Positions 1-52,391 of a DNA stretch of 52,391 nucleotides are shown in pieces; the first letter of the stretch is position 1; each line of letters begins with the position of its first letter. Source of the stretch: Nitriliruptoraceae bacterium (GTDB taxonomy: Bacteria > Actinomycetota > Nitriliruptoria > Nitriliruptorales > Nitriliruptoraceae); NCBI GenBank assembly GCA_003558435.1, contig PWLR01000096.1, positions 1 to 52,391 of the forward strand, written 5' to 3'. The notes beneath the pieces are model-generated. The model saw nothing but the letters and a program-made list of their open reading frames with translations. It ran no database searches and had not been told where the DNA came from. The position numbers and the translations under genes are program-made.

Positions 1-68
1 CCGCTAACCCGAACGCCGCTCCCTCGAGCCTACGTGGGTCCCGGTGCCGGTTCAAGGCGCACCCGAGG

Positions 69-1457
69 TCAGCTCGGCAGGTCGTGCAGGGCGAACGCGG
101 TCACCGGTCGTGCCTTGCCCTTGACCTGCAGTGGGGGCAGCGGCTCGACGACCGTCCCGTCGGGCAGATCGGCGTGGGTGCCCTCGCCGATCAGGACCCC
201 ACCGACCGGGGCCAGCGACTCGAGCCGGGCGGCGAGGTTGACCGTGTCGCCGATGACGTCGTGCTTTCGGTGGCCGCGGTTGCCGACGACGCCGGCGGCG
301 ATCTCGCCGCTGTTGACCCCCACCCGGAACCGTGGCCAGTCGGGATGCCCGTCGGCGATCGCCGTGGCGCGCACCTGGAAGGCCAGCGCAGCGTGTGCGG
401 CCAGCCGTGCGTGATCCGGTTGGTGGCCGTGCTTGTTGAACACCACCATGACGGCGTCGCCGATCAGCTGGTGGACGTCGCCGCCGTGGTCGCGCAGCAG
501 GGGGATCAGCTGCGAGAAGTAGCCATCGAGCATGCGACGTACCTCGCGTGGCTCGGTGCGTTCCGAGTACGGGGTGAAGCTCTCTAGATCGGCGAACAGG
601 ATGCTGGCCTCGGTGGTGCCCTCCAGCGTCTGCTCGAGGTACAGCGGGCTGAACCGCTCCTCGTGCCACTCCCGCCGTGCGCCGTGGGCAATCAGCGCGA
701 AGGCGGCCAGCATCGACACGTGCCACTCCCACCACGTGAGCTGCCAGTTGATCGCGAACGCGACCACCACCAGCGTGACCGCCAGCAGGGCGAACGCCAC
801 CGCGAAGCTCAGCACGATGGGGGCGCCGCGCCGGCGGTACAACCGTGCGTACCCCCACCCGCCGATCGTGTAGCCCACCACGCCGAACGCGACGAAGATC
901 AGCTGCCAGGTCGCCAGCGCCTCGTCGGGAACGGGCTGGTCCAGCGGTGGGAGCTCCGCCAGCGACAACACCGCCCAGGCCACGATGACCGCCAGCAGCC
1001 CCCACAGCAGCGCCCGGGCCCGTGCCACGACCCATCGTGACCGCTCGGCGGTGAGCTCGCTGCCCGAGGCGGCCGCGAACCCGCTGGCCAGCACCAGCCC
1101 GATGGGGGTCGCCAGCTCGAAGCCGGCGTTCGGCCCGACCAGCACCCCGGGGGTCGCCAGGGCGTGCAGCCCGAGGAAGCCGGCCGCGGTGATGAACGCC
1201 AACGAGACCAGCAGGAGGCGCGCATCGTGCCGACGACGGGCCGCTTCGGTGACCGTGTAGCCGAGCGTGCCGGCGATCCCCGCGGCGATCAGCACGAGCC
1301 AGAAGTGCGCGGGTTCGCTGTCCCAGCGGACGTCGAGCTCGGGACGGAGACGCAGCACGGCGAGCAGCACCAGCGGACCGACCACGAGCAGGACCGCGCC
1401 CACGATCGCGGCGTTGCCCGGTCGTGCTCGGCCGTCATCACGCTCGTGCTCCGCCAC
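69..1457 (-). CDS. Membrane-anchored class III adenylate/guanylate cyclase
   Basis: Makes a cyclic nucleotide (cAMP most likely) from NTP at the cytoplasmic face of the membrane. The N-terminal ~280 residues hold about seven hydrophobic segments with short loops. The C-terminal ~180 residues are a class III cyclase catalytic domain: the first metal aspartate is in ILFADLESFT, the second in IGDAVMVVF, and the substrate/transition-state motif HDVIGDTVNLAARLES is intact, so the enzyme looks active. I chose the GTG at 1457 (462 aa) because GGGGAGG lies 8 nt upstream; an in-frame GTG at 1523 has no clear ribosome binding site. It stands alone on this strand. Adenylate rather than guanylate specificity is inferred from family similarity only. 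No HAMP domain is visible between membrane and catalytic parts. Confidence 0.9.
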   Translation of the reverse strand: MAEHERDDGRARPGNAAIVGAVLLVVGPLVLLAVLRLRPELDVRWDSEPAHFWLVLIAAGIAGTLGYTVTEAARRRHDARLLLVSLAFITAAGFLGLHALATPGVLVGPNAGFELATPIGLVLASGFAAASGSELTAERSRWVVARARALLWGLLAVIVAWAVLSLAELPPLDQPVPDEALATWQLIFVAFGVVGYTIGGWGYARLYRRRGAPIVLSFAVAFALLAVTLVVVAFAINWQLTWWEWHVSMLAAFALIAHGARREWHEERFSPLYLEQTLEGTTEASILFADLESFTPYSERTEPREVRRMLDGYFSQLIPLLRDHGGDVHQLIGDAVMVVFNKHGHQPDHARLAAHAALAFQVRATAIADGHPDWPRFRVGVNSGEIAAGVVGNRGHRKHDVIGDTVNLAARLESLAPVGGVLIGEGTHADLPDGTVVEPLPPLQVKGKARPVTAFALHDLPS

Positions 1458-2038
1458 CAGCACGTCCTCCCCGAGAGGTGGCCTCGTTACCTGCAGCAGC
1501 GGTACCGACCCTAGTGATCGCACTCACGGCGGTCACCCGCCGTCGCCGTCCGCGACGGGGGTGGCCAACGCGCCGCCTTCGCCGACGCGCCCCTGGCGCC
1601 CCGCGCTCAGGCGGCTATCCGTTCGCGTGGTAGGACCGCCAGCCTGGCAGGCGCGAAGCCGTCCTCGCGACGCTCCGGCACCGGGGACACGGCGATCCGG
1701 CGCGCGGAAGCCTTCGGGACCTCTGGTGCGTTCCGGATGCGACTGCCAGGCCACTGCGACCTCGCCCGGGCACGTGAGGCACGCGTCGCGTGACCAGCGG
1801 CAACAGTCGCGCCGATGAACGCGAGCGATGGGGCCACCGATGGCGGGCCACCTCGGTCGCTGGCCGAGCCGGCACCCTCACGGCGTCACATGCTTGCCCG
1901 ACGGACATCGACGACCAGCACCGTGTGCGCTGCCATCACGGTCCTGCGGGCTGCGTCACGGGGGCGCGGTGGCCGGTGGGCGTGCGCCTGACCAGGTCGG
2001 ATGCGCCTCGACGCCGCCCACGTCATCGACCCGCCTGT
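1458..2038. other. Intergenic region, no gene recognised
   Basis: About 580 bases between the P450 stop and the cyclase start. Open frames exist on both strands but have the arginine/serine/proline-rich composition of antisense or random GC-rich sequence and match no family I recognise. It should contain the cyclase promoter near 1470-1560, but no clear -35/-10 pair could be assigned. Confidence 0.5.
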
Positions 2039-3415
2039 TCAGCGGGCCTGGACCGCGAGGCTCAAGCTGAACGGATCGAGCACCGAGGGCAGGTTGCCGG
2101 GGGGCAGCCTCGTGTCACCGATCACCGAGGTCGACAGTCGCGAGGTCAGCGCCGCCAACGCCAGACTGCAGGTGAGCAGTACCACGTTGCGGCCCGGACA
2201 GATCCCGGGTCCGGCGCTGAACGGCACGATCGGGCCCGGCTCGTCGGTGGTGAACCCCGTCGGGTCCCACCGCCCGGGACGGAAGGTGTCGGGCGCGTCG
2301 ACGAGGTCGGGGTCCCGGTGCAACAGCGGTGCGTACACCACCACCCCGGCGCCCTCGGGCAGTGAACGACCGCGCCAGGCGGTCGCCTCGGTGGTGTCGC
2401 GCAGGATCGCCGGGGTCGTCGGCCACAACCGCAACGACTCCAGCACCGCGGCGCGGAGATGGTCGAGCCGTGGCACGCCACCGGGTCCGGTGGGCTCGGG
2501 GTCGGACCCGTGTGCCGCGGACGCGACCTCGGAGGTGCCATGCTGATCGCCGTCGGTCTCGCCGTGCGCGGCGAGCAATGCCAGCGTCCGGTAGGTCGCC
2601 ATCCCCGCAGGCTCGAACGCGAACAGCCATTGGGGGACCTGATCGGCCGGATCGACGGTGCCGGTGTCCAGAGCGGCGATCGTCGCGGCGAGGCTGCCTG
2701 ACTCGGCCCGCTCGAGGTGGCGAGCCAGCCGCGCCCGGAAGCGCGCTCGCGTCTGCTCGTCCTCCGAAGCGAGCACCGACAGGTTCGCCCGGCTGCGCAA
2801 CGTCGCGAGGTCGTCGGTCAGCCGGTGGTCGTCACGCGCGACCTCGCCGAGCACCACGCGACGCACGATCCGGTACCAACACGGCACCCAGTCCTCCCAG
2901 TCGATCCGACCCATCGACGCCACCAAGGCCGCGAACCCTTCGATCTCCTGCTCCACGATACGTTGGACGTCGGCGGCGACCTCGTGGAAGACCTGCTCGC
3001 TCTGGAGCGCGTGCTCCTGGAACTCTCGGCGAGGACCGCGTTCCGGCGGGTCGGAGATCAGCGAGTTGTGGGGCTGGAACTGGCGCAGCGCGGCCTGCTT
3101 CTCGAGGTTCGCGATCGCGAACGGTGCCGGGGTGCCGTCCAGGACGCGGCGTGCATCGTCCGGGTCGACGATGATGACGTAGTCGCGACCGGGCAGCGAC
3201 AGCCGCAGCGGGTTGGGGCCATGGCTCGCCCGCAGTGACCGCAACAGTTCGATCGCCCCACGGTCCACGTCGTGCCGCTCCAGCAGCCGCATCACGGCGG
3301 GACGCCGCTTGATGGTGCCCCGGCCCGCGGTCGGGGTCAGCACCTTCGCGACGACACGCGCCGTGTCGGCCGGGCCGATCGGTTCGAGTTCGGGCAACAT
3401 CGTGGCATCGGTCAT
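2039..3415 (-). CDS. Cytochrome P450
   Basis: Heme-thiolate monooxygenase; substrate unknown. The heme-ligand loop FSAGPGICPGRN (F-x-x-G-x-x-x-C-x-G, Cys at about residue 405) is complete, as is the K-helix ESLR. The I-helix reads AFEPAGMATYRT rather than the usual A/G-G-x-D/E-T-T, so the oxygen-activating acid-alcohol pair is shifted or absent; this variant may mark a particular actinobacterial P450 subgroup. The ATG at 3415 (458 aa) is preferred because AAGGGA lies 8 nt upstream; an in-frame GTG six codons earlier at 3433 has none. No ferredoxin or reductase is adjacent, so redox partners must be elsewhere. No signal peptide or membrane anchor is visible, so it should be cytosolic. Confidence 0.93.
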   Translation of the reverse strand: MTDATMLPELEPIGPADTARVVAKVLTPTAGRGTIKRRPAVMRLLERHDVDRGAIELLRSLRASHGPNPLRLSLPGRDYVIIVDPDDARRVLDGTPAPFAIANLEKQAALRQFQPHNSLISDPPERGPRREFQEHALQSEQVFHEVAADVQRIVEQEIEGFAALVASMGRIDWEDWVPCWYRIVRRVVLGEVARDDHRLTDDLATLRSRANLSVLASEDEQTRARFRARLARHLERAESGSLAATIAALDTGTVDPADQVPQWLFAFEPAGMATYRTLALLAAHGETDGDQHGTSEVASAAHGSDPEPTGPGGVPRLDHLRAAVLESLRLWPTTPAILRDTTEATAWRGRSLPEGAGVVVYAPLLHRDPDLVDAPDTFRPGRWDPTGFTTDEPGPIVPFSAGPGICPGRNVVLLTCSLALAALTSRLSTSVIGDTRLPPGNLPSVLDPFSLSLAVQAR

Positions 3416-3594
3416 CAGTTCGTTTCCCTTCACGGCTTGCTACACGCTCGTCGTCGCGGCCTCCACCGGACGTGGCGGCGGAAGCATCCTGCCCAGCCAG
3501 ACCCACGCCGCGCGATGGCCGATGGACATCCTCCGAGGGCCGGAGCACGCCACCGATGAGCACACCTCGTCGAGGAGGCGGGCCGGGAGCCGAA

Positions 3595-3768
3595 TCATCG
3601 CGCCGCCGCCGCCCGCGATCGTGGCACGTCCCAGTCCCGTGTCGTCACGTGAGGTTCGAGGCGTAGCTCCGCTACCTCACGGGTCTCGGCGCAGTGCCCG
3701 TCGAGCGGTCCAGCGGCGGTCGCGAAGGTTCCGAGCGGGTCGTGCCAGCGGCAGGCGATGGTCGTCAC
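3595..3768 (-). CDS. Small ORF, 57 aa, coupled to the frameshifted gene upstream
   Basis: Unrecognised. It starts with GTG at 3768, which overlaps the TGA of the preceding frame by the GTGA arrangement typical of translational coupling, and GGAGG lies 7 nt upstream of the GTG. The first half (VTTIACRWHDPLGTFATAAG) has plausible composition; the end is arginine/alanine-rich. No membrane segment, no known motif. Because the gene before it appears frameshifted, this ORF may be part of the same decaying unit. Confidence 0.35.
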   Translation of the reverse strand: MTTIACRWHDPLGTFATAAGPLDGHCAETREVAELRLEPHVTTRDWDVPRSRAAAAR

Positions 3769-4104
3769 GGTCGCACCCCCGGAGGTTGGGGGATCGGCCG
3801 GACCGAGATCTGCTCGATGAGCCGGGTGTTGCACACCACGTAGCTGGTCAGGTGCGCCCGGGGCTCGCTCGCCGCCGACCCCACCGTGGTCCCCGCGGGC
3901 GCGAGAGCATCCGGGGGGGAGCAGCCACCAGTCCGCGGCCAAGACCGCCACGGGGACGGCCGCAGCCGTCCCGAGTTTGCGGAGATCCGCGCTGCCGGAC
4001 CCGTCCCGGTGTGCTCGCCATGACCCATCGGAACTGTCCCGGTCACCTTGGTAGCCGCCCGTCCCCGGCGGCCCGGGGGACCATGGACGTTCCGGACCGT
4101 TCAC
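3765..4104 (-). pseudogene. Frameshifted small exported or membrane protein (C7 tract)
   Basis: Two reading frames together make one sensible protein. The upstream frame ends in a hydrophobic stretch (TAAAVPVAVLAADWWLLPP) resembling a membrane anchor. The downstream frame carries a coherent polar tail with EPRAHLTSYVVCNTRLIEQ and ends at 3765. The two join at a run of seven C on the coding strand (plus-strand G7 at 3913-3919); removing one C would give a single continuous product. Family unknown. Either a real one-base insertion, phase variation, or a sequencing error at the homopolymer. The true start is unclear; ATG 4104 is the outermost in the upstream frame. Confidence 0.45.
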
Positions 4105-4285
4105 CCAGCGACCGCACGGTGAACAGATGACTCACGGCGTCGTGTCACCTGCACGTCCCCAGTTCGCTTCGTCCCCGCGCAGGCGGTCAGGCGAGCCTCG
4201 TTGCGCCGTTGCGCCGTTGCGCCGACGCTTCGGCCGCAGCTGACCCAACCTGCCGAAAGCCGGCGCGGGCGTAGGCGGCCGGGTC

Positions 4286-5152
4286 CTACCCTGGCCACAT
4301 CGGTACGTGGCCGGTACGACGACTGAGCCGACGTACCGTCGCGATCGCGTAGCCGGCGGGTAGCTCCACGCCCCCGTCGCGGGCCCGGGCAAGCTGCTCC
4401 CACCGCGCCGCGAGGTCGGAGCGAACCTCGTTCCAGTCGCCGCCTTCGGCCGCGAGGGCCTCCCGCATCCGGTGCACGGGGCCGGAGGCCGACTCGAACA
4501 GCTCGAGCGCGCTTGCGACCGATGCGAAGGGGATCCAGAGCGTTGCGGTCGTCACATCGATGTCGACCTCCAGCCCGTCGAACAGCCTCGCGAGCTTGTC
4601 CGGGTCGGCCCAGGCCCGTTGGTCGGGAGCCCCGGCCAGCAGTGCGGTGTGGCGGTCGGTGAACACCTCGAGCATGACGCCGAACATGCCGGCGGCGGAC
4701 CACGCGGTGCTCACGATCCGACCTCCCGGGCGGCACACGCGGAGAAGTTCCTGGGCGCATCGACGCTGGTCGTCGACGAGGAACGCACCGAAGGTGGACA
4801 GCACGAGGTCGTAGGAGGCGTCTGGGAACGGGATCGCCACGAGATCGCCCTCGACGAACCGCACCGTGACACCGGCGTCGGCGGCACGCTGACGGGCGAC
4901 CTCGAGCAGTGAGGGGGTGAGGTCGAACGCATCCACCTGCGCTCCCGCCTGGGCCGCCAGGATGGCGGTGTTGCCGGTCCCGGTCGCGGCGTCCAGCACC
5001 CGTCGACCGGCGAGGTCGAGCCGAGCCACCAGTTCGTCGCTCATGGGTTCGAACAGCGCCCCGATCGTGGGGTAGTCGCCGTCGGTCCACAGCTTCTGGA
5101 TCGCGGCGATCCGTCGCACCTCGTGGCTCGCGGGCGCCTCACCGGCTGCCAT
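4286..5152 (-). CDS. Class I SAM-dependent methyltransferase
   Basis: Transfers a methyl group from S-adenosylmethionine to an unidentified substrate. The Rossmann-fold signature is clear: motif I VLDAATGTGNTAILAA near residue 50, an acidic residue ending beta-2 (VDAFDLTPSLLEVA), motif around VRFVEGDLVAIPFPDASYD, and the post-motif LLRVCRPGGRIV. This is the UbiE/Methyltransf_11 type. I selected ATG 5152 (288 aa) because GGGAG lies about 7 nt before it and residues upstream of it look non-coding; a GTG immediately precedes it. It has no operon partner: the next gene on this strand is more than 500 bases away. Cytosolic. The substrate cannot be read from the sequence. Confidence 0.88.
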   Translation of the reverse strand: MAAGEAPASHEVRRIAAIQKLWTDGDYPTIGALFEPMSDELVARLDLAGRRVLDAATGTGNTAILAAQAGAQVDAFDLTPSLLEVARQRAADAGVTVRFVEGDLVAIPFPDASYDLVLSTFGAFLVDDQRRCAQELLRVCRPGGRIVSTAWSAAGMFGVMLEVFTDRHTALLAGAPDQRAWADPDKLARLFDGLEVDIDVTTATLWIPFASVASALELFESASGPVHRMREALAAEGGDWNEVRSDLAARWEQLARARDGGVELPAGYAIATVRRLSRRTGHVPMWPG

Positions 5153-5826
5153 CACGTCGCTCCCGTCGAGTCGTCCGGAGACCGCGACCTGTGGCGCACG
5201 GCACGGCGGATCGACACCGGAATATGAGAACACTTACGATAACTGACCCTACCTTTGGAGGCTCGCGACGCAACCGTCGCCAGCTCGGGCGCGAGGTGAG
5301 ATCCGTGCATGGCCCGGAACCACGACCAGCGCCAGCCGCATCCTGTCCGGCACGACGAGCAGGACGCGCCGTCGGACTGATCGCCGCGCCGATCGTCGAG
5401 GGTGCGCGTACCGGCGCGCGCGTCCTCAGCAGCCTTCACCGGAGCACGAAGCCGCGAACAGGACACCTGCCCAGCGACTCCGGGAGGCAAGGCGAGACGA
5501 ACACGGCGCTGCTCACGCTCCCGGGGCCACCTGTGCCGCGCACCAGGAGCCGTTCCGGGTTCGATCCGGTTCCGTCACCCCGGTCCTCGCGGCGAAAGAC
5601 CAAGGGCTCCAGGATCCCTTCGGGTGGGCGCCTCGCTCGGGAGCTGTCGGGCGGAGGGCCGCGTGGTACTCGAGCGGCGCTCCGGCATCGTCAGGCATCC
5701 CGCGCGCCAGCCTTGCGTTCTGTCGTCATGTCGTGGATCGACCGCGCGCGCCGCTCTCCTACAGTGCGCGGGCGATGGACCATCGGGTGGGGCTGATCGA
5801 GGTTCCCGGGACGCGAGAGCGAGCGC
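5153..5826. other. Divergent intergenic region, no gene recognised
   Basis: About 670 bases between the methyltransferase (leftward) and the histidine kinase (rightward). It must hold both promoters. Only one modestly AT-rich patch is visible near 5220-5260 (aatatgagaacacttacg), which could be a promoter element for the methyltransferase. Long frames here have non-coding composition. Confidence 0.4.
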
Positions 5827-6855
5827 ATGACGGCCAGGCACCGCTCTCGACGGCGTGAGCTGGTCGAGTCGATCGCCCAGGGGGCGGTGCTGCTGTCCGA
5901 CGAGGACCAGTTGCTGGCCATCAACGACGCTGCTCGTGAGCTGTTGGCGATCCCGGTGGAGGCTCGCGTCCGGAGTGGCGCGGACGTGCTCATCCACCCG
6001 GAGCTGGCCGGCGCGGTCGCTGACGTTCGCGACACGGGCGAGCCGATGACCTTGGAGATCGACCATGCCGAGGCGCGGCTCCGGGTGAACGTCTCCATGC
6101 TCCGCGACGAGGTGCTGGTCCTGATCATCGACCGCACCGAGGAGCATCGGGTCGAGCAGCTGCGTCGCGACTTCGTGGTCAACGCCTCTCATGAGCTCAA
6201 GACCCCGGTGACCGGCATCCAGGCCCTCACCGAGGCCCTGGCGGTCGTCGCCCAGCAGCAGCCGGAGCGGGTCCCGGAGCTGGTGGCCCGGCTCGGCGAC
6301 GAGGCGGCCCGGCTGGCCGAGCTCGTGCACGACCTGCTCGACCTGCGCCGTCTGGAGGAGCGAGGGCCAAGCGACCGCGAACGCGTCGACCTGGCCGAGC
6401 TGGTGCGCCGGGTCGTGGCCGCGCAGGTCGACCGCGCCGATGAGTCCGTGGTCGAGCTCTCGGTCGAGGCTCCGGTCGAGGTCCCGTTCGTCGGTGGGAG
6501 AGGGGACCTCGAGGTGGTGGTGCGCAACCTGGTGCGCAACGCCATCACCTACAACCGGCCGGGCGGAACGGTCGTCGTCGCTCTCCGGGTCGTGCCGCAC
6601 GTGCAGGGGGAGCCGCAGATCGAGCTCGTCGTGACCGACAGCGGGATGGGGATCGCCCCGGCCGAGCTGCCACGCATCTTCGAGCGCTTCTACCGCGTCG
6701 ACCCGGCCCGGTCGCGCCACACCGGCGGTACCGGCCTGGGCCTGGCCATCGTGCGGCACGCCGTCGAGCAAATCGGTGGCTCGATCGAGGTCGCCAGTCG
6801 CCTCGGTGAAGGCACCTCGTTCACCGTGCGCCTGCCCGCAGAACGCTCAGCCTGA
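5827..6855 (+). CDS. Soluble PAS-type sensor histidine kinase (PhoR/SenX3-like)
   Basis: Autophosphorylates on a histidine and passes phosphate to a response regulator. Domains: a small PAS-like sensor (about residues 10-105), HisKA with the H-box VNASHELKTPVTG (phospho-acceptor about His122), and a complete HATPase: N-box NLVRNAITYN, G1 DSGMGIAP, F-box IFERFYRVDPARS, G2 GGTGLGLAIVRH. The F-box and G2 are typical of the PhoR/SenX3 group, but no transmembrane segment is present, so it should be cytosolic and sense an internal signal. It is an orphan: no response regulator gene adjoins it, although a response regulator lies about 4 kb away in a different operon. ATG start; 342 aa. Confidence 0.9.
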   Translation: MTARHRSRRRELVESIAQGAVLLSDEDQLLAINDAARELLAIPVEARVRSGADVLIHPELAGAVADVRDTGEPMTLEIDHAEARLRVNVSMLRDEVLVLIIDRTEEHRVEQLRRDFVVNASHELKTPVTGIQALTEALAVVAQQQPERVPELVARLGDEAARLAELVHDLLDLRRLEERGPSDRERVDLAELVRRVVAAQVDRADESVVELSVEAPVEVPFVGGRGDLEVVVRNLVRNAITYNRPGGTVVVALRVVPHVQGEPQIELVVTDSGMGIAPAELPRIFERFYRVDPARSRHTGGTGLGLAIVRHAVEQIGGSIEVASRLGEGTSFTVRLPAERSA

Positions 6856-7054
6856 GCGGGCGTCGGCTCCGCCGTCACCGACCGCGCGCCGGCGCTCGGC
6901 CCCGGGGCGTCAGGTGACGGTCCGCCGACGACGAGGGGGACGCTGGCGAGGTCTGCTCGCCCGTGCCGGCCAGAGATGTCGACGCAGGCAGCCCGCGGAA
7001 GCTGGACGCGCTCTTGTCGGGCTGAAGGCCTCGAGGTGGGCAGGTCCGGGCTGA

Positions 7055-7069
7055 CGGCTCTGGGAGCCG
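7055..7069. terminator. Candidate hairpin between convergent genes
   Basis: A perfect 6-bp stem (CGGCTC/GAGCCG) with a 3-nt loop lies between the convergent 3' ends of the histidine kinase and PEP carboxylase. No U-tract follows, so intrinsic termination is only suggested. Confidence 0.35.
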
Positions 7070-7091
7070 ACCGGTGACGGGTGTCAGTTGC

Positions 7092-9794
7092 TCAACCCGT
7101 GTTCTGTAACCCGGCCGACAAGCCCGCGACGGTGGTCTTGACGACCAGTTCGTCGAGCGGGTCGGCGTCGTCGCCTGACCGCAGCCGTTCCAGAGTCGCG
7201 AGCTGGATCAGCGACAGCGCGTCGATGTCCGGTCGTCGCAGCGCGATCGCCGCCCGCAGGGCAGGTTGCCGTTCGAGCAGGTGGTCCTGGCTGGTGACGG
7301 CAAGGATCCATCGCTCGGTGCGCTCCCACTCGTCGAGGATGGTCTGGGCGATGCGCTGATGCGGCGCCGAGCGCAGCGCATGGGTGCCCAGCGCCCGATC
7401 GGCCTTGGCGAGGCTCATCTCCGCCATCTCGAGCACCGGCCGGAAGAACGGCCATTCGCGCCGCATCGCCCGCAGTTCCCGCAGTCCGTCGGGAAGGTCA
7501 CCGACGGCGGCGAGGCCGCTGCCGACACCGAACCAACCGGTCAGGTTGACCCGGCTCTGGGCCCACGCGAAGACCCAGGGGATGGCACGGAGCGAGCTCA
7601 GATCGCGGGCGGTCGTGCGGTGTGCCGGCCGCGATCCGATGGCCAGCTGCCCGATCTCGTCGTAGGGCGTGACCAGTCGGAAGAACTCCGCGAAACCCTC
7701 CGAGTCGAGCAGCTCTCGGAAGGCGTGCTCGCTTGCCGCCGCCATGCGATCGGCCAACGGTGCGAAACGTTCCTCCTGTGACCAGGCACGCTCCTCGGCG
7801 TGTGGGGTCGAGGTGGCGACCACCGCATTGACGGTGCGTTCCAGGTGGCGACGACCGGTGTTCACCGAGCGATAGCGGGCGAAGATGACCTCGCCCTGTT
7901 CGGTCACTTTGAACCGACCGTCCACCGAGCCCCCACCCTGTCCACGGATCGCGCGGTTGAGCGGACCACCGCCCCGCCCCATCGAACCGCCGCGACCGTG
8001 GAAGAAGGTGAGGGCGATGCCCTGGTCCCGCGCCCAGCGGGAGAGGCGTCCCTGGAGGCGGTGCAGTGCCACGTGTGCGGCCAACAGGCCCGCGTCCTTC
8101 GCGGAGTCCGAGTAGCCGATCATGACCTCCAGTTCCCGTCCCGCTGCGTCCAGCCTGCGGCGTTCCCCGGGCGCCGCGAGCAGTTCGGCCAGCACCGTCG
8201 GTGCGCGTTCGAGATCGGCCCGGGTCTCGAACAGCGGCACGACGCTCAGGGAGAAGTCCGGGTGCTCGGACGGATCGACCGCAGCCCGTGCGAGCGCGCG
8301 AACGGCCAGGATGTCGGTCGGGGCCGTCGTGAAGGAGATGATGTACCGGTGGCAGGCCTCCGCGCCGTAGCGGCGTTGGAGCTCGGACATGGCACGGATC
8401 GTGTCGAGGGCCTCCCGTGCCTCGTTGCTGCGCGCCTCGGTCCCGGCCGGCCAGCCGTCCTCGGCCAGCGCAGCGAGCGCCTCGGCATCGCCCGAGACGC
8501 CGGGCCGCAACTCCTCCAAGACCCTGGTGTGGACCGCGGCGTGCTGGCGCACCTCGAGCGACGCCAGGTGGAAACCGAAGGTCTCGGCCTGCCAGAGCAG
8601 ATCCTGGATGCTGCCGTAGGCGAGCCGGGGGTTCCCGCCCTCGAGCAGCGAGCGTTGCACGACCTCGAGATCGGCGATGAACTCTCCGGGGCCGGCGTAG
8701 CCGCCCTCACCGGCCTGTCGGGTGGCAGCGAGCCGATCGGCCGTGAACACGAGCTTGTGCTGGTGCACCTGCTCCGGTGCCGCTCGTAGCAGCGTGCGGG
8801 CCCGCTCCGGGAAACGCTCCTGATCGGCCGCCAGACTGGTACGGAGCTCCGGACTCGCAGGTGCTCCCGTCTCGGAACCCGCGGGTACTGCCCTGGCAAC
8901 CCAGCGGGTCGCCTCCTCCAGTCGGGTCAGGGCTTCCTCGGCGTGCCGGTGACCTGTCTCGCGCGTGACCTCCGCGGTGACGAAGGGGTTGCCATCGCGA
9001 TCACCGCCGACCCAGCTCCCGTAACGCAGGAACGCCGGCGTTCGGGGCGCCCGAACTCCCACCGTGGTGGGGTCCAGGGCCCGGTCGACCTCGCGGTAGA
9101 CGTCGGGAACGACCTGGAACACCTGGTTGCCGAGCACCGACAGCACACGACCGACCTCGTCGGCGGGCCGTGGCCGTTGCGCACGGAACGGCCACGTTCG
9201 CCACAAGCTCGTGATCTCCTCGGCAAGACGCCGTCGCACGTCCTGGACCCGCGCGTCGTCCACCTCGATGTCGTCGAAACGTTTCAGCTCCGCCGCGATG
9301 CGGGCGAGGATGCCCGTGACCGTCCGTCGCCGGGCCTCGGTGGGATGAGCGGTGAACACGGGGTGGATGCGAAGTCGCGCGACCAACCGCTCCGTGTCAT
9401 CCCGGCCGATCAAGCTCAAGACCTCGCCGATCCCCGCGAAGATCCCGTCCGGGTCGATCTGGCCGTCCCGACCCATCATCCTCGCCGTCTTGATCCGCTG
9501 ACGGTCCTCGGCGATGTTGATCAGCAGGCAGTGGTTGGTCAGAGCCTGTGCCATCCGGCGGCACCGTTCGGCGTCGAACCCGCCGATCTGCGCGACGAGC
9601 GATCCGATCGTCACGTCGTCCGAGGCGAGCTGCTGTGTCGCCGCGTCGCGGAGCCACCTCACGTGCTCGACGAAGTCGCTCCCCTCACACTCCTCGAGCA
9701 CCTCGTCGAGCACCTCGGTGAGCAGCGTCACCTCGTAGTGCAGTCCCACCGGCAGCAGGGATCGGAGCGCGGGCTGGCGACTGCGGGACGGCAT
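7092..9794 (-). CDS. ppc: Phosphoenolpyruvate carboxylase
   Basis: Carboxylates phosphoenolpyruvate with bicarbonate to oxaloacetate, the main anaplerotic reaction feeding the TCA cycle. The catalytic signatures are all present in order: the histidine motif VFTAHPTEARRRT, VGGDRDGNPFVT, GYSDSAKDAG, the glycine-rich loop FHGRGGSMGRGGGP, and the conserved C-terminal QNTG that closes on the active site. At 900 aa from ATG 9794 the length fits the bacterial family; GGAGG 8 nt upstream fixes this start, and the in-frame extension to 9935 has non-coding composition. Cytosolic homotetramer in known relatives. It is monocistronic here. Allosteric control by aspartate/malate and acetyl-CoA is known for the family but was not assessed residue by residue. 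Confidence 0.97.
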   Translation of the reverse strand: MPSRSRQPALRSLLPVGLHYEVTLLTEVLDEVLEECEGSDFVEHVRWLRDAATQQLASDDVTIGSLVAQIGGFDAERCRRMAQALTNHCLLINIAEDRQRIKTARMMGRDGQIDPDGIFAGIGEVLSLIGRDDTERLVARLRIHPVFTAHPTEARRRTVTGILARIAAELKRFDDIEVDDARVQDVRRRLAEEITSLWRTWPFRAQRPRPADEVGRVLSVLGNQVFQVVPDVYREVDRALDPTTVGVRAPRTPAFLRYGSWVGGDRDGNPFVTAEVTRETGHRHAEEALTRLEEATRWVARAVPAGSETGAPASPELRTSLAADQERFPERARTLLRAAPEQVHQHKLVFTADRLAATRQAGEGGYAGPGEFIADLEVVQRSLLEGGNPRLAYGSIQDLLWQAETFGFHLASLEVRQHAAVHTRVLEELRPGVSGDAEALAALAEDGWPAGTEARSNEAREALDTIRAMSELQRRYGAEACHRYIISFTTAPTDILAVRALARAAVDPSEHPDFSLSVVPLFETRADLERAPTVLAELLAAPGERRRLDAAGRELEVMIGYSDSAKDAGLLAAHVALHRLQGRLSRWARDQGIALTFFHGRGGSMGRGGGPLNRAIRGQGGGSVDGRFKVTEQGEVIFARYRSVNTGRRHLERTVNAVVATSTPHAEERAWSQEERFAPLADRMAAASEHAFRELLDSEGFAEFFRLVTPYDEIGQLAIGSRPAHRTTARDLSSLRAIPWVFAWAQSRVNLTGWFGVGSGLAAVGDLPDGLRELRAMRREWPFFRPVLEMAEMSLAKADRALGTHALRSAPHQRIAQTILDEWERTERWILAVTSQDHLLERQPALRAAIALRRPDIDALSLIQLATLERLRSGDDADPLDELVVKTTVAGLSAGLQNTG

Positions 9795-10228
9795 CTCCAG
9801 AACCTCCGGTCGGCGCGTCCATTCCGACCCTAGGTGGGCCCTGCTCTTCGCGGGAGGTGTTCCGGTCGGTGGGCTGGGGTGGGGGATGGAGTGTCGGCGG
9901 GAGACGGACGGAGCGTCACCCGGGAGGAGCCGCACCCCCTTCTGGTCGTGGATGCTGGTCTCGTGCCGGTCACCGAAGGAACGCTGCCCGCAGGCCGTCC
10001 ACCACGGCCACGGACGCGGTGTTGCGTCTCGTGCCGATTCGTGCTGGCATCGGCGTCACCATCCCACTGCTCGGCGATCCCCATCCCACGAGAACGTTGG
10101 AGCTCGCCATCGCGTCGATCAGGTCGTTGTCGACCTCGCGCGCCAATGGCAGCGAGGATCGCGCGGCAACGTGCGCCGGCGATTGCAGGTGCACACCGGG
10201 CATCCACGAACCGGTGGGCGATCTCGCC
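9795..10228. other. Intergenic region with possible gene debris
   Basis: About 430 bases upstream of ppc. A minus-strand stretch around 9970-10140 translates to a mildly coding-looking peptide (contains LIDAMASSNVLVGWGSP) without start context or recognisable family. It may be further debris of the frameshifted gene at 10229-10403. The ppc promoter should lie near 9800-9880. Confidence 0.3.
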
Positions 10229-10403
10229 CTAGTAGACGAACGTGGGCAGGTCGACGGTGCGCTGTGCCGCGTTGATGTCGTCCGGCATCAGTGGAGAAGG
10301 CGGAGACCCCGTCGAGCAGGCGGTCGGTGCCGTTGCCCCCGGTCGTGGCGAGGCCCAGCGCTCGTTGGGACAGCTGCCGCCGGTCCGGATCGCTGGCGGT
10401 CAT
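10229..10403 (-). pseudogene. Frameshifted small ORF coupled to the response regulator
   Basis: The ATG at 10403 overlaps the response regulator's TGA (ATGA overlap), so it reads as the last gene of the kinase-regulator operon. The first frame gives 38 sensible residues (ends RLLDGVSAFST) and then turns into arginine-rich nonsense. A neighbouring frame continues sensibly from there, with LMPDDINAAQRTVDLPTFVY and a TAG at 10229. Joining the two at about 10290 gives one ~58-residue protein. Family not recognised. Confidence 0.4.
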
Positions 10404-10885
10404 CGGTCACCTCGGTCGCGTAGTAGGGGCATCACCCGAGCCGCGTCGAGCGCCCGCAGGTGGGGGAGTGGATCGAGCCGGTGCTCGAGCACGTGCTCGG
10501 TGAGCTGGTCGCGAACCACGTCCGTGAGCTCGTCGGGATCCCAGGGTTTGCCGATGTAGCGGTCCAGGCCCGCCTCGTTCACCGCTCGGATCGTGTCCTG
10601 CTGGTCGGCCTGACCGGTCACCAGCACCTTGCGGGCGTGGACGGTCCGCGGATCGTCGAGGAGTTGCGTCAGGAAGTCGACCCCGCTGGTGCCAGGCAGC
10701 CGATGGTCGGCGAGCACCAGGGCCAGCCGGTCACCGTCGGCATCCAGCTCCGCGACGATGGCCCAGGCGTCGTCCACATCCTCGGCGGCCTCGATCCGGA
10801 TCGTGTCGCGGAAGCCCCCCAGGTCGCGGGTGAGCGCTTCACGGACGGGTGGCTCGTCCTCCAAGACGAGCACCGTCAGTTGCAT
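10400..10885 (-). CDS. Single-domain response regulator
   Basis: Receives phosphate from a histidine kinase. A CheY-like receiver fills residues 3-120: acidic pocket EDE at 9-11, phospho-acceptor Asp60 in LVLADHRLPG, the switch Thr in VLVTGQ, and the conserved Lys in YIGKPWDP. After it comes only a short ~40-residue tail with no DNA-binding helix-turn-helix, so output is by protein contact or an unrecognised short domain. ATG 10885 follows GGGAG by 6 nt; an ATG 18 bases earlier lacks a site. It lies 100 bases downstream of, and in the same orientation as, the histidine kinase ending at 10985, its likely partner. The phrase KPWDPDEL resembles receivers associated with kinases of adenylate-cyclase or HD-GYP networks, but that is not decisive. 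Confidence 0.9.
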   Translation of the reverse strand: MQLTVLVLEDEPPVREALTRDLGGFRDTIRIEAAEDVDDAWAIVAELDADGDRLALVLADHRLPGTSGVDFLTQLLDDPRTVHARKVLVTGQADQQDTIRAVNEAGLDRYIGKPWDPDELTDVVRDQLTEHVLEHRLDPLPHLRALDAARVMPLLRDRGDR

Positions 10886-10984
10886 CCTCGTCTCCCTGGT
10901 CATCCGTCGGTTCTGACGGGATGGCGGCCTTCTGGTCGGTCGTGGCGGGGTGGTCGCTCGGGCCGTCGTCCTGGCGCGAGCGGT

Positions 10985-12922
10985 TCAGCTTCCCCGGTCG
11001 TCGGGTGGTCCGGCGATCGGGAGCACGACGCTCGCAACGGTGCGGCCCGGCTCAGACTGCAACTCGATCGTGCCGCCGTGCTGCTCCACGATACGCCTCG
11101 TGATCGCCAGACCGAGCCCCAGGCCGTATCGGACCGTCCCGTGCTTGGTCGTGAACCGTGGCTCGAACACGCGTGGCAGGACCTCCGGATCGATCCCCGG
11201 CCCGTCGTCGATGATCCGCACGCGCACATGGTCCTCGTCCAGTTGGTCGGTCACCACCTCGATCCGGCCACTGCCGTCGAGTTCCTCGGCGGCGTTGACC
11301 AGCAGGTTGGTCCACAGCTGATCGAGTTGACCCGCACGGGCACGGACCGGCGTCAGCTTGCCGAAGCGGCGGACGAGTTCGATCCCCCGTAGCCGGTGAG
11401 CGGTCAACCGGATCGTGTCTTCGATCCCCTGGTGCACATCGACGCCCTCGGTCGGTCGGAGGTCGGGACGTGCGTAGGCCTTGAGGCTCGCCACCAGTTC
11501 CCCGATCCGCGCGGAGGCGACATCGAGATTGTGGACCGAAGCGCCGATGCCGGCCGCCGCCTCGACCAGGACCAGCGTCGACTCGTCCTGAGCGGCGAGC
11601 GCAGCAGCCTCGGCGGGGTCGTCGATCCCGGCGGCCGCCATACGGGTGGCCAGGGCGCGGTCACCCAAGGCATCGATCAGCGCACGCCGCTTCGCCCGGT
11701 CGTCGGCGGTGCTGCTCGGTGCCCGGTCCCGTGCCGCGGCCATCGCGCGGGTCACCAGTTCGCCCTGCGGGTGGCTGGTCAGGATCGTCGACAGGTCGTC
11801 GCCGACGTAGCTGGCTGCCCGACGGAGCGCTGCGATCGGGTTGTTGAGTTCGTGCGCGATGCCGGCCGCGAGTTCGCCCAGCGTCGCGAAGCGGGCCTGT
11901 TCGACGAGTTCGAGGCGCGCCTGTTCGAGCTGATGGAGGGCGGTCGCCAGCCGTTGGCGCTCGTCCTCGAGGTCGCGGTTGAGCCGGATCCGCTCAACCT
12001 GGAGCTGCTCGGAGCGGCGGAGTCGTTCCGCCAGGGCGCGGATCGCGACGGCGGTCAGCGCGTCGCCGACCGCGGGCTCGGTGCTCACGGCGCGGTCGAG
12101 CTGTTCGAGCGACAGGTGCACCACTTCGGTCTCGGTGGTGGTGCGCGCGGTGAAGAACGCCCGACGCTGCTGGGCGAGCGCGAGCAGCCCGATCACCGGC
12201 CCGGTCGAGTCGTGGTGCAGGAGGACCTCACCGACCTCGGTCGTACGGCTCAGTGCCACCCGTCCCTGCAGGACGACCAGGACCGCATCGACCCCGACGT
12301 CCTGGTGGGTCAGGCGCACGCCGACGGGCAGTCGGAGTCGCGGCCGGGGTCCGAGCACGCGTTCGATCGCCTCGAGAAGCCTGCTGGTGACCTCGGTCGG
12401 ATCGAGTTCCAAGCCCCGGAGGAGCTCGCTATGCGGGCGTTGCAGTGGGCGTCCACCGTGGGTGACGAGCGCCCGGGACCGCAGATCGTCCGGATGTTGT
12501 TCGTGCATCCACCGGGCGAGGTGGGAACGGGCATGGGTGGCCAGTGTCCCCGCGGTCCAGGGCACCGCGATGATGGCATCGAGCCGGTCCCGGTCGATGG
12601 CGTGGGCGAGGTCGTCGTGGACCCGGCGGTCGGTGACGAGCAGGGTCGCCGCCGAGCGGAGCCCGGGGTCGGTCTCGAGTTCATCCACGAGCGCATCGAT
12701 CGGCCCGAGCCCGCTGGTGAGGACGACGACGCCGATCCAGCTTTCCCGTCCCGCCCCGGCGAGGACCTCGCGGGCCTCGGCGACGGACCCGGCCGCGACG
12801 ATCCATGCGACGTCCTGCAGACCGTCGCGCAGTTCCTCGGCGATCGCGGATCCGAGCGGTGCCGGTGCGATGACCAGCGCGACGAGCGTGGCCGGCTCGC
12901 GACCGGACCCGGAGGCGTTCAC
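10985..12922 (-). CDS. Histidine kinase with receiver-like and cNMP-binding-like domains
   Basis: Predicted cytosolic sensor kinase of 645 aa. The first ~135 residues have receiver-like alternation and end in AVPWTAGTL, echoing the receiver K-P-W element, but the Lys and a clear acceptor Asp are missing, so this is a pseudoreceiver. Residues ~165-290 form a CRP-like beta-barrel (LPVGVRLTHQDVGVDAVLVV through VVHLSLEQLDRAV); its phosphate cassette is degenerate (QQRRAFFTARTTT), so cyclic nucleotide binding is doubtful. A coiled coil precedes the H-box GELAAGIAHELNNPIAAL (His about 357). The HATPase has IIDDGPGIDPE and YGLGLGLAITRR. An Ala-rich insert separates HisKA from HATPase. The GTG start at 12922 overlaps the symporter stop (GTGA), and the response regulator follows: one operon. 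Confidence 0.88.
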   Translation of the reverse strand: MNASGSGREPATLVALVIAPAPLGSAIAEELRDGLQDVAWIVAAGSVAEAREVLAGAGRESWIGVVVLTSGLGPIDALVDELETDPGLRSAATLLVTDRRVHDDLAHAIDRDRLDAIIAVPWTAGTLATHARSHLARWMHEQHPDDLRSRALVTHGGRPLQRPHSELLRGLELDPTEVTSRLLEAIERVLGPRPRLRLPVGVRLTHQDVGVDAVLVVLQGRVALSRTTEVGEVLLHHDSTGPVIGLLALAQQRRAFFTARTTTETEVVHLSLEQLDRAVSTEPAVGDALTAVAIRALAERLRRSEQLQVERIRLNRDLEDERQRLATALHQLEQARLELVEQARFATLGELAAGIAHELNNPIAALRRAASYVGDDLSTILTSHPQGELVTRAMAAARDRAPSSTADDRAKRRALIDALGDRALATRMAAAGIDDPAEAAALAAQDESTLVLVEAAAGIGASVHNLDVASARIGELVASLKAYARPDLRPTEGVDVHQGIEDTIRLTAHRLRGIELVRRFGKLTPVRARAGQLDQLWTNLLVNAAEELDGSGRIEVVTDQLDEDHVRVRIIDDGPGIDPEVLPRVFEPRFTTKHGTVRYGLGLGLAITRRIVEQHGGTIELQSEPGRTVASVVLPIAGPPDDRGS

Positions 12923-14349
12923 AGTAGTCCCAACCAGTCCCACACCAGGGGCATCACCAGTGCGAGCAGCGCGCCACCGACCGCGCCGATCAGGAGACCG
13001 TTCACGGCCATCGATCTGGTGTCCACCTCACCCGTCGCGTACGCGATGGCGTTCGGCGGGGTGGAGATGGGTAGCGCCATCGCCAGTGCGCACGCGAGCG
13101 CCACGATCACTCCCATCGCGGTCGTATCGATCGGCAGTCCGACCGACAGGCTGAGCGCCAGCGGCACCAGCAGGTTCGCGGTCGCGGAGTTGGAGATGAC
13201 CGTGGACAAGCCGAGTCCGACCACGACGAGCAGCACGACGAGCAGCATGAGGGGCATCGCCTCCCAGGCCACCAGACCGAGTAACCAGGCGTCGAGCCCG
13301 GTCGCACCGATCCCCACACCCAGCGCGATCCCACCGGCGACCAGCCACAGCACCGGCCACTGCAGGGCCTTGATGTCGTTGCCGTCCATGACCTGCGTCC
13401 CGAGCAGCACGACGACGGGGATGAACCCGACCGTCGAGGACGAGATGCCGTGCAACGGCTCGGTCAACCACAGCAGGATCGTCCCGCCAGCAGCGAGGTA
13501 GAACACGACCGCGGCGGGCTAGCGGTCGAACGACGAGCTCAACTCGAGCCGCATCGGGGTGTCGGTCGCGATGTAGCGGCGGGTCAACAGCCACCAGGAG
13601 AAGAGCAGCACGACGCCCATCAACGGCACCGCGAGCAGCATCCAGCCAAGGAACGACACACCCTCGCCCTGCGCCTGCAGCGCACCCAACGCGATCGCGT
13701 TCGGCGGACTCCCGACCGGCGTGCCGATCCCGCCGACATTGGCGGCGATCGGGATGGCCAGGGCCAGTCCGGTGCGTGCCCTGCCGGCGGGGAGCGCGGC
13801 CAGGATCGGTATGACGACGGCGAACATGGTCGCCGTCGTCGCGGTATTGGACACGAACATCGACAGCACCGCGGTGATGGTCATCAGGCCGAGCACGGTG
13901 CGCCGCGCGTTACCGGCGAACGGACGCAGCATGACGGCTGCGAGGTTCCGGTCGAGGTCGAACTTGCTCGCGCCGTCCGCGATCAGGAAGCCGCCGAGGA
14001 AGAGGATGATCACCGGGTTGGCGAGCGCCGCGAAGTAGTCGCCGGCGGCCAGCGTCGATGCGGTCGTCGTCGCCGGCAGCGCCACGAGTGCCTCATCGGA
14101 GATCATCAGGACCTCGAGCAGGATGACGAGCACGGCGGTCGCCACCAGCGGGATCGCCTCAGTGACCCACAACACGATCGCGAGCAGGAAGATCGCCAGC
14201 ATCCGAGCACCGGCTGGCTCGAGGCCGGGGACCTCGATCAGTAACGGCAACAGGAACGCGACGACCCCGACGAGCAACCCCGCCGATTGCAGACTCGTCG
14301 GCTGGGGGAGCGTCGGACGCCGTCGTGGTGGCGGTGCTGGTCGGGGCAT
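12919..14349 (-). pseudogene. DASS/SLC13-family sodium-coupled anion symporter split by in-frame TAG
   Basis: Should import dicarboxylates, sulfate or similar anions with sodium. The N-terminal half (14349-13519, 276 aa) has six or so membrane segments and the first SNT-type motif (VSNTATTATMFAVV), plus GTPVGSPPNAIALG. The C-terminal half (13506-12919) has VISNSATANLLVPLA and ISTPPNAIAYATG, the second repeat. Both halves are in the same frame and are separated only by one TAG codon at 13521-13519 and four codons; no base is inserted. So a single nonsense change interrupts an otherwise complete ~476-aa transporter. It heads the operon with the histidine kinase and response regulator. It could be a pseudogene, a strain-specific mutation, or a sequencing error. 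Confidence 0.82.
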
Positions 14350-15089
14350 GGATGTGAGCGTAGGTGGCTGAGGAAGATCCCGACCACCAGGTGCGCCGGC
14401 GGACCTCCCGGTCGAAGCGCGCTTCGATGAGGTCGGTTCGTCGCATCCGGAGCCAGGGCGCCCGTGGTACGGCAGTCGGGTGTCGAACCCGTCGAGTCCG
14501 TCGATGACGACGGCAACCGCTCCGGGGGGCTTTGCTCCGGGTCGTCTCGAACGGTCTGGCGCGGCGGCGGGCCCCGGTCACGCCCTGCTCGCCGGGAGCG
14601 TGCCCGTCGCCGAGGTCGAACATACCCCAGCGGTCGGCGCGCACGGCCGACTGGTCGACCTCGGACGGGGTGAGGTCGGCACCGTGCTGGAGGCTCGGTC
14701 GTCGGCTGGCTGCGCCGGCAACGCGCTCCTTCGCCGCGAGGACCGAAGTGATGGAGGGCCCGTGCCCGCACCTGGCAGATGTGACGATCGTCGCCCGGTG
14801 ACCTGCCTGCTCGACGCGCTAGGCACGACACCGTTCCTCAACGGCGAGGGCCGGTGCTGCTGTTCGACCACTACTCCACGTACGCTACGCGCGCCATTGC
14901 GACACGCTGGTTGGTGGCAGAAGCGGCCCGCAGGTCGGAGTTCCATGACCGACGCACCCCGATCGGCGCGGCAGGTCACCGTCACACGCGCCTCGCTCGC
15001 GGCGGTGGCGGGCTACTCGCAGGTCTGCTCATCGGGCTCCTGCTGCCAGCGGCAGTCCCCACGCTCGCAGGTCAGGGTTTGGCTGAATC
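14350..15089. other. Poorly coding region, no gene recognised
   Basis: About 740 bases. Overlapping frames on both strands are all arginine/proline/serine-rich and none has a credible start with ribosome binding site. It includes the expected promoter of the symporter operon near 14360-14450, where no clear element was found. Confidence 0.4.
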
Positions 15090-15248
15090 GTGCACCGCGA
15101 TCTCCGGGTCGCATACGGCGAAACAGTCGACGCCGAACAGGCTGCGGATGCCATGTTCGATCTGCTGGAACGACGTCCAGCCTCTCTGGGCGACGTCACC
15201 CGCGAGAGCATCGAAGGCAACCGCCAGTTCCTCCAGCAGCACGGATGA
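15090..15248 (+). CDS. Possible small ORF or gene fragment, 52 aa
   Basis: A GTG-initiated frame directly after an in-frame TGA. It encodes an acidic, helix-favouring peptide (HRDLRVAYGETVDAEQAADA then a segment with LLERRPASLGDV and NRQFLQQHG). Third-position GC and amino acid balance are far more gene-like than the surrounding 1.8 kb. No ribosome binding site is evident, so it may be the 3' end of a gene whose front has decayed. Family not recognised. Confidence 0.28.
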   Translation: MHRDLRVAYGETVDAEQAADAMFDLLERRPASLGDVTRESIEGNRQFLQQHG

Positions 15249-15562
15249 GGATCGCCAGCTCCCGTGGCCGTGCCCCTACCGAACCTTTCAGGTTGCATGG
15301 TTCTCCCCAGGCTCGGTTGATGTCCATCGCGCCGGCAGGTGCCGCCGGACAGATCCGGTGCCGAACGGGTGCACCCAGCCCAGGCGCCCGTCGATGGAGA
15401 TCTCGCGCGTCCGCCGGATCAGCTCAACACCCCCGTTGCAGCCACCCGCACGCTAGGTCAGCACGCACACGCCAAGCGGTCCACCGAAGGCTGGCAGGAC
15501 CCGGGCACGTAGCGTCCGGTCCAGCTACCTCTTCCGGGATGCAGTCTCGGGTCCGGGACGGC
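15249..15562. other. Intergenic, nothing recognised
   Basis: About 310 bases with no gene-like frame, hairpin or repeat that I could support. Confidence 0.4.
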
Positions 15563-15822
15563 TCATGTTGTGTGCTCGTGGACGAAGGCGGTCAGCGCGT
15601 CGACGTAGGTTTCGGGGTGTTCCATGTGTGGAAGATGTCCCACTCCCGTCAACGTGCGGATCTTGGCTTCGTCAGGAAGGCGGGCGCGTTCTCGATCATC
15701 ACCTGCCTGGCCCCGGGCGGGAACTGGGTCCACATGCCCGGTGCGTTCGCCTCGACGAACTGCTCGGCGGCACCGGCATGATCGCCAGAGGCGCAGGCTG
15801 CGATCAGCAGGCGGCCGACCGA
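15563..15822 (-). pseudogene. Remnant of an alpha/beta hydrolase
   Basis: Two minus-strand frames carry consecutive pieces of an alpha/beta hydrolase C-terminal half. The first (about 15819-15665) includes GAAEQFVEANAPGMWTQFPP and ENAPAFLT. The second, one frame away, includes LTGVGHLPHMEHPETYVDAL, which holds the catalytic His region and the last helix, and stops at 15563. Between them about 40 residues expected in the family (the strand carrying the acidic residue) are missing, and the N-terminal half with the nucleophile Ser is absent. So this is a truncated, frameshifted relic. Confidence 0.6.
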
Positions 15823-16170
15823 ACAACGGTGACGCCGAGGCGGGTACGCACGCGTGCTCCTGGATAGCGCAGCGTCGCAGATCCGACAGATCGACGATGT
15901 CCACAGGGGATGCCGTTGGCGGTGCCGGGGGCCTGACCGCTTCTCGAAGGGACCTTGTCGCCGCTTGGGGTGAGACACCCTCGCGCCAGGATCGCGGTGC
16001 CGGGTGGCACGGTTGCGGGGTCTCGGAGATGGCCGGCCTGGGGATGGATCGGTCACGCCCGGTCGCTGTCGGGGGCACCCGGCCACCATCCCCGTGCTGA
16101 TGAGCGTGGCGCGGGAGGTTCTGTCGGCTGCTGTCCGCCGCGGTGCCTCATGGTCAGCCGGGTGAGGCGC
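15823..16170. other. Intergenic, nothing recognised
   Basis: About 350 bases upstream of the hydrolase remnant. The missing front of that gene would be expected here, but no frame shows the GxSxG nucleophile elbow or other hydrolase motif. Confidence 0.4.
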
Positions 16171-16878
16171 TCAACCCCCGGATCTGCCCTCGAGGTCGTC
16201 GCGGATCTCGTGGTACTCCTCGCGGCTGATCTCGCCGCGCGCGTAGCGGCGGTCGAGGTCCTCGCGGGCCGATCCCTGCGCTGAGGGTTGCTGGTGCTGT
16301 TCCGAGCGGCCGCCACCGGAGGACGCCTGGCGGACCAGCCACACGATCCCGACCACGAGCAAGGTGATCAGCAGCAGCCCGAAGATCATCCAGACCACCA
16401 TGACCACGCCGCCGGCGCCGTTCCACATCAGGTCGTCCCACCGCCGGTCCATGTGGGGCCCGTTGCCGGGCGCCATGGCTTCATCATCGGCGAGTTGCGT
16501 GATGTAGGCCAGCACGTCGTCGATCTGTTCGTCGCTCAACGTCGCATCGAACGCCGGCATGCCCGTCCGCCCGTGGCGGATGACGGTCTCGATCTCATCG
16601 ACGGTGTGACGGTCGGACACCCCGATCAGGGAGGGAGCGGTACCGCGGCCCTCACCCGACGCGCCGTGACAGGCGGCGCAGTTGGTCGCGAACAACTCAC
16701 GCCCGTCATCGACGTCGCCGGCTCCGTCCGGCTCCTGGGCCACGACCGGCTCCTGGGCCACGGCCGCGGGCAGGGACACGAGCGCAAGCAGCGATACCGC
16801 GACGCCGAGCAGGACGGCGAGCACCGTCGTCGACCGACCAGGTCGCTGCGTGAGCAGCGCATCGGCCATCGGTTCCAC
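16171..16878 (-). CDS. Membrane-anchored cytochrome c with C-terminal SHOCT domain
   Basis: An exported electron-carrier domain joined to a cytoplasmic tail. Order from the GTG at 16878 (235 aa): hydrophobic signal/anchor (about residues 18-42), class I cytochrome c with heme motif CAACH (Cys67, Cys70, His71) and axial Met in GRTGMPAFD, then a second membrane span around 155-185 (GVVMVVWMIFGLLLITLLVV), then a SHOCT domain (LDRRYARGEISREEYHEIRD) at the C-terminus. GGATGGAG ends 5 nt before this GTG; ATG 16920 and ATG 16869 are alternatives. It is divergent from copB with a 250-bp shared upstream region, so a role in copper-related redox chemistry is possible but unproven. SHOCT domains are thought to mediate oligomerisation. 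Confidence 0.85.
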   Translation of the reverse strand: MEPMADALLTQRPGRSTTVLAVLLGVAVSLLALVSLPAAVAQEPVVAQEPDGAGDVDDGRELFATNCAACHGASGEGRGTAPSLIGVSDRHTVDEIETVIRHGRTGMPAFDATLSDEQIDDVLAYITQLADDEAMAPGNGPHMDRRWDDLMWNGAGGVVMVVWMIFGLLLITLLVVGIVWLVRQASSGGGRSEQHQQPSAQGSAREDLDRRYARGEISREEYHEIRDDLEGRSGG

Positions 16879-17041
16879 TTCGTCTCCATCCTTGTCATCG
16901 ACGTTGTCGGCGCCGACCATGTGCGCCGATCGAACTCTAGGTGCGCTGGCTCGGTCGGCAAGCGCTGCCTCCTATCGGACGATGGGCAAGCCAGGGCGGC
17001 CCCTACCGTCGATCACGTCCTGTCTCCTGTCCTAGCCGCCC

Positions 17042-17068
17042 AGTAGGTAGGTTAGGGGGGTAGGGTAT
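17042..17068. promoter_or_regulatory. G-rich element upstream of copB, possible CsoR-type half-site
   Basis: Lies between the divergent cytochrome c and copB genes, 60 bases before the copB start. It contains GTAGG repeats followed by GGGGGGTAGGGTAT, which resembles the G-tract half of known actinobacterial CsoR operators (GGGGTGGGATAC). The matching opposite half-site is not obvious. The role is inferred. Confidence 0.35.
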
Positions 17069-17128
17069 GTGCTGCCCCGAGAGCCGACCCGGTGGCCGGG
17101 GCCGCATCGTCGACGCGAAGGGTGCGAG

Positions 17129-19216
17129 ATGGAACGTCACGAGTCCGCGGTCGAGGACCGCACCGCGGCAGAGGACGACTCGTCGCGAGGAGACGACCGT
17201 CACGCCGCCCACGAGGGCGAGCATGACGGCCACGCGGGCCATGGTGATCATGCGGCGCAGTTCCGGGACCGGTTCTGGTTGACGTTGGTGCTGTCGATCC
17301 CGGTGGTGATCTGGGCGCCGATGATCCAGGACTGGTTCGGTTACACCGCGCCGCAGTTCGCAGGTGATGGGTTGATCGCGCCGGTGTTGGGCTCGATCAT
17401 CTTCTTCTACGGCGGGTGGCCGTTCCTGACCGGCGCGAAGGCCGAGATCCGCCCGTGGCAGCCCGGGATGATGCTGCTGATCGCGATGGCGATCACGGTG
17501 GCCTACGTGGCGTCGTTGGCGACCTCGCTGGGCCTGTTCGACACCGAGATCTGGTGGGAGTTGGCGCTGCTGATCGCGGTGATGCTGCTCGGGCACTGGG
17601 TCGAGATGCGCGCGGTCGGCCAGGCCCGCGGGGCGCTCGCGGCGTTGGCCGAGATGATGCCCGACGAGGCCGAACGTCTCACCGACGACGGCGACACCGA
17701 GACGGTCAAGGTCACCGAGTTGCAGGTGGGTGATGTGGTGCTGGTGCGTCCCGGTGCGCGGGTGCCGGCCGATGGCGAGATCGTCGAGGGCGCGGCGGAT
17801 GTGGACGAGTCGATGATCACCGGCGAGTCCACCCCGGTGGCGCGTGGTGAGGGCGAACGGGTGGTGGCCGCCACGGTGGTCGCCGACGCGAGTCTGCGCG
17901 TGAAAGTCGATGCGGTCGGTGACGACACCACCCTGGCCGGCATCCAGCAGATGGTCGAACAGGCGCAGGAGTCGAAGTCCAAGACCCAACGGCTGGCGGA
18001 CCGCACGGCGGCGTTGCTGTTCTACATCGCGGTGGTGGCTGCGGCGATCACCGCGGGCGTGTGGGTCGCGGCCGGCCAACCCGATTTCGCGCTCAACCGG
18101 TCGGTGACGGTGCTGGTGATCGCCTGCCCGCACGCGCTCGGGCTCGCGATCCCGCTGGTGACCGCCATCTCCACGTCCAAGTCGGCCCGCTCAGGGATCC
18201 TGGTCAAAGACCGGCTCGCGCTCGAGGCGATGCGGAACATCGACACGGTGCTGTTCGACAAGACCGGCACCCTGACCCTCGGGCAACACCGGGTCACCGA
18301 CACCGCCACCACCGGCGACATCGCCCTCGAGGAGATGTTGCGGCTGGCCGGGGCGGTCGAGGCCGACTCCGAACACCCGCTGGCCCGCGCCATCCACGCC
18401 CACGCCAAGGAGCAGGCCGGTGAGCTGCCGACCGCGAGCGGGTTCGCCTCGATGACCGGCCGCGGTGTGAAGGCCGAGGTCGAGGGCGCCGCGGTCGCGG
18501 TCGGTGGACCGGCGCTGCTCCGCGACCTCGAGGTGACCGTTCCCGACGATCTCGCGGAGCAGATCGAGCGCTGGCGGGAACGCGGCGCGGCGATCCTCTA
18601 CGTCGTGCGTGACGAGCAGATCATCGGCGCGCTCGCCCTCGAGGATCAGGTCCGCGAGGTCTCCCGCCAGGCGATCGCCCAACTGCACCAGGCCGGGGTG
18701 AGCGTCGCGATGATCACCGGGGACGCCCAGCAGGTCGCCGACGCGGTCGCCGCCGAGTTGGACATCGACGAGGTGTTCGCCGAGGTCCTACCCGAGGACA
18801 AGGACGCCCAGGTCGCCGAACTCCAGCAGCAGGGCCGCAGCGTGGCGATGGTCGGTGATGGCATCAACGATGCCCCCGCGCTCGCCCGGGCGGATGTGGG
18901 CATCGCGATCGGGGCCGGGACCGATGTCGCGATCGAGTCCGCCGGCATCATCCTGGCCTCCGACGACCCCCGTGGGGTGGTCGCCATCCGCCAGCTGTCG
19001 CAGGCCACCTACCGCAAGATGGTCCAGAACCTGTGGTGGGCCGCCGGCTACAACATCGTCGCCCTCCCGCTCGCCGCCGGGGTGCTCGCGCCCTGGGGCA
19101 TCATCCTGCCCATCGCCGTCGGCGCGATTCTGATGTCCACCTCCACGGTGGTCGTCGCGCTCAACGCCCAACTCCTACGACGGATCGAGCTGGATCTCGA
19201 CGCCGCTGGAGCATGA
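17129..19216 (+). CDS. copB: CopB-type copper-translocating P1B-ATPase
   Basis: ATP-driven export of copper (Cu+ or Cu2+) across the cytoplasmic membrane. The N-terminal ~45 residues are His-rich (DRHAAHEGEHDGHAGHGDH), replacing the CxxC metal-binding domain of CopA types. The sixth-helix metal motif is CPH (VIACPHALGLAIP, Cys about 333), which with the terminal MSTSTVVVALNAQLL defines the P1B-3/CopB group. Actuator TGES (DESMITGESTP), phosphorylation DKTGT (Asp about 377), SEHPLA, and hinge VGDGINDAPALARAD are all intact, so it should be active. ATG 17129 (695 aa) follows GAAGGG by about 7 nt; an upstream in-frame start at 17069 has no site. Probably regulated by the G-rich element just upstream. 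Confidence 0.95.
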   Translation: MERHESAVEDRTAAEDDSSRGDDRHAAHEGEHDGHAGHGDHAAQFRDRFWLTLVLSIPVVIWAPMIQDWFGYTAPQFAGDGLIAPVLGSIIFFYGGWPFLTGAKAEIRPWQPGMMLLIAMAITVAYVASLATSLGLFDTEIWWELALLIAVMLLGHWVEMRAVGQARGALAALAEMMPDEAERLTDDGDTETVKVTELQVGDVVLVRPGARVPADGEIVEGAADVDESMITGESTPVARGEGERVVAATVVADASLRVKVDAVGDDTTLAGIQQMVEQAQESKSKTQRLADRTAALLFYIAVVAAAITAGVWVAAGQPDFALNRSVTVLVIACPHALGLAIPLVTAISTSKSARSGILVKDRLALEAMRNIDTVLFDKTGTLTLGQHRVTDTATTGDIALEEMLRLAGAVEADSEHPLARAIHAHAKEQAGELPTASGFASMTGRGVKAEVEGAAVAVGGPALLRDLEVTVPDDLAEQIERWRERGAAILYVVRDEQIIGALALEDQVREVSRQAIAQLHQAGVSVAMITGDAQQVADAVAAELDIDEVFAEVLPEDKDAQVAELQQQGRSVAMVGDGINDAPALARADVGIAIGAGTDVAIESAGIILASDDPRGVVAIRQLSQATYRKMVQNLWWAAGYNIVALPLAAGVLAPWGIILPIAVGAILMSTSTVVVALNAQLLRRIELDLDAAGA

Positions 19217-19256
19217 CCGCCGACGCCAGCGCCGACCGTGAGGCGCGCCAGGCGGC

Positions 19257-19484
19257 ATGCCGACTGCACAACGCTCACACCCCTTCGCCTCGGCCGTGTT
19301 CGACCACATCCCCATGGTGCTGGTCCACTACGGATCGGCCTCGGACCGCTTCGGCCAGGTCGCGACCGACGAGCTAGGCCACCTCTCGATGCCTGCCCCA
19401 GCGGCGTCTGATCCGGAGGCGCTTCGACGGGTCGGTATCCCGACCGTCACGGATATCGAGTTCCTGGACGCTGCTGGGTCGTGA
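19257..19484 (+). CDS. Hypothetical protein, 75 aa
   Basis: Small ORF 40 bases downstream of copB, same strand. It contains HPFASAVFDHIPMVLVHYGS and a polar, acidic C-terminal half with no cysteine. Codon use is GC3-rich in the first two thirds, supporting coding. No ribosome binding site is obvious before the ATG, and no family is recognised. It could be a copB-linked small protein or the relic of a larger gene. Confidence 0.35.
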   Translation: MPTAQRSHPFASAVFDHIPMVLVHYGSASDRFGQVATDELGHLSMPAPAASDPEALRRVGIPTVTDIEFLDAAGS

Positions 19485-19612
19485 GCGGAGCACCGTGGTC
19501 GCCTCGCCCACCTCGTGCACGCAACGAGGTGGATCCGGATCGGCGCTGTTCGAACCTGCGGGGTGTCGTCACGTCTCGACTCACGAGCTTCGGTGATGGC
19601 CGCGACCGGTGG

Positions 19613-19951
19613 TCAGCGCCGCCGTCGCTCACAGCTGCGCAGGATCCGCAGGGTGACGACCAGTGAGAGCCCGGCCAGGCCGAGCACGATGCCGCCAGCG
19701 GTCCAGGTGCCCGTCACCGCGGTGATCACGAGTAGCAGCAGCGCCGCGAGCGCGTGAACGGCGACCGCGAGAGCGAAAGACCAATGCCGCGAGGCGTCCT
19801 TGCGCGAGCCCACGACCGAGGCGATCCGTCGGCCGACGCGCTGGCGCCCGCTGGTACTCGCCACCATCCGGTGGGCTTCCTCGCGGTGTTCGAGCTGGAA
19901 CTCCTCCGGCACGAACAGGGGCGCGTCATCGTTCGCCGGTAGGTCGTCCAC
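19613..19951 (-). CDS. Small two-span membrane protein, 112 aa
   Basis: Unrecognised. The first ~55 residues are cytoplasmic in character (acidic start MDDLPANDDAPLFVPEEF, then basic). Two hydrophobic helices follow (ALAVAVHALAALLLLVITAV and GGIVLGLAGLSLVVTLRIL), ending in a short Arg-rich tail CERRRR. This topology (basic ends inside) is consistent with a hairpin membrane protein. GTG start at 19951 with GGAG 9 nt before it. It converges with the 75-aa ORF and is not in an obvious operon. Confidence 0.6.
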   Translation of the reverse strand: MDDLPANDDAPLFVPEEFQLEHREEAHRMVASTSGRQRVGRRIASVVGSRKDASRHWSFALAVAVHALAALLLLVITAVTGTWTAGGIVLGLAGLSLVVTLRILRSCERRRR

Positions 19952-20198
19952 GTGGCAGGTCTCCGACTCAGCCGGCGGAGCCCCGGTACCGACTCCACAT
20001 CGAGACCGGTGTAGCTGGTGGCCCGGGATGGCGGCGTGGCAACGGGGGCCGAGCGGTCACGGCCACCGTGGATCGACGATCCTCGGCCGCTCGGAAGCAT
20101 CGGTGATGCTGGTGGCCTGGCGGTGTGGGCGCCAGCGAGTACCGATGCTCGACCTCTGATGGCCTCCGGGTGGGGCGCACGTCGCGGCCGGGCGGCTC

Positions 20199-20966
20199 GT
20201 GAGCGGGAACGGGGAGCCTCCCGGTTATCCTCCCTCTGGACCATCTCGACGGAGCGGTGCCTTGGCGATCTTGTTCCTCGACCCGCTCGTGCTGGCGGGT
20301 GTGCTCGGGGTGGTCGTCTACGTCTGGTTGGTGTGGCGGGGGGCGTTCCGTCGCTGGTTCGGACGCGACGAGTGGTGGACGATCGCTGCCTGGCCCCTGC
20401 CGTTGGTGCTGCTGTTGGTGCCGTTGCTGGTCGGTGTGCTGTCGATGTTGCTGGGCCAGATCGGTGTCGAGCTGGGTGACGGCGAGCAGGGTGTCGGTGA
20501 TGCGTTGCTCTACACCGCCATGTACGTCCTGCCGTTAGCGGGGCTGAGCCTGCTGCCGGCCCGGTGGCTGCTGCCACCGTGGGCGCGCCGCCGTCTGACG
20601 CGCCCGGAGGTCTCGACCGCGACGGAGCCCTCGCATGCGGTCGCCGCATTGCGCGCCCGGGCCGGACACGGCAGCTACGCGTGCTGGGCCTGGCGGGTCG
20701 ATGCGGTCCCGGGCGTGGCCTGGGTCACCGGGCATCAGCTGCTGTGGTTCCCGACCAGTGCGCCGGAGGGTTCGTCCAGCGGTCCCCGGGCTGAGCCGCT
20801 GGAGGTCGATCTCCGCGACGTCACGGGCTGGCGGGTGCGCGCGCGGCGTCCGTGGCGCCGAGACGGTCTCGTGAGCTTCGATCTCGACGCCCAGCCGGTG
20901 AACCTGTGGGCCGCCGATGTCGCCGCGCTGCTCGCCCAGGTACCGGCGACGCAGCCTGGCCGGTGA
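20199..20966 (+). CDS. Membrane protein with three to four spans and soluble C-terminal domain
   Basis: Unrecognised. Hydrophobic segments near residues 23-45, 63-85 and 105-120 are followed by ~130 soluble residues. These show alternating strands (RVDAVPGVAWVTGHQLLWFP, then VDLRDVTGWRVRARRPW, then SFDLDAQPVNLWAADVAALL) that resemble a PH/GRAM-like barrel closed by one helix, as seen in small membrane-bound PH-like proteins. That fold call is inference. GTG 20199 is used here; an internal TTG at about 20265 preceded by GGAGCGG is an alternative that would begin just before the first span. Confidence 0.6.
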   Translation: MSGNGEPPGYPPSGPSRRSGALAILFLDPLVLAGVLGVVVYVWLVWRGAFRRWFGRDEWWTIAAWPLPLVLLLVPLLVGVLSMLLGQIGVELGDGEQGVGDALLYTAMYVLPLAGLSLLPARWLLPPWARRRLTRPEVSTATEPSHAVAALRARAGHGSYACWAWRVDAVPGVAWVTGHQLLWFPTSAPEGSSSGPRAEPLEVDLRDVTGWRVRARRPWRRDGLVSFDLDAQPVNLWAADVAALLAQVPATQPGR

Positions 20967-21040
20967 CCCGTCCGGCGGCACCAACGGGGTTGTCAGCGCA
21001 CTTCCTGTGGTGGGCTGGGCGGGTGCGGTAGCGTTCGAAG

Positions 21041-21442
21041 GTGGACATCCTTGCTGAGGCCGCGTGGCGGCCGAGCGTGACCGGCCGGGCCTCACGGCCC
21101 TGGCTGGTGCTACTCGTGGCATTGGGACTGGGGGTGCTCGGGGCCGGTCCCGGCTCGGCTTCTGGCCACGGCGAGCTTGCATCAGCCTCGACGTCGACCG
21201 TGGGGGCGCACGCCAGCGACCTGGCCTGGGTGCCGGCCACGGCTCGCAACCCGCTGATCGGCTCCGACGCTGAGCGTGGAGAGCAGACACCGACCCTGCT
21301 GCTGGTCGCGCTGGGTGTGATGGCGAGTCTCTACCCGGCGAGGGCGGTCAGTGACCGGCCGCCGGACCTGCAGATCCATGTTCCTACCGGTCTCGCTCGC
21401 ACCGATGGTGCACGCGCTCCCCCGGTCACCCGCGTCAGCTGA
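21041..21442 (+). CDS. Hypothetical membrane protein, 133 aa
   Basis: GTG-started ORF upstream of secDF, same strand. One strong hydrophobic helix (RPWLVLLVALGLGVLGAG) close to the N-terminus looks like a signal peptide or anchor, and a second weaker one (PTLLLVALGVMASLYPA) lies near residue 90. The segment between has His/Ser/Thr-rich composition (SGHGELASASTSTVGAH). Family not recognised. The start is uncertain: there is no strong ribosome binding site. Confidence 0.5.
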   Translation: MDILAEAAWRPSVTGRASRPWLVLLVALGLGVLGAGPGSASGHGELASASTSTVGAHASDLAWVPATARNPLIGSDAERGEQTPTLLLVALGVMASLYPARAVSDRPPDLQIHVPTGLARTDGARAPPVTRVS

Positions 21443-21486
21443 CTGCTGGTCGTGGTGACTGACCGCCGTTGGGCGGGGATGGGAAC

Positions 21487-23838
21487 GTGTTCGTGTCGAG
21501 CTCTGGGGCCGTTCGTGCCCGAAACCGTCAGACCCGTGGTTCGCTGATCCGGCGCAGCCTCGTCGTAGTGGTCGTGATCGCTGCGGCCATCGCCGCCGTG
21601 CTGCTGGAACCGGTCCGGCTCGGCCTGGACCTACGCGGCGGCACCCAGGTGGTGCTCGAGGCCCGACCGGTCGCCGACCGGCCGCTGGATGACGACACCC
21701 TGGAGCGCACCCTCGAGGTGCTGCGGCGCCGGGTGGATGCGCTCGGGGTGGCCGAACCGACCCTGCAACGCTCCGGTGATGCACGCATCATCGTGGAGCT
21801 ACCCGGGGTGAGCGACCCCGACGAGGCGGTCGCGGTGATCGGCCAGACCGCCCAGCTGACCTTCCACCCGGTCGAGGGCGTCGCCGACAGCGCACCCGAC
21901 GCCGCGGAGCTGCAGCCCGGTGAGCTCCCGGCGGTCGTCGACGGGGTCGTGCTGGTCGATGACGTCGGGATGCCGCTGCAGCTCGGGCCGGCGGCGCTGA
22001 CCGGTGACGAGGTCGAAACGGCCGGGATCGCGCTCGGCCAGAGCGCGGCGGACCGGTTCGATGTGACCGTGGACTTCCGCGGCGCCGGGCAGACGGCCTG
22101 GCAACAGCTGACCGCCGACGCCGCCTGCGCGCCGCCGGGCGATCCGCAACGACGGGTCGCGATCGTGCTCGACGGCGAGATCATCTCCAGTCCCCAGGTC
22201 GCCGTCGAGGTGGCGTGCGGGCAGGGCATCGCGGGCGGGTCGACCTCGATCACGGGCGATTTCACCGAAGCCGACGGCCGCGAACTGTCGTTGCTGATCC
22301 GCGCCGGTGCGCTGCCGGTCCCAGTGGAGGTCATGGAGCAGCGCACCATCGGCCCGTCGCTGGGCGAGGCCGCGATCGACGCGAGCCTGCTCGCCGGGGT
22401 GATCGGGATCGCGGCCACATCCCTGTTCATGATCGTCGCCTACCACCTGTTCGGATTGGTGGCCGGGATCGCGCTGCTGCTCTACGGCCTGCTGTCGTAC
22501 GCGGTGCTGGTCAGCATCGGCGCGACCCTCACCCTGCCCGGCATCGCCGGGTTCGTGCTCGCCATCGGCATGGCGGTCGACGCCAACGTGCTGGTGTTCG
22601 AACGGGCCAAGGAGGAACACGCCGCCGGCCGCTCGCCACGGGCCGCGGTGATGTCCGGGTTCAAGAAGGCGTTCACGGCCGTGGTCGACTCGAACGTGAC
22701 CACCATCATCGCGGCGCTGCTGCTGATCTTCTTCGCCTCCGGCGCGGTGCGCGGGTTCGGCGTCACCCTGTCGATCGGGGTCGCGGTTTCGATGTTCACC
22801 GCCCTGGTGGTCACCCGGGTGGTCGTCGAGTGGCTGCTGCGTATCCCGGCCCTGGCCCGCAAGCCCGGCACGCTCGGGCTGACCGCCTGGCGGTGGTTCC
22901 GCAACTGGCTCGAGCACCACCAGCCCGACCTGATGGGCCGCTCCCGGCTGTGGCTGAGCATCTCCACCGCCGCCGTGGTCCTCGCGCTGGCCGGGATCCT
23001 CACCCAGGGGCTCGGGTTCGGCCTGGAGTTCACCGGCGGTCGGCTGCTGGAGTACCGCACCGAACAGCCGGTCGACGTCGAGCAGCTTCGCGACGAGCTG
23101 GCCGACCTCGGTCTCGACGGCGCGGTCGTGCAGACCTCCGCGGACGACCAGGTGTCACTACGGACCTCGGAGCTCACCACTGACCAGCGCGATGCGGTCA
23201 TCGACGCGATCGAGGCGACCGGCGGTCAGGCGGAGGTGATCCGGGACGAGTTCATCGGCCCGACCATCGGTGCGGAGTTGCGCCGCAACGCCCTCATCGC
23301 GCTGGGTATCGCACTGGCCGGCCAACTGGCCTACCTCGCGGTGCGCTTCCGGTGGACCTACGGCGCCTCGGCGGTGGTCGGCATGGTCCACGACGTGGTG
23401 CTGCTCGTCGGCGCGTTCGCGTGGCTCGGCAAACCGATCGACGGGGTGTTCCTCGCCGCGCTGCTGACCGTGATCGGGTACTCGATCAACGACACCGTGG
23501 TCATCTTCGATCGGGTTCGCGAACGACGCGGCCTGGAACCCAAACGGCCTGTCGCCGCGATCACCAACGACGCGCTGCTGCAGACCTTGCCCCGTACCGT
23601 GAACACCGGTATGGGTGCGCTGTTCATCCTGGTCGCACTGTTGGTGTTGGGTGGTAACACCCTCGCGGACTTCGCACTCGCGCTGATCATCGGCACCACC
23701 GTCGGGATGTACTCCTCGGTGCTGGTCGCCGCACCGATCCTGCTACTGCTCGAACGGCTCCGACCAGGAGCCGACACACCCACCCGCCGACCATCCATCC
23801 CGAAACCCAAACCCGTCGGATCGAAAGCCGTCGTGTGA
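21487..23838 (+). CDS. secDF: Protein translocase subunit SecDF (fused)
   Basis: Uses the proton-motive force to pull exported proteins out of SecYEG on the outer face of the membrane. SecD half: first helix, DLRGGTQVVLEA motif, a short P1 domain with LRRRVDALGVAEPTLQ, then LLIRAGALPVPVEVMEQRTI and five more helices including the conserved GMAVDANVLVFERAKEE. SecF half (from about residue 490): GLEFTGGRLLEYRTE, then RFRWTYGASAVVGMVHDVVL and YSINDTVVIFDRVRERRG with the transport residues. Twelve spans, ~783 aa, no stop between halves. Separate secD and secF are common in Actinomycetota, so the fusion and the absence of yajC nearby are noteworthy. GTG 21487 after GGGGATGGGA is the likely start; TTG 21469 is possible. 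Confidence 0.93.
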   Translation: MFVSSSGAVRARNRQTRGSLIRRSLVVVVVIAAAIAAVLLEPVRLGLDLRGGTQVVLEARPVADRPLDDDTLERTLEVLRRRVDALGVAEPTLQRSGDARIIVELPGVSDPDEAVAVIGQTAQLTFHPVEGVADSAPDAAELQPGELPAVVDGVVLVDDVGMPLQLGPAALTGDEVETAGIALGQSAADRFDVTVDFRGAGQTAWQQLTADAACAPPGDPQRRVAIVLDGEIISSPQVAVEVACGQGIAGGSTSITGDFTEADGRELSLLIRAGALPVPVEVMEQRTIGPSLGEAAIDASLLAGVIGIAATSLFMIVAYHLFGLVAGIALLLYGLLSYAVLVSIGATLTLPGIAGFVLAIGMAVDANVLVFERAKEEHAAGRSPRAAVMSGFKKAFTAVVDSNVTTIIAALLLIFFASGAVRGFGVTLSIGVAVSMFTALVVTRVVVEWLLRIPALARKPGTLGLTAWRWFRNWLEHHQPDLMGRSRLWLSISTAAVVLALAGILTQGLGFGLEFTGGRLLEYRTEQPVDVEQLRDELADLGLDGAVVQTSADDQVSLRTSELTTDQRDAVIDAIEATGGQAEVIRDEFIGPTIGAELRRNALIALGIALAGQLAYLAVRFRWTYGASAVVGMVHDVVLLVGAFAWLGKPIDGVFLAALLTVIGYSINDTVVIFDRVRERRGLEPKRPVAAITNDALLQTLPRTVNTGMGALFILVALLVLGGNTLADFALALIIGTTVGMYSSVLVAAPILLLLERLRPGADTPTRRPSIPKPKPVGSKAVV

Positions 23839-23902
23839 CCATCGCCGCTTCGCGCCCACCCGAGCCGTGGTGCGCTGACGAGCGACGACCGGGAGCCTCG
23901 TG

Positions 23903-24385
23903 ATGCTGCCGGTCGTGTGGCCTCGCGCGCTCGAGTGGGCGGTGCCTGCCCTGGCGGTGTCGGTGACGGTGGCGATGGCGGCACTGCAGGCCGGCAGCAT
24001 GCCGGACCCGGTCGCGACCCGCTGGTCGTCCGATGGCACCGCTTCCGGGCCGAGCCGCCGCGACGTCGAGGTGGCGCTGGGCGTCGTCGTGGTGGTCATC
24101 GGAGCGGCGTTCACCGGGCTGGCGGACCGCCTCCCGTCGGTGGTGCACGCCCGGATGCTGGTCGTGACCGGCCACGTCACCTCGGTGGCCTGGGCCGGCC
24201 AGCGCGGCCGGCTGATCAGCGCGAACGCCGGAGCGAGCCGGTGGACCGACACCTCACCCACGTGGCCGGTGATGAGCATCGTGACCATGACGCTGATCGC
24301 GGGGCTGATCGGCTGGTTGGTCAGCGCCCCACGGGCCCGGCACGGCCGCGACGAACCGCCAGCCGACGACGATCCCGGACGTTAG
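23903..24385 (+). CDS. DUF1648 (SdpI-like N-terminal) membrane protein
   Basis: 161 aa with three or four hydrophobic helices. The segment MPDPVATRWSSDGTASGPSR is the DUF1648 signature seen in SdpI-type immunity proteins and other small membrane proteins, placed between helices 1 and 2. A helix around 60-75 (VALGVVVVVIGAAFTGLA) and one at ~125-145 complete it. ATG 23903 follows GGGAG by 7 nt; the adjacent GTG at 23900 is an alternative. It lies 64 bases after secDF, same strand, possibly co-transcribed. Function unknown; the SdpI protein family includes toxin-immunity members but that role is not shown here. Confidence 0.65.
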   Translation: MLPVVWPRALEWAVPALAVSVTVAMAALQAGSMPDPVATRWSSDGTASGPSRRDVEVALGVVVVVIGAAFTGLADRLPSVVHARMLVVTGHVTSVAWAGQRGRLISANAGASRWTDTSPTWPVMSIVTMTLIAGLIGWLVSAPRARHGRDEPPADDDPGR

Positions 24386-24411
24386 AGCCGACCCCGGCAC
24401 GCGCCGGCTTG

Positions 24412-24892
24412 TCACCGGGCCGGTGCGCTGGCCACATCCGAGCGAGGCGGCTCAACCACGAGCCGGGTCCCGTTGCCCGCGGCGTGGAACCGGCCGCCGT
24501 GAGCTCGCGCGAACCGGGAGACGAGCTCCCAACCATCGGGGTCCTGACTGTCGGCAGAGGTGGCACCGCCGGGACCGACCGGCAACTCGCCGGTGCTTGA
24601 GCGACCGTCGAACGCGACCGCCAGCCGTATGCCTGCCGGGACCGTTTCGACCGTCAGGTTGACCTCCGAGCCGGGTGGTGAGCCCGCCAGCGCCGCGGTC
24701 AGCGGATGGTCGACGATGCGGTCGAGTTCGATCGCGTCGAGATCGACCACCACCGACGGCACCTGGCAGCGGACGCGACGGGTGCTCCGGGTCGAGCGCC
24801 AACACCATCCGTTCGATCACCGGCGCCATCCGAGCGGCCTGGCGCACCGCCCTGTCAACATCGATCGTCGGACACCCTGCTTCCCCCCGCAT
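24412..24892 (-). pseudogene. Frameshifted and catalytically degenerate histidine kinase ATPase domain
   Basis: Two overlapping minus-strand frames read as consecutive pieces of a kinase. The first (from 24892) gives a HisKA-like helix, DVDRAVRQAARMAPVIERMV. The second (24762-24412) gives the HATPase core: VVVDLDAIELDRIVDHPLTA in place of the N-box, an internal strand RLAVAFDGRS in place of the G1 region, and a closing GWELVSRFARAHGGRF and GTRLVVEPP. A one-base shift near 24755-24765 separates them. The N-box Asn, the DxGxG and the GLGL loops are all lost, so even the repaired protein would not bind ATP normally. Confidence 0.55.
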
Positions 24893-25036
24893 GCGACCGG
24901 TCAGGGAAGACCACGCGCATCAGCGCTTTGTTGCCCGGCAGTGACGTCCTGGCGGGGTGGTGTACCCGTGGGTTGGTTCGCGGCGCGTCTCGGTTGCCTA
25001 CAGTGGCCGGCAAGCATCGACGGGTGGAGCGGACAG

Positions 25037-25834
25037 GTGTATGCACGTGTGGTCGTCGCCTACGACGGCTCGACCAGGTCGCTGAGCGTGGTTCCGGCCG
25101 CCCGGATCGTGGCCGCGCGCCTGGATCATCCGCTCGAGCTGATTCACGTGGGCACGGCCGACGAACCCGACCAGCCGGTGCCCGACGACCTGCCGGTACG
25201 CACCATCGTCGGTGAGGATCCCGGTGTTGCGCTCCTCGACGAGGTACGTGCGAGTGACCCCCCGGCGCTGATGTGCATGACCACCCATGGCCGCGGTGCG
25301 CTCGGCGAGCTGGTGTTCGGCAACGTCGCCGCGAAGCTGCTGCGCGAGCTGCATGCACCGGTGCTGACCGTCGGTCCCCAGCTGCTGGGCTCGACCGAGC
25401 CGCGTCCCTGGTCCCGGATGCTGATCTGCCTCGACGGATCGGCGACCGCGGCCAGCATCCTGCCCATCGCACGACGGTGGGCGGAGGAGTTCGAGCTGTC
25501 CCTGCACCTGCTGCACGTCACCTACCCGTTGGGCGACGTCCGGCTGGGCGATGCGCACATCCCGGTCGAGGTGCGCGCCATCACCGCCGAGCTCGAACGC
25601 ACCGCGACCGAACTCAGCTCGGCCGGCGTCGACGCCACCTTCCAGGTCATCGAGGACACCGACACCGTGACCGGCATCGTGCGCCATGCCGCCCACCGGT
25701 CGGTCGATCTCATCGCCATGGCCACCCACGGCCGCAGCGGTCTGGCCCGGCTGCTGGCCGGAAGCACCACCCTCGCCACCGTCCGACGCTCGCCTGTACC
25801 GCTGCTGCTCCTACGCCCGGAACGGCTCCACTGA
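25037..25834 (+). CDS. Tandem universal stress protein (UspA family)
   Basis: Two UspA domains in one 265-aa chain, a form common in actinobacteria and linked there to persistence and energy stress. Domain 1 begins VVVAYDGSTRS and carries the nucleotide loop THGRGALGELVFGNVAAKLL. Domain 2 begins MLICLDGSATAA and carries THGRSGLARLLAGSTTLATV followed by PVPLLLLRP. Both retain the G-x-x-G...G-N/S ATP-binding signature. GTG 25037 follows GGAG by 7 nt; an in-frame extension to 24560 is antisense to the broken kinase and not credible. Cytosolic. The next ORF downstream is an antiporter tail. Confidence 0.92.
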   Translation: MYARVVVAYDGSTRSLSVVPAARIVAARLDHPLELIHVGTADEPDQPVPDDLPVRTIVGEDPGVALLDEVRASDPPALMCMTTHGRGALGELVFGNVAAKLLRELHAPVLTVGPQLLGSTEPRPWSRMLICLDGSATAASILPIARRWAEEFELSLHLLHVTYPLGDVRLGDAHIPVEVRAITAELERTATELSSAGVDATFQVIEDTDTVTGIVRHAAHRSVDLIAMATHGRSGLARLLAGSTTLATVRRSPVPLLLLRPERLH

Positions 25835-25908
25835 ACCCCTCGTTGCTCTCGGGTCGGGATGGCACCCGTTCCAGAGACCGTCGTGCCGAGAGGTAGCCGT
25901 CCCCGACG

Positions 25909-26196
25909 TTGTCGTCCCAGCTCGGGGAACACGCCCTACCACTCGAGCGCATCGACGTGGACCTCATCGAGGTCCACGTCACCGAAGAGCTGTTCATCGC
26001 CGGTCGTCGCCTCGCCGACGCCGATGTCCCCGCCGGGGCGTTGGTCACCGCCGTGATCCGCGACCACGAAGTCGTCAGCCCGCGCGGCGACACTGAACTG
26101 CGCAGCGGCGACGTCCTGCTCATCACCGCCAAACGCGACCCAGACGCGATCGAACAGCTCACCGCCTGGGCCCGCGGCGAGAACCGCGACACCTGA
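25909..26196 (+). CDS. TrkA-C (RCK C-terminal) domain fragment, probable antiporter remnant
   Basis: The whole 95-aa product corresponds to one TrkA-C ligand-binding domain: LIEVHVTEELFIAGRRLADA, VPAGALVTAVIRDHEVVSP, then RSGDVLLITAKRD. In CPA1/NhaP2-type potassium-proton antiporters this domain is the cytoplasmic tail after ~12 membrane spans; here an in-frame TAG lies just upstream and no membrane segments precede it, so this is most likely the surviving 3' end of such a gene. A TTG at 25909 is the only start and has no ribosome binding site. A free-standing regulatory subunit is the alternative. Confidence 0.5.
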   Translation: MSSQLGEHALPLERIDVDLIEVHVTEELFIAGRRLADADVPAGALVTAVIRDHEVVSPRGDTELRSGDVLLITAKRDPDAIEQLTAWARGENRDT

Positions 26197-26692
26197 CGCC
26201 CGCGGCCGACCGGTCCGCAGGTTCGCGCTCACGGCCGGCGCTCGACCGTGCCGATCCGGAGCAGCGCCGTCACGCCCCGGTTGGATGCTGAGGATTTACC
26301 GATGATCCCACCGTCGACGGCCCCACATCTCTCGATCCCGGTCCACGCCCCCGCCATCTTCGCACCGGGCATCGAAGTCCCCGACGAGCGTTTCGACGGT
26401 GGCCCTGGCGCCATCATGGAGCGTCCGGTGCCTCCTCGCGCCGGTCACCAGCCCCGTAGCGGCCCCTGACGGCCCTCCCACGTGCCTGTTCGTCTGGATG
26501 GTCCCCAGAAGGAGCCGAGATCCCGACCGCGCCGGGCCATGTCTGCCAACTCCCGTCGGTCGTGCCGGCCAACAACTCACCGGCCTCACAGGCATGAGCA
26601 GAGGGCAGGCCCGAGCATCGTGTTCGGCACGAACCACGGATCAACGACCGAGAACGTCAGTCACGAGCTCAGCTACCGGCGCCGACCCTGCG
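26197..26692. other. Intergenic, no gene recognised
   Basis: About 500 bases. A plus-strand frame at 26248-26469 has moderate composition (PVHAPAIFAPGIEVPDERFD) but no start context or family. Nothing else is supportable. Confidence 0.35.
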
Positions 26693-26911
26693 TCAGCGAC
26701 GGTCCCGCAATCCTCGCGCCTGGACGTCCGCAACCACGCGGTCCTCCGCCTGCGGCCAGCCACCAGGCGGCGAGTTGCTCACGCTCTCACGGCGCGTCGT
26801 TCGGCTTGGGCCCGTTGCAGGCCCACACGGCGGTGCGGCGGCGTGGTTCGCCGGGCACATGAGGCCGCGGGCGAGCGCGCCCACGAGGTACGGCACGTCG
26901 TCGGCGGTCAT
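26693..26911 (-). CDS. Possible small ORF coupled to the DUF2180 gene
   Basis: The ATG at 26911 overlaps the TGA of the DUF2180 gene (ATGA), which suggests translational coupling. The first ~25 residues (MTADDVPYLVGALARGLMCP) have strong GC3 and gene-like composition; the rest degrades to Pro/Arg/Thr-rich text. It may therefore be a gene broken soon after its start, or only the start of it is real. Family unknown. Confidence 0.35.
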   Translation of the reverse strand: MTADDVPYLVGALARGLMCPANHAAAPPCGPATGPSRTTRRESVSNSPPGGWPQAEDRVVADVQARGLRDRR

Positions 26912-27162
26912 GCGCCGGCCACCGTGTTCGACCAGCAGCGGGCCGCGGTCCCGCGGTCGCCTCTGACACCGTCACACGGCTGGCAGCGGATGGCGCGAGG
27001 GGCGGGCCTCATCCGTCGTTCGAGTAGAACGGTGCGCCCGGCGAGGTGCTCACGGGCTCGCACGACCGCGTGTGCCGCGCAGGCGCCTGCGCCGCAGTCG
27101 AGGCACACGCCGAGCGCTTCGTGGTGGTCACCGTCGAGCTGGCAGTCGAGACATCTCATCAT
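26908..27162 (-). CDS. DUF2180 cysteine-rich small protein
   Basis: 84 aa with a two-pair zinc-ribbon-like N-terminus: MRCLDCQLDGDHHEALGVCL and CLDCGAGACAAHAVV give Cys pairs CxxC...CxxC plus His residues, then a basic middle and a further IRCQPC pair. This is the DUF2180 pattern known from archaea and actinobacteria; function unknown, metal binding likely. It follows acr3 by 75 bases on the same strand, placing it in the arsenic operon. Two ATGs are adjacent (27162 and 27159) behind an AAGG sequence. The terminal ~20 residues are less typical. Confidence 0.7.
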   Translation of the reverse strand: MMRCLDCQLDGDHHEALGVCLDCGAGACAAHAVVRAREHLAGRTVLLERRMRPAPRAIRCQPCDGVRGDRGTAARCWSNTVAGA

Positions 27163-27237
27163 CCAACCTTCGTGCCCCCGTGCTCGGTCGCGGCCCGCTC
27201 GGAGGTCGTGAGCGGCGGCGAGGCTGGTCGTGGCGCA

Positions 27238-28353
27238 TCAGCGCACCTTCGTGCCGGAGTGGCCGTAGATGCGTTTGCGTAGCCATAGGGCGACGTAGAC
27301 GAGGCCCACCAGTACGGGTACCTCGATCAGGGGGCCGACCACGCCGGCGAGTGCTTGGCCGGAGGTGGCGCCGAAGACGCCGATGGCGACCGCGATCGCG
27401 AGTTCGAAGTTGTTGCCGGCCGCGGTGAACGAGATGGTGGCGGTCCTCGGGTAGCTCATGCCGAGCTTGACGGCGAGCAGGAACGAGATCCCGAACATCA
27501 GGAAGAAGTAGATGGTGAGGGGGACCGCGATGCGCACGACGTCGAACGGGCGTGAGGTGATCTGTTCGCCTTGGAGGGTGAACAGCAGCACGACGGTGAA
27601 CAGCAGCCCGTACAGCGCGAACGGCGAGATCGTCGGTAGGAACCGCGATTCGTACCACTGGCGTCCCCGTCGACGTTCGCCGATCACCCGGGAGGCGATG
27701 CCGGCGGCGAGTGGGATGCCGAGGAAGACCAGGACCGCCTTGGTGATCTCCCACAGGGAGATGTCGAGGGCTTGTTGTTCGAGGCCCAGCCAACCGGGCA
27801 GGGCCACGAGGTAGAACCAGCCGAGCAGCGAGTAGGCGCCGATCTGGAACACCGAGTTGACCGCGACGAGGAACGCCGCCGCTTCGCGGTCGCCGCAGGC
27901 CAGGTCGTTCCAGATCAGCACCATCGCGATGCAGCGGGCGAGCCCGACGATGATCAGCCCGGTCCGGAACTCGGGCAGGTCGGGCAGCAGCAGCCATGCC
28001 AGGGCGAACATCAGGGCGGGACCGATGATCCAGTTCAGCGCCAGCGACAGCCCGAGCAGTCTGCGGTCGCCGGTGAGTGAACCCATCTCGTTGTAACGCA
28101 CCTTGGCCAAGGGCGGATACATCATCACCAACAGCCCCACGGCGATCGGTACGGAGATCCCATCGATCTCGATCGCTTCGAGTGCGGCCGCCGATCCGGG
28201 GATGAGGCGTCCGATGGCCAGGCCCAGCACCATCGCCAGGCCGATCCACACCGGCAGGAACCGATCGAGGGTGCCGAGCTTGCCCACCACCGCCTGGGGG
28301 ATCGCCGCATCGTCGTGATCGGGATCGAGTAGCGTTTCGTTCGAGCTGGTCAT
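27238..28353 (-). CDS. acr3: ACR3-family arsenite efflux transporter
   Basis: Exports arsenite (and possibly antimonite) by the proton-motive force. 371 aa with ten hydrophobic helices, typical length. The family's essential Cys in the fourth helix is present in GLARCIAMVLIWNDLACGD, and the second conserved region TISFTAAGNNFELAIAVAIG is intact. An opening acidic leader (about 25 residues) precedes helix 1. ATG 28353 follows CAGGAAA. It lies in the same orientation as arsR, with a 64-aa protein between, and DUF2180 follows; no arsC reductase is adjacent, although the flavodoxin-like gene lies about 2.5 kb away. Expected to be induced through ArsR. Confidence 0.95.
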   Translation of the reverse strand: MTSSNETLLDPDHDDAAIPQAVVGKLGTLDRFLPVWIGLAMVLGLAIGRLIPGSAAALEAIEIDGISVPIAVGLLVMMYPPLAKVRYNEMGSLTGDRRLLGLSLALNWIIGPALMFALAWLLLPDLPEFRTGLIIVGLARCIAMVLIWNDLACGDREAAAFLVAVNSVFQIGAYSLLGWFYLVALPGWLGLEQQALDISLWEITKAVLVFLGIPLAAGIASRVIGERRRGRQWYESRFLPTISPFALYGLLFTVVLLFTLQGEQITSRPFDVVRIAVPLTIYFFLMFGISFLLAVKLGMSYPRTATISFTAAGNNFELAIAVAIGVFGATSGQALAGVVGPLIEVPVLVGLVYVALWLRKRIYGHSGTKVR

Positions 28354-28706
28354 CGGTTTCCTGAAGGTTGTGTCGTGGCCGGGGATCGGCAGGCTGCTTC
28401 GGGAGAGGTCTGGCAGCGTCCCGGGAGCTCGACGCGGAACCCGCCGAGCGGATCACGCCGTGCCAGCGCGCTATGTGCCACGCGCTCGACGATCGCTCCG
28501 ACGAGAGCACCTCGACAACCCCGGCCCCGTACTCATCGCTAGCGCGGGCGCCGTCACCGGCCTAGATCGGCCAACGGGACGGTTTCCTGCCAGGAGACGC
28601 GGCTCGGGCACCCATCCCCGTGACGATGCTCAGGGTCTGTGAGGGCTCCGGAGGCCCCGGGTCGACCCGCCATCGGTGACGGGTCGAGCGTCCCCCCAAG
28701 CCGTGC
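28354..28706. other. Intergenic, no gene recognised
   Basis: About 350 bases between acr3 and the 64-aa gene. No credible frame on either strand. An acr3 promoter could lie here, or acr3 may be read from upstream; no element was assignable. Confidence 0.4.
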
Positions 28707-28901
28707 CTAGCGTGCGCTGCTGGCGAGGCCGCGACGAGGTTGCGGCTGTGCCGGCTCCTCGACGGGCTCGGGAGTGGCTGTCTGGCCGGTTCGGGCGAAG
28801 CCCTTCCCGGCGCGGTGGATCTGCTCGGTCAGTTCGCGTAGTTCGCGGAGTTGTTCCGCCATCTCCAGCTGGTTCAGGATGACGTCATCGACGGTGGCCA
28901 T
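28707..28901 (-). CDS. Small coiled-coil hypothetical protein, 64 aa
   Basis: The first ~35 residues form a strongly helical heptad segment (MATVDDVILNQLEMAEQLRE then LRELTEQIHRAGKGF) likely to make a short coiled coil; the tail is Pro/Glu/Gln-rich. ATG 28901 is preceded by GAGGAA at 7 nt. A promoter with TTGCA half-sites lies 70-95 bases upstream, between this gene and arsR. No family name recognised. Its place between arsR and acr3 suggests co-regulation with arsenic resistance, by position only. Confidence 0.6.
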   Translation of the reverse strand: MATVDDVILNQLEMAEQLRELRELTEQIHRAGKGFARTGQTATPEPVEEPAQPQPRRGLASSAR

Positions 28902-28967
28902 GGGTGTTCCTCAGGGTGGGTCGTCTGCGACGGCTCGGTGCCGGTCTGTCGCGACCCAACCACGGAA

Positions 28968-28996
28968 GGTTACGGATACTTGCAAAAGAGTGCAAA
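28968..28996 (-). promoter_or_regulatory. Candidate promoter with TTGCA...TGCAA operator-like repeat
   Basis: On the minus strand TTGCAC (28996-28991) and TAACCT (28973-28968) are separated by 17 bases, a sigma-70-like spacing. The -35 and spacer hold the inverted half-sites TTGCA/TGCAA (plus strand TTGCAAAAGAGTGCAA, 28981-28996). The same TGCAAG/CTTGCA core appears in front of arsR, so this may be a second ArsR site. Confidence 0.45.
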
Positions 28997-29066
28997 TAAG
29001 GGCGGTGACGGATCGACCCCCTACGTGGAGGAGGTGACCAACACGCGAGTGCGGTGGCCCTACGGC

Positions 29067-29498
29067 TCAGGCCGGCGCCAGGCCTTGTGCCTCGAAGGTC
29101 GCCAGCACGGTCGGATCGTTCGCGCCGAGCACGCAGCCGACCTGTTCGCGCAGGCCGTAGCGGAGCGAGAGTCGCTCGGCCTCCACGGTGGACAGGGGAG
29201 TGGCTGCGGCGATCTCCAGCAGCGCATCGATCATCGGGTCGGTGCCCCGCGCGACGGCGTAGTGCACCCACGTGCCGCTACGAGCCTGCTCGCGGACCAG
29301 ACCCGCTGCGCGAAGCGTGCCGAGTGCACGTGACACCTGGTAGTCCGCCAGGTCGAGCACATCGGACAGTTCGCACCCGCACAAGGTGTCGGGCACCTCC
29401 AACAGCACACGCAGTACCCGCAGGCGCCGGGGGTCGCCGAGTGCCTTGAACGCCTTCGTCATGCCTTCGACCGCTGCCTCTGGTGTCCCGCCGGACAT
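29067..29498 (-). CDS. arsR: ArsR-family arsenic-responsive repressor
   Basis: Dimeric winged-helix repressor released from DNA by As(III). From ATG 29498 (143 aa) the helix-turn-helix core runs KALGDPRRLRVLRVLLE, then the metal site with Cys40 and Cys42 in DTLCGCELSDVLDL (the classic ArsR alpha-3 position, normally CVC), then the recognition helix YQVSRALGTLRAAGLVREQ and wing SGTWVHYAVA. AGGAGGAG 6-8 nt before the ATG fixes the start; the longer frame to 29618 runs through the operator region. A third distant Cys sits near residue 118 (EQVGCVLG). It is on the same strand as, and upstream of, acr3. Confidence 0.9.
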   Translation of the reverse strand: MSGGTPEAAVEGMTKAFKALGDPRRLRVLRVLLEVPDTLCGCELSDVLDLADYQVSRALGTLRAAGLVREQARSGTWVHYAVARGTDPMIDALLEIAAATPLSTVEAERLSLRYGLREQVGCVLGANDPTVLATFEAQGLAPA

Positions 29499-29546
29499 GG
29501 ATCGCTCCTCCTGCCGCTGGCCTGACACCGTCCACGACCGGGACGT

Positions 29547-29601
29547 CTGCTTGCAGTGGATGCAGGCAGCAGCTTGACCAGTTGCGATGAACTGCAAGCA
29601 G
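29547..29601. promoter_or_regulatory. Long inverted repeat upstream of arsR
   Basis: A perfect 11-bp inverted repeat, CTGCTTGCAGT (29547-29557) and ACTGCAAGCAG (29591-29601), separated by 33 bases, 50-100 bases upstream of the arsR start. Each arm also carries the TTGCA core found at 28981. Probably two ArsR half-operators or dimer sites flanking the promoter; inferred. Confidence 0.5.
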
Positions 29602-30165
29602 GATACTCGCCGGACCACCGTGGTGTCGGCCGGAAACCTAGAGCCATCATGGAGTCCTGATCAGACAAGTGCACCGAGGCTGTTGCCATCACCTGTTGAG
29701 CCCGACCGTGCCATCGCGCGTTCGGGGTCCGTCGCGCTCGGGCTGATCGGGGGTGGTGGTGCGCTTGGTGTCGGTTCGGTGGTCGGCGGCGTCGGATGTC
29801 GTCGCGGACGGGGCGAACACCTTCGAGGCCCTTGCCGTTGCGATCCTCGAGTTCCCGGTCCAGATGGCGCTTGCCGGAAGGGACCGGCACGCCATCTCCT
29901 GAACTCGCGACCACGGGCCACCGGCGCGAGTAGAGCAGCGGTCCCGTGCCCGATCGAGACCGCGGCACGCCTGGTGGTGGCGATCTCCAGCATCACTCCA
30001 GTCGACCGGAGCGCCACCCGGACCGGAACCACACGGCCCCGGTCCGGGTCGAAGGGCCCCTGTCTCGCGGCTGCCGGCACACTTGCGACGCGGAGACGGG
30101 ACCTTGGCCACTGGCCGGGTCATGACATCTCCGGCATTCTTGCACCATCGACCTGGGAGGTGGAC
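29602..30165. other. Intergenic, no gene recognised
   Basis: About 560 bases between the arsR operator and the next plus-strand gene. Frames on both strands have non-coding composition. The promoter for the 30166 gene should be near 30080-30150 but was not assignable. Confidence 0.4.
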
Positions 30166-30633
30166 ATGTCCTCCGCGCTCGAACGTCCCCCGGCCCCGCC
30201 GGAACAGCGGCAACTCCACCTCCCGACGCCCGCCAAGCGCTTCGGCTACCTCGTCGCCGCCGCGGCGAACAGCGTGCTGCTGTGGGCGGTCCATCGGCTG
30301 CTCGACTGGGGATGGCCAGCCTTCCTCACCGAGGACTTCGAGCAGGTGCTCGGCATCGTGACGGCATCGCTGATCGCCGGCATCGTGGCGAACCTGGCAC
30401 TGGCCGTCCACCACCGTGGGCGCAGCCGCGCCCTCGCCGATGTCGTGACCGCGGCGTTCGGGCTGGCCGTCGGTCTACGGATGTGGGAGGTCTTCCCCTT
30501 CGACTTCACCGGCTACGCCACCGACTGGTCGGGGCCGGTGCGCCTCGCCCTCGGCGTCGGCATCGGCGCAACCGGTATCGCGATCATCGCCAACCTCGTC
30601 ACGCTCGTCACCGGTCCGCAAGACGACGCCTGA
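30166..30633 (+). CDS. Four-span membrane protein, 155 aa
   Basis: Unrecognised family. After a ~35-residue Pro-rich cytoplasmic start, hydrophobic segments lie at about 38-58 (YLVAAAANSVLLWAVHRLL), 70-90 (VLGIVTASLIAGIVANLALA), 100-115 and 130-150 (LGVGIGATGIAIIANLVTLV). The strong GGGAGG precedes ATG 30166. It starts a plus-strand cluster with the flavodoxin-like and 60-aa membrane proteins, which suggests a shared membrane-associated function; nothing more specific can be said. Confidence 0.7.
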   Translation: MSSALERPPAPPEQRQLHLPTPAKRFGYLVAAAANSVLLWAVHRLLDWGWPAFLTEDFEQVLGIVTASLIAGIVANLALAVHHRGRSRALADVVTAAFGLAVGLRMWEVFPFDFTGYATDWSGPVRLALGVGIGATGIAIIANLVTLVTGPQDDA

Positions 30634-30846
30634 CCCGTCACGGAGGCTCACCGCGTGGCCCCGCTCGACCCAGCAGGTAGGCAGCCACAGGCAAGGCCGC
30701 GTCTGAGGGGCATGGACCGTGCGCTGATCGGCACCGTGCTCGTCCACGAGGTGACGGGCCCCGCGGGCGGTCTCGGCATCACCACGCTGATCATCGCCTG
30801 GGGGCTGCTGCGGTACGCGGGGCGTGCGTCATCCCGGGAGGAAGCC

Positions 30847-31269
30847 GTGACGGCTGTAGCCCGTCACGCCCAGCCATCGCTGGAGGTTCTCGTCGCCCAC
30901 GCCAGCCGGCATGACTCGACCACCCAGATCGCCGACCGCCTCGCCGAGCGGCTCGGCGAGGCGGGGTTCGAGGCGGTGGTCGTCGACGAACAGGGCACCG
31001 ACCTGCTGGAGCTCGCTCGACCCAGGGAGTTCGACGAGTTGCGACAGCTGCCCGAGCCGCGCGAGGAGAGGGCCTGCTTCGGCAAGTGGGACCCGGGCGC
31101 GCCGGCGGTCGGGTTCGTCGAGCGGATGATGGAGCTTGCTCCCGCCGGGCGCGATGCGCTTGCAGCCGGCGACTTCCGCCACTGGCCGGCGATCGATGTC
31201 TGGGCCGACGAGATCGCCGCGGCACTGCTGCGACTGGAGCCCACTACGACAAACAGGAGGCGCGCATGA
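30847..31269 (+). CDS. Flavodoxin-like protein lacking the central FMN-binding part
   Basis: The N-terminus (LEVLVAHASRHDSTTQIADR, then LAERLGEAGFEAVVV) is beta-1/loop-1/helix-1 of a flavodoxin-domain protein of the HemG-like type. The C-terminal half (LRQLPEPREERACFGKWDP, then GDFRHWPAIDVWADEIAAAL) matches the family's end. The roughly 60 residues normally between them, including the second FMN loop (usually GS-x-VYxGxW), are missing without a frameshift, so FMN binding is doubtful. GGGAGG before GTG 30847 (140 aa) supports this start; the frame stays open upstream to 30655 and encodes a hydrophobic stretch (TGPAGGLGITTLIIAWGLL). Its TGA overlaps the next ATG (ATGA). Confidence 0.6.
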   Translation: MTAVARHAQPSLEVLVAHASRHDSTTQIADRLAERLGEAGFEAVVVDEQGTDLLELARPREFDELRQLPEPREERACFGKWDPGAPAVGFVERMMELAPAGRDALAAGDFRHWPAIDVWADEIAAALLRLEPTTTNRRRA

Positions 31270-31448
31270 GCAACAGCACGGCTGGCGGGGCAGGCGGCAG
31301 TGCCATCTACGGACTCGGCATCTTCGGTGCCTGGGTGTGGTTCTTCCAGCAGGCGGATGCGTTCTGGGCCTATGTTCTCGCGTTCTTCCAGGGCTTCTTC
31401 TGGCCCGCGTTCATGGTCTACGAGGTCTTCCGGACGCTCACCGGATGA
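31266..31448 (+). CDS. Small membrane protein, 60 aa
   Basis: A short conserved-looking hypothetical: Gly/Ser-rich start, then GLGIFGAWVWFFQQADAFWA and YVLAFFQGFFWPAFMVYEVF, which are two aromatic-rich hydrophobic helices, ending in RTLTG. AGGAGG sits 6-7 nt before ATG 31266, and the ATG overlaps the stop of the flavodoxin-like gene, so translation is coupled. It lies in the membrane. Function unknown. Confidence 0.72.
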   Translation: MSNSTAGGAGGSAIYGLGIFGAWVWFFQQADAFWAYVLAFFQGFFWPAFMVYEVFRTLTG

Positions 31449-31460
31449 CCGATGCTCGTC

Positions 31461-31505
31461 CGAGCGGACCGAGCGGACCGAGCGGACCGCGCGGACCGCG
31501 CGGAC
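31461..31505 (+). repeat. Five-copy 9-bp tandem repeat
   Basis: Three copies of CGAGCGGAC followed by two of CGCGCGGAC, just after the 60-aa gene. In the plus frame that starts at an ATG overlapping the previous stop (31445) it encodes Ser-Gly-Pro/Arg-Gly-Pro triplets, collagen-like, in a 57-aa ORF ending at 31618 inside the convergent arcC. A hypervariable minisatellite is more likely than a gene. Confidence 0.8.
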
Positions 31506-31551
31506 ACGCGACGCCAGCACGAGCCGGTCGTCCCGGAGGAAGCACGCTACC

Positions 31552-32529
31552 TCAGGCGTTGTCCAGGGTCGGTGGGGGGAGAACATCTGGGGCGCGAAGA
31601 TCGCCCGGGCCTCCGTAGTGTCCTGCAGGGGTCACGATCGTTCCCGCGGTCCCGGCGAGCATCGCCGGGGCGTCATCGAGTCGACCGATCGTCGCCATCC
31701 CGCCGGTGAGTTCCACGAAACGGCAGGCGGCATCGGCCTTCGGGCCCATCGAGCCGGCGGGCAGGTCTTCGCGACGGAGCGCTGCCGGGGTCGCCCGGAG
31801 GATGGGCGTCTCCTCAGGGGTGCCGAAATCGCGGGAGATGTGGGGGACGTCGGTCAGGATCATCAGGAGATCGGCGTCCAACGCTTCGGCGAGCACGGCG
31901 GCGGTGAGATCCTTGTCGACCACCGCTTCGACGCCCTGCAGCTTGCCGCGCTCGTTGCGGATGACCGGGACCCCACCACCTCCGGCGCAGACGACCACGG
32001 CCCCGCTCGCCAGCAGGAGGCGGATGAGCCGCGTCTCGACCACGCGCTGCGGACGGGGGGAACCGATCACGCGGCGCCATCCCGCGCCGTCGGGCCGGAC
32101 CGTCCATCCGCGCTCGTCGGCCAGTCGTCGGGCGCGGGCCTCGTCGTAGACCTCGCCGATGAACTTGGTCGGCGTGTCGAACGCCGGGTCGCTGGCCAGG
32201 ACCAGGGTCTGGTTGATGATGCTCGCGACCTGGCGCCCGGGGAGTTGGTTCTGCAACGCCTGCAGGAGCCAGTAGCCGATCATGCCCTGCGTCTGGGCAC
32301 CGAGGACGTCGAAGGGGTAGGGGGTGGTGAGGTTGGGGTCCGCGGCGCTCTGGAGCGCGAGCACACCGACCTGGGGTCCGTTGCCGTGGGTGAGCACCAG
32401 TTCGTGCTCCTCGGCGAGGGTCGCCAGCGAAGGAACGGCCCGCGCCACGTTCGCCTGCTGGACGGACGCGTCGGGCTTCTGCCCACGTGCGAGCAGGGCG
32501 TTGCCACCGAGCGCTGCGACGATACGCAT
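31552..32529 (-). CDS. arcC: Carbamate kinase
   Basis: Third step of the arginine deiminase pathway: carbamoyl phosphate + ADP to ATP + ammonia + CO2. N-terminal RIVAALGGNALLARGQ, then VLTHGNGPQVG, the mid-region VVCAGGGGVPVI and VDKDLTAAVLAEALDAD, and the C-terminal GSMGPKADAACRFVE with GTAGTIVTP are all family signatures of the amino acid kinase fold. 325 aa, slightly longer than usual because ~18 Pro/Asp-rich residues follow the final strand. ATG 32529 lies only 2 nt after the arcB stop, so it is the last gene of the arcABC operon. A longer in-frame extension over arcB is an artefact. Confidence 0.95.
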   Translation of the reverse strand: MRIVAALGGNALLARGQKPDASVQQANVARAVPSLATLAEEHELVLTHGNGPQVGVLALQSAADPNLTTPYPFDVLGAQTQGMIGYWLLQALQNQLPGRQVASIINQTLVLASDPAFDTPTKFIGEVYDEARARRLADERGWTVRPDGAGWRRVIGSPRPQRVVETRLIRLLLASGAVVVCAGGGGVPVIRNERGKLQGVEAVVDKDLTAAVLAEALDADLLMILTDVPHISRDFGTPEETPILRATPAALRREDLPAGSMGPKADAACRFVELTGGMATIGRLDDAPAMLAGTAGTIVTPAGHYGGPGDLRAPDVLPPPTLDNA

Positions 32530-32531
32530 GC

Positions 32532-33533
32532 TCAGGTCCCCATGGTCGCGACCAGCACGGCCTTGATGGTGTGCATCCGGTTCTCGGCCTGGTCGAAGAC
32601 GATGGAATACTCGGATTCGAACACCTCGTCGGTCACCTCGAGGCAGCTCAGACCCGTGCGCTCGTAGAGCGCGGCCCCCACCGTGGTGTTGCGGTCGTGG
32701 AACGCGGGCAGGCAGTGCATGAACCGGACGTCCGGGTTGCCCGTGGCGCGGACGACCGCCATCGACACCTGGTAGGGCTGCAGCAGCGCGATGCGCTCGT
32801 CCCAGGTCTCGGCCGGTTCCCCCATCGACACCCACACGTCGGTGTAGAGGTAGTCGACCCCCGCGACGCCCGCGTCGAGGTCGTCGGTGTGGGTGATCTG
32901 GGCCCCGGTCGCCGCCGCGATCTCCTGCGCCTGGTCGATGACCGCCGTTTCGTTCCAGAGTTGCTTCGGGGCGACCATGCGCACGTCCATGCCCATCATC
33001 GCTCCGGCGATCAGCAGCGAGTTGGCCACGTTGTTGCGGGCATCGCCGAGGTAGGCGAAGGCGATGTCGTGATCGGGTCCGGCGTGGTGCTCTCTCATGG
33101 TCAGCATGTCGCACAGGCTCTGGGTCGGGTGCCACTGGTCGGTGAGCCCGTTCCAGACCGGTACGGCGGCGAACTCGCCCAGTACCTCGACGTTGTCGTG
33201 GGACGCACCCCGGTACTGGATGCCGTCGTAGTAGCGACCGAGGACACGGGCCGTGTCCTTCATCGATTCCTTGTGACCGATCTGGGAGCCGGACGGGTCC
33301 AGGTAGCTGACGCGTGCGCCCTGGTCGAACGCGGCGACCTCGAAGGCGCACCTGGTCCGCGTCGAGGTCTTCTCGAAGATCAGGGCGATGTTCCTGCCGA
33401 CCAGGTGCTGCTGTTCGGTCCGGTCGCGCTTCGCGCTCTTGAGTTCCGCCGCGAGATCGAGCAGCGAGATCCACTCGTCCCGGCTCAGGTCGGTTTCCTT
33501 CAAGAAGTTTCGTCCGCGCAGGTCGACGGTCAT
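32532..33533 (-). CDS. arcB: Ornithine carbamoyltransferase (catabolic, arginine deiminase pathway)
   Basis: Converts citrulline + phosphate to ornithine + carbamoyl phosphate in this context. 333 aa, standard length. Carbamoyl-phosphate site STRTR at residues 57-61 ([20 protein letters not shown]), [12 protein letters not shown], the ornithine-loop region DVWVSMGEP, and the catalytic HCLPAFHD are all intact. GAGAGG 8 nt before ATG 33533. It sits between arcA and arcC on the same strand. Catabolic rather than anabolic use is assigned from the operon, not from residues. Confidence 0.96.
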
Positions 33534-33582
33534 CGGTTGAGCCTCTCGTGGTGGCGGGTGACGGTTCCGAGATGGCAGCGCA

Positions 33583-34806
33583 TCAAAGGCCGTCGCGCTC
33601 TATCGGGCAGGTCATGCAGCGCGGCCCGCCGCGACCACGACCGAGTTCGTTGCCGGTGATGGTGATGACCTCGAAACCGTTGTGTCGGAGATGGGTGTTG
33701 GTCGTGACGTTTCGCTCGTAGGCGATCACCACGCCGGGGGAGACGGCGAGCACGTTGCAGCCGTCGTCCCACTGCTCACGCTCTGAGGCATGGACGTCCT
33801 GGGTCGCGGTCAGCACGTTGATGCGCTCCAGGCCGAGCGCGTCGGCGATCGCGCCGTGCATGGCACCCGGGTCGTGAGCCGTGACCTTCATCTCCTTCGC
33901 GTCATCGCCGGGCTCGAGCGTGTAGGAAGGCAGCGGGCCCAACCCGGCGTACTGCGTGAACGTCTCCTCGTCGAGCATCGTCAGGACGGTGTCGAGGTGC
34001 GTGAAGGCACGTGCCTCGGGCAGTTGCAGCACCACGACCTTGGATGCCGCGCCTTCGGCGAACAGCGACGTTGCGAGGCGTTCCACTCCGGCGGGGCGGG
34101 TCCGCTCGCTCATGCCTACCAGCACAGCGCCGCGCCCGAGCACCAGTAGATCTCCTCCTTCGGTGGTGGCCACGCCGTTGGGGGTTCCCGGCGACCAGAT
34201 CCGGAAGTCGGCCTCGGCGAAGCTCGGGTGCCAGCGGTAGATGGCCTCGTAGTGGATGGTCTCGCGGGTACGTGCCTTCTTGCGCATCGAGTTGATCGCG
34301 ACGCCACCGTAGATCCATGCCGAGGTGTCGCGGGTGAACAGGTGGTTGGGTAACGGCGGGAGGACGAAGGCATCGAGTTCGAGTGAACGGAAGACGACCG
34401 AGGGAGGTTCCTCGATCCGTTGCAGCAGCTCGCGCTTCGTGACCCCGCCGATGAGTAGCGTGGTCAGCTCCTGCGGGTCCATGGCATCGAGGGCGTTGCG
34501 GAGCGCATCGAGCGCCATCGGGCCGTACACGCGTTCGTCGAAGACGCCATCGAGCACGTGCTTGCGTGCTTCCGGCAAGGTGATGGTCTCGAGGAGGAGT
34601 TCCGCGAACAGGTGGACGGTGACGCCGAGGTCACGCAGCGTGTCGGCGAACGCATCGTGTTCCTGGCGAGCCTTCTTCACCCACAGGACGTCGTCGAACA
34701 GGAAGTCGTCCTTGTTGCTCGGCGTGAGCCGTTTCAACTCGAGATCGGGTCGATGCACGATCACCTGCCGGAGCTGGCCGACCTCAGAGCCGACGACGTA
34801 ACTCAT
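33583..34806 (-). CDS. arcA: Arginine deiminase
   Basis: First step: arginine to citrulline + ammonia. 407 aa from ATG 34806 (AGGAAC upstream; the longer frame to 34950 has no site). Family landmarks: N-terminal [51 protein letters not shown] with EGGD ([11 protein letters not shown]), [14 protein letters not shown], and the C-terminal nucleophile in [18 protein letters not shown] (Cys397 by homology with pseudomonad enzymes). All catalytic residues appear present. Cytosolic. It leads the arcABC operon and is divergent from the YfcC-type carrier with a ~220-bp shared region, which probably contains an arginine- or oxygen-responsive promoter, not identified here. Confidence 0.97.
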
Positions 34807-35026
34807 CCGGGTTCCTGTTCGCGAAGGGTGGGACCCGGACGTCGCTGGGCCTCGAACGATGCTGGCACACCCCGACGTCCGTGGCTCCTGTCCTCCGTCC
34901 CCGACTTTGAGGTCGTTCGACCTGGTCTGCCGGACCTGTCCGTGTGCCACACGGCTCTAGGAGTCCGGCCGGGTGTGACGTTGGATGGACCTGGCGCGGA
35001 ACGCGTGCCCTGACGGGGAGTCACTG

Positions 35027-36553
35027 ATGAGCACCATCGATCCGCGCTCGCCCACGACCGAACCATCGAGCGCCAGCAGGATGCGGTTCCCCAGCGCGTT
35101 CACCGTGTTGTTCGTCGTCACGGTCGCGGTGTGGTTGCTCGCCTTTCTCATCCCCACCGGACAGTACGCCGTCGATGACGAGACCGGCCGGCCCGTGCCC
35201 GGCAGCTACGAGGCGGTCGATGCGGAGCTGACGTTCGGGGATCGCGTCTACGAGCTGTACATGGCGCCGGTGAACGGCCTCTACGGCGTGCAGGATGCGG
35301 AGACGGGCTACATCGGACCTTATGAGTCCGGTGAACTGTTCGGCGCCGCCGGGGTCTTCCTGTTCGTCCTCGCCATCGGGGTGTTCATCACCATGACGAT
35401 GCGGTCGGGTGCCATCGACGCCGGGATCGCCCGCATCGGAACCCGGTTCGGTGGTCGGGCCCTGCCGTTGCTGATCCTGCTGATGCTCATCTTCGCCATC
35501 GGCGGTACGACCGAGGGGATGGCCGAGGAGACGTTGGGCTTCTACGGCCTGGTCGTCCCCCTGGCGTTGAGCCTCGGGTACGACCGGCTCACCGCCGCCG
35601 GCATCATCATCCTGGGCGCCGGCGTCGGGACCCTGGCATCGACGGTGAACCCGTTCGCGACGGGAGCGGCGTCGGCTGCGGCCGATGTCTCGATCGGTGA
35701 CGGGATCGCGTTGCGTGCCGTGATGTTCGTGGTGCTGACCGCGGTGACGATCGCCTACGTCGCACGGTACGCGCAACGGGTGCGCAAGGATCCCTCGCGC
35801 TCCCTGGTCGGTTTCCGTCCCGAGGACCTGCACCTGGCCAACGTGGAATCGCAGACCATGCCGCTCACCAGCCGGCACAAGATCGTGCTGTGGCTGATGG
35901 CTCTCACCTTCACCGTCATGATCGTCGCGATCGTGCCGTGGGCCCAGATCATCAACGGTCCCGAGGCCGCCTCGTTCGCGTGGCAGTTGGACTGGTACTT
36001 CCCCGAACTCGCGGCGCTGTTCCTGGTCATGGGGGTGGTCATCGGCCTGATCGCGGGTCTGGGTGAGAAGGGCATGACCGACACGATCGTCTCCGGTGCC
36101 GGCGACTTCATCGGTGCCGGGCTCATCATCGTGCTCGCCCGCGGGGTGACGGTCATCATGAACAACTCGCTGATCACCGACACGATCCTCAACTCCCTCG
36201 AGGACGCCGTCAGCGGGACCTCCTCCGCACTCTTCGGTGCCGCGATGTTCGTGGTCAACGTCCCGCTCGCGTTCCTCGTACCGTCCAGTTCAGGACATGC
36301 GACCTTGGCGATGCCGGTCCTCGCTCCGCTCGCGGACTTCGCCGGGGTCGGTCGCGAGATCGTGGTCACCGCCTTCCAGTCCGCGTCCGGATGGATGAAC
36401 CTGTTCACCCCGACCTCGGCGGTCGTCATGGGTGGTCTGGCGCTCGCCGGGGTCGGCTACAACAAGTTCCTCCGGTTCGTCGCTCCGCTCCTGGCGATCC
36501 TGTTCGTGCTGGTCCTGGCCTTCGTCGCGGTCGGTGCGATGCTGAGCGGATGA
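35027..36553 (+). CDS. YfcC-family carrier, probable arginine/ornithine or basic amino acid transporter
   Basis: 508 aa, about 12-13 membrane helices. Characteristic YfcC/DcuC-type segments: FIPTGQYAVDDETGRPVPGS after helix 1, FAIGGTTEGMAEETLGFYGL, ILGAGVGTLASTVNPFATG, and late FLVPSSSGHATLAMPVLAPL and GWMNLFTPTSAVVMG. The two re-entrant-like polar motifs resemble those of the ion-transporter superfamily. ATG 35027 has GGGGAG about 7 nt upstream. Divergent from arcA; YfcC-type carriers are known partners of arginine deiminase clusters in several bacteria, so exchange of arginine for ornithine is the best guess. Substrate is an inference from context. Confidence 0.88.
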   Translation: MSTIDPRSPTTEPSSASRMRFPSAFTVLFVVTVAVWLLAFLIPTGQYAVDDETGRPVPGSYEAVDAELTFGDRVYELYMAPVNGLYGVQDAETGYIGPYESGELFGAAGVFLFVLAIGVFITMTMRSGAIDAGIARIGTRFGGRALPLLILLMLIFAIGGTTEGMAEETLGFYGLVVPLALSLGYDRLTAAGIIILGAGVGTLASTVNPFATGAASAAADVSIGDGIALRAVMFVVLTAVTIAYVARYAQRVRKDPSRSLVGFRPEDLHLANVESQTMPLTSRHKIVLWLMALTFTVMIVAIVPWAQIINGPEAASFAWQLDWYFPELAALFLVMGVVIGLIAGLGEKGMTDTIVSGAGDFIGAGLIIVLARGVTVIMNNSLITDTILNSLEDAVSGTSSALFGAAMFVVNVPLAFLVPSSSGHATLAMPVLAPLADFAGVGREIVVTAFQSASGWMNLFTPTSAVVMGGLALAGVGYNKFLRFVAPLLAILFVLVLAFVAVGAMLSG

Positions 36554-36710
36554 CGTCCTCGGTTCACCAGTAGGCAGGCAGCGGGGACCGGTTCCCTCTG
36601 CCCGGCTACCGGGGTGGCCGTCGTCGTCGGTGGCGATCCGGATGTCTGCCGACGGTTGCCCGCGGTGCTGATCGCCGTGTGTCTGGTACTCGTCGGGGTC
36701 TCGTGGCTCG

Positions 36711-37727
36711 TCAGGGTGGTGGGCCGGTCGGCTCTGCTGGGGCCACGCTCGAGGTGGCTGCCGTCGACCTCGAGGGGTCGAGGAATCCCATCAGGGCTTG
36801 GTTGACCAGGCCTGGTCGGGCCACGGTGAGGAAATGGCCGGCATCGGGAACCAGCTCACTGACCTCGAGTCGCGGAAGGAGGCGACGCGCCCGTCGCAGC
36901 GCCTTGGGTGCGCTGTACAGCACCTCTCCTCCGGCAACGAGCAGCAGGGTCGGACAGCGGATCCGTCGCAGGTCAGCGTCTGCGAACCTCCGCGGCAGCA
37001 CGGGTGGGCGCTGCTCGCGGAAGTGCTCCAGACCCAGGGCGGTGAGTTCGAGGAGGCGGGCAGCGGGCACGCAGTCGACCAGCTCGAAGGTGCGCAACGC
37101 TCGGCGCTGCGGGTCACCCTTGGGCAGCAGGTTCTGCAACCCGCGGAACAGCAGCCAGAAGGGAACCCGGAAGCGCTGCAGCGTGGCGGCCGGAGCCAGC
37201 AGGGCGAGGCGGTCGATCAGCTCTGGCCGGAACCGGGCGACCGACGCGGCCACCCACGCCCCTTGGGACAGCCCGACCAGCGACGCGGTAGCGACACCGA
37301 GCCCCTCGAGCAGCTCGGCGACCCACCGTGCGGCATCCTGCTCGCCACCGACCACGAGGGACTGCTCGCCCAGACCCCGGTCGAACACGAGGTCGGCGGC
37401 GATGATGCGATGGTGCTGCGCGAGGGCTTCGACGCTCAGGTGCCACGATGCCGCGGACAGGCCGGCTCCGTGCAGCAGCAGCACCGGTGGGCCGTCCTCT
37501 GGACCGCTGAGCACCGCGTGTGTGGTACCGAACCGCGTCGGGACGTAGACGTGGTCGAAGGGCTCCGGCCACAACTCGGCGAGGGCCCGGTCGTAGGTGT
37601 GCCGGTACGCGGCCTCACCTGCCGGGGTCCGGAACCCGGAGGGACGAGCCGGGAGCAGCGATCGCCGACGGCGCGGTCCTCGCGGTCCCGCTACGGGCGC
37701 CCGGTCGCCGTGCCGTGTGGATGCCAT
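36711..37727 (-). CDS. Alpha/beta-fold hydrolase
   Basis: 338 aa. Core strands and elbow are clear: PPVLLLHGAGLSAASWHLSV (oxyanion HG), nucleophile Ser in SLVGLSQGAWVAASVARF (G-L-S-Q-G), acidic region after LRRIRCPTLLLVAGGEVLYS, and catalytic His in ELVPDAGHFLTVARP. A basic N-terminal stretch of about 30 residues and a Pro/Ser-rich tail flank the fold; no signal peptide. GAGAGGAG precedes ATG 37727. Substrate unknown; the ~60-residue cap region is Arg/Leu-rich. Upstream in-frame sequence to 38237 is non-coding. It is not in an operon with yfcC. Confidence 0.9.
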   Translation of the reverse strand: MASTRHGDRAPVAGPRGPRRRRSLLPARPSGFRTPAGEAAYRHTYDRALAELWPEPFDHVYVPTRFGTTHAVLSGPEDGPPVLLLHGAGLSAASWHLSVEALAQHHRIIAADLVFDRGLGEQSLVVGGEQDAARWVAELLEGLGVATASLVGLSQGAWVAASVARFRPELIDRLALLAPAATLQRFRVPFWLLFRGLQNLLPKGDPQRRALRTFELVDCVPAARLLELTALGLEHFREQRPPVLPRRFADADLRRIRCPTLLLVAGGEVLYSAPKALRRARRLLPRLEVSELVPDAGHFLTVARPGLVNQALMGFLDPSRSTAATSSVAPAEPTGPPP

Positions 37728-37991
37728 GACCGCTCCTCTCCCGAGCACAACCGCAGCCTGTCCCATCGCTGCCACGACCGACAGTGCTGAAGGGCCACAC
37801 CGCCACCGCCTCGGGCGCGACCGCCGGTGCAGGACGTGGGCCGAGCCGACGAGACGTTCCAAGCGCGAACCGAACAGGTCGATCGCGCGCACGGCCACGG
37901 CGAGGTTGCGGGCGCTTTTCGCCGGTCGGATCGTCACCTTCCGCGGCGTCGCGGAGATGCTGTGACCGCGAAGTGATGTCCCTCCCAGTCG
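37728..37991. other. Intergenic, possible debris of a serine hydrolase gene
   Basis: Lies between the hydrolase start and the beta-lactamase-like fragment. Plus-strand frames include a short hydrophobic-basic piece (LFAGRIVTFRGVAEML) but no motif of the penicillin-binding fold such as SxxK. Also holds the promoter of the leftward hydrolase. Confidence 0.3.
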
Positions 37992-38177
37992 ATGCCTCGC
38001 GGGCTGGGGTTCTGGATCGACGGTGACGGTGCGGTCCTGGAGGGCTGCGACGTCGGCGTCTCGTTCTGGAGCGTGCACCGCCCCGCGACCGGCACGACAC
38101 ATCCGGTGATGTCGGACCCCTCGGAAGGGGCATGGCCACTCGCCCACCTCCACGAGACCTTCCCTCCCGGGCGGTGA
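37992..38177 (+). pseudogene. C-terminal fragment of a beta-lactamase-like serine hydrolase
   Basis: The 61-aa frame reads GLGFWIDGDGAVLEGCDVGV, then SFWSVHRPATGTTHPVMSDP and SEGAWPLAHLHE, which fits the last ~55 residues of class C/esterase-type beta-lactamase family proteins (the strand YGLGF, the HSG-equivalent EGCDVG turn, and the terminal GAWP). Catalytic SxxK and YxN parts are absent upstream, so only the tail survives. No ribosome binding site. Confidence 0.4.
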
Positions 38178-38243
38178 CCTCGAGAGCTCACCGACGGCAC
38201 GTCCGATCGCCGTCGCCGGCCCCGAAGCCGTGAGCAACGCTCG

Positions 38244-39002
38244 TCAGTCGTAGACGCAGGTCGGTCCCTGCGGCGGCTGGTCGAGGATTCCGATCTCCCG
38301 GTGGGGTCCCACGATGTGGTCGCTCAGGGACGCGATGAGGTCACCCTCTTGGGTGACTCGCGACCGGTAGCGATCGAGCCCGCGTGGCGCAGGGCCCGCT
38401 GTCCACTCACCCCACCTATTGAAACGGGACCCGTGGCAGGGCTCCTCGAACCACTGCGACGCCTCGCAGAACCGCACACGACAGTCGGCGTGGGTAGAGG
38501 ACAGCAGCGAGAGCACCAGCAGGCCCGTCGTAGCGTCCACGATGGGATGGTCTTCTGCTTCGGGGCCATAGCGGTCGAGCGCCGAACCAGCCTCCGACCG
38601 GTACGAGGGGTCCCAGGTGACCACGGCAAGGCGGGCGACCCGGTCGGGCAGCAGCAGCGGACCGTCGCGTCGGATGCGATCCAGCACGTGGTCGATCGCG
38701 CCGATGCGAAGGTCCGCGGTCGGCAGACCCTCGCCATCGAGGGGGGCGGCGGGCCGGGTCATCAGCGAGCCGAGGAGGCCGCCTACCAGCACACCTCCGA
38801 CGGCGGCCAGGACCGTGCGGCGAGGGATCGTTCTGTCCGGCCCGGGTCCGTCCGGAAGCGCTGAAGGCTGGCCGCTCGCGTCGTGGGCGGCCGAGCCGTC
38901 AGCGCAAGGGGACGGTTCCTGCCGTGCGCCGCATCGTCCGCAGAACCGGCCCTGATCGCGGGTGCCGCACTGTGGGCAGTCACGGGGTCCGGCGGCATGC
39001 AT
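38244..39002 (-). CDS. Zinc-ribbon, membrane-anchored Rieske-fold protein without cysteine ligands
   Basis: 252 aa in three parts. Residues 9-24 are a zinc ribbon (CPQCGTRDQGRFCGRCG). Residues ~60-82 hold a twin-Arg-like start and a membrane helix (IPRRTVLAAVGGVLVGGLLG). Residues ~120-215 show a Rieske fold with GPAPRGLDRY typical of QcrA-like proteins. But box 1 reads STHADC (usual CTHxGC) and box 2 reads EEPCHGSRFN (usual CPCHGS): ligand Cys are Ser169 and Glu187, while His171, His190 and the disulfide Cys174/Cys189 are kept. I verified this codon by codon. So a normal 2Fe-2S cluster cannot form; a structural role or another metal site is possible. Start 39002 is ATG; no partner bc1 genes are nearby. 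Confidence 0.8.
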   Translation of the reverse strand: MHAAGPRDCPQCGTRDQGRFCGRCGARQEPSPCADGSAAHDASGQPSALPDGPGPDRTIPRRTVLAAVGGVLVGGLLGSLMTRPAAPLDGEGLPTADLRIGAIDHVLDRIRRDGPLLLPDRVARLAVVTWDPSYRSEAGSALDRYGPEAEDHPIVDATTGLLVLSLLSSTHADCRVRFCEASQWFEEPCHGSRFNRWGEWTAGPAPRGLDRYRSRVTQEGDLIASLSDHIVGPHREIGILDQPPQGPTCVYD

Positions 39003-39732
39003 CTATCCCCAGCCCTCCATCGGGTCGCTCACGGTAAGTCGTTGACGTCGGCGTTGGCAACGGGGTTCGATCGGCATGCGCCCACCTCGTCTCGTAGACA
39101 CCCGGCCCCGCGCTGCGTGTGGTGACGGGAGAGAGGTGTGATGGTGGCCACCCGCGCGTCTCATCGAGCCTCCCGCAACGCGGTCCCTGGCACGCAACGG
39201 CGTGGTGAACGGCGAACACCGATCGCCGCCCACGAGCAAGGACCGCGTCGGTGTCGCCGGTTCGGACGCTGACCGGCCACGGCGCATCACGCCGTAGGTG
39301 ACACGGCACCCGTGGCCCACGAGCGCATGAACCATCGTCAGGGTCCGCCAAGAAGACGGGTTGTCGGATCATCGCGCTCCGGAGCGGAGTCCGGCCGTGA
39401 GCGGTCGCCCCGGTGTCCTACGGGAGGACAACGTGGTCGCCGACGGCTTCCGGGATCACTCTCAGATCGTTGTGAGGCTCACCGCCGACGACGGCCCGTC
39501 CGACGACGTCGCCGGTGGGGTCAGCGGTGAGGTCTTGTCGTTCACCACTGGAGCGCGGCAGAGATGGTGGTGTTGGCACCACCAGGTGTGCTCGGGCGCA
39601 GCCGCATGACCGGTCGATGCTCCGCTGAGCGCACTTCTGCGGTACGCAGCGGATGGCGCCGGTGTATGAACCGCAGTGAGGCCCAGAGCGGGCCCTCCGT
39701 CACTGAACGTGCCGGGCAGGAGAGGAACGCAC
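39003..39732. other. Intergenic region containing a remnant of the downstream gene
   Basis: About 730 bases. Most frames are non-coding, but 39495-39543 encodes DDVAGGVSGEVLSF, matching DVVGGVSGEVLSF near the end of the secreted-protein gene; see the 31-bp repeat. It suggests a decayed second copy. The secreted-protein promoter should lie near 39600-39700. Confidence 0.5.
39513..39543 (+). repeat. 31-bp direct repeat, upstream copy
   Basis: Identical over 31 bases to 40818-40848 and, with one mismatch, over about 8 more bases to the left. Same orientation, 1305 bases apart. It lies in apparently non-coding DNA but in a frame matching the coding copy. Confidence 0.9.
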
Positions 39733-40920
39733 ATGCGTTCGTATCGCAGCAGGTACGTGCACCGGACGGTGTTGTTGTCGCTGACGACAGCGCTCGTGGT
39801 CGGCCAGCCGATGGCAGCGCTCGCCGCACCGGACAACGACGACCGGGCGAACGCCGCGCCGGTCACGACCATCCCGTTCAACGACGTGGTGGACGTCAGC
39901 GACGCCACCGTCGAGGACGACGAGCCCGGGACGGGCTGCCTGACCTTCGACGACGATGATGGGTTGTTCGAGGTCCCGGTTGGCAACACCGTCTGGTACG
40001 AGGTGTCGCTGCGCAATCGCACGCAGGTGCTCGTCGACACCGCGGGCTCCGGGTTCGACACCGTTGCGGTCGTCTACGACAGTGACCTCAACGAGATCGC
40101 GTGTAACGACGATGCCGGAAACCTGCAGGCGAAGGTCGACTTCACCGCTCAGCGCGGCCAGACCTACCTCGTCAAGATCGGTTCGTACGGCGGTGGCATC
40201 GACGCGGAGTACGACGACCCGACGCTGGTGGTGTCGATCGACCGCGGCCGCGTCAAGACCCGCGAGCTCAACCCCAACCGTCCGGAGCGCTACTCCTTCC
40301 GCGGTCTGCGTGCGGACGCCGGCGACTGGCAGTTCGAGGAGGACGAGGACGGCTACCGCTACGGCGGCGAGGGCGTCGGCATCATGCAGGGCCGTCAACA
40401 GGACTCCTGGTCGCGTGGGAACACCCGCATCGCCGGGGTCAACGTCTACCGCTACGAGGGGGAGGTCGACTTCGTGAAGCAGACCGAGACCTTCACCGAC
40501 TGGTGGGGCTACGAGCCGCTCGTCAACGGTGACATCGATCGCCGGCTTCGCGCCGCCTCCGTCAACCAGGATGTCTGGGTGGAGGGCTACAGCTGCACCG
40601 GTCCGGTCGTGGATTGGGACGATGACGAGTGGGGTGACGGGGAGGACGAGTGGATCGAGTACGACTGCACCGAGCTCGGGTCCGGCACGGTGCGCGCGAC
40701 CGTGGACTGGGCCGGCTACGGCGCGACGACGCGCTCGAGCTCCCGTGGGCGCTACCAGGACGAGTGGGGGACGGACACGTTCCGCTACCGGGCCAGCGAG
40801 CGTGCCGCCGACGTCGTCGGTGGGGTCAGCGGTGAGGTCTTGTCGTTCGACCTGACCGGTGCCGACGGCTACCTCGCCGACGTTCAGGAGGCGTACTCGT
40901 TCCGCTACGCCCGACGGTGA
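39733..40920 (+). CDS. Secreted acidic protein with PPC-like beta-sandwich domain
   Basis: 395 aa, exported. Signal peptide at residues 1-33 (basic start, then TVLLSLTTALVVGQPMAALA, cleavage after AALA). Next ~125 residues resemble a bacterial pre-peptidase C-terminal domain: NDDRANAAPVTTIPFNDVVD, GNTVWYEVSLRNRTQVLVDT, SGFDTVAVVYDS and GQTYLVKIGSYGG. The remaining ~230 residues are Asp/Glu/Trp/Tyr-rich beta-type sequence (DWDDDEWGDGEDEWIEYD) with two Cys, without a recognised enzyme motif. The acidity suits a halotolerant cell exterior or Ca2+ binding. AGGAGAGGAAC precedes ATG 39733. No sortase signal. Confidence 0.8.
   Translation: MRSYRSRYVHRTVLLSLTTALVVGQPMAALAAPDNDDRANAAPVTTIPFNDVVDVSDATVEDDEPGTGCLTFDDDDGLFEVPVGNTVWYEVSLRNRTQVLVDTAGSGFDTVAVVYDSDLNEIACNDDAGNLQAKVDFTAQRGQTYLVKIGSYGGGIDAEYDDPTLVVSIDRGRVKTRELNPNRPERYSFRGLRADAGDWQFEEDEDGYRYGGEGVGIMQGRQQDSWSRGNTRIAGVNVYRYEGEVDFVKQTETFTDWWGYEPLVNGDIDRRLRAASVNQDVWVEGYSCTGPVVDWDDDEWGDGEDEWIEYDCTELGSGTVRATVDWAGYGATTRSSSRGRYQDEWGTDTFRYRASERAADVVGGVSGEVLSFDLTGADGYLADVQEAYSFRYARR
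40818..40848 (+). repeat. 31-bp direct repeat, coding copy
   Basis: Partner of 39513-39543, inside the 3' end of the secreted-protein gene; encodes part of GGVSGEVLSF. Confidence 0.9.
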
Positions 40921-40995
40921 CCGCGCGAGCGCGGCTGATGGCGTTCAAGGCCAGGTAGGCCGGCCTGGAGCCTGGCAGCGAGGCCGTGGCAGGAC

Positions 40996-41023
40996 GGTGG
41001 GGCCCGGGGGACCGGGCCCCACC
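40996..41023. terminator. Strong GC hairpin between convergent genes
   Basis: A perfect 12-bp stem (GGTGGGGCCCGG/CCGGGCCCCACC) with a 4-nt loop GGGA, between the secreted protein and the leftward MFS exporter. Suited to act in both directions; no U-tract, as is common in GC-rich genomes. Confidence 0.75.
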
Positions 41024-41144
41024 ACTCGGATCGCTTCGACGGTCGCGTTCGGCTGCTGGACAGCCGGGCCGTGCCGGTCGTCGGGCTCGTGGCTGCGGGA
41101 GGCGGCATGCTCGTCGACCGCTCCCAGACCCGCATCCGGCGGTT

Positions 41145-42773
41145 TCAGGCCTGCGGGGCAGCCACGCCGCCCTCCGCGGTGGTCGGCGCCTCGTCGACCC
41201 GGCGCGGTAGGCGGCGTGTGGCCGCCTGCGCAGCCAGCGCCAGCGCCGCGACCCCGAGCAGCGCCGAGCGCAGGCCGACCAACTGTGCCTCGGCGTAGTC
41301 CTCGACCAGCGCATCCACCTCGTCGTCCGACAGGTCGGCCGCAGCCAGGGCGTCGCGCACCGTGTCGGTGTCCGCGAACGGCACGCCGGCGCTGATGCGT
41401 ACCGCCGCGTCCGCGCGGAGCGCCGGCTCGAGCCGCTCGTCGGCCGCGACGCTCGCGCCGAACGTCGCGGTCAGGGAGCCCAGCACCATGGCCCCGACCA
41501 ACGCCGTGCCCAGCGCCGCGCCAAGGTTCTGTGCGGTGAACTGCAACCCGCCCGCCTCGCTGCGGGCCGCGTCGTCGACCGACGACTGCACCACGTTGCC
41601 AAGCTGCGAGGCGACCAGTCCCATCCCGGTGCCCAGCAGCGCCATCGTGATCGCGAACGCGGTACCCGCCAGTTCCGGCCCGATCACGGCCAGCACGCCG
41701 AGCGCGGCCGCCATGATCATCGCGAGCCCGACGCGTACGACGGTGCGCGGTCCGAGCCGGCCCGCCAGCGAGGCACCGGCCAACGACGCCACGAGCAGCG
41801 CGACCGACACGGGGAGCAACTGCACGCCGGTGCGGAACGCGTCCAGTCCGAGCACCAACTGCAGGTACAGCGGCAGGGTGAAGAACAACCCGAGCAGCAA
41901 GGTGTTCTGCGCCAGGCCGGTCAGCAGCCCGGCCCGCAACGGCGCGTTGGCGAACATGGCCAGGCGCACCAGCGGATCGCGGCCCGCCTCCTCGCGCCGC
42001 CGCTGCCAGCCGACGAAACCGGCCAGCACCACCACCCCGCCGGCGAACACGAAGGGGGTCAGCGAGAACCCGAGCGGCGTCACCGGCGACGAGCGCGGCT
42101 GGAGCCAGCCCCAGGCACTCGCCTGTAACGCCGCCAGCACGACCAACGCCAACCCGATCGCCGACAGCACGGCGCCGACGAGGTCGAGTTCGGGACGGCG
42201 AGCCGGACCCGGGGGTTCGCTCAGCAGCCGCACCCCTGACAGGATGAGGAGCACGAGGACCACCTCGCCGACGAACACCAACCGCCAGGACAACGAGGTG
42301 GTGACCCAGCCACCGAGGATCGGGCCGACCGCGACCCCGACACCGGCGGCGGCCCCGAGCACACCGTAGGCCGTCGCCCGTTCGCGCCCCCGGTAACTGC
42401 CGGCCACGAGCGCGACCAACGACGGCAGGGCGAGCGCCGCGCCGGCGCCCTCCAGCACCGACCATCCGATCACCAGCACCCCGACGCCCGGGGCCATCGC
42501 CGTGGTCGCGGAACCCACCGCGTAGATGGCCATGCCGATCGTGAACGTCCGACGGCGGCCCCAGCGGTCACCGAGCTTGCCCCCGGTGATCATCAGGGCA
42601 GCCATCACCAGCGAGTAGGCCGTGATCACCCCCTGGATCGCGACCACCTCGGTGTCGAGTTCCTCGACGAGCGTGCCGATCGACACGTTCATGACCGCGG
42701 TGTCGAGCACCAACAGCACTTGGGCGGTCGCGAGCACCGCCAGTGCGCTCCACCGCCCCCGGCTTCTGGTCAC
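41145..42773 (-). CDS. DHA2-family (EmrB/QacA-type) MFS drug exporter
   Basis: Proton-driven efflux of drugs or other hydrophobic compounds. 542 aa, 14 predicted helices. Motif A variant GGKLGDRWGRRRTFTIGMAI after helix 2, motif D1-like LDTAVMNVSIGTL in helix 1, motif C GVLGAAAGVGVAVGPILGGW in helix 5, LGTGMGLVASQLGNVVQSSV and QFTAQNLGAALGTALVGAMV late. A ~60-residue acidic soluble loop (AADLSDDEVDALVEDYAEAQ) precedes the last helix, as in many actinobacterial members. GTG 42773 with GGGA upstream is preferred; an extension to 42899 is possible but reads as noncoding. No TetR/MarR regulator adjoins it. Confidence 0.92.
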   Translation of the reverse strand: MTRSRGRWSALAVLATAQVLLVLDTAVMNVSIGTLVEELDTEVVAIQGVITAYSLVMAALMITGGKLGDRWGRRRTFTIGMAIYAVGSATTAMAPGVGVLVIGWSVLEGAGAALALPSLVALVAGSYRGRERATAYGVLGAAAGVGVAVGPILGGWVTTSLSWRLVFVGEVVLVLLILSGVRLLSEPPGPARRPELDLVGAVLSAIGLALVVLAALQASAWGWLQPRSSPVTPLGFSLTPFVFAGGVVVLAGFVGWQRRREEAGRDPLVRLAMFANAPLRAGLLTGLAQNTLLLGLFFTLPLYLQLVLGLDAFRTGVQLLPVSVALLVASLAGASLAGRLGPRTVVRVGLAMIMAAALGVLAVIGPELAGTAFAITMALLGTGMGLVASQLGNVVQSSVDDAARSEAGGLQFTAQNLGAALGTALVGAMVLGSLTATFGASVAADERLEPALRADAAVRISAGVPFADTDTVRDALAAADLSDDEVDALVEDYAEAQLVGLRSALLGVAALALAAQAATRRLPRRVDEAPTTAEGGVAAPQA

Positions 42774-43707
42774 GTCAGATCCCGTTTCCCGACGAACGCC
42801 ACACGTGGTTCGAAGGGCAACCCGGTGTCTGCCGGGCTCCGTCGACGGACCGCCTCGGGGCGTCGGATGGTCGCCCGACCGTAGCGAACGTTGCGGCACC
42901 TCGAAGCCCTCATGGCCGCCGGCGTGTGTCCGACGGTCGGCCCGGCCGATGCAGACGCCGAACTACTCAGCGACCTGCTCTCCGACCCGGTCTGCTACCG
43001 CCGCCTCGTCGCGGCTGCGCACGTCTCGCTGTCGGTGAGCACGACAGTCGCAACGCCGAGACGCGCTCGTGCCGCAACGCGATCCACCACCCCAACGCAC
43101 CGTCCGCAACGCGGTCCCGGCCCGCAGGGCCGTGGTCAACCGGAGTCTGGGCAGACCCGTCTACTGGGGGAGGAGCAGGAGAAGCTGCTGTAGAGGTGGA
43201 CTGGGCGGAGGACTTCGCGCAGCTCCTCGATCATCCACGGATGGTCGCGACCCGACCGCGACCCCGCAGGACTCCACGCCGCCGAGCCACCTGGCCGCTC
43301 GACACGACGACCGGTGCGCTGGCCCCGGCGTGTCTACTACCCCTACCCCGACAGAGCCGCGTTCGGTCCGCCTCGGCGGGCAGGTCCGGCCGAGGACCGG
43401 CACCAGCAGGAGCACCTCCCGCAGCGCATCGGCGACGACGCGGAGCTTGACCGTCAGACGTGCCGGCCAACGCCAGGGGCTTCGGGCTCATCGCCGCGAG
43501 GTGACGGTGGGTGGCGTGGTTCACACCTGATGGGGTGCTCGCCGGGTCGGCCCCACCGCACTCTTGCGGTCCACCCCGCGCGCTGAACGAACGGCGCCCG
43601 GTCCGCGCCACAACCTCGGTGGACGCTCGTGCGTCGGAGCGGTTGGACGCCCCGGCTTAACGGCGCGCCCCACCCGTGACGGGTGGTCGGACACGACAGG
43701 ATCCGAT
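42774..43707. other. Long intergenic region, possible gene debris
   Basis: About 930 bases between the exporter and the sigma factor. On the plus strand 42895-43040 has GC3-rich, gene-like codons (peptide includes ADADAELLSDLLSDPVCYRR) but then becomes arginine-rich, suggesting a broken gene; no family recognised. Nothing else is supportable. It should hold the promoters of the exporter and of the sigma operon. Confidence 0.35.
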
Positions 43708-44304
43708 GTGCTGACGATCGTGCGGGCGGGGGTGGAGCAGGGATCGTTCACGACGGTATTCAACGAACACCATCGACGGGCCGTGCGGCTGGCCTATCTG
43801 CTGACCAGCGACGCCGACCAGGCCGAGGACATCGTCGCCGAGGCGTTCGCGATGGTGTACGTGCGCTGGTCGAAGGGCGAGGTCCGGGACGTCGGCTCCT
43901 ACCTGCGCCGCGCCGTGGCCAACGAGGCCAACTCGAAGCTGCGGCGCCGCTACCTCGAACGGGCGGTGGCGGGACGTCGCTCCGGTGACGACCGCGGGGT
44001 GCGGATGATCGACGACGGTGCCGCCGATCGCGACCAGGTCTGGCAGTCCATCCAGCGCCTCCCGGACAAGCAACGCAAGGCGGTGGTCCTGCGGTTCTAC
44101 GAGGATCTCCCCGAGGCGGAGACGGCGGAGCTCCTCGGCTGCTCGGTCGGGGCCGTGAAGTCGCAGGTCTCACGCGGCCTGGCACGGCTGCAGGAACTGC
44201 TCGGGGAACCGCCCGCCGGGCGACCGACGAGACCGCCGAGGACGCCACCGCCGACCTCGACCACGACGCCAGGAACGATGACCTCTGCAGGAGGTGAGCG
44301 CTGA
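43708..44304 (+). CDS. SigE-like ECF RNA polymerase sigma factor
   Basis: Directs RNA polymerase to stress or housekeeping regulons. 198 aa. Region 2: FTTVFNEHHRRAVRLAYLLT, SDADQAEDIVAEAFAMVYVR, then KGEVRDVGSYLRRAVANEAN. Region 4: LPDKQRKAVVLRFYEDLPEA followed by the helix-turn-helix ETAELLGCSVGAVKSQVSRG. This is the actinobacterial SigE-family pattern (ECF group with Y-L-R-R-x-VxN). GTG 43708 with AGGA 7 nt upstream; earlier in-frame starts read as noncoding. Its stop overlaps the next gene by one base (TGATG), so it forms an operon with its probable anti-sigma/sensor membrane protein. Autoregulation is typical but not shown. Confidence 0.92.
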   Translation: MLTIVRAGVEQGSFTTVFNEHHRRAVRLAYLLTSDADQAEDIVAEAFAMVYVRWSKGEVRDVGSYLRRAVANEANSKLRRRYLERAVAGRRSGDDRGVRMIDDGAADRDQVWQSIQRLPDKQRKAVVLRFYEDLPEAETAELLGCSVGAVKSQVSRGLARLQELLGEPPAGRPTRPPRTPPPTSTTTPGTMTSAGGER

Positions 44305-45617
44305 TGACCCGGATCGAGGATCTGGTCCGCGACAGCCTCCGCCAGCGCGCCGAGGACGTGGAACCCACACCCGCGCTATGGCACGAGGTGGATCGGCGTA
44401 TGGCCCGCCACCGCCGGTTCCAGGTCACGGCCTGGTCCCTGGCTGCCGTCACGGCGGCGGTCGGGTTGGTGGTCGTCCCGGGCCTGCTCGGAGGCACCGA
44501 CCCGAGCGGTCTGGAGATCGAACCGATGGGCCCCACCGGCGGCGTCGTGCCTACCGTGGCGGTCGTCGCCGGCTCGAACGGGCTCGATCTGCTCGACCTC
44601 GCGACCGGTGAGCGGACCACGTTGGACGTTCCGGTGGACGGACCGGTGACCCGACTGACGATGCGGCCGGGATCGACCGCGGAGGACTTCGATCTCGCTC
44701 TCGTGCAGGCCCCCGACGCGGGTGGTGCCACGCTGACGCTCGTCTATGGCCGCGAGGGCGGCGGCGTGATCAGCACCGCCGAGGAATCGGGTGTCGACGG
44801 CTTCGTTCCCACGATCCGCTGGTCACCGAGTGGTGACCACGTCGCCTACACCGAACCGGGCGCCGACGGGCGGGTCCGACTGCTCGTCGGAACGGCCCCC
44901 GACGCTCCGGACATGACGGAGACGGGGCAGGACTCGGAGTCGCTCGACGGGTTCTTGGACCCTCGGGCCGCGACCGAGGTCGGCGCGCTGGGGTCAGACG
45001 ACGTCCTGCTCGACTGGGTCCTCACCGGGCAGGCAGAGTTCAGCGAGCTCTGGATCCGTCAGGCCGACGGAACCGTCGCGCTCCTGCGTCTGGCCGCCAC
45101 CGAAGGCGCAGGTGGATTCGTCGCCGCGAGTGACGAGGGTCCCTTGGTCCCCGACGGCTGGAGCGGGAACTGGCAGACGATGATCACCGACGTGGTCGTG
45201 GCGGTGAGCGCCGCCCCCTCCGCCCCGACCGGTGAGCCACCGGTCTACCTGCTGGCGCCGGGCACCGACGATGGACCGTCGCTGTACTGGAGCGGCCTGA
45301 CCGACCGGCAGACCGACTCGCCATCGAACATCGAGGTTCCACTCGGGTCCCGGGTCGGTGAGGGTGGCCTCGACGCGCTGTGGCTGGATGCGGAGCAGGA
45401 CGCCGCACTGCTCGGCAACGGCCAGCAGACCTGGCTGCTCACCCACGACGGCGACGGCGACTTCGGACCGATCGTCGAGGTTCCCGACGCCACCGCGGGC
45501 GCGTTGTTCGACGCGCCGGGCCGTGGGCCGCCTCGCCTTCCCGAGGTACAACGCCAACCGACCGCACCGGCCGCCTCACTTCCTGAGGATGAGGCGCGCC
45601 TCAGAGGTGCTCCCTAG
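44304..45617 (+). CDS. Single-pass membrane protein with beta-propeller-like ectodomain (sigma factor partner)
   Basis: 437 aa. A ~40-residue cytoplasmic N-terminus (RIEDLVRDSLRQRAEDVEPT, then LWHEVDRRMARHRR) is where an anti-sigma activity would sit, though no ZAS zinc motif is seen. One membrane helix follows (AWSLAAVTAAVGLVVVPGLL), then ~370 exported residues with repeated beta-hairpins of WD/TolB style (SGDHVAYTEPGADGRVRLLV; LYWSGLTDRQ; ALWLDAEQDAALLGNGQQTW). The start overlaps the sigma gene stop (TGATG). The last ~35 residues are Pro/Arg-rich and a neighbouring frame reads on (VGRLAFPRYNANRP), so a late frameshift is possible. Function as regulator of the sigma factor is inferred from position. 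Confidence 0.75.
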   Translation: MTRIEDLVRDSLRQRAEDVEPTPALWHEVDRRMARHRRFQVTAWSLAAVTAAVGLVVVPGLLGGTDPSGLEIEPMGPTGGVVPTVAVVAGSNGLDLLDLATGERTTLDVPVDGPVTRLTMRPGSTAEDFDLALVQAPDAGGATLTLVYGREGGGVISTAEESGVDGFVPTIRWSPSGDHVAYTEPGADGRVRLLVGTAPDAPDMTETGQDSESLDGFLDPRAATEVGALGSDDVLLDWVLTGQAEFSELWIRQADGTVALLRLAATEGAGGFVAASDEGPLVPDGWSGNWQTMITDVVVAVSAAPSAPTGEPPVYLLAPGTDDGPSLYWSGLTDRQTDSPSNIEVPLGSRVGEGGLDALWLDAEQDAALLGNGQQTWLLTHDGDGDFGPIVEVPDATAGALFDAPGRGPPRLPEVQRQPTAPAASLPEDEARLRGAP

Positions 45618-45704
45618 CGTCACCCACGTTCGACGAGGGGTCGTGGCGGTCCCGCGCCCGATGCGATGACGCCGCCCGAGTGGAGCAGCGAGACGGCGTG
45701 AACC

Positions 45705-45941
45705 TCAGGGCGGCCGGTGTCCGGTCGGTGTGACCAGACCCGTCCCGTAGGCGAGGACGACGGCTTGGACCCGGTCGCGTAGTCGGAGCTTGGCGAACAG
45801 CCGGTTGACGTAGGTCTTGACGGTCGCCTCACCGATGGTGAGCGTGGCCGCGTGATCGCGATCGGTCAGGTGCGCGAGCCGCGCCGGGACGCCTGCCGGC
45901 CGGGGACGGTGGGTGACGAACGGATCGCGACCAAGATGCAT
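45705..45941 (-). pseudogene. Remnant of a NarL/LuxR-type response regulator
   Basis: Carries the end of a LuxR helix-turn-helix: LTIGEATVKTYVNRLFAKLR then LRDRVQAVVLAYGTGLV. Just before it, LAHLTDRDHAA keeps the opening LTDRE-type residues, but the ~17 residues normally in between (EVLxLVAxGLSNxEIA, i.e. helices 1 and part of 2) are deleted. No receiver domain remains upstream. So it is a truncated relic, in line with other decay in the window. Confidence 0.65.
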
Positions 45942-46289
45942 GGCGGCAGGGCTGCGCTCGCCGCGGCCAACCCTGTTCCGCTCGTGCAGCTGTGGGGACC
46001 ACCCCTGTTGTCAAGAGGAGTTCGGTTGCCGCGCGCGGACCTGCGGACACGGAGCGTCATGACCCGGTCTCGCCGTGTCGGGAAGAACTCACCCCTGTGG
46101 GTCGTTCCTCGAGATGTACGCACCTCGCACGCGCCGCGGTACGCCGCCGGCGCCTCGACCCCACCGGTGGTCACCGGCGCACGACCCGCTGTCCTCCTCC
46201 TCTTCGCTGAGGCGTTCGCGCACGACTCGGGGCTCCGGCTCCGGCGCGCGGCTCGGCGTATCGTTTCCGACCCCACCGCGGGGTAGCTC
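45942..46289. other. Intergenic, nothing recognised
   Basis: About 350 bases between the LuxR remnant and the YczE gene; the regulator's receiver would have been here but no receiver motif can be read in any frame. Confidence 0.4.
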
Positions 46290-47039
46290 TTGCTCAGTCT
46301 CTTCACCACGTCCTACGCCCTCGCCACCGACCGCACCGGTCCACTCCAGGCCCGCCCCCGCCGTGCCCGCGCCCACCCGCGCCGCAACCAGCGCAGCGCC
46401 CGCACGCTTCAGCTGCTGGCCGGCCTCGTCGCGGTCGGTATCGGGGTAGGGCTCATCATCAGCGCCGAGCTCGGGGTGGCATCCTGGGACGTGCTCCACG
46501 TCGGTCTCGCCGAACTGGCCGGTTGGAGCGTCGGTACGGCCTCGGTGACCGTCGGACTCGGCGCGGCCGGCGCGGCCGCCCTACTGGGGGAGCGTCCCCG
46601 CGTCGGCAGTCTGGTACCGCTCGCGGTCGTCGGCCCCTCGATCGACGCGACGTTGCTCCTGGCCCCGGGCGCGAGCACGCTGACCGGCCAGCTGACGCTG
46701 CTGGTGACCGGGATGATCGTCCTGGCGTTGGGGGTGGGCGCCTACGTGGCTTCGGATCATGGCGCGGGCCCAAGCGACCTCGTCTTCTTGGCCATCGCAC
46801 GTCGGGGGATTCCGCTCGCCTACGCCCGGTTGCTGGTCGATGGCAGCGCGGTGCTCGGCGGCTGGGCGATCGGTGGACCGGTCGGGCTCGGCACGGTGAT
46901 CGTGACCCTGTCGCTCGGTCCGCTGATCGGGCTGGCCATCAAGGGCTTCGACCTGGTGCCGGCACGCCACGTCATCCATACCCGTGAGGCGGCGTTCGAC
47001 CACGCGCAGGGCCGCGAGCTGGCGTGGGAGATCGCCTGA
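46290..47039 (+). CDS. YczE/YyaS/YitT-family membrane protein
   Basis: 249 aa, five to six helices after a ~40-residue Arg-rich cytoplasmic start. Family features: QLLAGLVAVGIGVGLIISAE, LGVASWDVLHVGLAE (the G-x-x-x-W-D-V-L motif after helix 1), and the second-half equivalent GAGPSDLVFLAIARRG, then GLGTVIVTLSLGPLIGLAIK. In Bacillus, YczE influences surfactin production, but its general function is unknown. TTG 46290 with GGGG upstream is a weak start; a GTG or ATG closer to helix 1 is not available. It ends 267 bases before the DUF2243-linked small gene, same strand. Confidence 0.82.
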   Translation: MLSLFTTSYALATDRTGPLQARPRRARAHPRRNQRSARTLQLLAGLVAVGIGVGLIISAELGVASWDVLHVGLAELAGWSVGTASVTVGLGAAGAAALLGERPRVGSLVPLAVVGPSIDATLLLAPGASTLTGQLTLLVTGMIVLALGVGAYVASDHGAGPSDLVFLAIARRGIPLAYARLLVDGSAVLGGWAIGGPVGLGTVIVTLSLGPLIGLAIKGFDLVPARHVIHTREAAFDHAQGRELAWEIA

Positions 47040-47306
47040 GTCGGCACGTCGGGCCGGCCGCAGGTTCCGGAACCGGCGGGCATCGATCGGCACGTCAACG
47101 GCGTCAACGAGGTGGCCGATACGGAAGGTGGTGGCCTCCCTGGCCAGCTCCTGCAGGGGGGCCGCTCGTTTGGTCGCGGTCCCGTACCGACCATCTGCTT
47201 CACCTAGACGTGGGACGTGCCCGACCGTCGAGACGGGCGCTGGTGCCGACGGTCGCCGATATGACACCGTTGGGAACACCCATCGAGGAGACATCGAGGA
47301 AACGAC

Positions 47307-47459
47307 GTGTGCATGAGTTGCGCATCTCAAGCCTCGCCGCTGCTGTCGACGCTGCCCTACGGCGTGACGGCGGCCGCTGCCGTCGCCATCGCCCGGTTCA
47401 CCGGTAAGGGAGACAGCGAGGCTGACGCCACCGCCTCGAGTGGGGGCGACGAGTCGTGA
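47307..47459 (+). CDS. Small CxxC-containing ORF coupled to DUF2243
   Basis: 50 aa. GTG 47307 is preceded by GAGGA at 6 nt, and its TGA overlaps the GTG of the DUF2243 gene (GTGA). It encodes VCMSCASQASPLLSTLPYGV with a CMSC motif near the start, then an Ala-rich hydrophobic helix and a polar Asp/Ser/Glu tail. Codons are GC3-rich throughout. Probably a membrane-associated small protein working with DUF2243. ATG at 47313 is an alternative start. Family unknown. Confidence 0.6.
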   Translation: MCMSCASQASPLLSTLPYGVTAAAAVAIARFTGKGDSEADATASSGGDES

Positions 47460-47947
47460 GCGCCCAGCAGCGCGAGACCGGTAGACCCGCCAGCATCACC
47501 GCACCCGTGATCGTGATGGGAGCAGGCATCGGCGGGTTCATCGACGGCATCTTCGCCCACCAGATCTTCCAGTGGCACGGGATGCTCACCCAGCTGTACC
47601 CGAACACCACGATGCAGAACATGGAACTCAACATGTTCGCTGATGGGCTGTTCCACCTCGTCACGCTCAGCTTCGTGCTCGTCGGCTTGTACCTGCTGTG
47701 GGCACGCGCTCGCCGTGGCGCCTGGCGATGGAGTTGGCGCTCGCTGACCGGCTGGATGCTCGTGGGCTGGGGATTGTTCAACCTGGTCGAGGGCACCCTC
47801 AACCATCACCTGCTGCAACTCCACCGAGTCAACCCCGAGGCCACCAACCCACTGGCCTGGGACATCGGCTTCCTCATCCTCGGCGCTCTGCTCGTCGTTG
47901 GCGGAAGCCTTCTCGCGCGTAGCGACACGCCACGCGATGCCGCCTGA
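47456..47947 (+). CDS. DUF2243 membrane protein
   Basis: 163 aa, four helices. The family hallmark is a set of membrane histidines and aromatics: GAGIGGFIDGIFAHQIFQWH (helix 1 and loop) and FNLVEGTLNHHLLQLHRVNP (helix 3 end). These suggest a metal or heme site in the membrane, but function is unknown. GTG 47456 overlaps the small upstream ORF. DUF2243 genes in other bacteria often sit beside cytochrome oxidase-assembly-like CtaG genes; none is seen in this window. Confidence 0.9.
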   Translation: MSAQQRETGRPASITAPVIVMGAGIGGFIDGIFAHQIFQWHGMLTQLYPNTTMQNMELNMFADGLFHLVTLSFVLVGLYLLWARARRGAWRWSWRSLTGWMLVGWGLFNLVEGTLNHHLLQLHRVNPEATNPLAWDIGFLILGALLVVGGSLLARSDTPRDAA

Positions 47948-48196
47948 AGCCGGACCTCACGGAGACGGCGTTGTTCCACGGGGCAAGGCGTCGTCGTAGC
48001 CACGCACGCGTTGCATCCGCGTGCCACCCACGCTGGTCTCCGAGGTGTCCCGGTCGGCGTCCGTGGCCGGGAGGGAGGAACCGCGAGTGGCAGGCCATAC
48101 GGGCGCGCGCCTGGAGGTCGATGGCTCCGTTCCGGGACGTGTCCGCGTCCGGTTCAGCGGTGGCGTTGCCGAGGATCCGGTCGGCCGAGGAGGGCT

Positions 48197-48757
48197 TCAG
48201 CTGACGATGCCCTCGAGCAGGAGCAGGAGGCCGAAGAGGAGGAATCCGCCGGCTGCGGCGAGTTGCAGGGTGCGTTGGTGCAGTCGGGAGCCGAGCAGGT
48301 GGGTGATGGTGATGGCGATACCGCTGGCGAGGATCATCCCGAGGCTGGCGCCGAGCCAGGTGGGCACGGGTGCGCGGGTGGCGGCCAGGGTGGCGGTGGC
48401 GAGCATGGTCTTGTCACCGAACTCGGCGACGAGGAACGCGAGGGTGACACCGATCAGCACCGAGCGGCTCGGTAGCTCGCGCGGTTGATCGTCTTCGTCA
48501 TCGGCTCGCAGCGTCCAGATCCCGAAGCCGAGGAACAACAGCCCACCGCCGATCGCGAGTGCACGCTCGGGCAGCGCGGTGCCCAGTGCGGCACCGGCCA
48601 GGGTGGCGGCGCCGAGCATCAACGAGGCGGCGATGGCGATGCCGCCAAGGACGGGCCAGGGGCGGTAGCGGGCGGCGAGCGCGATGGCCAGCAGCATGGA
48701 CTTGTCACCGAGTTCGGCGAGGAACACGAGCCCGAAGGCGACGAGGGCGTCTGGCAC
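48197..48757 (-). CDS. TMEM165/GDT1 (UPF0016) family cation exporter, probable Mn2+ exporter
   Basis: 186 aa, six helices in two inverted repeats. Each repeat has the cation motif E-x-G-D-K-S/T: FLAELGDKSMLLAIALAARY in helix 1 and FLVAEFGDKTMLATATLAAT in helix 4, linked by an acidic loop (RADDEDDQPREL). Family members MneA and relatives export Mn2+ (or Ca2+). The Mn-sensing riboswitch directly upstream strongly supports manganese export here. GTG 48757 lies 8 nt after GGGAG; longer frames upstream run through the riboswitch and are not translated. Monocistronic. Confidence 0.94.
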   Translation of the reverse strand: MPDALVAFGLVFLAELGDKSMLLAIALAARYRPWPVLGGIAIAASLMLGAATLAGAALGTALPERALAIGGGLLFLGFGIWTLRADDEDDQPRELPSRSVLIGVTLAFLVAEFGDKTMLATATLAATRAPVPTWLGASLGMILASGIAITITHLLGSRLHQRTLQLAAAGGFLLFGLLLLLEGIVS

Positions 48758-48765
48758 GGTGGCGT

Positions 48766-48816
48766 CTCCCGGTGCCGGGAGGAGGACCGTGGGTACGGGG
48801 AGCCTCGACCGGCACC
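48766..48816 (-). promoter_or_regulatory. Expression platform of the Mn riboswitch
   Basis: Read on the minus strand. A 6-bp hairpin CTCCCG-GCAC-CGGGAG (48781-48766) buries the Shine-Dalgarno GGGAG just before the GTG. Upstream GGTGCCGG (48816-48809) can instead pair with CCGGCACC (48778-48771) and free it. GGTGCCGG itself can be trapped in a hairpin with CGACCG (48835-48830). The mutually exclusive pairings fit translation switching on with Mn2+. Confidence 0.6.
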
Positions 48817-48833
48817 TCGATAGGTGCGTCGGT

Positions 48834-48930
48834 CGAAGGTCTCGCCCGCCTCGATGTGAGGCCCGCGGGACCGGGCACCGTCGACGGTGCCAGCATGTCG
48901 ATCCCGCGTGTTGGGGGCTACTCCCCTTCG
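48834..48930 (-). ncRNA. yybP-ykoY manganese riboswitch aptamer
   Basis: Minus strand, 5' end near 48930. P1 pairs CGAAGG (48930-48925) with CCTTCG (48839-48834). Signature 5' segment GGGGAGTAGCC, the L3 element ACATGCTGGC, a GC-rich P3 (GCGGGA with TCCCGC capped by a CACCGTCGACGGTG hairpin), a P4 hairpin (CCTC/GAGG), and the 3' signature GGGCGAGACCTTCG all match the yybP-ykoY family (Rfam RF00080). It precedes a UPF0016 exporter, the most common gene class under this riboswitch. Confidence 0.85.
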
Positions 48931-48937
48931 CGGACGG

Positions 48938-49244
48938 GAACGTAGCCATCGGACGAGCATCCCGCGAACGATGCGCCGCACGGTGGTGACCCCGTGGTTG
49001 TTGCGTGATCGCGCCGTTGCCGGGTTGCCGGGGGAGACCGGCTCGGTCCGGACCCGATCTCGAGGCATCGAGCACGCGCCAGCACCGGGTGAGGACTGCG
49101 CACCCCAGATCCGCCCCGAGGATGCGTGGGTGGCGCCCTCGAGGGAGGAACCGCGTTCGCGCGACGGTGGTGGATGATCGTCGACAGCGGCCTCACGAAG
49201 TGCCTCGGTACGGCTCTGGACGCCGCGTCGGTCGTTGGGTTCGC
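48938..49244. other. Intergenic, promoter region of the riboswitch-gene, otherwise empty
   Basis: About 300 bases between the diguanylate cyclase stop and the riboswitch; should contain the promoter of the manganese exporter. No gene-like frame. Confidence 0.4.
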
Positions 49245-50360
49245 TCAGGAGCCGTCCGGTGTCGGTCCCGAGGCTGGTGGGAGGTGCTTGTGTCGGTAGA
49301 GGTGCTGGTCCGCGGCTCGGAGTGCCGCGTCGGTGCTGCAGCTGACCGAGGCGATGCCGGTGGAGAAGTTCACGGGCATCGGGCGGCGCTGGTTCCAGGC
49401 GGTTCGCAGCCGTTCGAGCAAACGGGTCGCGGCGTCGGGGTCCGCCTGGTTGAGCACGATCAGGAACTCATCGCTTCCGAGCCGGAGCGCTTGTTCGGAG
49501 ATGCGCATCTGTGCTTGGAGCACCGCACCGAAGACGCGCAGGACCTGGTCACCCGCGAGGTGCCCGTGCGTGTGGTTGACCTGTCTGAACCCATCGAGGT
49601 TCACCAGTACGAGCACGTCGCCTGGCAGGACCCGTTCGGCGAGCCGCTCGTAGGCCCGACGGTTGGGCAGCCCCGTGAGGGAGTCACGTTCGGTGGCTGC
49701 TGACAGTTGCTTGACCTGCTCCAGGCGAACCAGTGCCCGGTGGGCGTCATCGAGCAGTTGGGGGAGGTGGGCCCGCAAGTGCTCGGCGAGCTCGGGACGT
49801 TGCGGATCGGGGGCGGTCAGCAGCGGTGTGCCCATCCCGAGCGACAGATCGATGTCGATGGCGCTGGTCGTTGCATCACCGGCCGGCAGGAGCACGCCGC
49901 CCAACCGTTGCACGGCCGCCAGCAACACCTCGTGGAGCTCTCTCGGCTCCCGGCAGGCGAACAGCGTGCGGACCGCTGTCGTCACCACCTGCTGGACCTC
50001 GAGAGCAACGCGTCCGGAGGCGGGACGCGGGCCGATCGCGGCCGTGTGTCCGGTGACCGACGCGATCCTGGTTCGGGCGGGATCCGGGTGTCGCGGCTCG
50101 TCGTGGTCGGCCATGCCGGCGGCAGCCACCTCGAGGGCGATGTCGACCGCGACATCGACTCCGCACAGCCGCAACGCCTTGCGGGCGACCACGGTCGGGT
50201 CACCCGAGGCATGGAGGTCGAGCCAGACCGCGCTCTGTTGCGGGGTGTAGATGCTCGACACCGCTCGACGGGTGGCCTCCAGCAACTCGGTGGAGGTCAT
50301 CGACTCGAGTCCGGCACGCAGCTCACCACGCCGACGCGAAGCGGACACGTGACGGATCAT
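49245..50360 (-). CDS. GGDEF-domain protein (GSDEF variant), putative diguanylate cyclase
   Basis: 371 aa. N-terminal ~200 residues of helical character with no named domain (maybe a degenerate GAF near VALEVQQVVTTAVRTLFACR). C-terminal GGDEF domain: opening RDSLTGLPNRRAYERLAERV, metal Asp in LVLVNLDGFRQVNHTHGHLA, then GDQVLRVFGAVLQAQ, and the active-site loop LRLGSDEFLIVLN, where Ser replaces the second Gly of GGDEF. Such SDEF-type loops can be active or not. The c-di-GMP I-site RxxD is not evident. ATG 50360 has GAGGAG 7 nt upstream. It lies just before a second GGDEF gene on the same strand, 626 bases apart. Confidence 0.85.
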   Translation of the reverse strand: MIRHVSASRRRGELRAGLESMTSTELLEATRRAVSSIYTPQQSAVWLDLHASGDPTVVARKALRLCGVDVAVDIALEVAAAGMADHDEPRHPDPARTRIASVTGHTAAIGPRPASGRVALEVQQVVTTAVRTLFACREPRELHEVLLAAVQRLGGVLLPAGDATTSAIDIDLSLGMGTPLLTAPDPQRPELAEHLRAHLPQLLDDAHRALVRLEQVKQLSAATERDSLTGLPNRRAYERLAERVLPGDVLVLVNLDGFRQVNHTHGHLAGDQVLRVFGAVLQAQMRISEQALRLGSDEFLIVLNQADPDAATRLLERLRTAWNQRRPMPVNFSTGIASVSCSTDAALRAADQHLYRHKHLPPASGPTPDGS

Positions 50361-50986
50361 GGTGGCTCCTCAAGTTCGTCGAAGACGCCCCGGGAGCAGA
50401 AGCATCTGGAAAGCGAACGCCCCCGCGGGCGCCCATGGATGGCGGCGGCGAGGGCTGCTTCTCGACCAACCGCACGATACGAACCCGTCGTGTCCGATGC
50501 CAGCGACACCACCCACCGCAAGCAAGTCGCGCGTCAGACGGGCGGGGCCGGCTCGCCCCGACGCAGGAGCGCGATCGGGAGCGCACGCCCGGGTGGGGAA
50601 CGGACGGGAACGCAGGACGTTTGTCCGACCAGCCGATCCGGGCGTGTCCGGCTGGCTGGCGTCGATGGGGTGAGCTGGTCGACCGAAGCGTTCATGGCGG
50701 GTGGGGACGGTTCGGTTGCGTGCCGAGCGGGACGCCGAGCGGGCGAGCCACACCGGCGTGGAGCGCTCACCCTCCGGAGAGATCGCGCTGCGCTGGACCG
50801 CCGCCGGGATGCTCCTCGAGCAGCAGCGGTGTCGCCGCGTCAGGAGCCGCCGGCAGCTACCTCACCTGCTGGTCACCTTCGAGCACACCAGCACCCGACC
50901 ACCCTGGCGCACACCAGCCGCGAACACCGCGGGATGGCCGCCGATCGAACGTGACGCTCACGAACCGGATCCAGATCTCGACGCGG
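50361..50986. other. Intergenic, no gene recognised
   Basis: About 625 bases between the two GGDEF genes. Open frames are Arg/Ser/Pro-rich and lack start context. Expected to hold the promoter of the upstream-variant GGDEF gene. Confidence 0.4.
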
Positions 50987-52012
50987 TCACCGGCTCGGCG
51001 TTGCCCGGGTGGGTGGGCGGCGGCCGGGGGTGCCACGCCGGATGCGCTTCTGTTCGTACATGGCGGCGTCGGCCGCGGCGAACGCGCCCGGGAAGCCGGC
51101 CACGATGGTGTAAGGCGCGTGACCGATCGAACCGGACACGCCCGCCGAATCGAACGCGACATGGATGCGTCCGATCAGATCCCGTGTCTGTGCCGGTGTC
51201 ATTCCGGTCACCACCACCGCGAACTCGTCACCCCCGATGCGCGCCACGTGGTCGTAGCCGCGGACGCTGTCGCTGAGCGCCTCGGCGGCCTTGACGATGT
51301 GCCGGTCGCCGGCCGGATGCCCCTGCGTGTCGTTGATCTCCTTGAGGCGGTCCAGGTCGATGACCAGCACCGAGCTGGGATCACCGAAGCGCCGGCAACG
51401 GGACTCCTCCCGCTCGACGGCGAGGTCCCAGCCCCGTCGGTTGAGCAGGCCGGTGAGCGTGTCGGTGGTCGCCTCCTCGCGGGCGTGTTCACGTTCCCGC
51501 TCGAGTTCGGTCCTGGCCAGGTCGGCTGCCAGCACCATCGACAGCAGGCTGCCGAGCATCTGCAACAGCGGTGCGTGGCGTCGCAGTTCCTCGCCGTGGA
51601 CGGCCGGATCGATCCCGCAGAGCGTGCCGAACAGGTCCTGGTCCGGGTCAACGATGGGGATCCCGACGTAGGCGCCGATCGTCAACGCCTGGGCCGCTTC
51701 GGTCTCCGCATAGGCCGGTATGGCCATCGCGTCCGGGGCGATCTGCGGTCCTCGCCCCTCGTGCATCCGTACGCAGAACGTGTCGGCCCACGGGTGCGAG
51801 TCGCCCGCCTGCAGCCCGTAGGCGTCGCCGCGTACTTCGAGGTAGAGCTGTCGTTCACCGTCGTAGCGGGTGACCGCCCAGTAGCCGAGCGGTACCGCCT
51901 GCGTGAGGTAGTCCACGACCAACGTCGCCGCATCATCGAACGACATCTCGGCGGACAGCACCGGCATCACCACCGGCGGGGTGAGCGCCGCAGCGGGCGT
52001 GGCGAACGTCAC
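50987..52012 (-). CDS. GAF-GGDEF diguanylate cyclase
   Basis: Makes cyclic di-GMP from two GTP. From GTG 52012 (341 aa): GAF sensor (MSFDDAATLVVDYLTQAVPL, then RMHEGRGPQIAPDAMAIPAY and GAYVGIPIVDPDQDLFGTLC) of about 160 residues, a helical linker (LARTELEREREHAREEATTD), then a canonical GGDEF domain: DTLTGLLNRRGWDLA, VLVIDLDRLKEINDTQGHPA, and HVARIGGDEFAVVVTGM. The active loop GGDEF is intact, so it should be active. GGGGAAG precedes GTG 52012 by 9 nt; ATGs upstream at 52030-52030s are possible. The GAF sequence resembles sensors that bind small molecules or light-sensitive groups, not resolved here. Cytosolic, no membrane helix. Confidence 0.92.
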   Translation of the reverse strand: MTFATPAAALTPPVVMPVLSAEMSFDDAATLVVDYLTQAVPLGYWAVTRYDGERQLYLEVRGDAYGLQAGDSHPWADTFCVRMHEGRGPQIAPDAMAIPAYAETEAAQALTIGAYVGIPIVDPDQDLFGTLCGIDPAVHGEELRRHAPLLQMLGSLLSMVLAADLARTELEREREHAREEATTDTLTGLLNRRGWDLAVEREESRCRRFGDPSSVLVIDLDRLKEINDTQGHPAGDRHIVKAAEALSDSVRGYDHVARIGGDEFAVVVTGMTPAQTRDLIGRIHVAFDSAGVSGSIGHAPYTIVAGFPGAFAAADAAMYEQKRIRRGTPGRRPPTRATPSR

Positions 52013-52284
52013 GAGAACACACTTCCCCATCATCGAGGGCCGCGCGGCGTACACCGCGCGCATCCATCTTCTCGGCTCCGACGCCCCCGACCTTGATGCC
52101 GCGAGCTCGACCGCGACGGGCTGAGCGAGGTCGGCGCCGTTGGTGGGCTCGGCGCGCTCATCGCTGGCGGTGGAACGGGAACCACGACTCGAGCTTGGCC
52201 GTGGCGCTGTGGCGGGCAACGCGGCGGCCCCGGGCTCCAGGTCCGCGGTGAGTGGGCGGGCGCGCGATCCGTGTCCTGGCCGGT

Positions 52285-52312
52285 GGGGTCTGGGGGTTTG
52301 GGGTGTTGGGGG
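52285..52312 (+). other. Strong G-quadruplex-forming sequence
   Basis: Four G-runs of 4-5 bases with loops of 3-4: GGGG-TCT-GGGGG-TTT-GGGG-TGTT-GGGGG. It abuts the stop codon of the leftward gene entering from the window's right edge, so the RNA of that gene is C-rich here and the DNA plus strand is G-rich. Confidence 0.75.
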
Positions 52313-52391
52313 TCAGTGGTCTGGTGGTGTTGGTGGTGCGAGTGTGAGGACTTCGTCGAAGCCCTCGATCAGGCAGGTGTGGAAGGTGTCG
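52313..52391 (-). CDS. 3' end of an unidentified gene (partial)
   Basis: A minus-strand frame enters from the right edge and ends with TGA at 52315-52313. The last 25 residues read DTFHTCLIEGFDEVLTLAPP plus a Pro/Thr-rich end. Composition and GC3 are gene-like. The product cannot be identified from this tail alone. Confidence 0.5.
   Translation of the reverse strand, partial: DTFHTCLIEGFDEVLTLAPPTPPDH

Follow-up and report, generated by a model that had tools for sequence, protein, structure and literature searches.

Naturally cluster-less Rieske proteins have already been described, and the finding presented below is therefore partly anticipated. The Acidocella ISP is a Rieske subunit without its cluster, which has lost three or four ligands but retains the disulfide, and for which a structural role in the bc1 complex has been proposed (PMC10715153). 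The mFDX-like protein of plant complex I is a paralogue of a [2Fe-2S] protein that has lost a cysteine ligand; it does not bind a cluster, which its L85C variant regains, and it plays a structural part in respiratory complexes (PMC10069907). Finally, NirD of Bacillus bataviensis is a Rieske-type protein in which one cysteine and one histidine ligand are substituted (PMC3475470).

The gene described here lies in a stretch of 52,391 nucleotides from a Nitriliruptoraceae genome (the whole stretch is referred to as the window). A sequence-only reading had proposed that it encodes a Rieske fold in which both cysteine ligands are replaced and the histidines and disulfide are kept. We consider its product to be, probably, a neofunctionalised, cluster-free paralogue of the bc/b6f-type Rieske protein, membrane-anchored and with an N-terminal zinc ribbon, that has been retained as a binding or structural module.

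Architecture of the window protein

The open reading frame of the presumed cluster-free Rieske-fold paralogue (252 amino acids; 38244..39002, minus strand) starts with an ATG at 39002, which is preceded by GGAGG, and its stop codon ends at 38244. Its coding score is low (13.5), and its assignment is based on the open reading frame, full-length homologues and the dN/dS of an orthologue pair (see below). At the N-terminus, residues 9-24 (CPQCGTRDQGRFCGRC; 38931..38978, minus strand) form a CxxC-x8-CxxC motif, a putative zinc ribbon that is predicted to be cytoplasmic; its Pfam match is below the threshold (17.5 vs 24.8 bits), and a motif of this type also occurs in the orthologues of genomes G008 and G033. 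It is followed by a twin arginine (residues 61-62) and a hydrophobic helix (RRTVLAAVGGVLVGGLLGSLMT; ca. residues 61-83, 38754..38822, minus strand) with a hydropathy of 1.99 across 19 residues. A twin arginine precedes the helix in three members of the group (RRTVL, RRQLL and RRELL), and RRTFLRYSL occupies this position in the canonical paralogues; judged from sequence, this stretch is similar to the canonical protein's Tat-type anchor. The membrane anchor with a cytoplasmic zinc ribbon that had been read from the sequence is upheld at the level of prediction. In the orthologue of genome G030 (L033, G030:C322) the zinc ribbon, upstream of 5886 on the minus strand, is out of frame with the Rieske domain; the 5′ end of this copy is frameshifted and the membrane helix is absent from the assembled sequence, which may reflect either decay or an assembly error.

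The remainder of the protein (ca. residues 95-250; 38253..38720, minus strand) is predicted to be an extracytoplasmic domain that, according to its AlphaFold2 model, retains the Rieske fold. The model has block pLDDT values of 84-98 across residues 101-250 and is of low confidence before ca. residue 90. The best 50 PDB matches obtained with Foldseek were all Rieske proteins or Rieske-containing complexes, the top match being 9rk4_A with a TM score of 0.75 by target length, and phmmer also matched the protein to Rieske proteins in the PDB (E 1.6e-8 for 9rk4). Searches with Pfam and NCBIfam gave Rieske and zinc-ribbon matches to the window protein below threshold only, and all four members known (see below) score 12.5-13.8 bits against the Pfam Rieske profile, under the cut-off of 20.3. 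Annotation by Rieske profile consequently misses such proteins, as for all four members here, or would miscall them iron-sulfur proteins.

Loss of the cysteine ligands in one clade

The two ligand boxes of the window protein read S169-T-H171-A-D-C174 and E187-P-C189-H190-G-S. Ser169 (TCT; 38496..38498) and Glu187 (GAG; 38442..38444) occupy positions that are Cys in 100% of 43 canonical homologues, whereas the two cluster histidines (His171, 38490..38492; His190, 38433..38435) and the two disulfide cysteines (Cys174, 38481..38483; Cys189, 38436..38438) are retained, all on the minus strand and all four present in every member of the group, and so is the proline turn GPAPRGLDRY of the window protein. 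The alignment thereby bears out this part of the sequence-only reading, which had reported neither the minus-strand position of the gene nor a third replacement found in all four members, i.e., that of Tyr194. This tyrosine, which lies beside the cluster, where it forms a hydrogen bond with a ligand cysteine of Rieske proteins, and which is present in 100% of the canonical homologues, is Phe in the window protein (38421..38423, minus strand) and F/F/F/W across the four members.

A search of 61 related genomes yielded three relatives scoring 203-224 bits, with 47-55% identity to the window protein, and many others at 144 bits or less. The three closest relatives also have neither cysteine: positions 169 and 187 are occupied by S/E in the window protein, S/G in G008, S/G in G033 and S/D in G030, as seen in both alignment and codons. 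Among the 65 aligned homologues, a motif search recovered both cysteines in 60 of the 61 others, and their absence is confined to the window protein and its three closest relatives; the exception, L010, has a first box (CPHLGGG) that the motif search missed and a second box reading ECPCHG, so that all 61 homologues outside the group have both cysteines wherever the boxes are readable. An isolated mutation or a sequencing error is ruled out, since three orthologues in other genomes have the same loss, and a single base error is excluded because all three bases of GAG would have to change to give a Cys codon. A cysteine hidden by misalignment at the second site is equally ruled out, the spacing and the flanking WFExPCHGS aligning without gaps. 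As to the other homologues, L010 (G021:C380) is an otherwise canonical Rieske protein in which CPHLGG stands for CPHLGC, the first disulfide cysteine being lost, which may be an error of the metagenome-assembled genome (MAG). In L013 (G018:C54), a second Rieske copy, the boxes are separated by sequence with a TGA in frame (VP*C vs VPWC in relatives).

The four cysteine-less proteins form one clade (ultrafast bootstrap/SH-aLRT 100/97) on a long stem, beside a clade in which most of the canonical Rieske proteins of the Nitriliruptoraceae fall, and share clade-specific insertions and the gained zinc ribbon. The tree and the alignment thus establish, at the level of sequence, a single origin for the loss of the cysteine ligands. 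The members span three genera, and the gene occurs in 4 of 35 genomes of the family. The three orthologues come from MAGs, on contigs labelled Nitriliruptoraceae or Actinomycetota, so that at least three of the four known members, and perhaps all, are derived from MAGs. No fifth member was found at E <= 1e-40 in a search of the class, where scores drop from 331 to 184 bits, nor when 84,980 species genomes were scanned with a single sequence, and an alignment-based scan returned no contigs beyond the three MAG contigs already known.

Columns at least 95% conserved in the 43 canonical sequences number 41, of which five belong to the N-terminal signal region and the other 36 to the domain. Of the latter, 23 are intact in every one of the four members, among them His171, His190, Cys174, Cys179, Cys189 and Cys249, and only Cys169, Cys187 and Tyr194 are changed in all four. 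Therefore, the loss is focused on residues that hold or tune the cysteine side of the cluster; a hand calculation puts the chance of all three changes hitting the six cluster-binding or hydrogen-bonding residues at ca. 0.003. The tyrosine raises the potential through its hydrogen bond to a coordinating cysteine, and Phe alone at this position occurs in the working Rieske protein Kustd1480 (PMC12954380); its loss is, therefore, supporting and not decisive.

Canonical Rieske genes and the neighbourhood of the cysteine-less gene

Canonical Rieske genes were read in G000, G001, G007, G008, G028 and G033 in an operon with a ferredoxin, a split cytochrome b and further membrane proteins; these identities derive from reading the sequences, with cytochrome b confirmed by PF13631. 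Three of the genomes with a cysteine-less gene, i.e., the genome of the window, G008 and G033, have a canonical Rieske gene in such a split cytochrome b operon; in G030, a genome that is 53% complete, no canonical bc-operon Rieske gene of the family was found. The canonical protein of the window's own genome (G000:C256, L034:6393-6998) resembles the window protein in its Rieske fold, its twin arginine followed by a single hydrophobic helix, the disulfide cysteines, both histidines, the GPAPRGLDRY turn and a C-terminal GPxR...EGPxC tail. It differs in having both cysteine ligands and Tyr194, in being encoded in an operon with the cytochrome b halves and in being without a zinc ribbon. In this genome there are two cytochrome b genes, each adjoining its own canonical Rieske gene, so that neither is orphaned, and the idea that the window protein replaces the Rieske subunit of an orphan cytochrome b is thereby ruled out there. 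Cytochrome b is absent from the vicinity of the cysteine-less gene at all four loci, the cytochrome b genes being located elsewhere, and no evident gene is common to the four loci that could be a conserved neighbour or operon partner.

Extra Rieske paralogues with both cysteines intact occur, in addition to the operon copy, in G033 (L036, G033:C45:1211-1753) and G007 (L074, G007:C1:837893-838471), that of G033 sitting away from cytochrome b. Possibly, these represent intermediates between the operon copy and the cysteine-less copy. Elsewhere in the window, positions 31552-36553 hold what looks like an arginine deiminase pathway cluster, in which minus-strand genes were read as carbamate kinase, ornithine carbamoyltransferase and arginine deiminase and a plus-strand gene as a YfcC/ArcD-like transporter. 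Of the two copies of a 44-nt direct repeat (39500-39543 and 40805-40848; 95% identical, 1305 bases apart), the first precedes the gene at 39676-40920 and the second is near the 3′ end of this gene, as if a fragment of it had been duplicated.

Possible roles of the cysteine-less protein

Once the two cysteines are gone the Fe1 side has no ligand, from which we infer that a Rieske cluster is very unlikely; without a [2Fe-2S] cluster held in the Rieske manner, no electron transfer by the Rieske route is expected. A cluster could, nevertheless, be held by non-canonical ligands, i.e., Ser, Glu and water or Cys174, Cys179 and Cys189, and transfer electrons at an altered potential, and these three cysteines and both histidines are indeed kept in all four members. 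However, Cys174, Cys179, Cys189 and Cys249 are equally conserved in canonical relatives with normal ligands and are, therefore, more likely to form disulfides, one of them predicted between Cys179 and Cys249. Furthermore, the clade has no newly conserved cysteine, two members have Gly at the second ligand site, and the mFDX-like protein, with one Cys lost, already cannot bind a cluster (PMC10069907), so we regard this as a very improbable solution. The invariance of both histidines and the retention of Ser169 through four different TCN codons (TCT, TCG, TCA and TCC) could mean that a metal or another ligand is still bound. In a mononuclear site the two histidines, with Ser169, residue 187 or water, would coordinate Fe, Zn or Cu and act in catalysis or sensing, much as a single metal ion replaced the cluster in the mFDX-like protein (PMC10069907). 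This seems rather unlikely to us: residue 187 is Glu, Gly, Gly and Asp across the clade, so that the carboxylate ligand is not conserved and the 2-His plus Glu/Ser non-heme triad suggested by the sequence-only reading is not supported, the known Zn-loaded, cluster-less Rieske structure binds its metal via the two cysteines missing here with the His-side Fe2 position empty (PMC10492824), and two retained histidines are, by themselves, unsurprising in a mostly conserved loop. In a more specific version, the Rieske pocket has become a 2-His mononuclear site within a membrane-anchored domain that is exported; some members would supply a carboxylate (Glu/Asp187) and others, with Gly187, would not, in parallel to the difference between oxygenases of the 2-His-1-carboxylate type and 2-His halogenases. 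If true, this would make the protein the first of a class of metalloproteins derived from the Rieske fold and linked to a zinc ribbon in the cytoplasm, and we consider it extremely improbable.

The gene might also be a decaying, functionless duplicate of the bc-complex Rieske gene that is heading for loss, in line with its patchy presence in the family, the long branches in the tree, the frameshifted 5′ end and missing helix of the G030 copy and the lack of conserved gene neighbours. However, the open reading frames are intact in three members, the window protein being 48-49% identical to the other two, and the G008/G033 pair, on which the estimate rests since dS exceeds 1 and is unreliable between more distant members, has a dN/dS of 0.194/0.94, ca. 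0.21, which shows purifying selection in this pair. The 23 conserved domain columns kept throughout, the restriction of universal change to three cluster-related residues, and the zinc ribbon and insertions held in common also argue against decay, which we therefore judge unlikely. The single-origin clade and the selection in the one pair tested fit the selective, evolved loss of the cluster cysteines that had been proposed from the sequence.

The explanation that we prefer, a retained cluster-free module, would start from a duplication in the Nitriliruptoraceae that yielded a stand-alone Rieske copy, which would then have lost the two Fe1-binding cysteines, together with the tyrosine hydrogen-bonded to a ligand cysteine, and acquired the N-terminal zinc ribbon. 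Insertion through the predicted Tat-type signal anchor would probably place the Rieske domain, braced by its disulfide, outside the cell membrane, while the zinc ribbon would stay cytoplasmic. The preserved Rieske tip would most likely serve as a docking or structural surface and may, by analogy with the mFDX-like protein, for example serve in the binding, assembly or regulation of the bc complex or of some other exported partner; this docking role is a guess. The fold does not depend on the cluster: apo TtPetA with Zn keeps its pocket, the Rieske site being pre-formed before cluster insertion (PMC10492824). The protein cleanly illustrates how an electron carrier of the respiratory chain can be stripped of its cluster-binding chemistry alone, with the fold kept and an intact copy in the same genomes, and allows asking what the Rieske surface does without electrons and whether the histidine half holds something else.

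The described proteins with lost cluster ligands differ from this protein in several respects. The mFDX-like protein is a mitochondrial ferredoxin that does not have the Rieske fold and resides in the bridge domain of complex I (PMC10069907), and NirD of B. bataviensis is a nitrite reductase subunit that lost one ligand of each kind and not both cysteines (PMC3475470). In view of the Acidocella ISP, the earlier statement that no protein with this combination had been described does not hold for a cluster-less Rieske protein with its disulfide as such. It stands with respect to the ligands involved: in Acidocella the three or four lost include His, the protein is described as belonging, as its ISP subunit, to a deranged bc1 complex, and the passages considered mention no zinc ribbon (PMC10715153). 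What is new, as far as the literature considered shows, is thus the combination of a loss limited to the cysteine ligands, invariant histidines, a stand-alone gene and a zinc ribbon.
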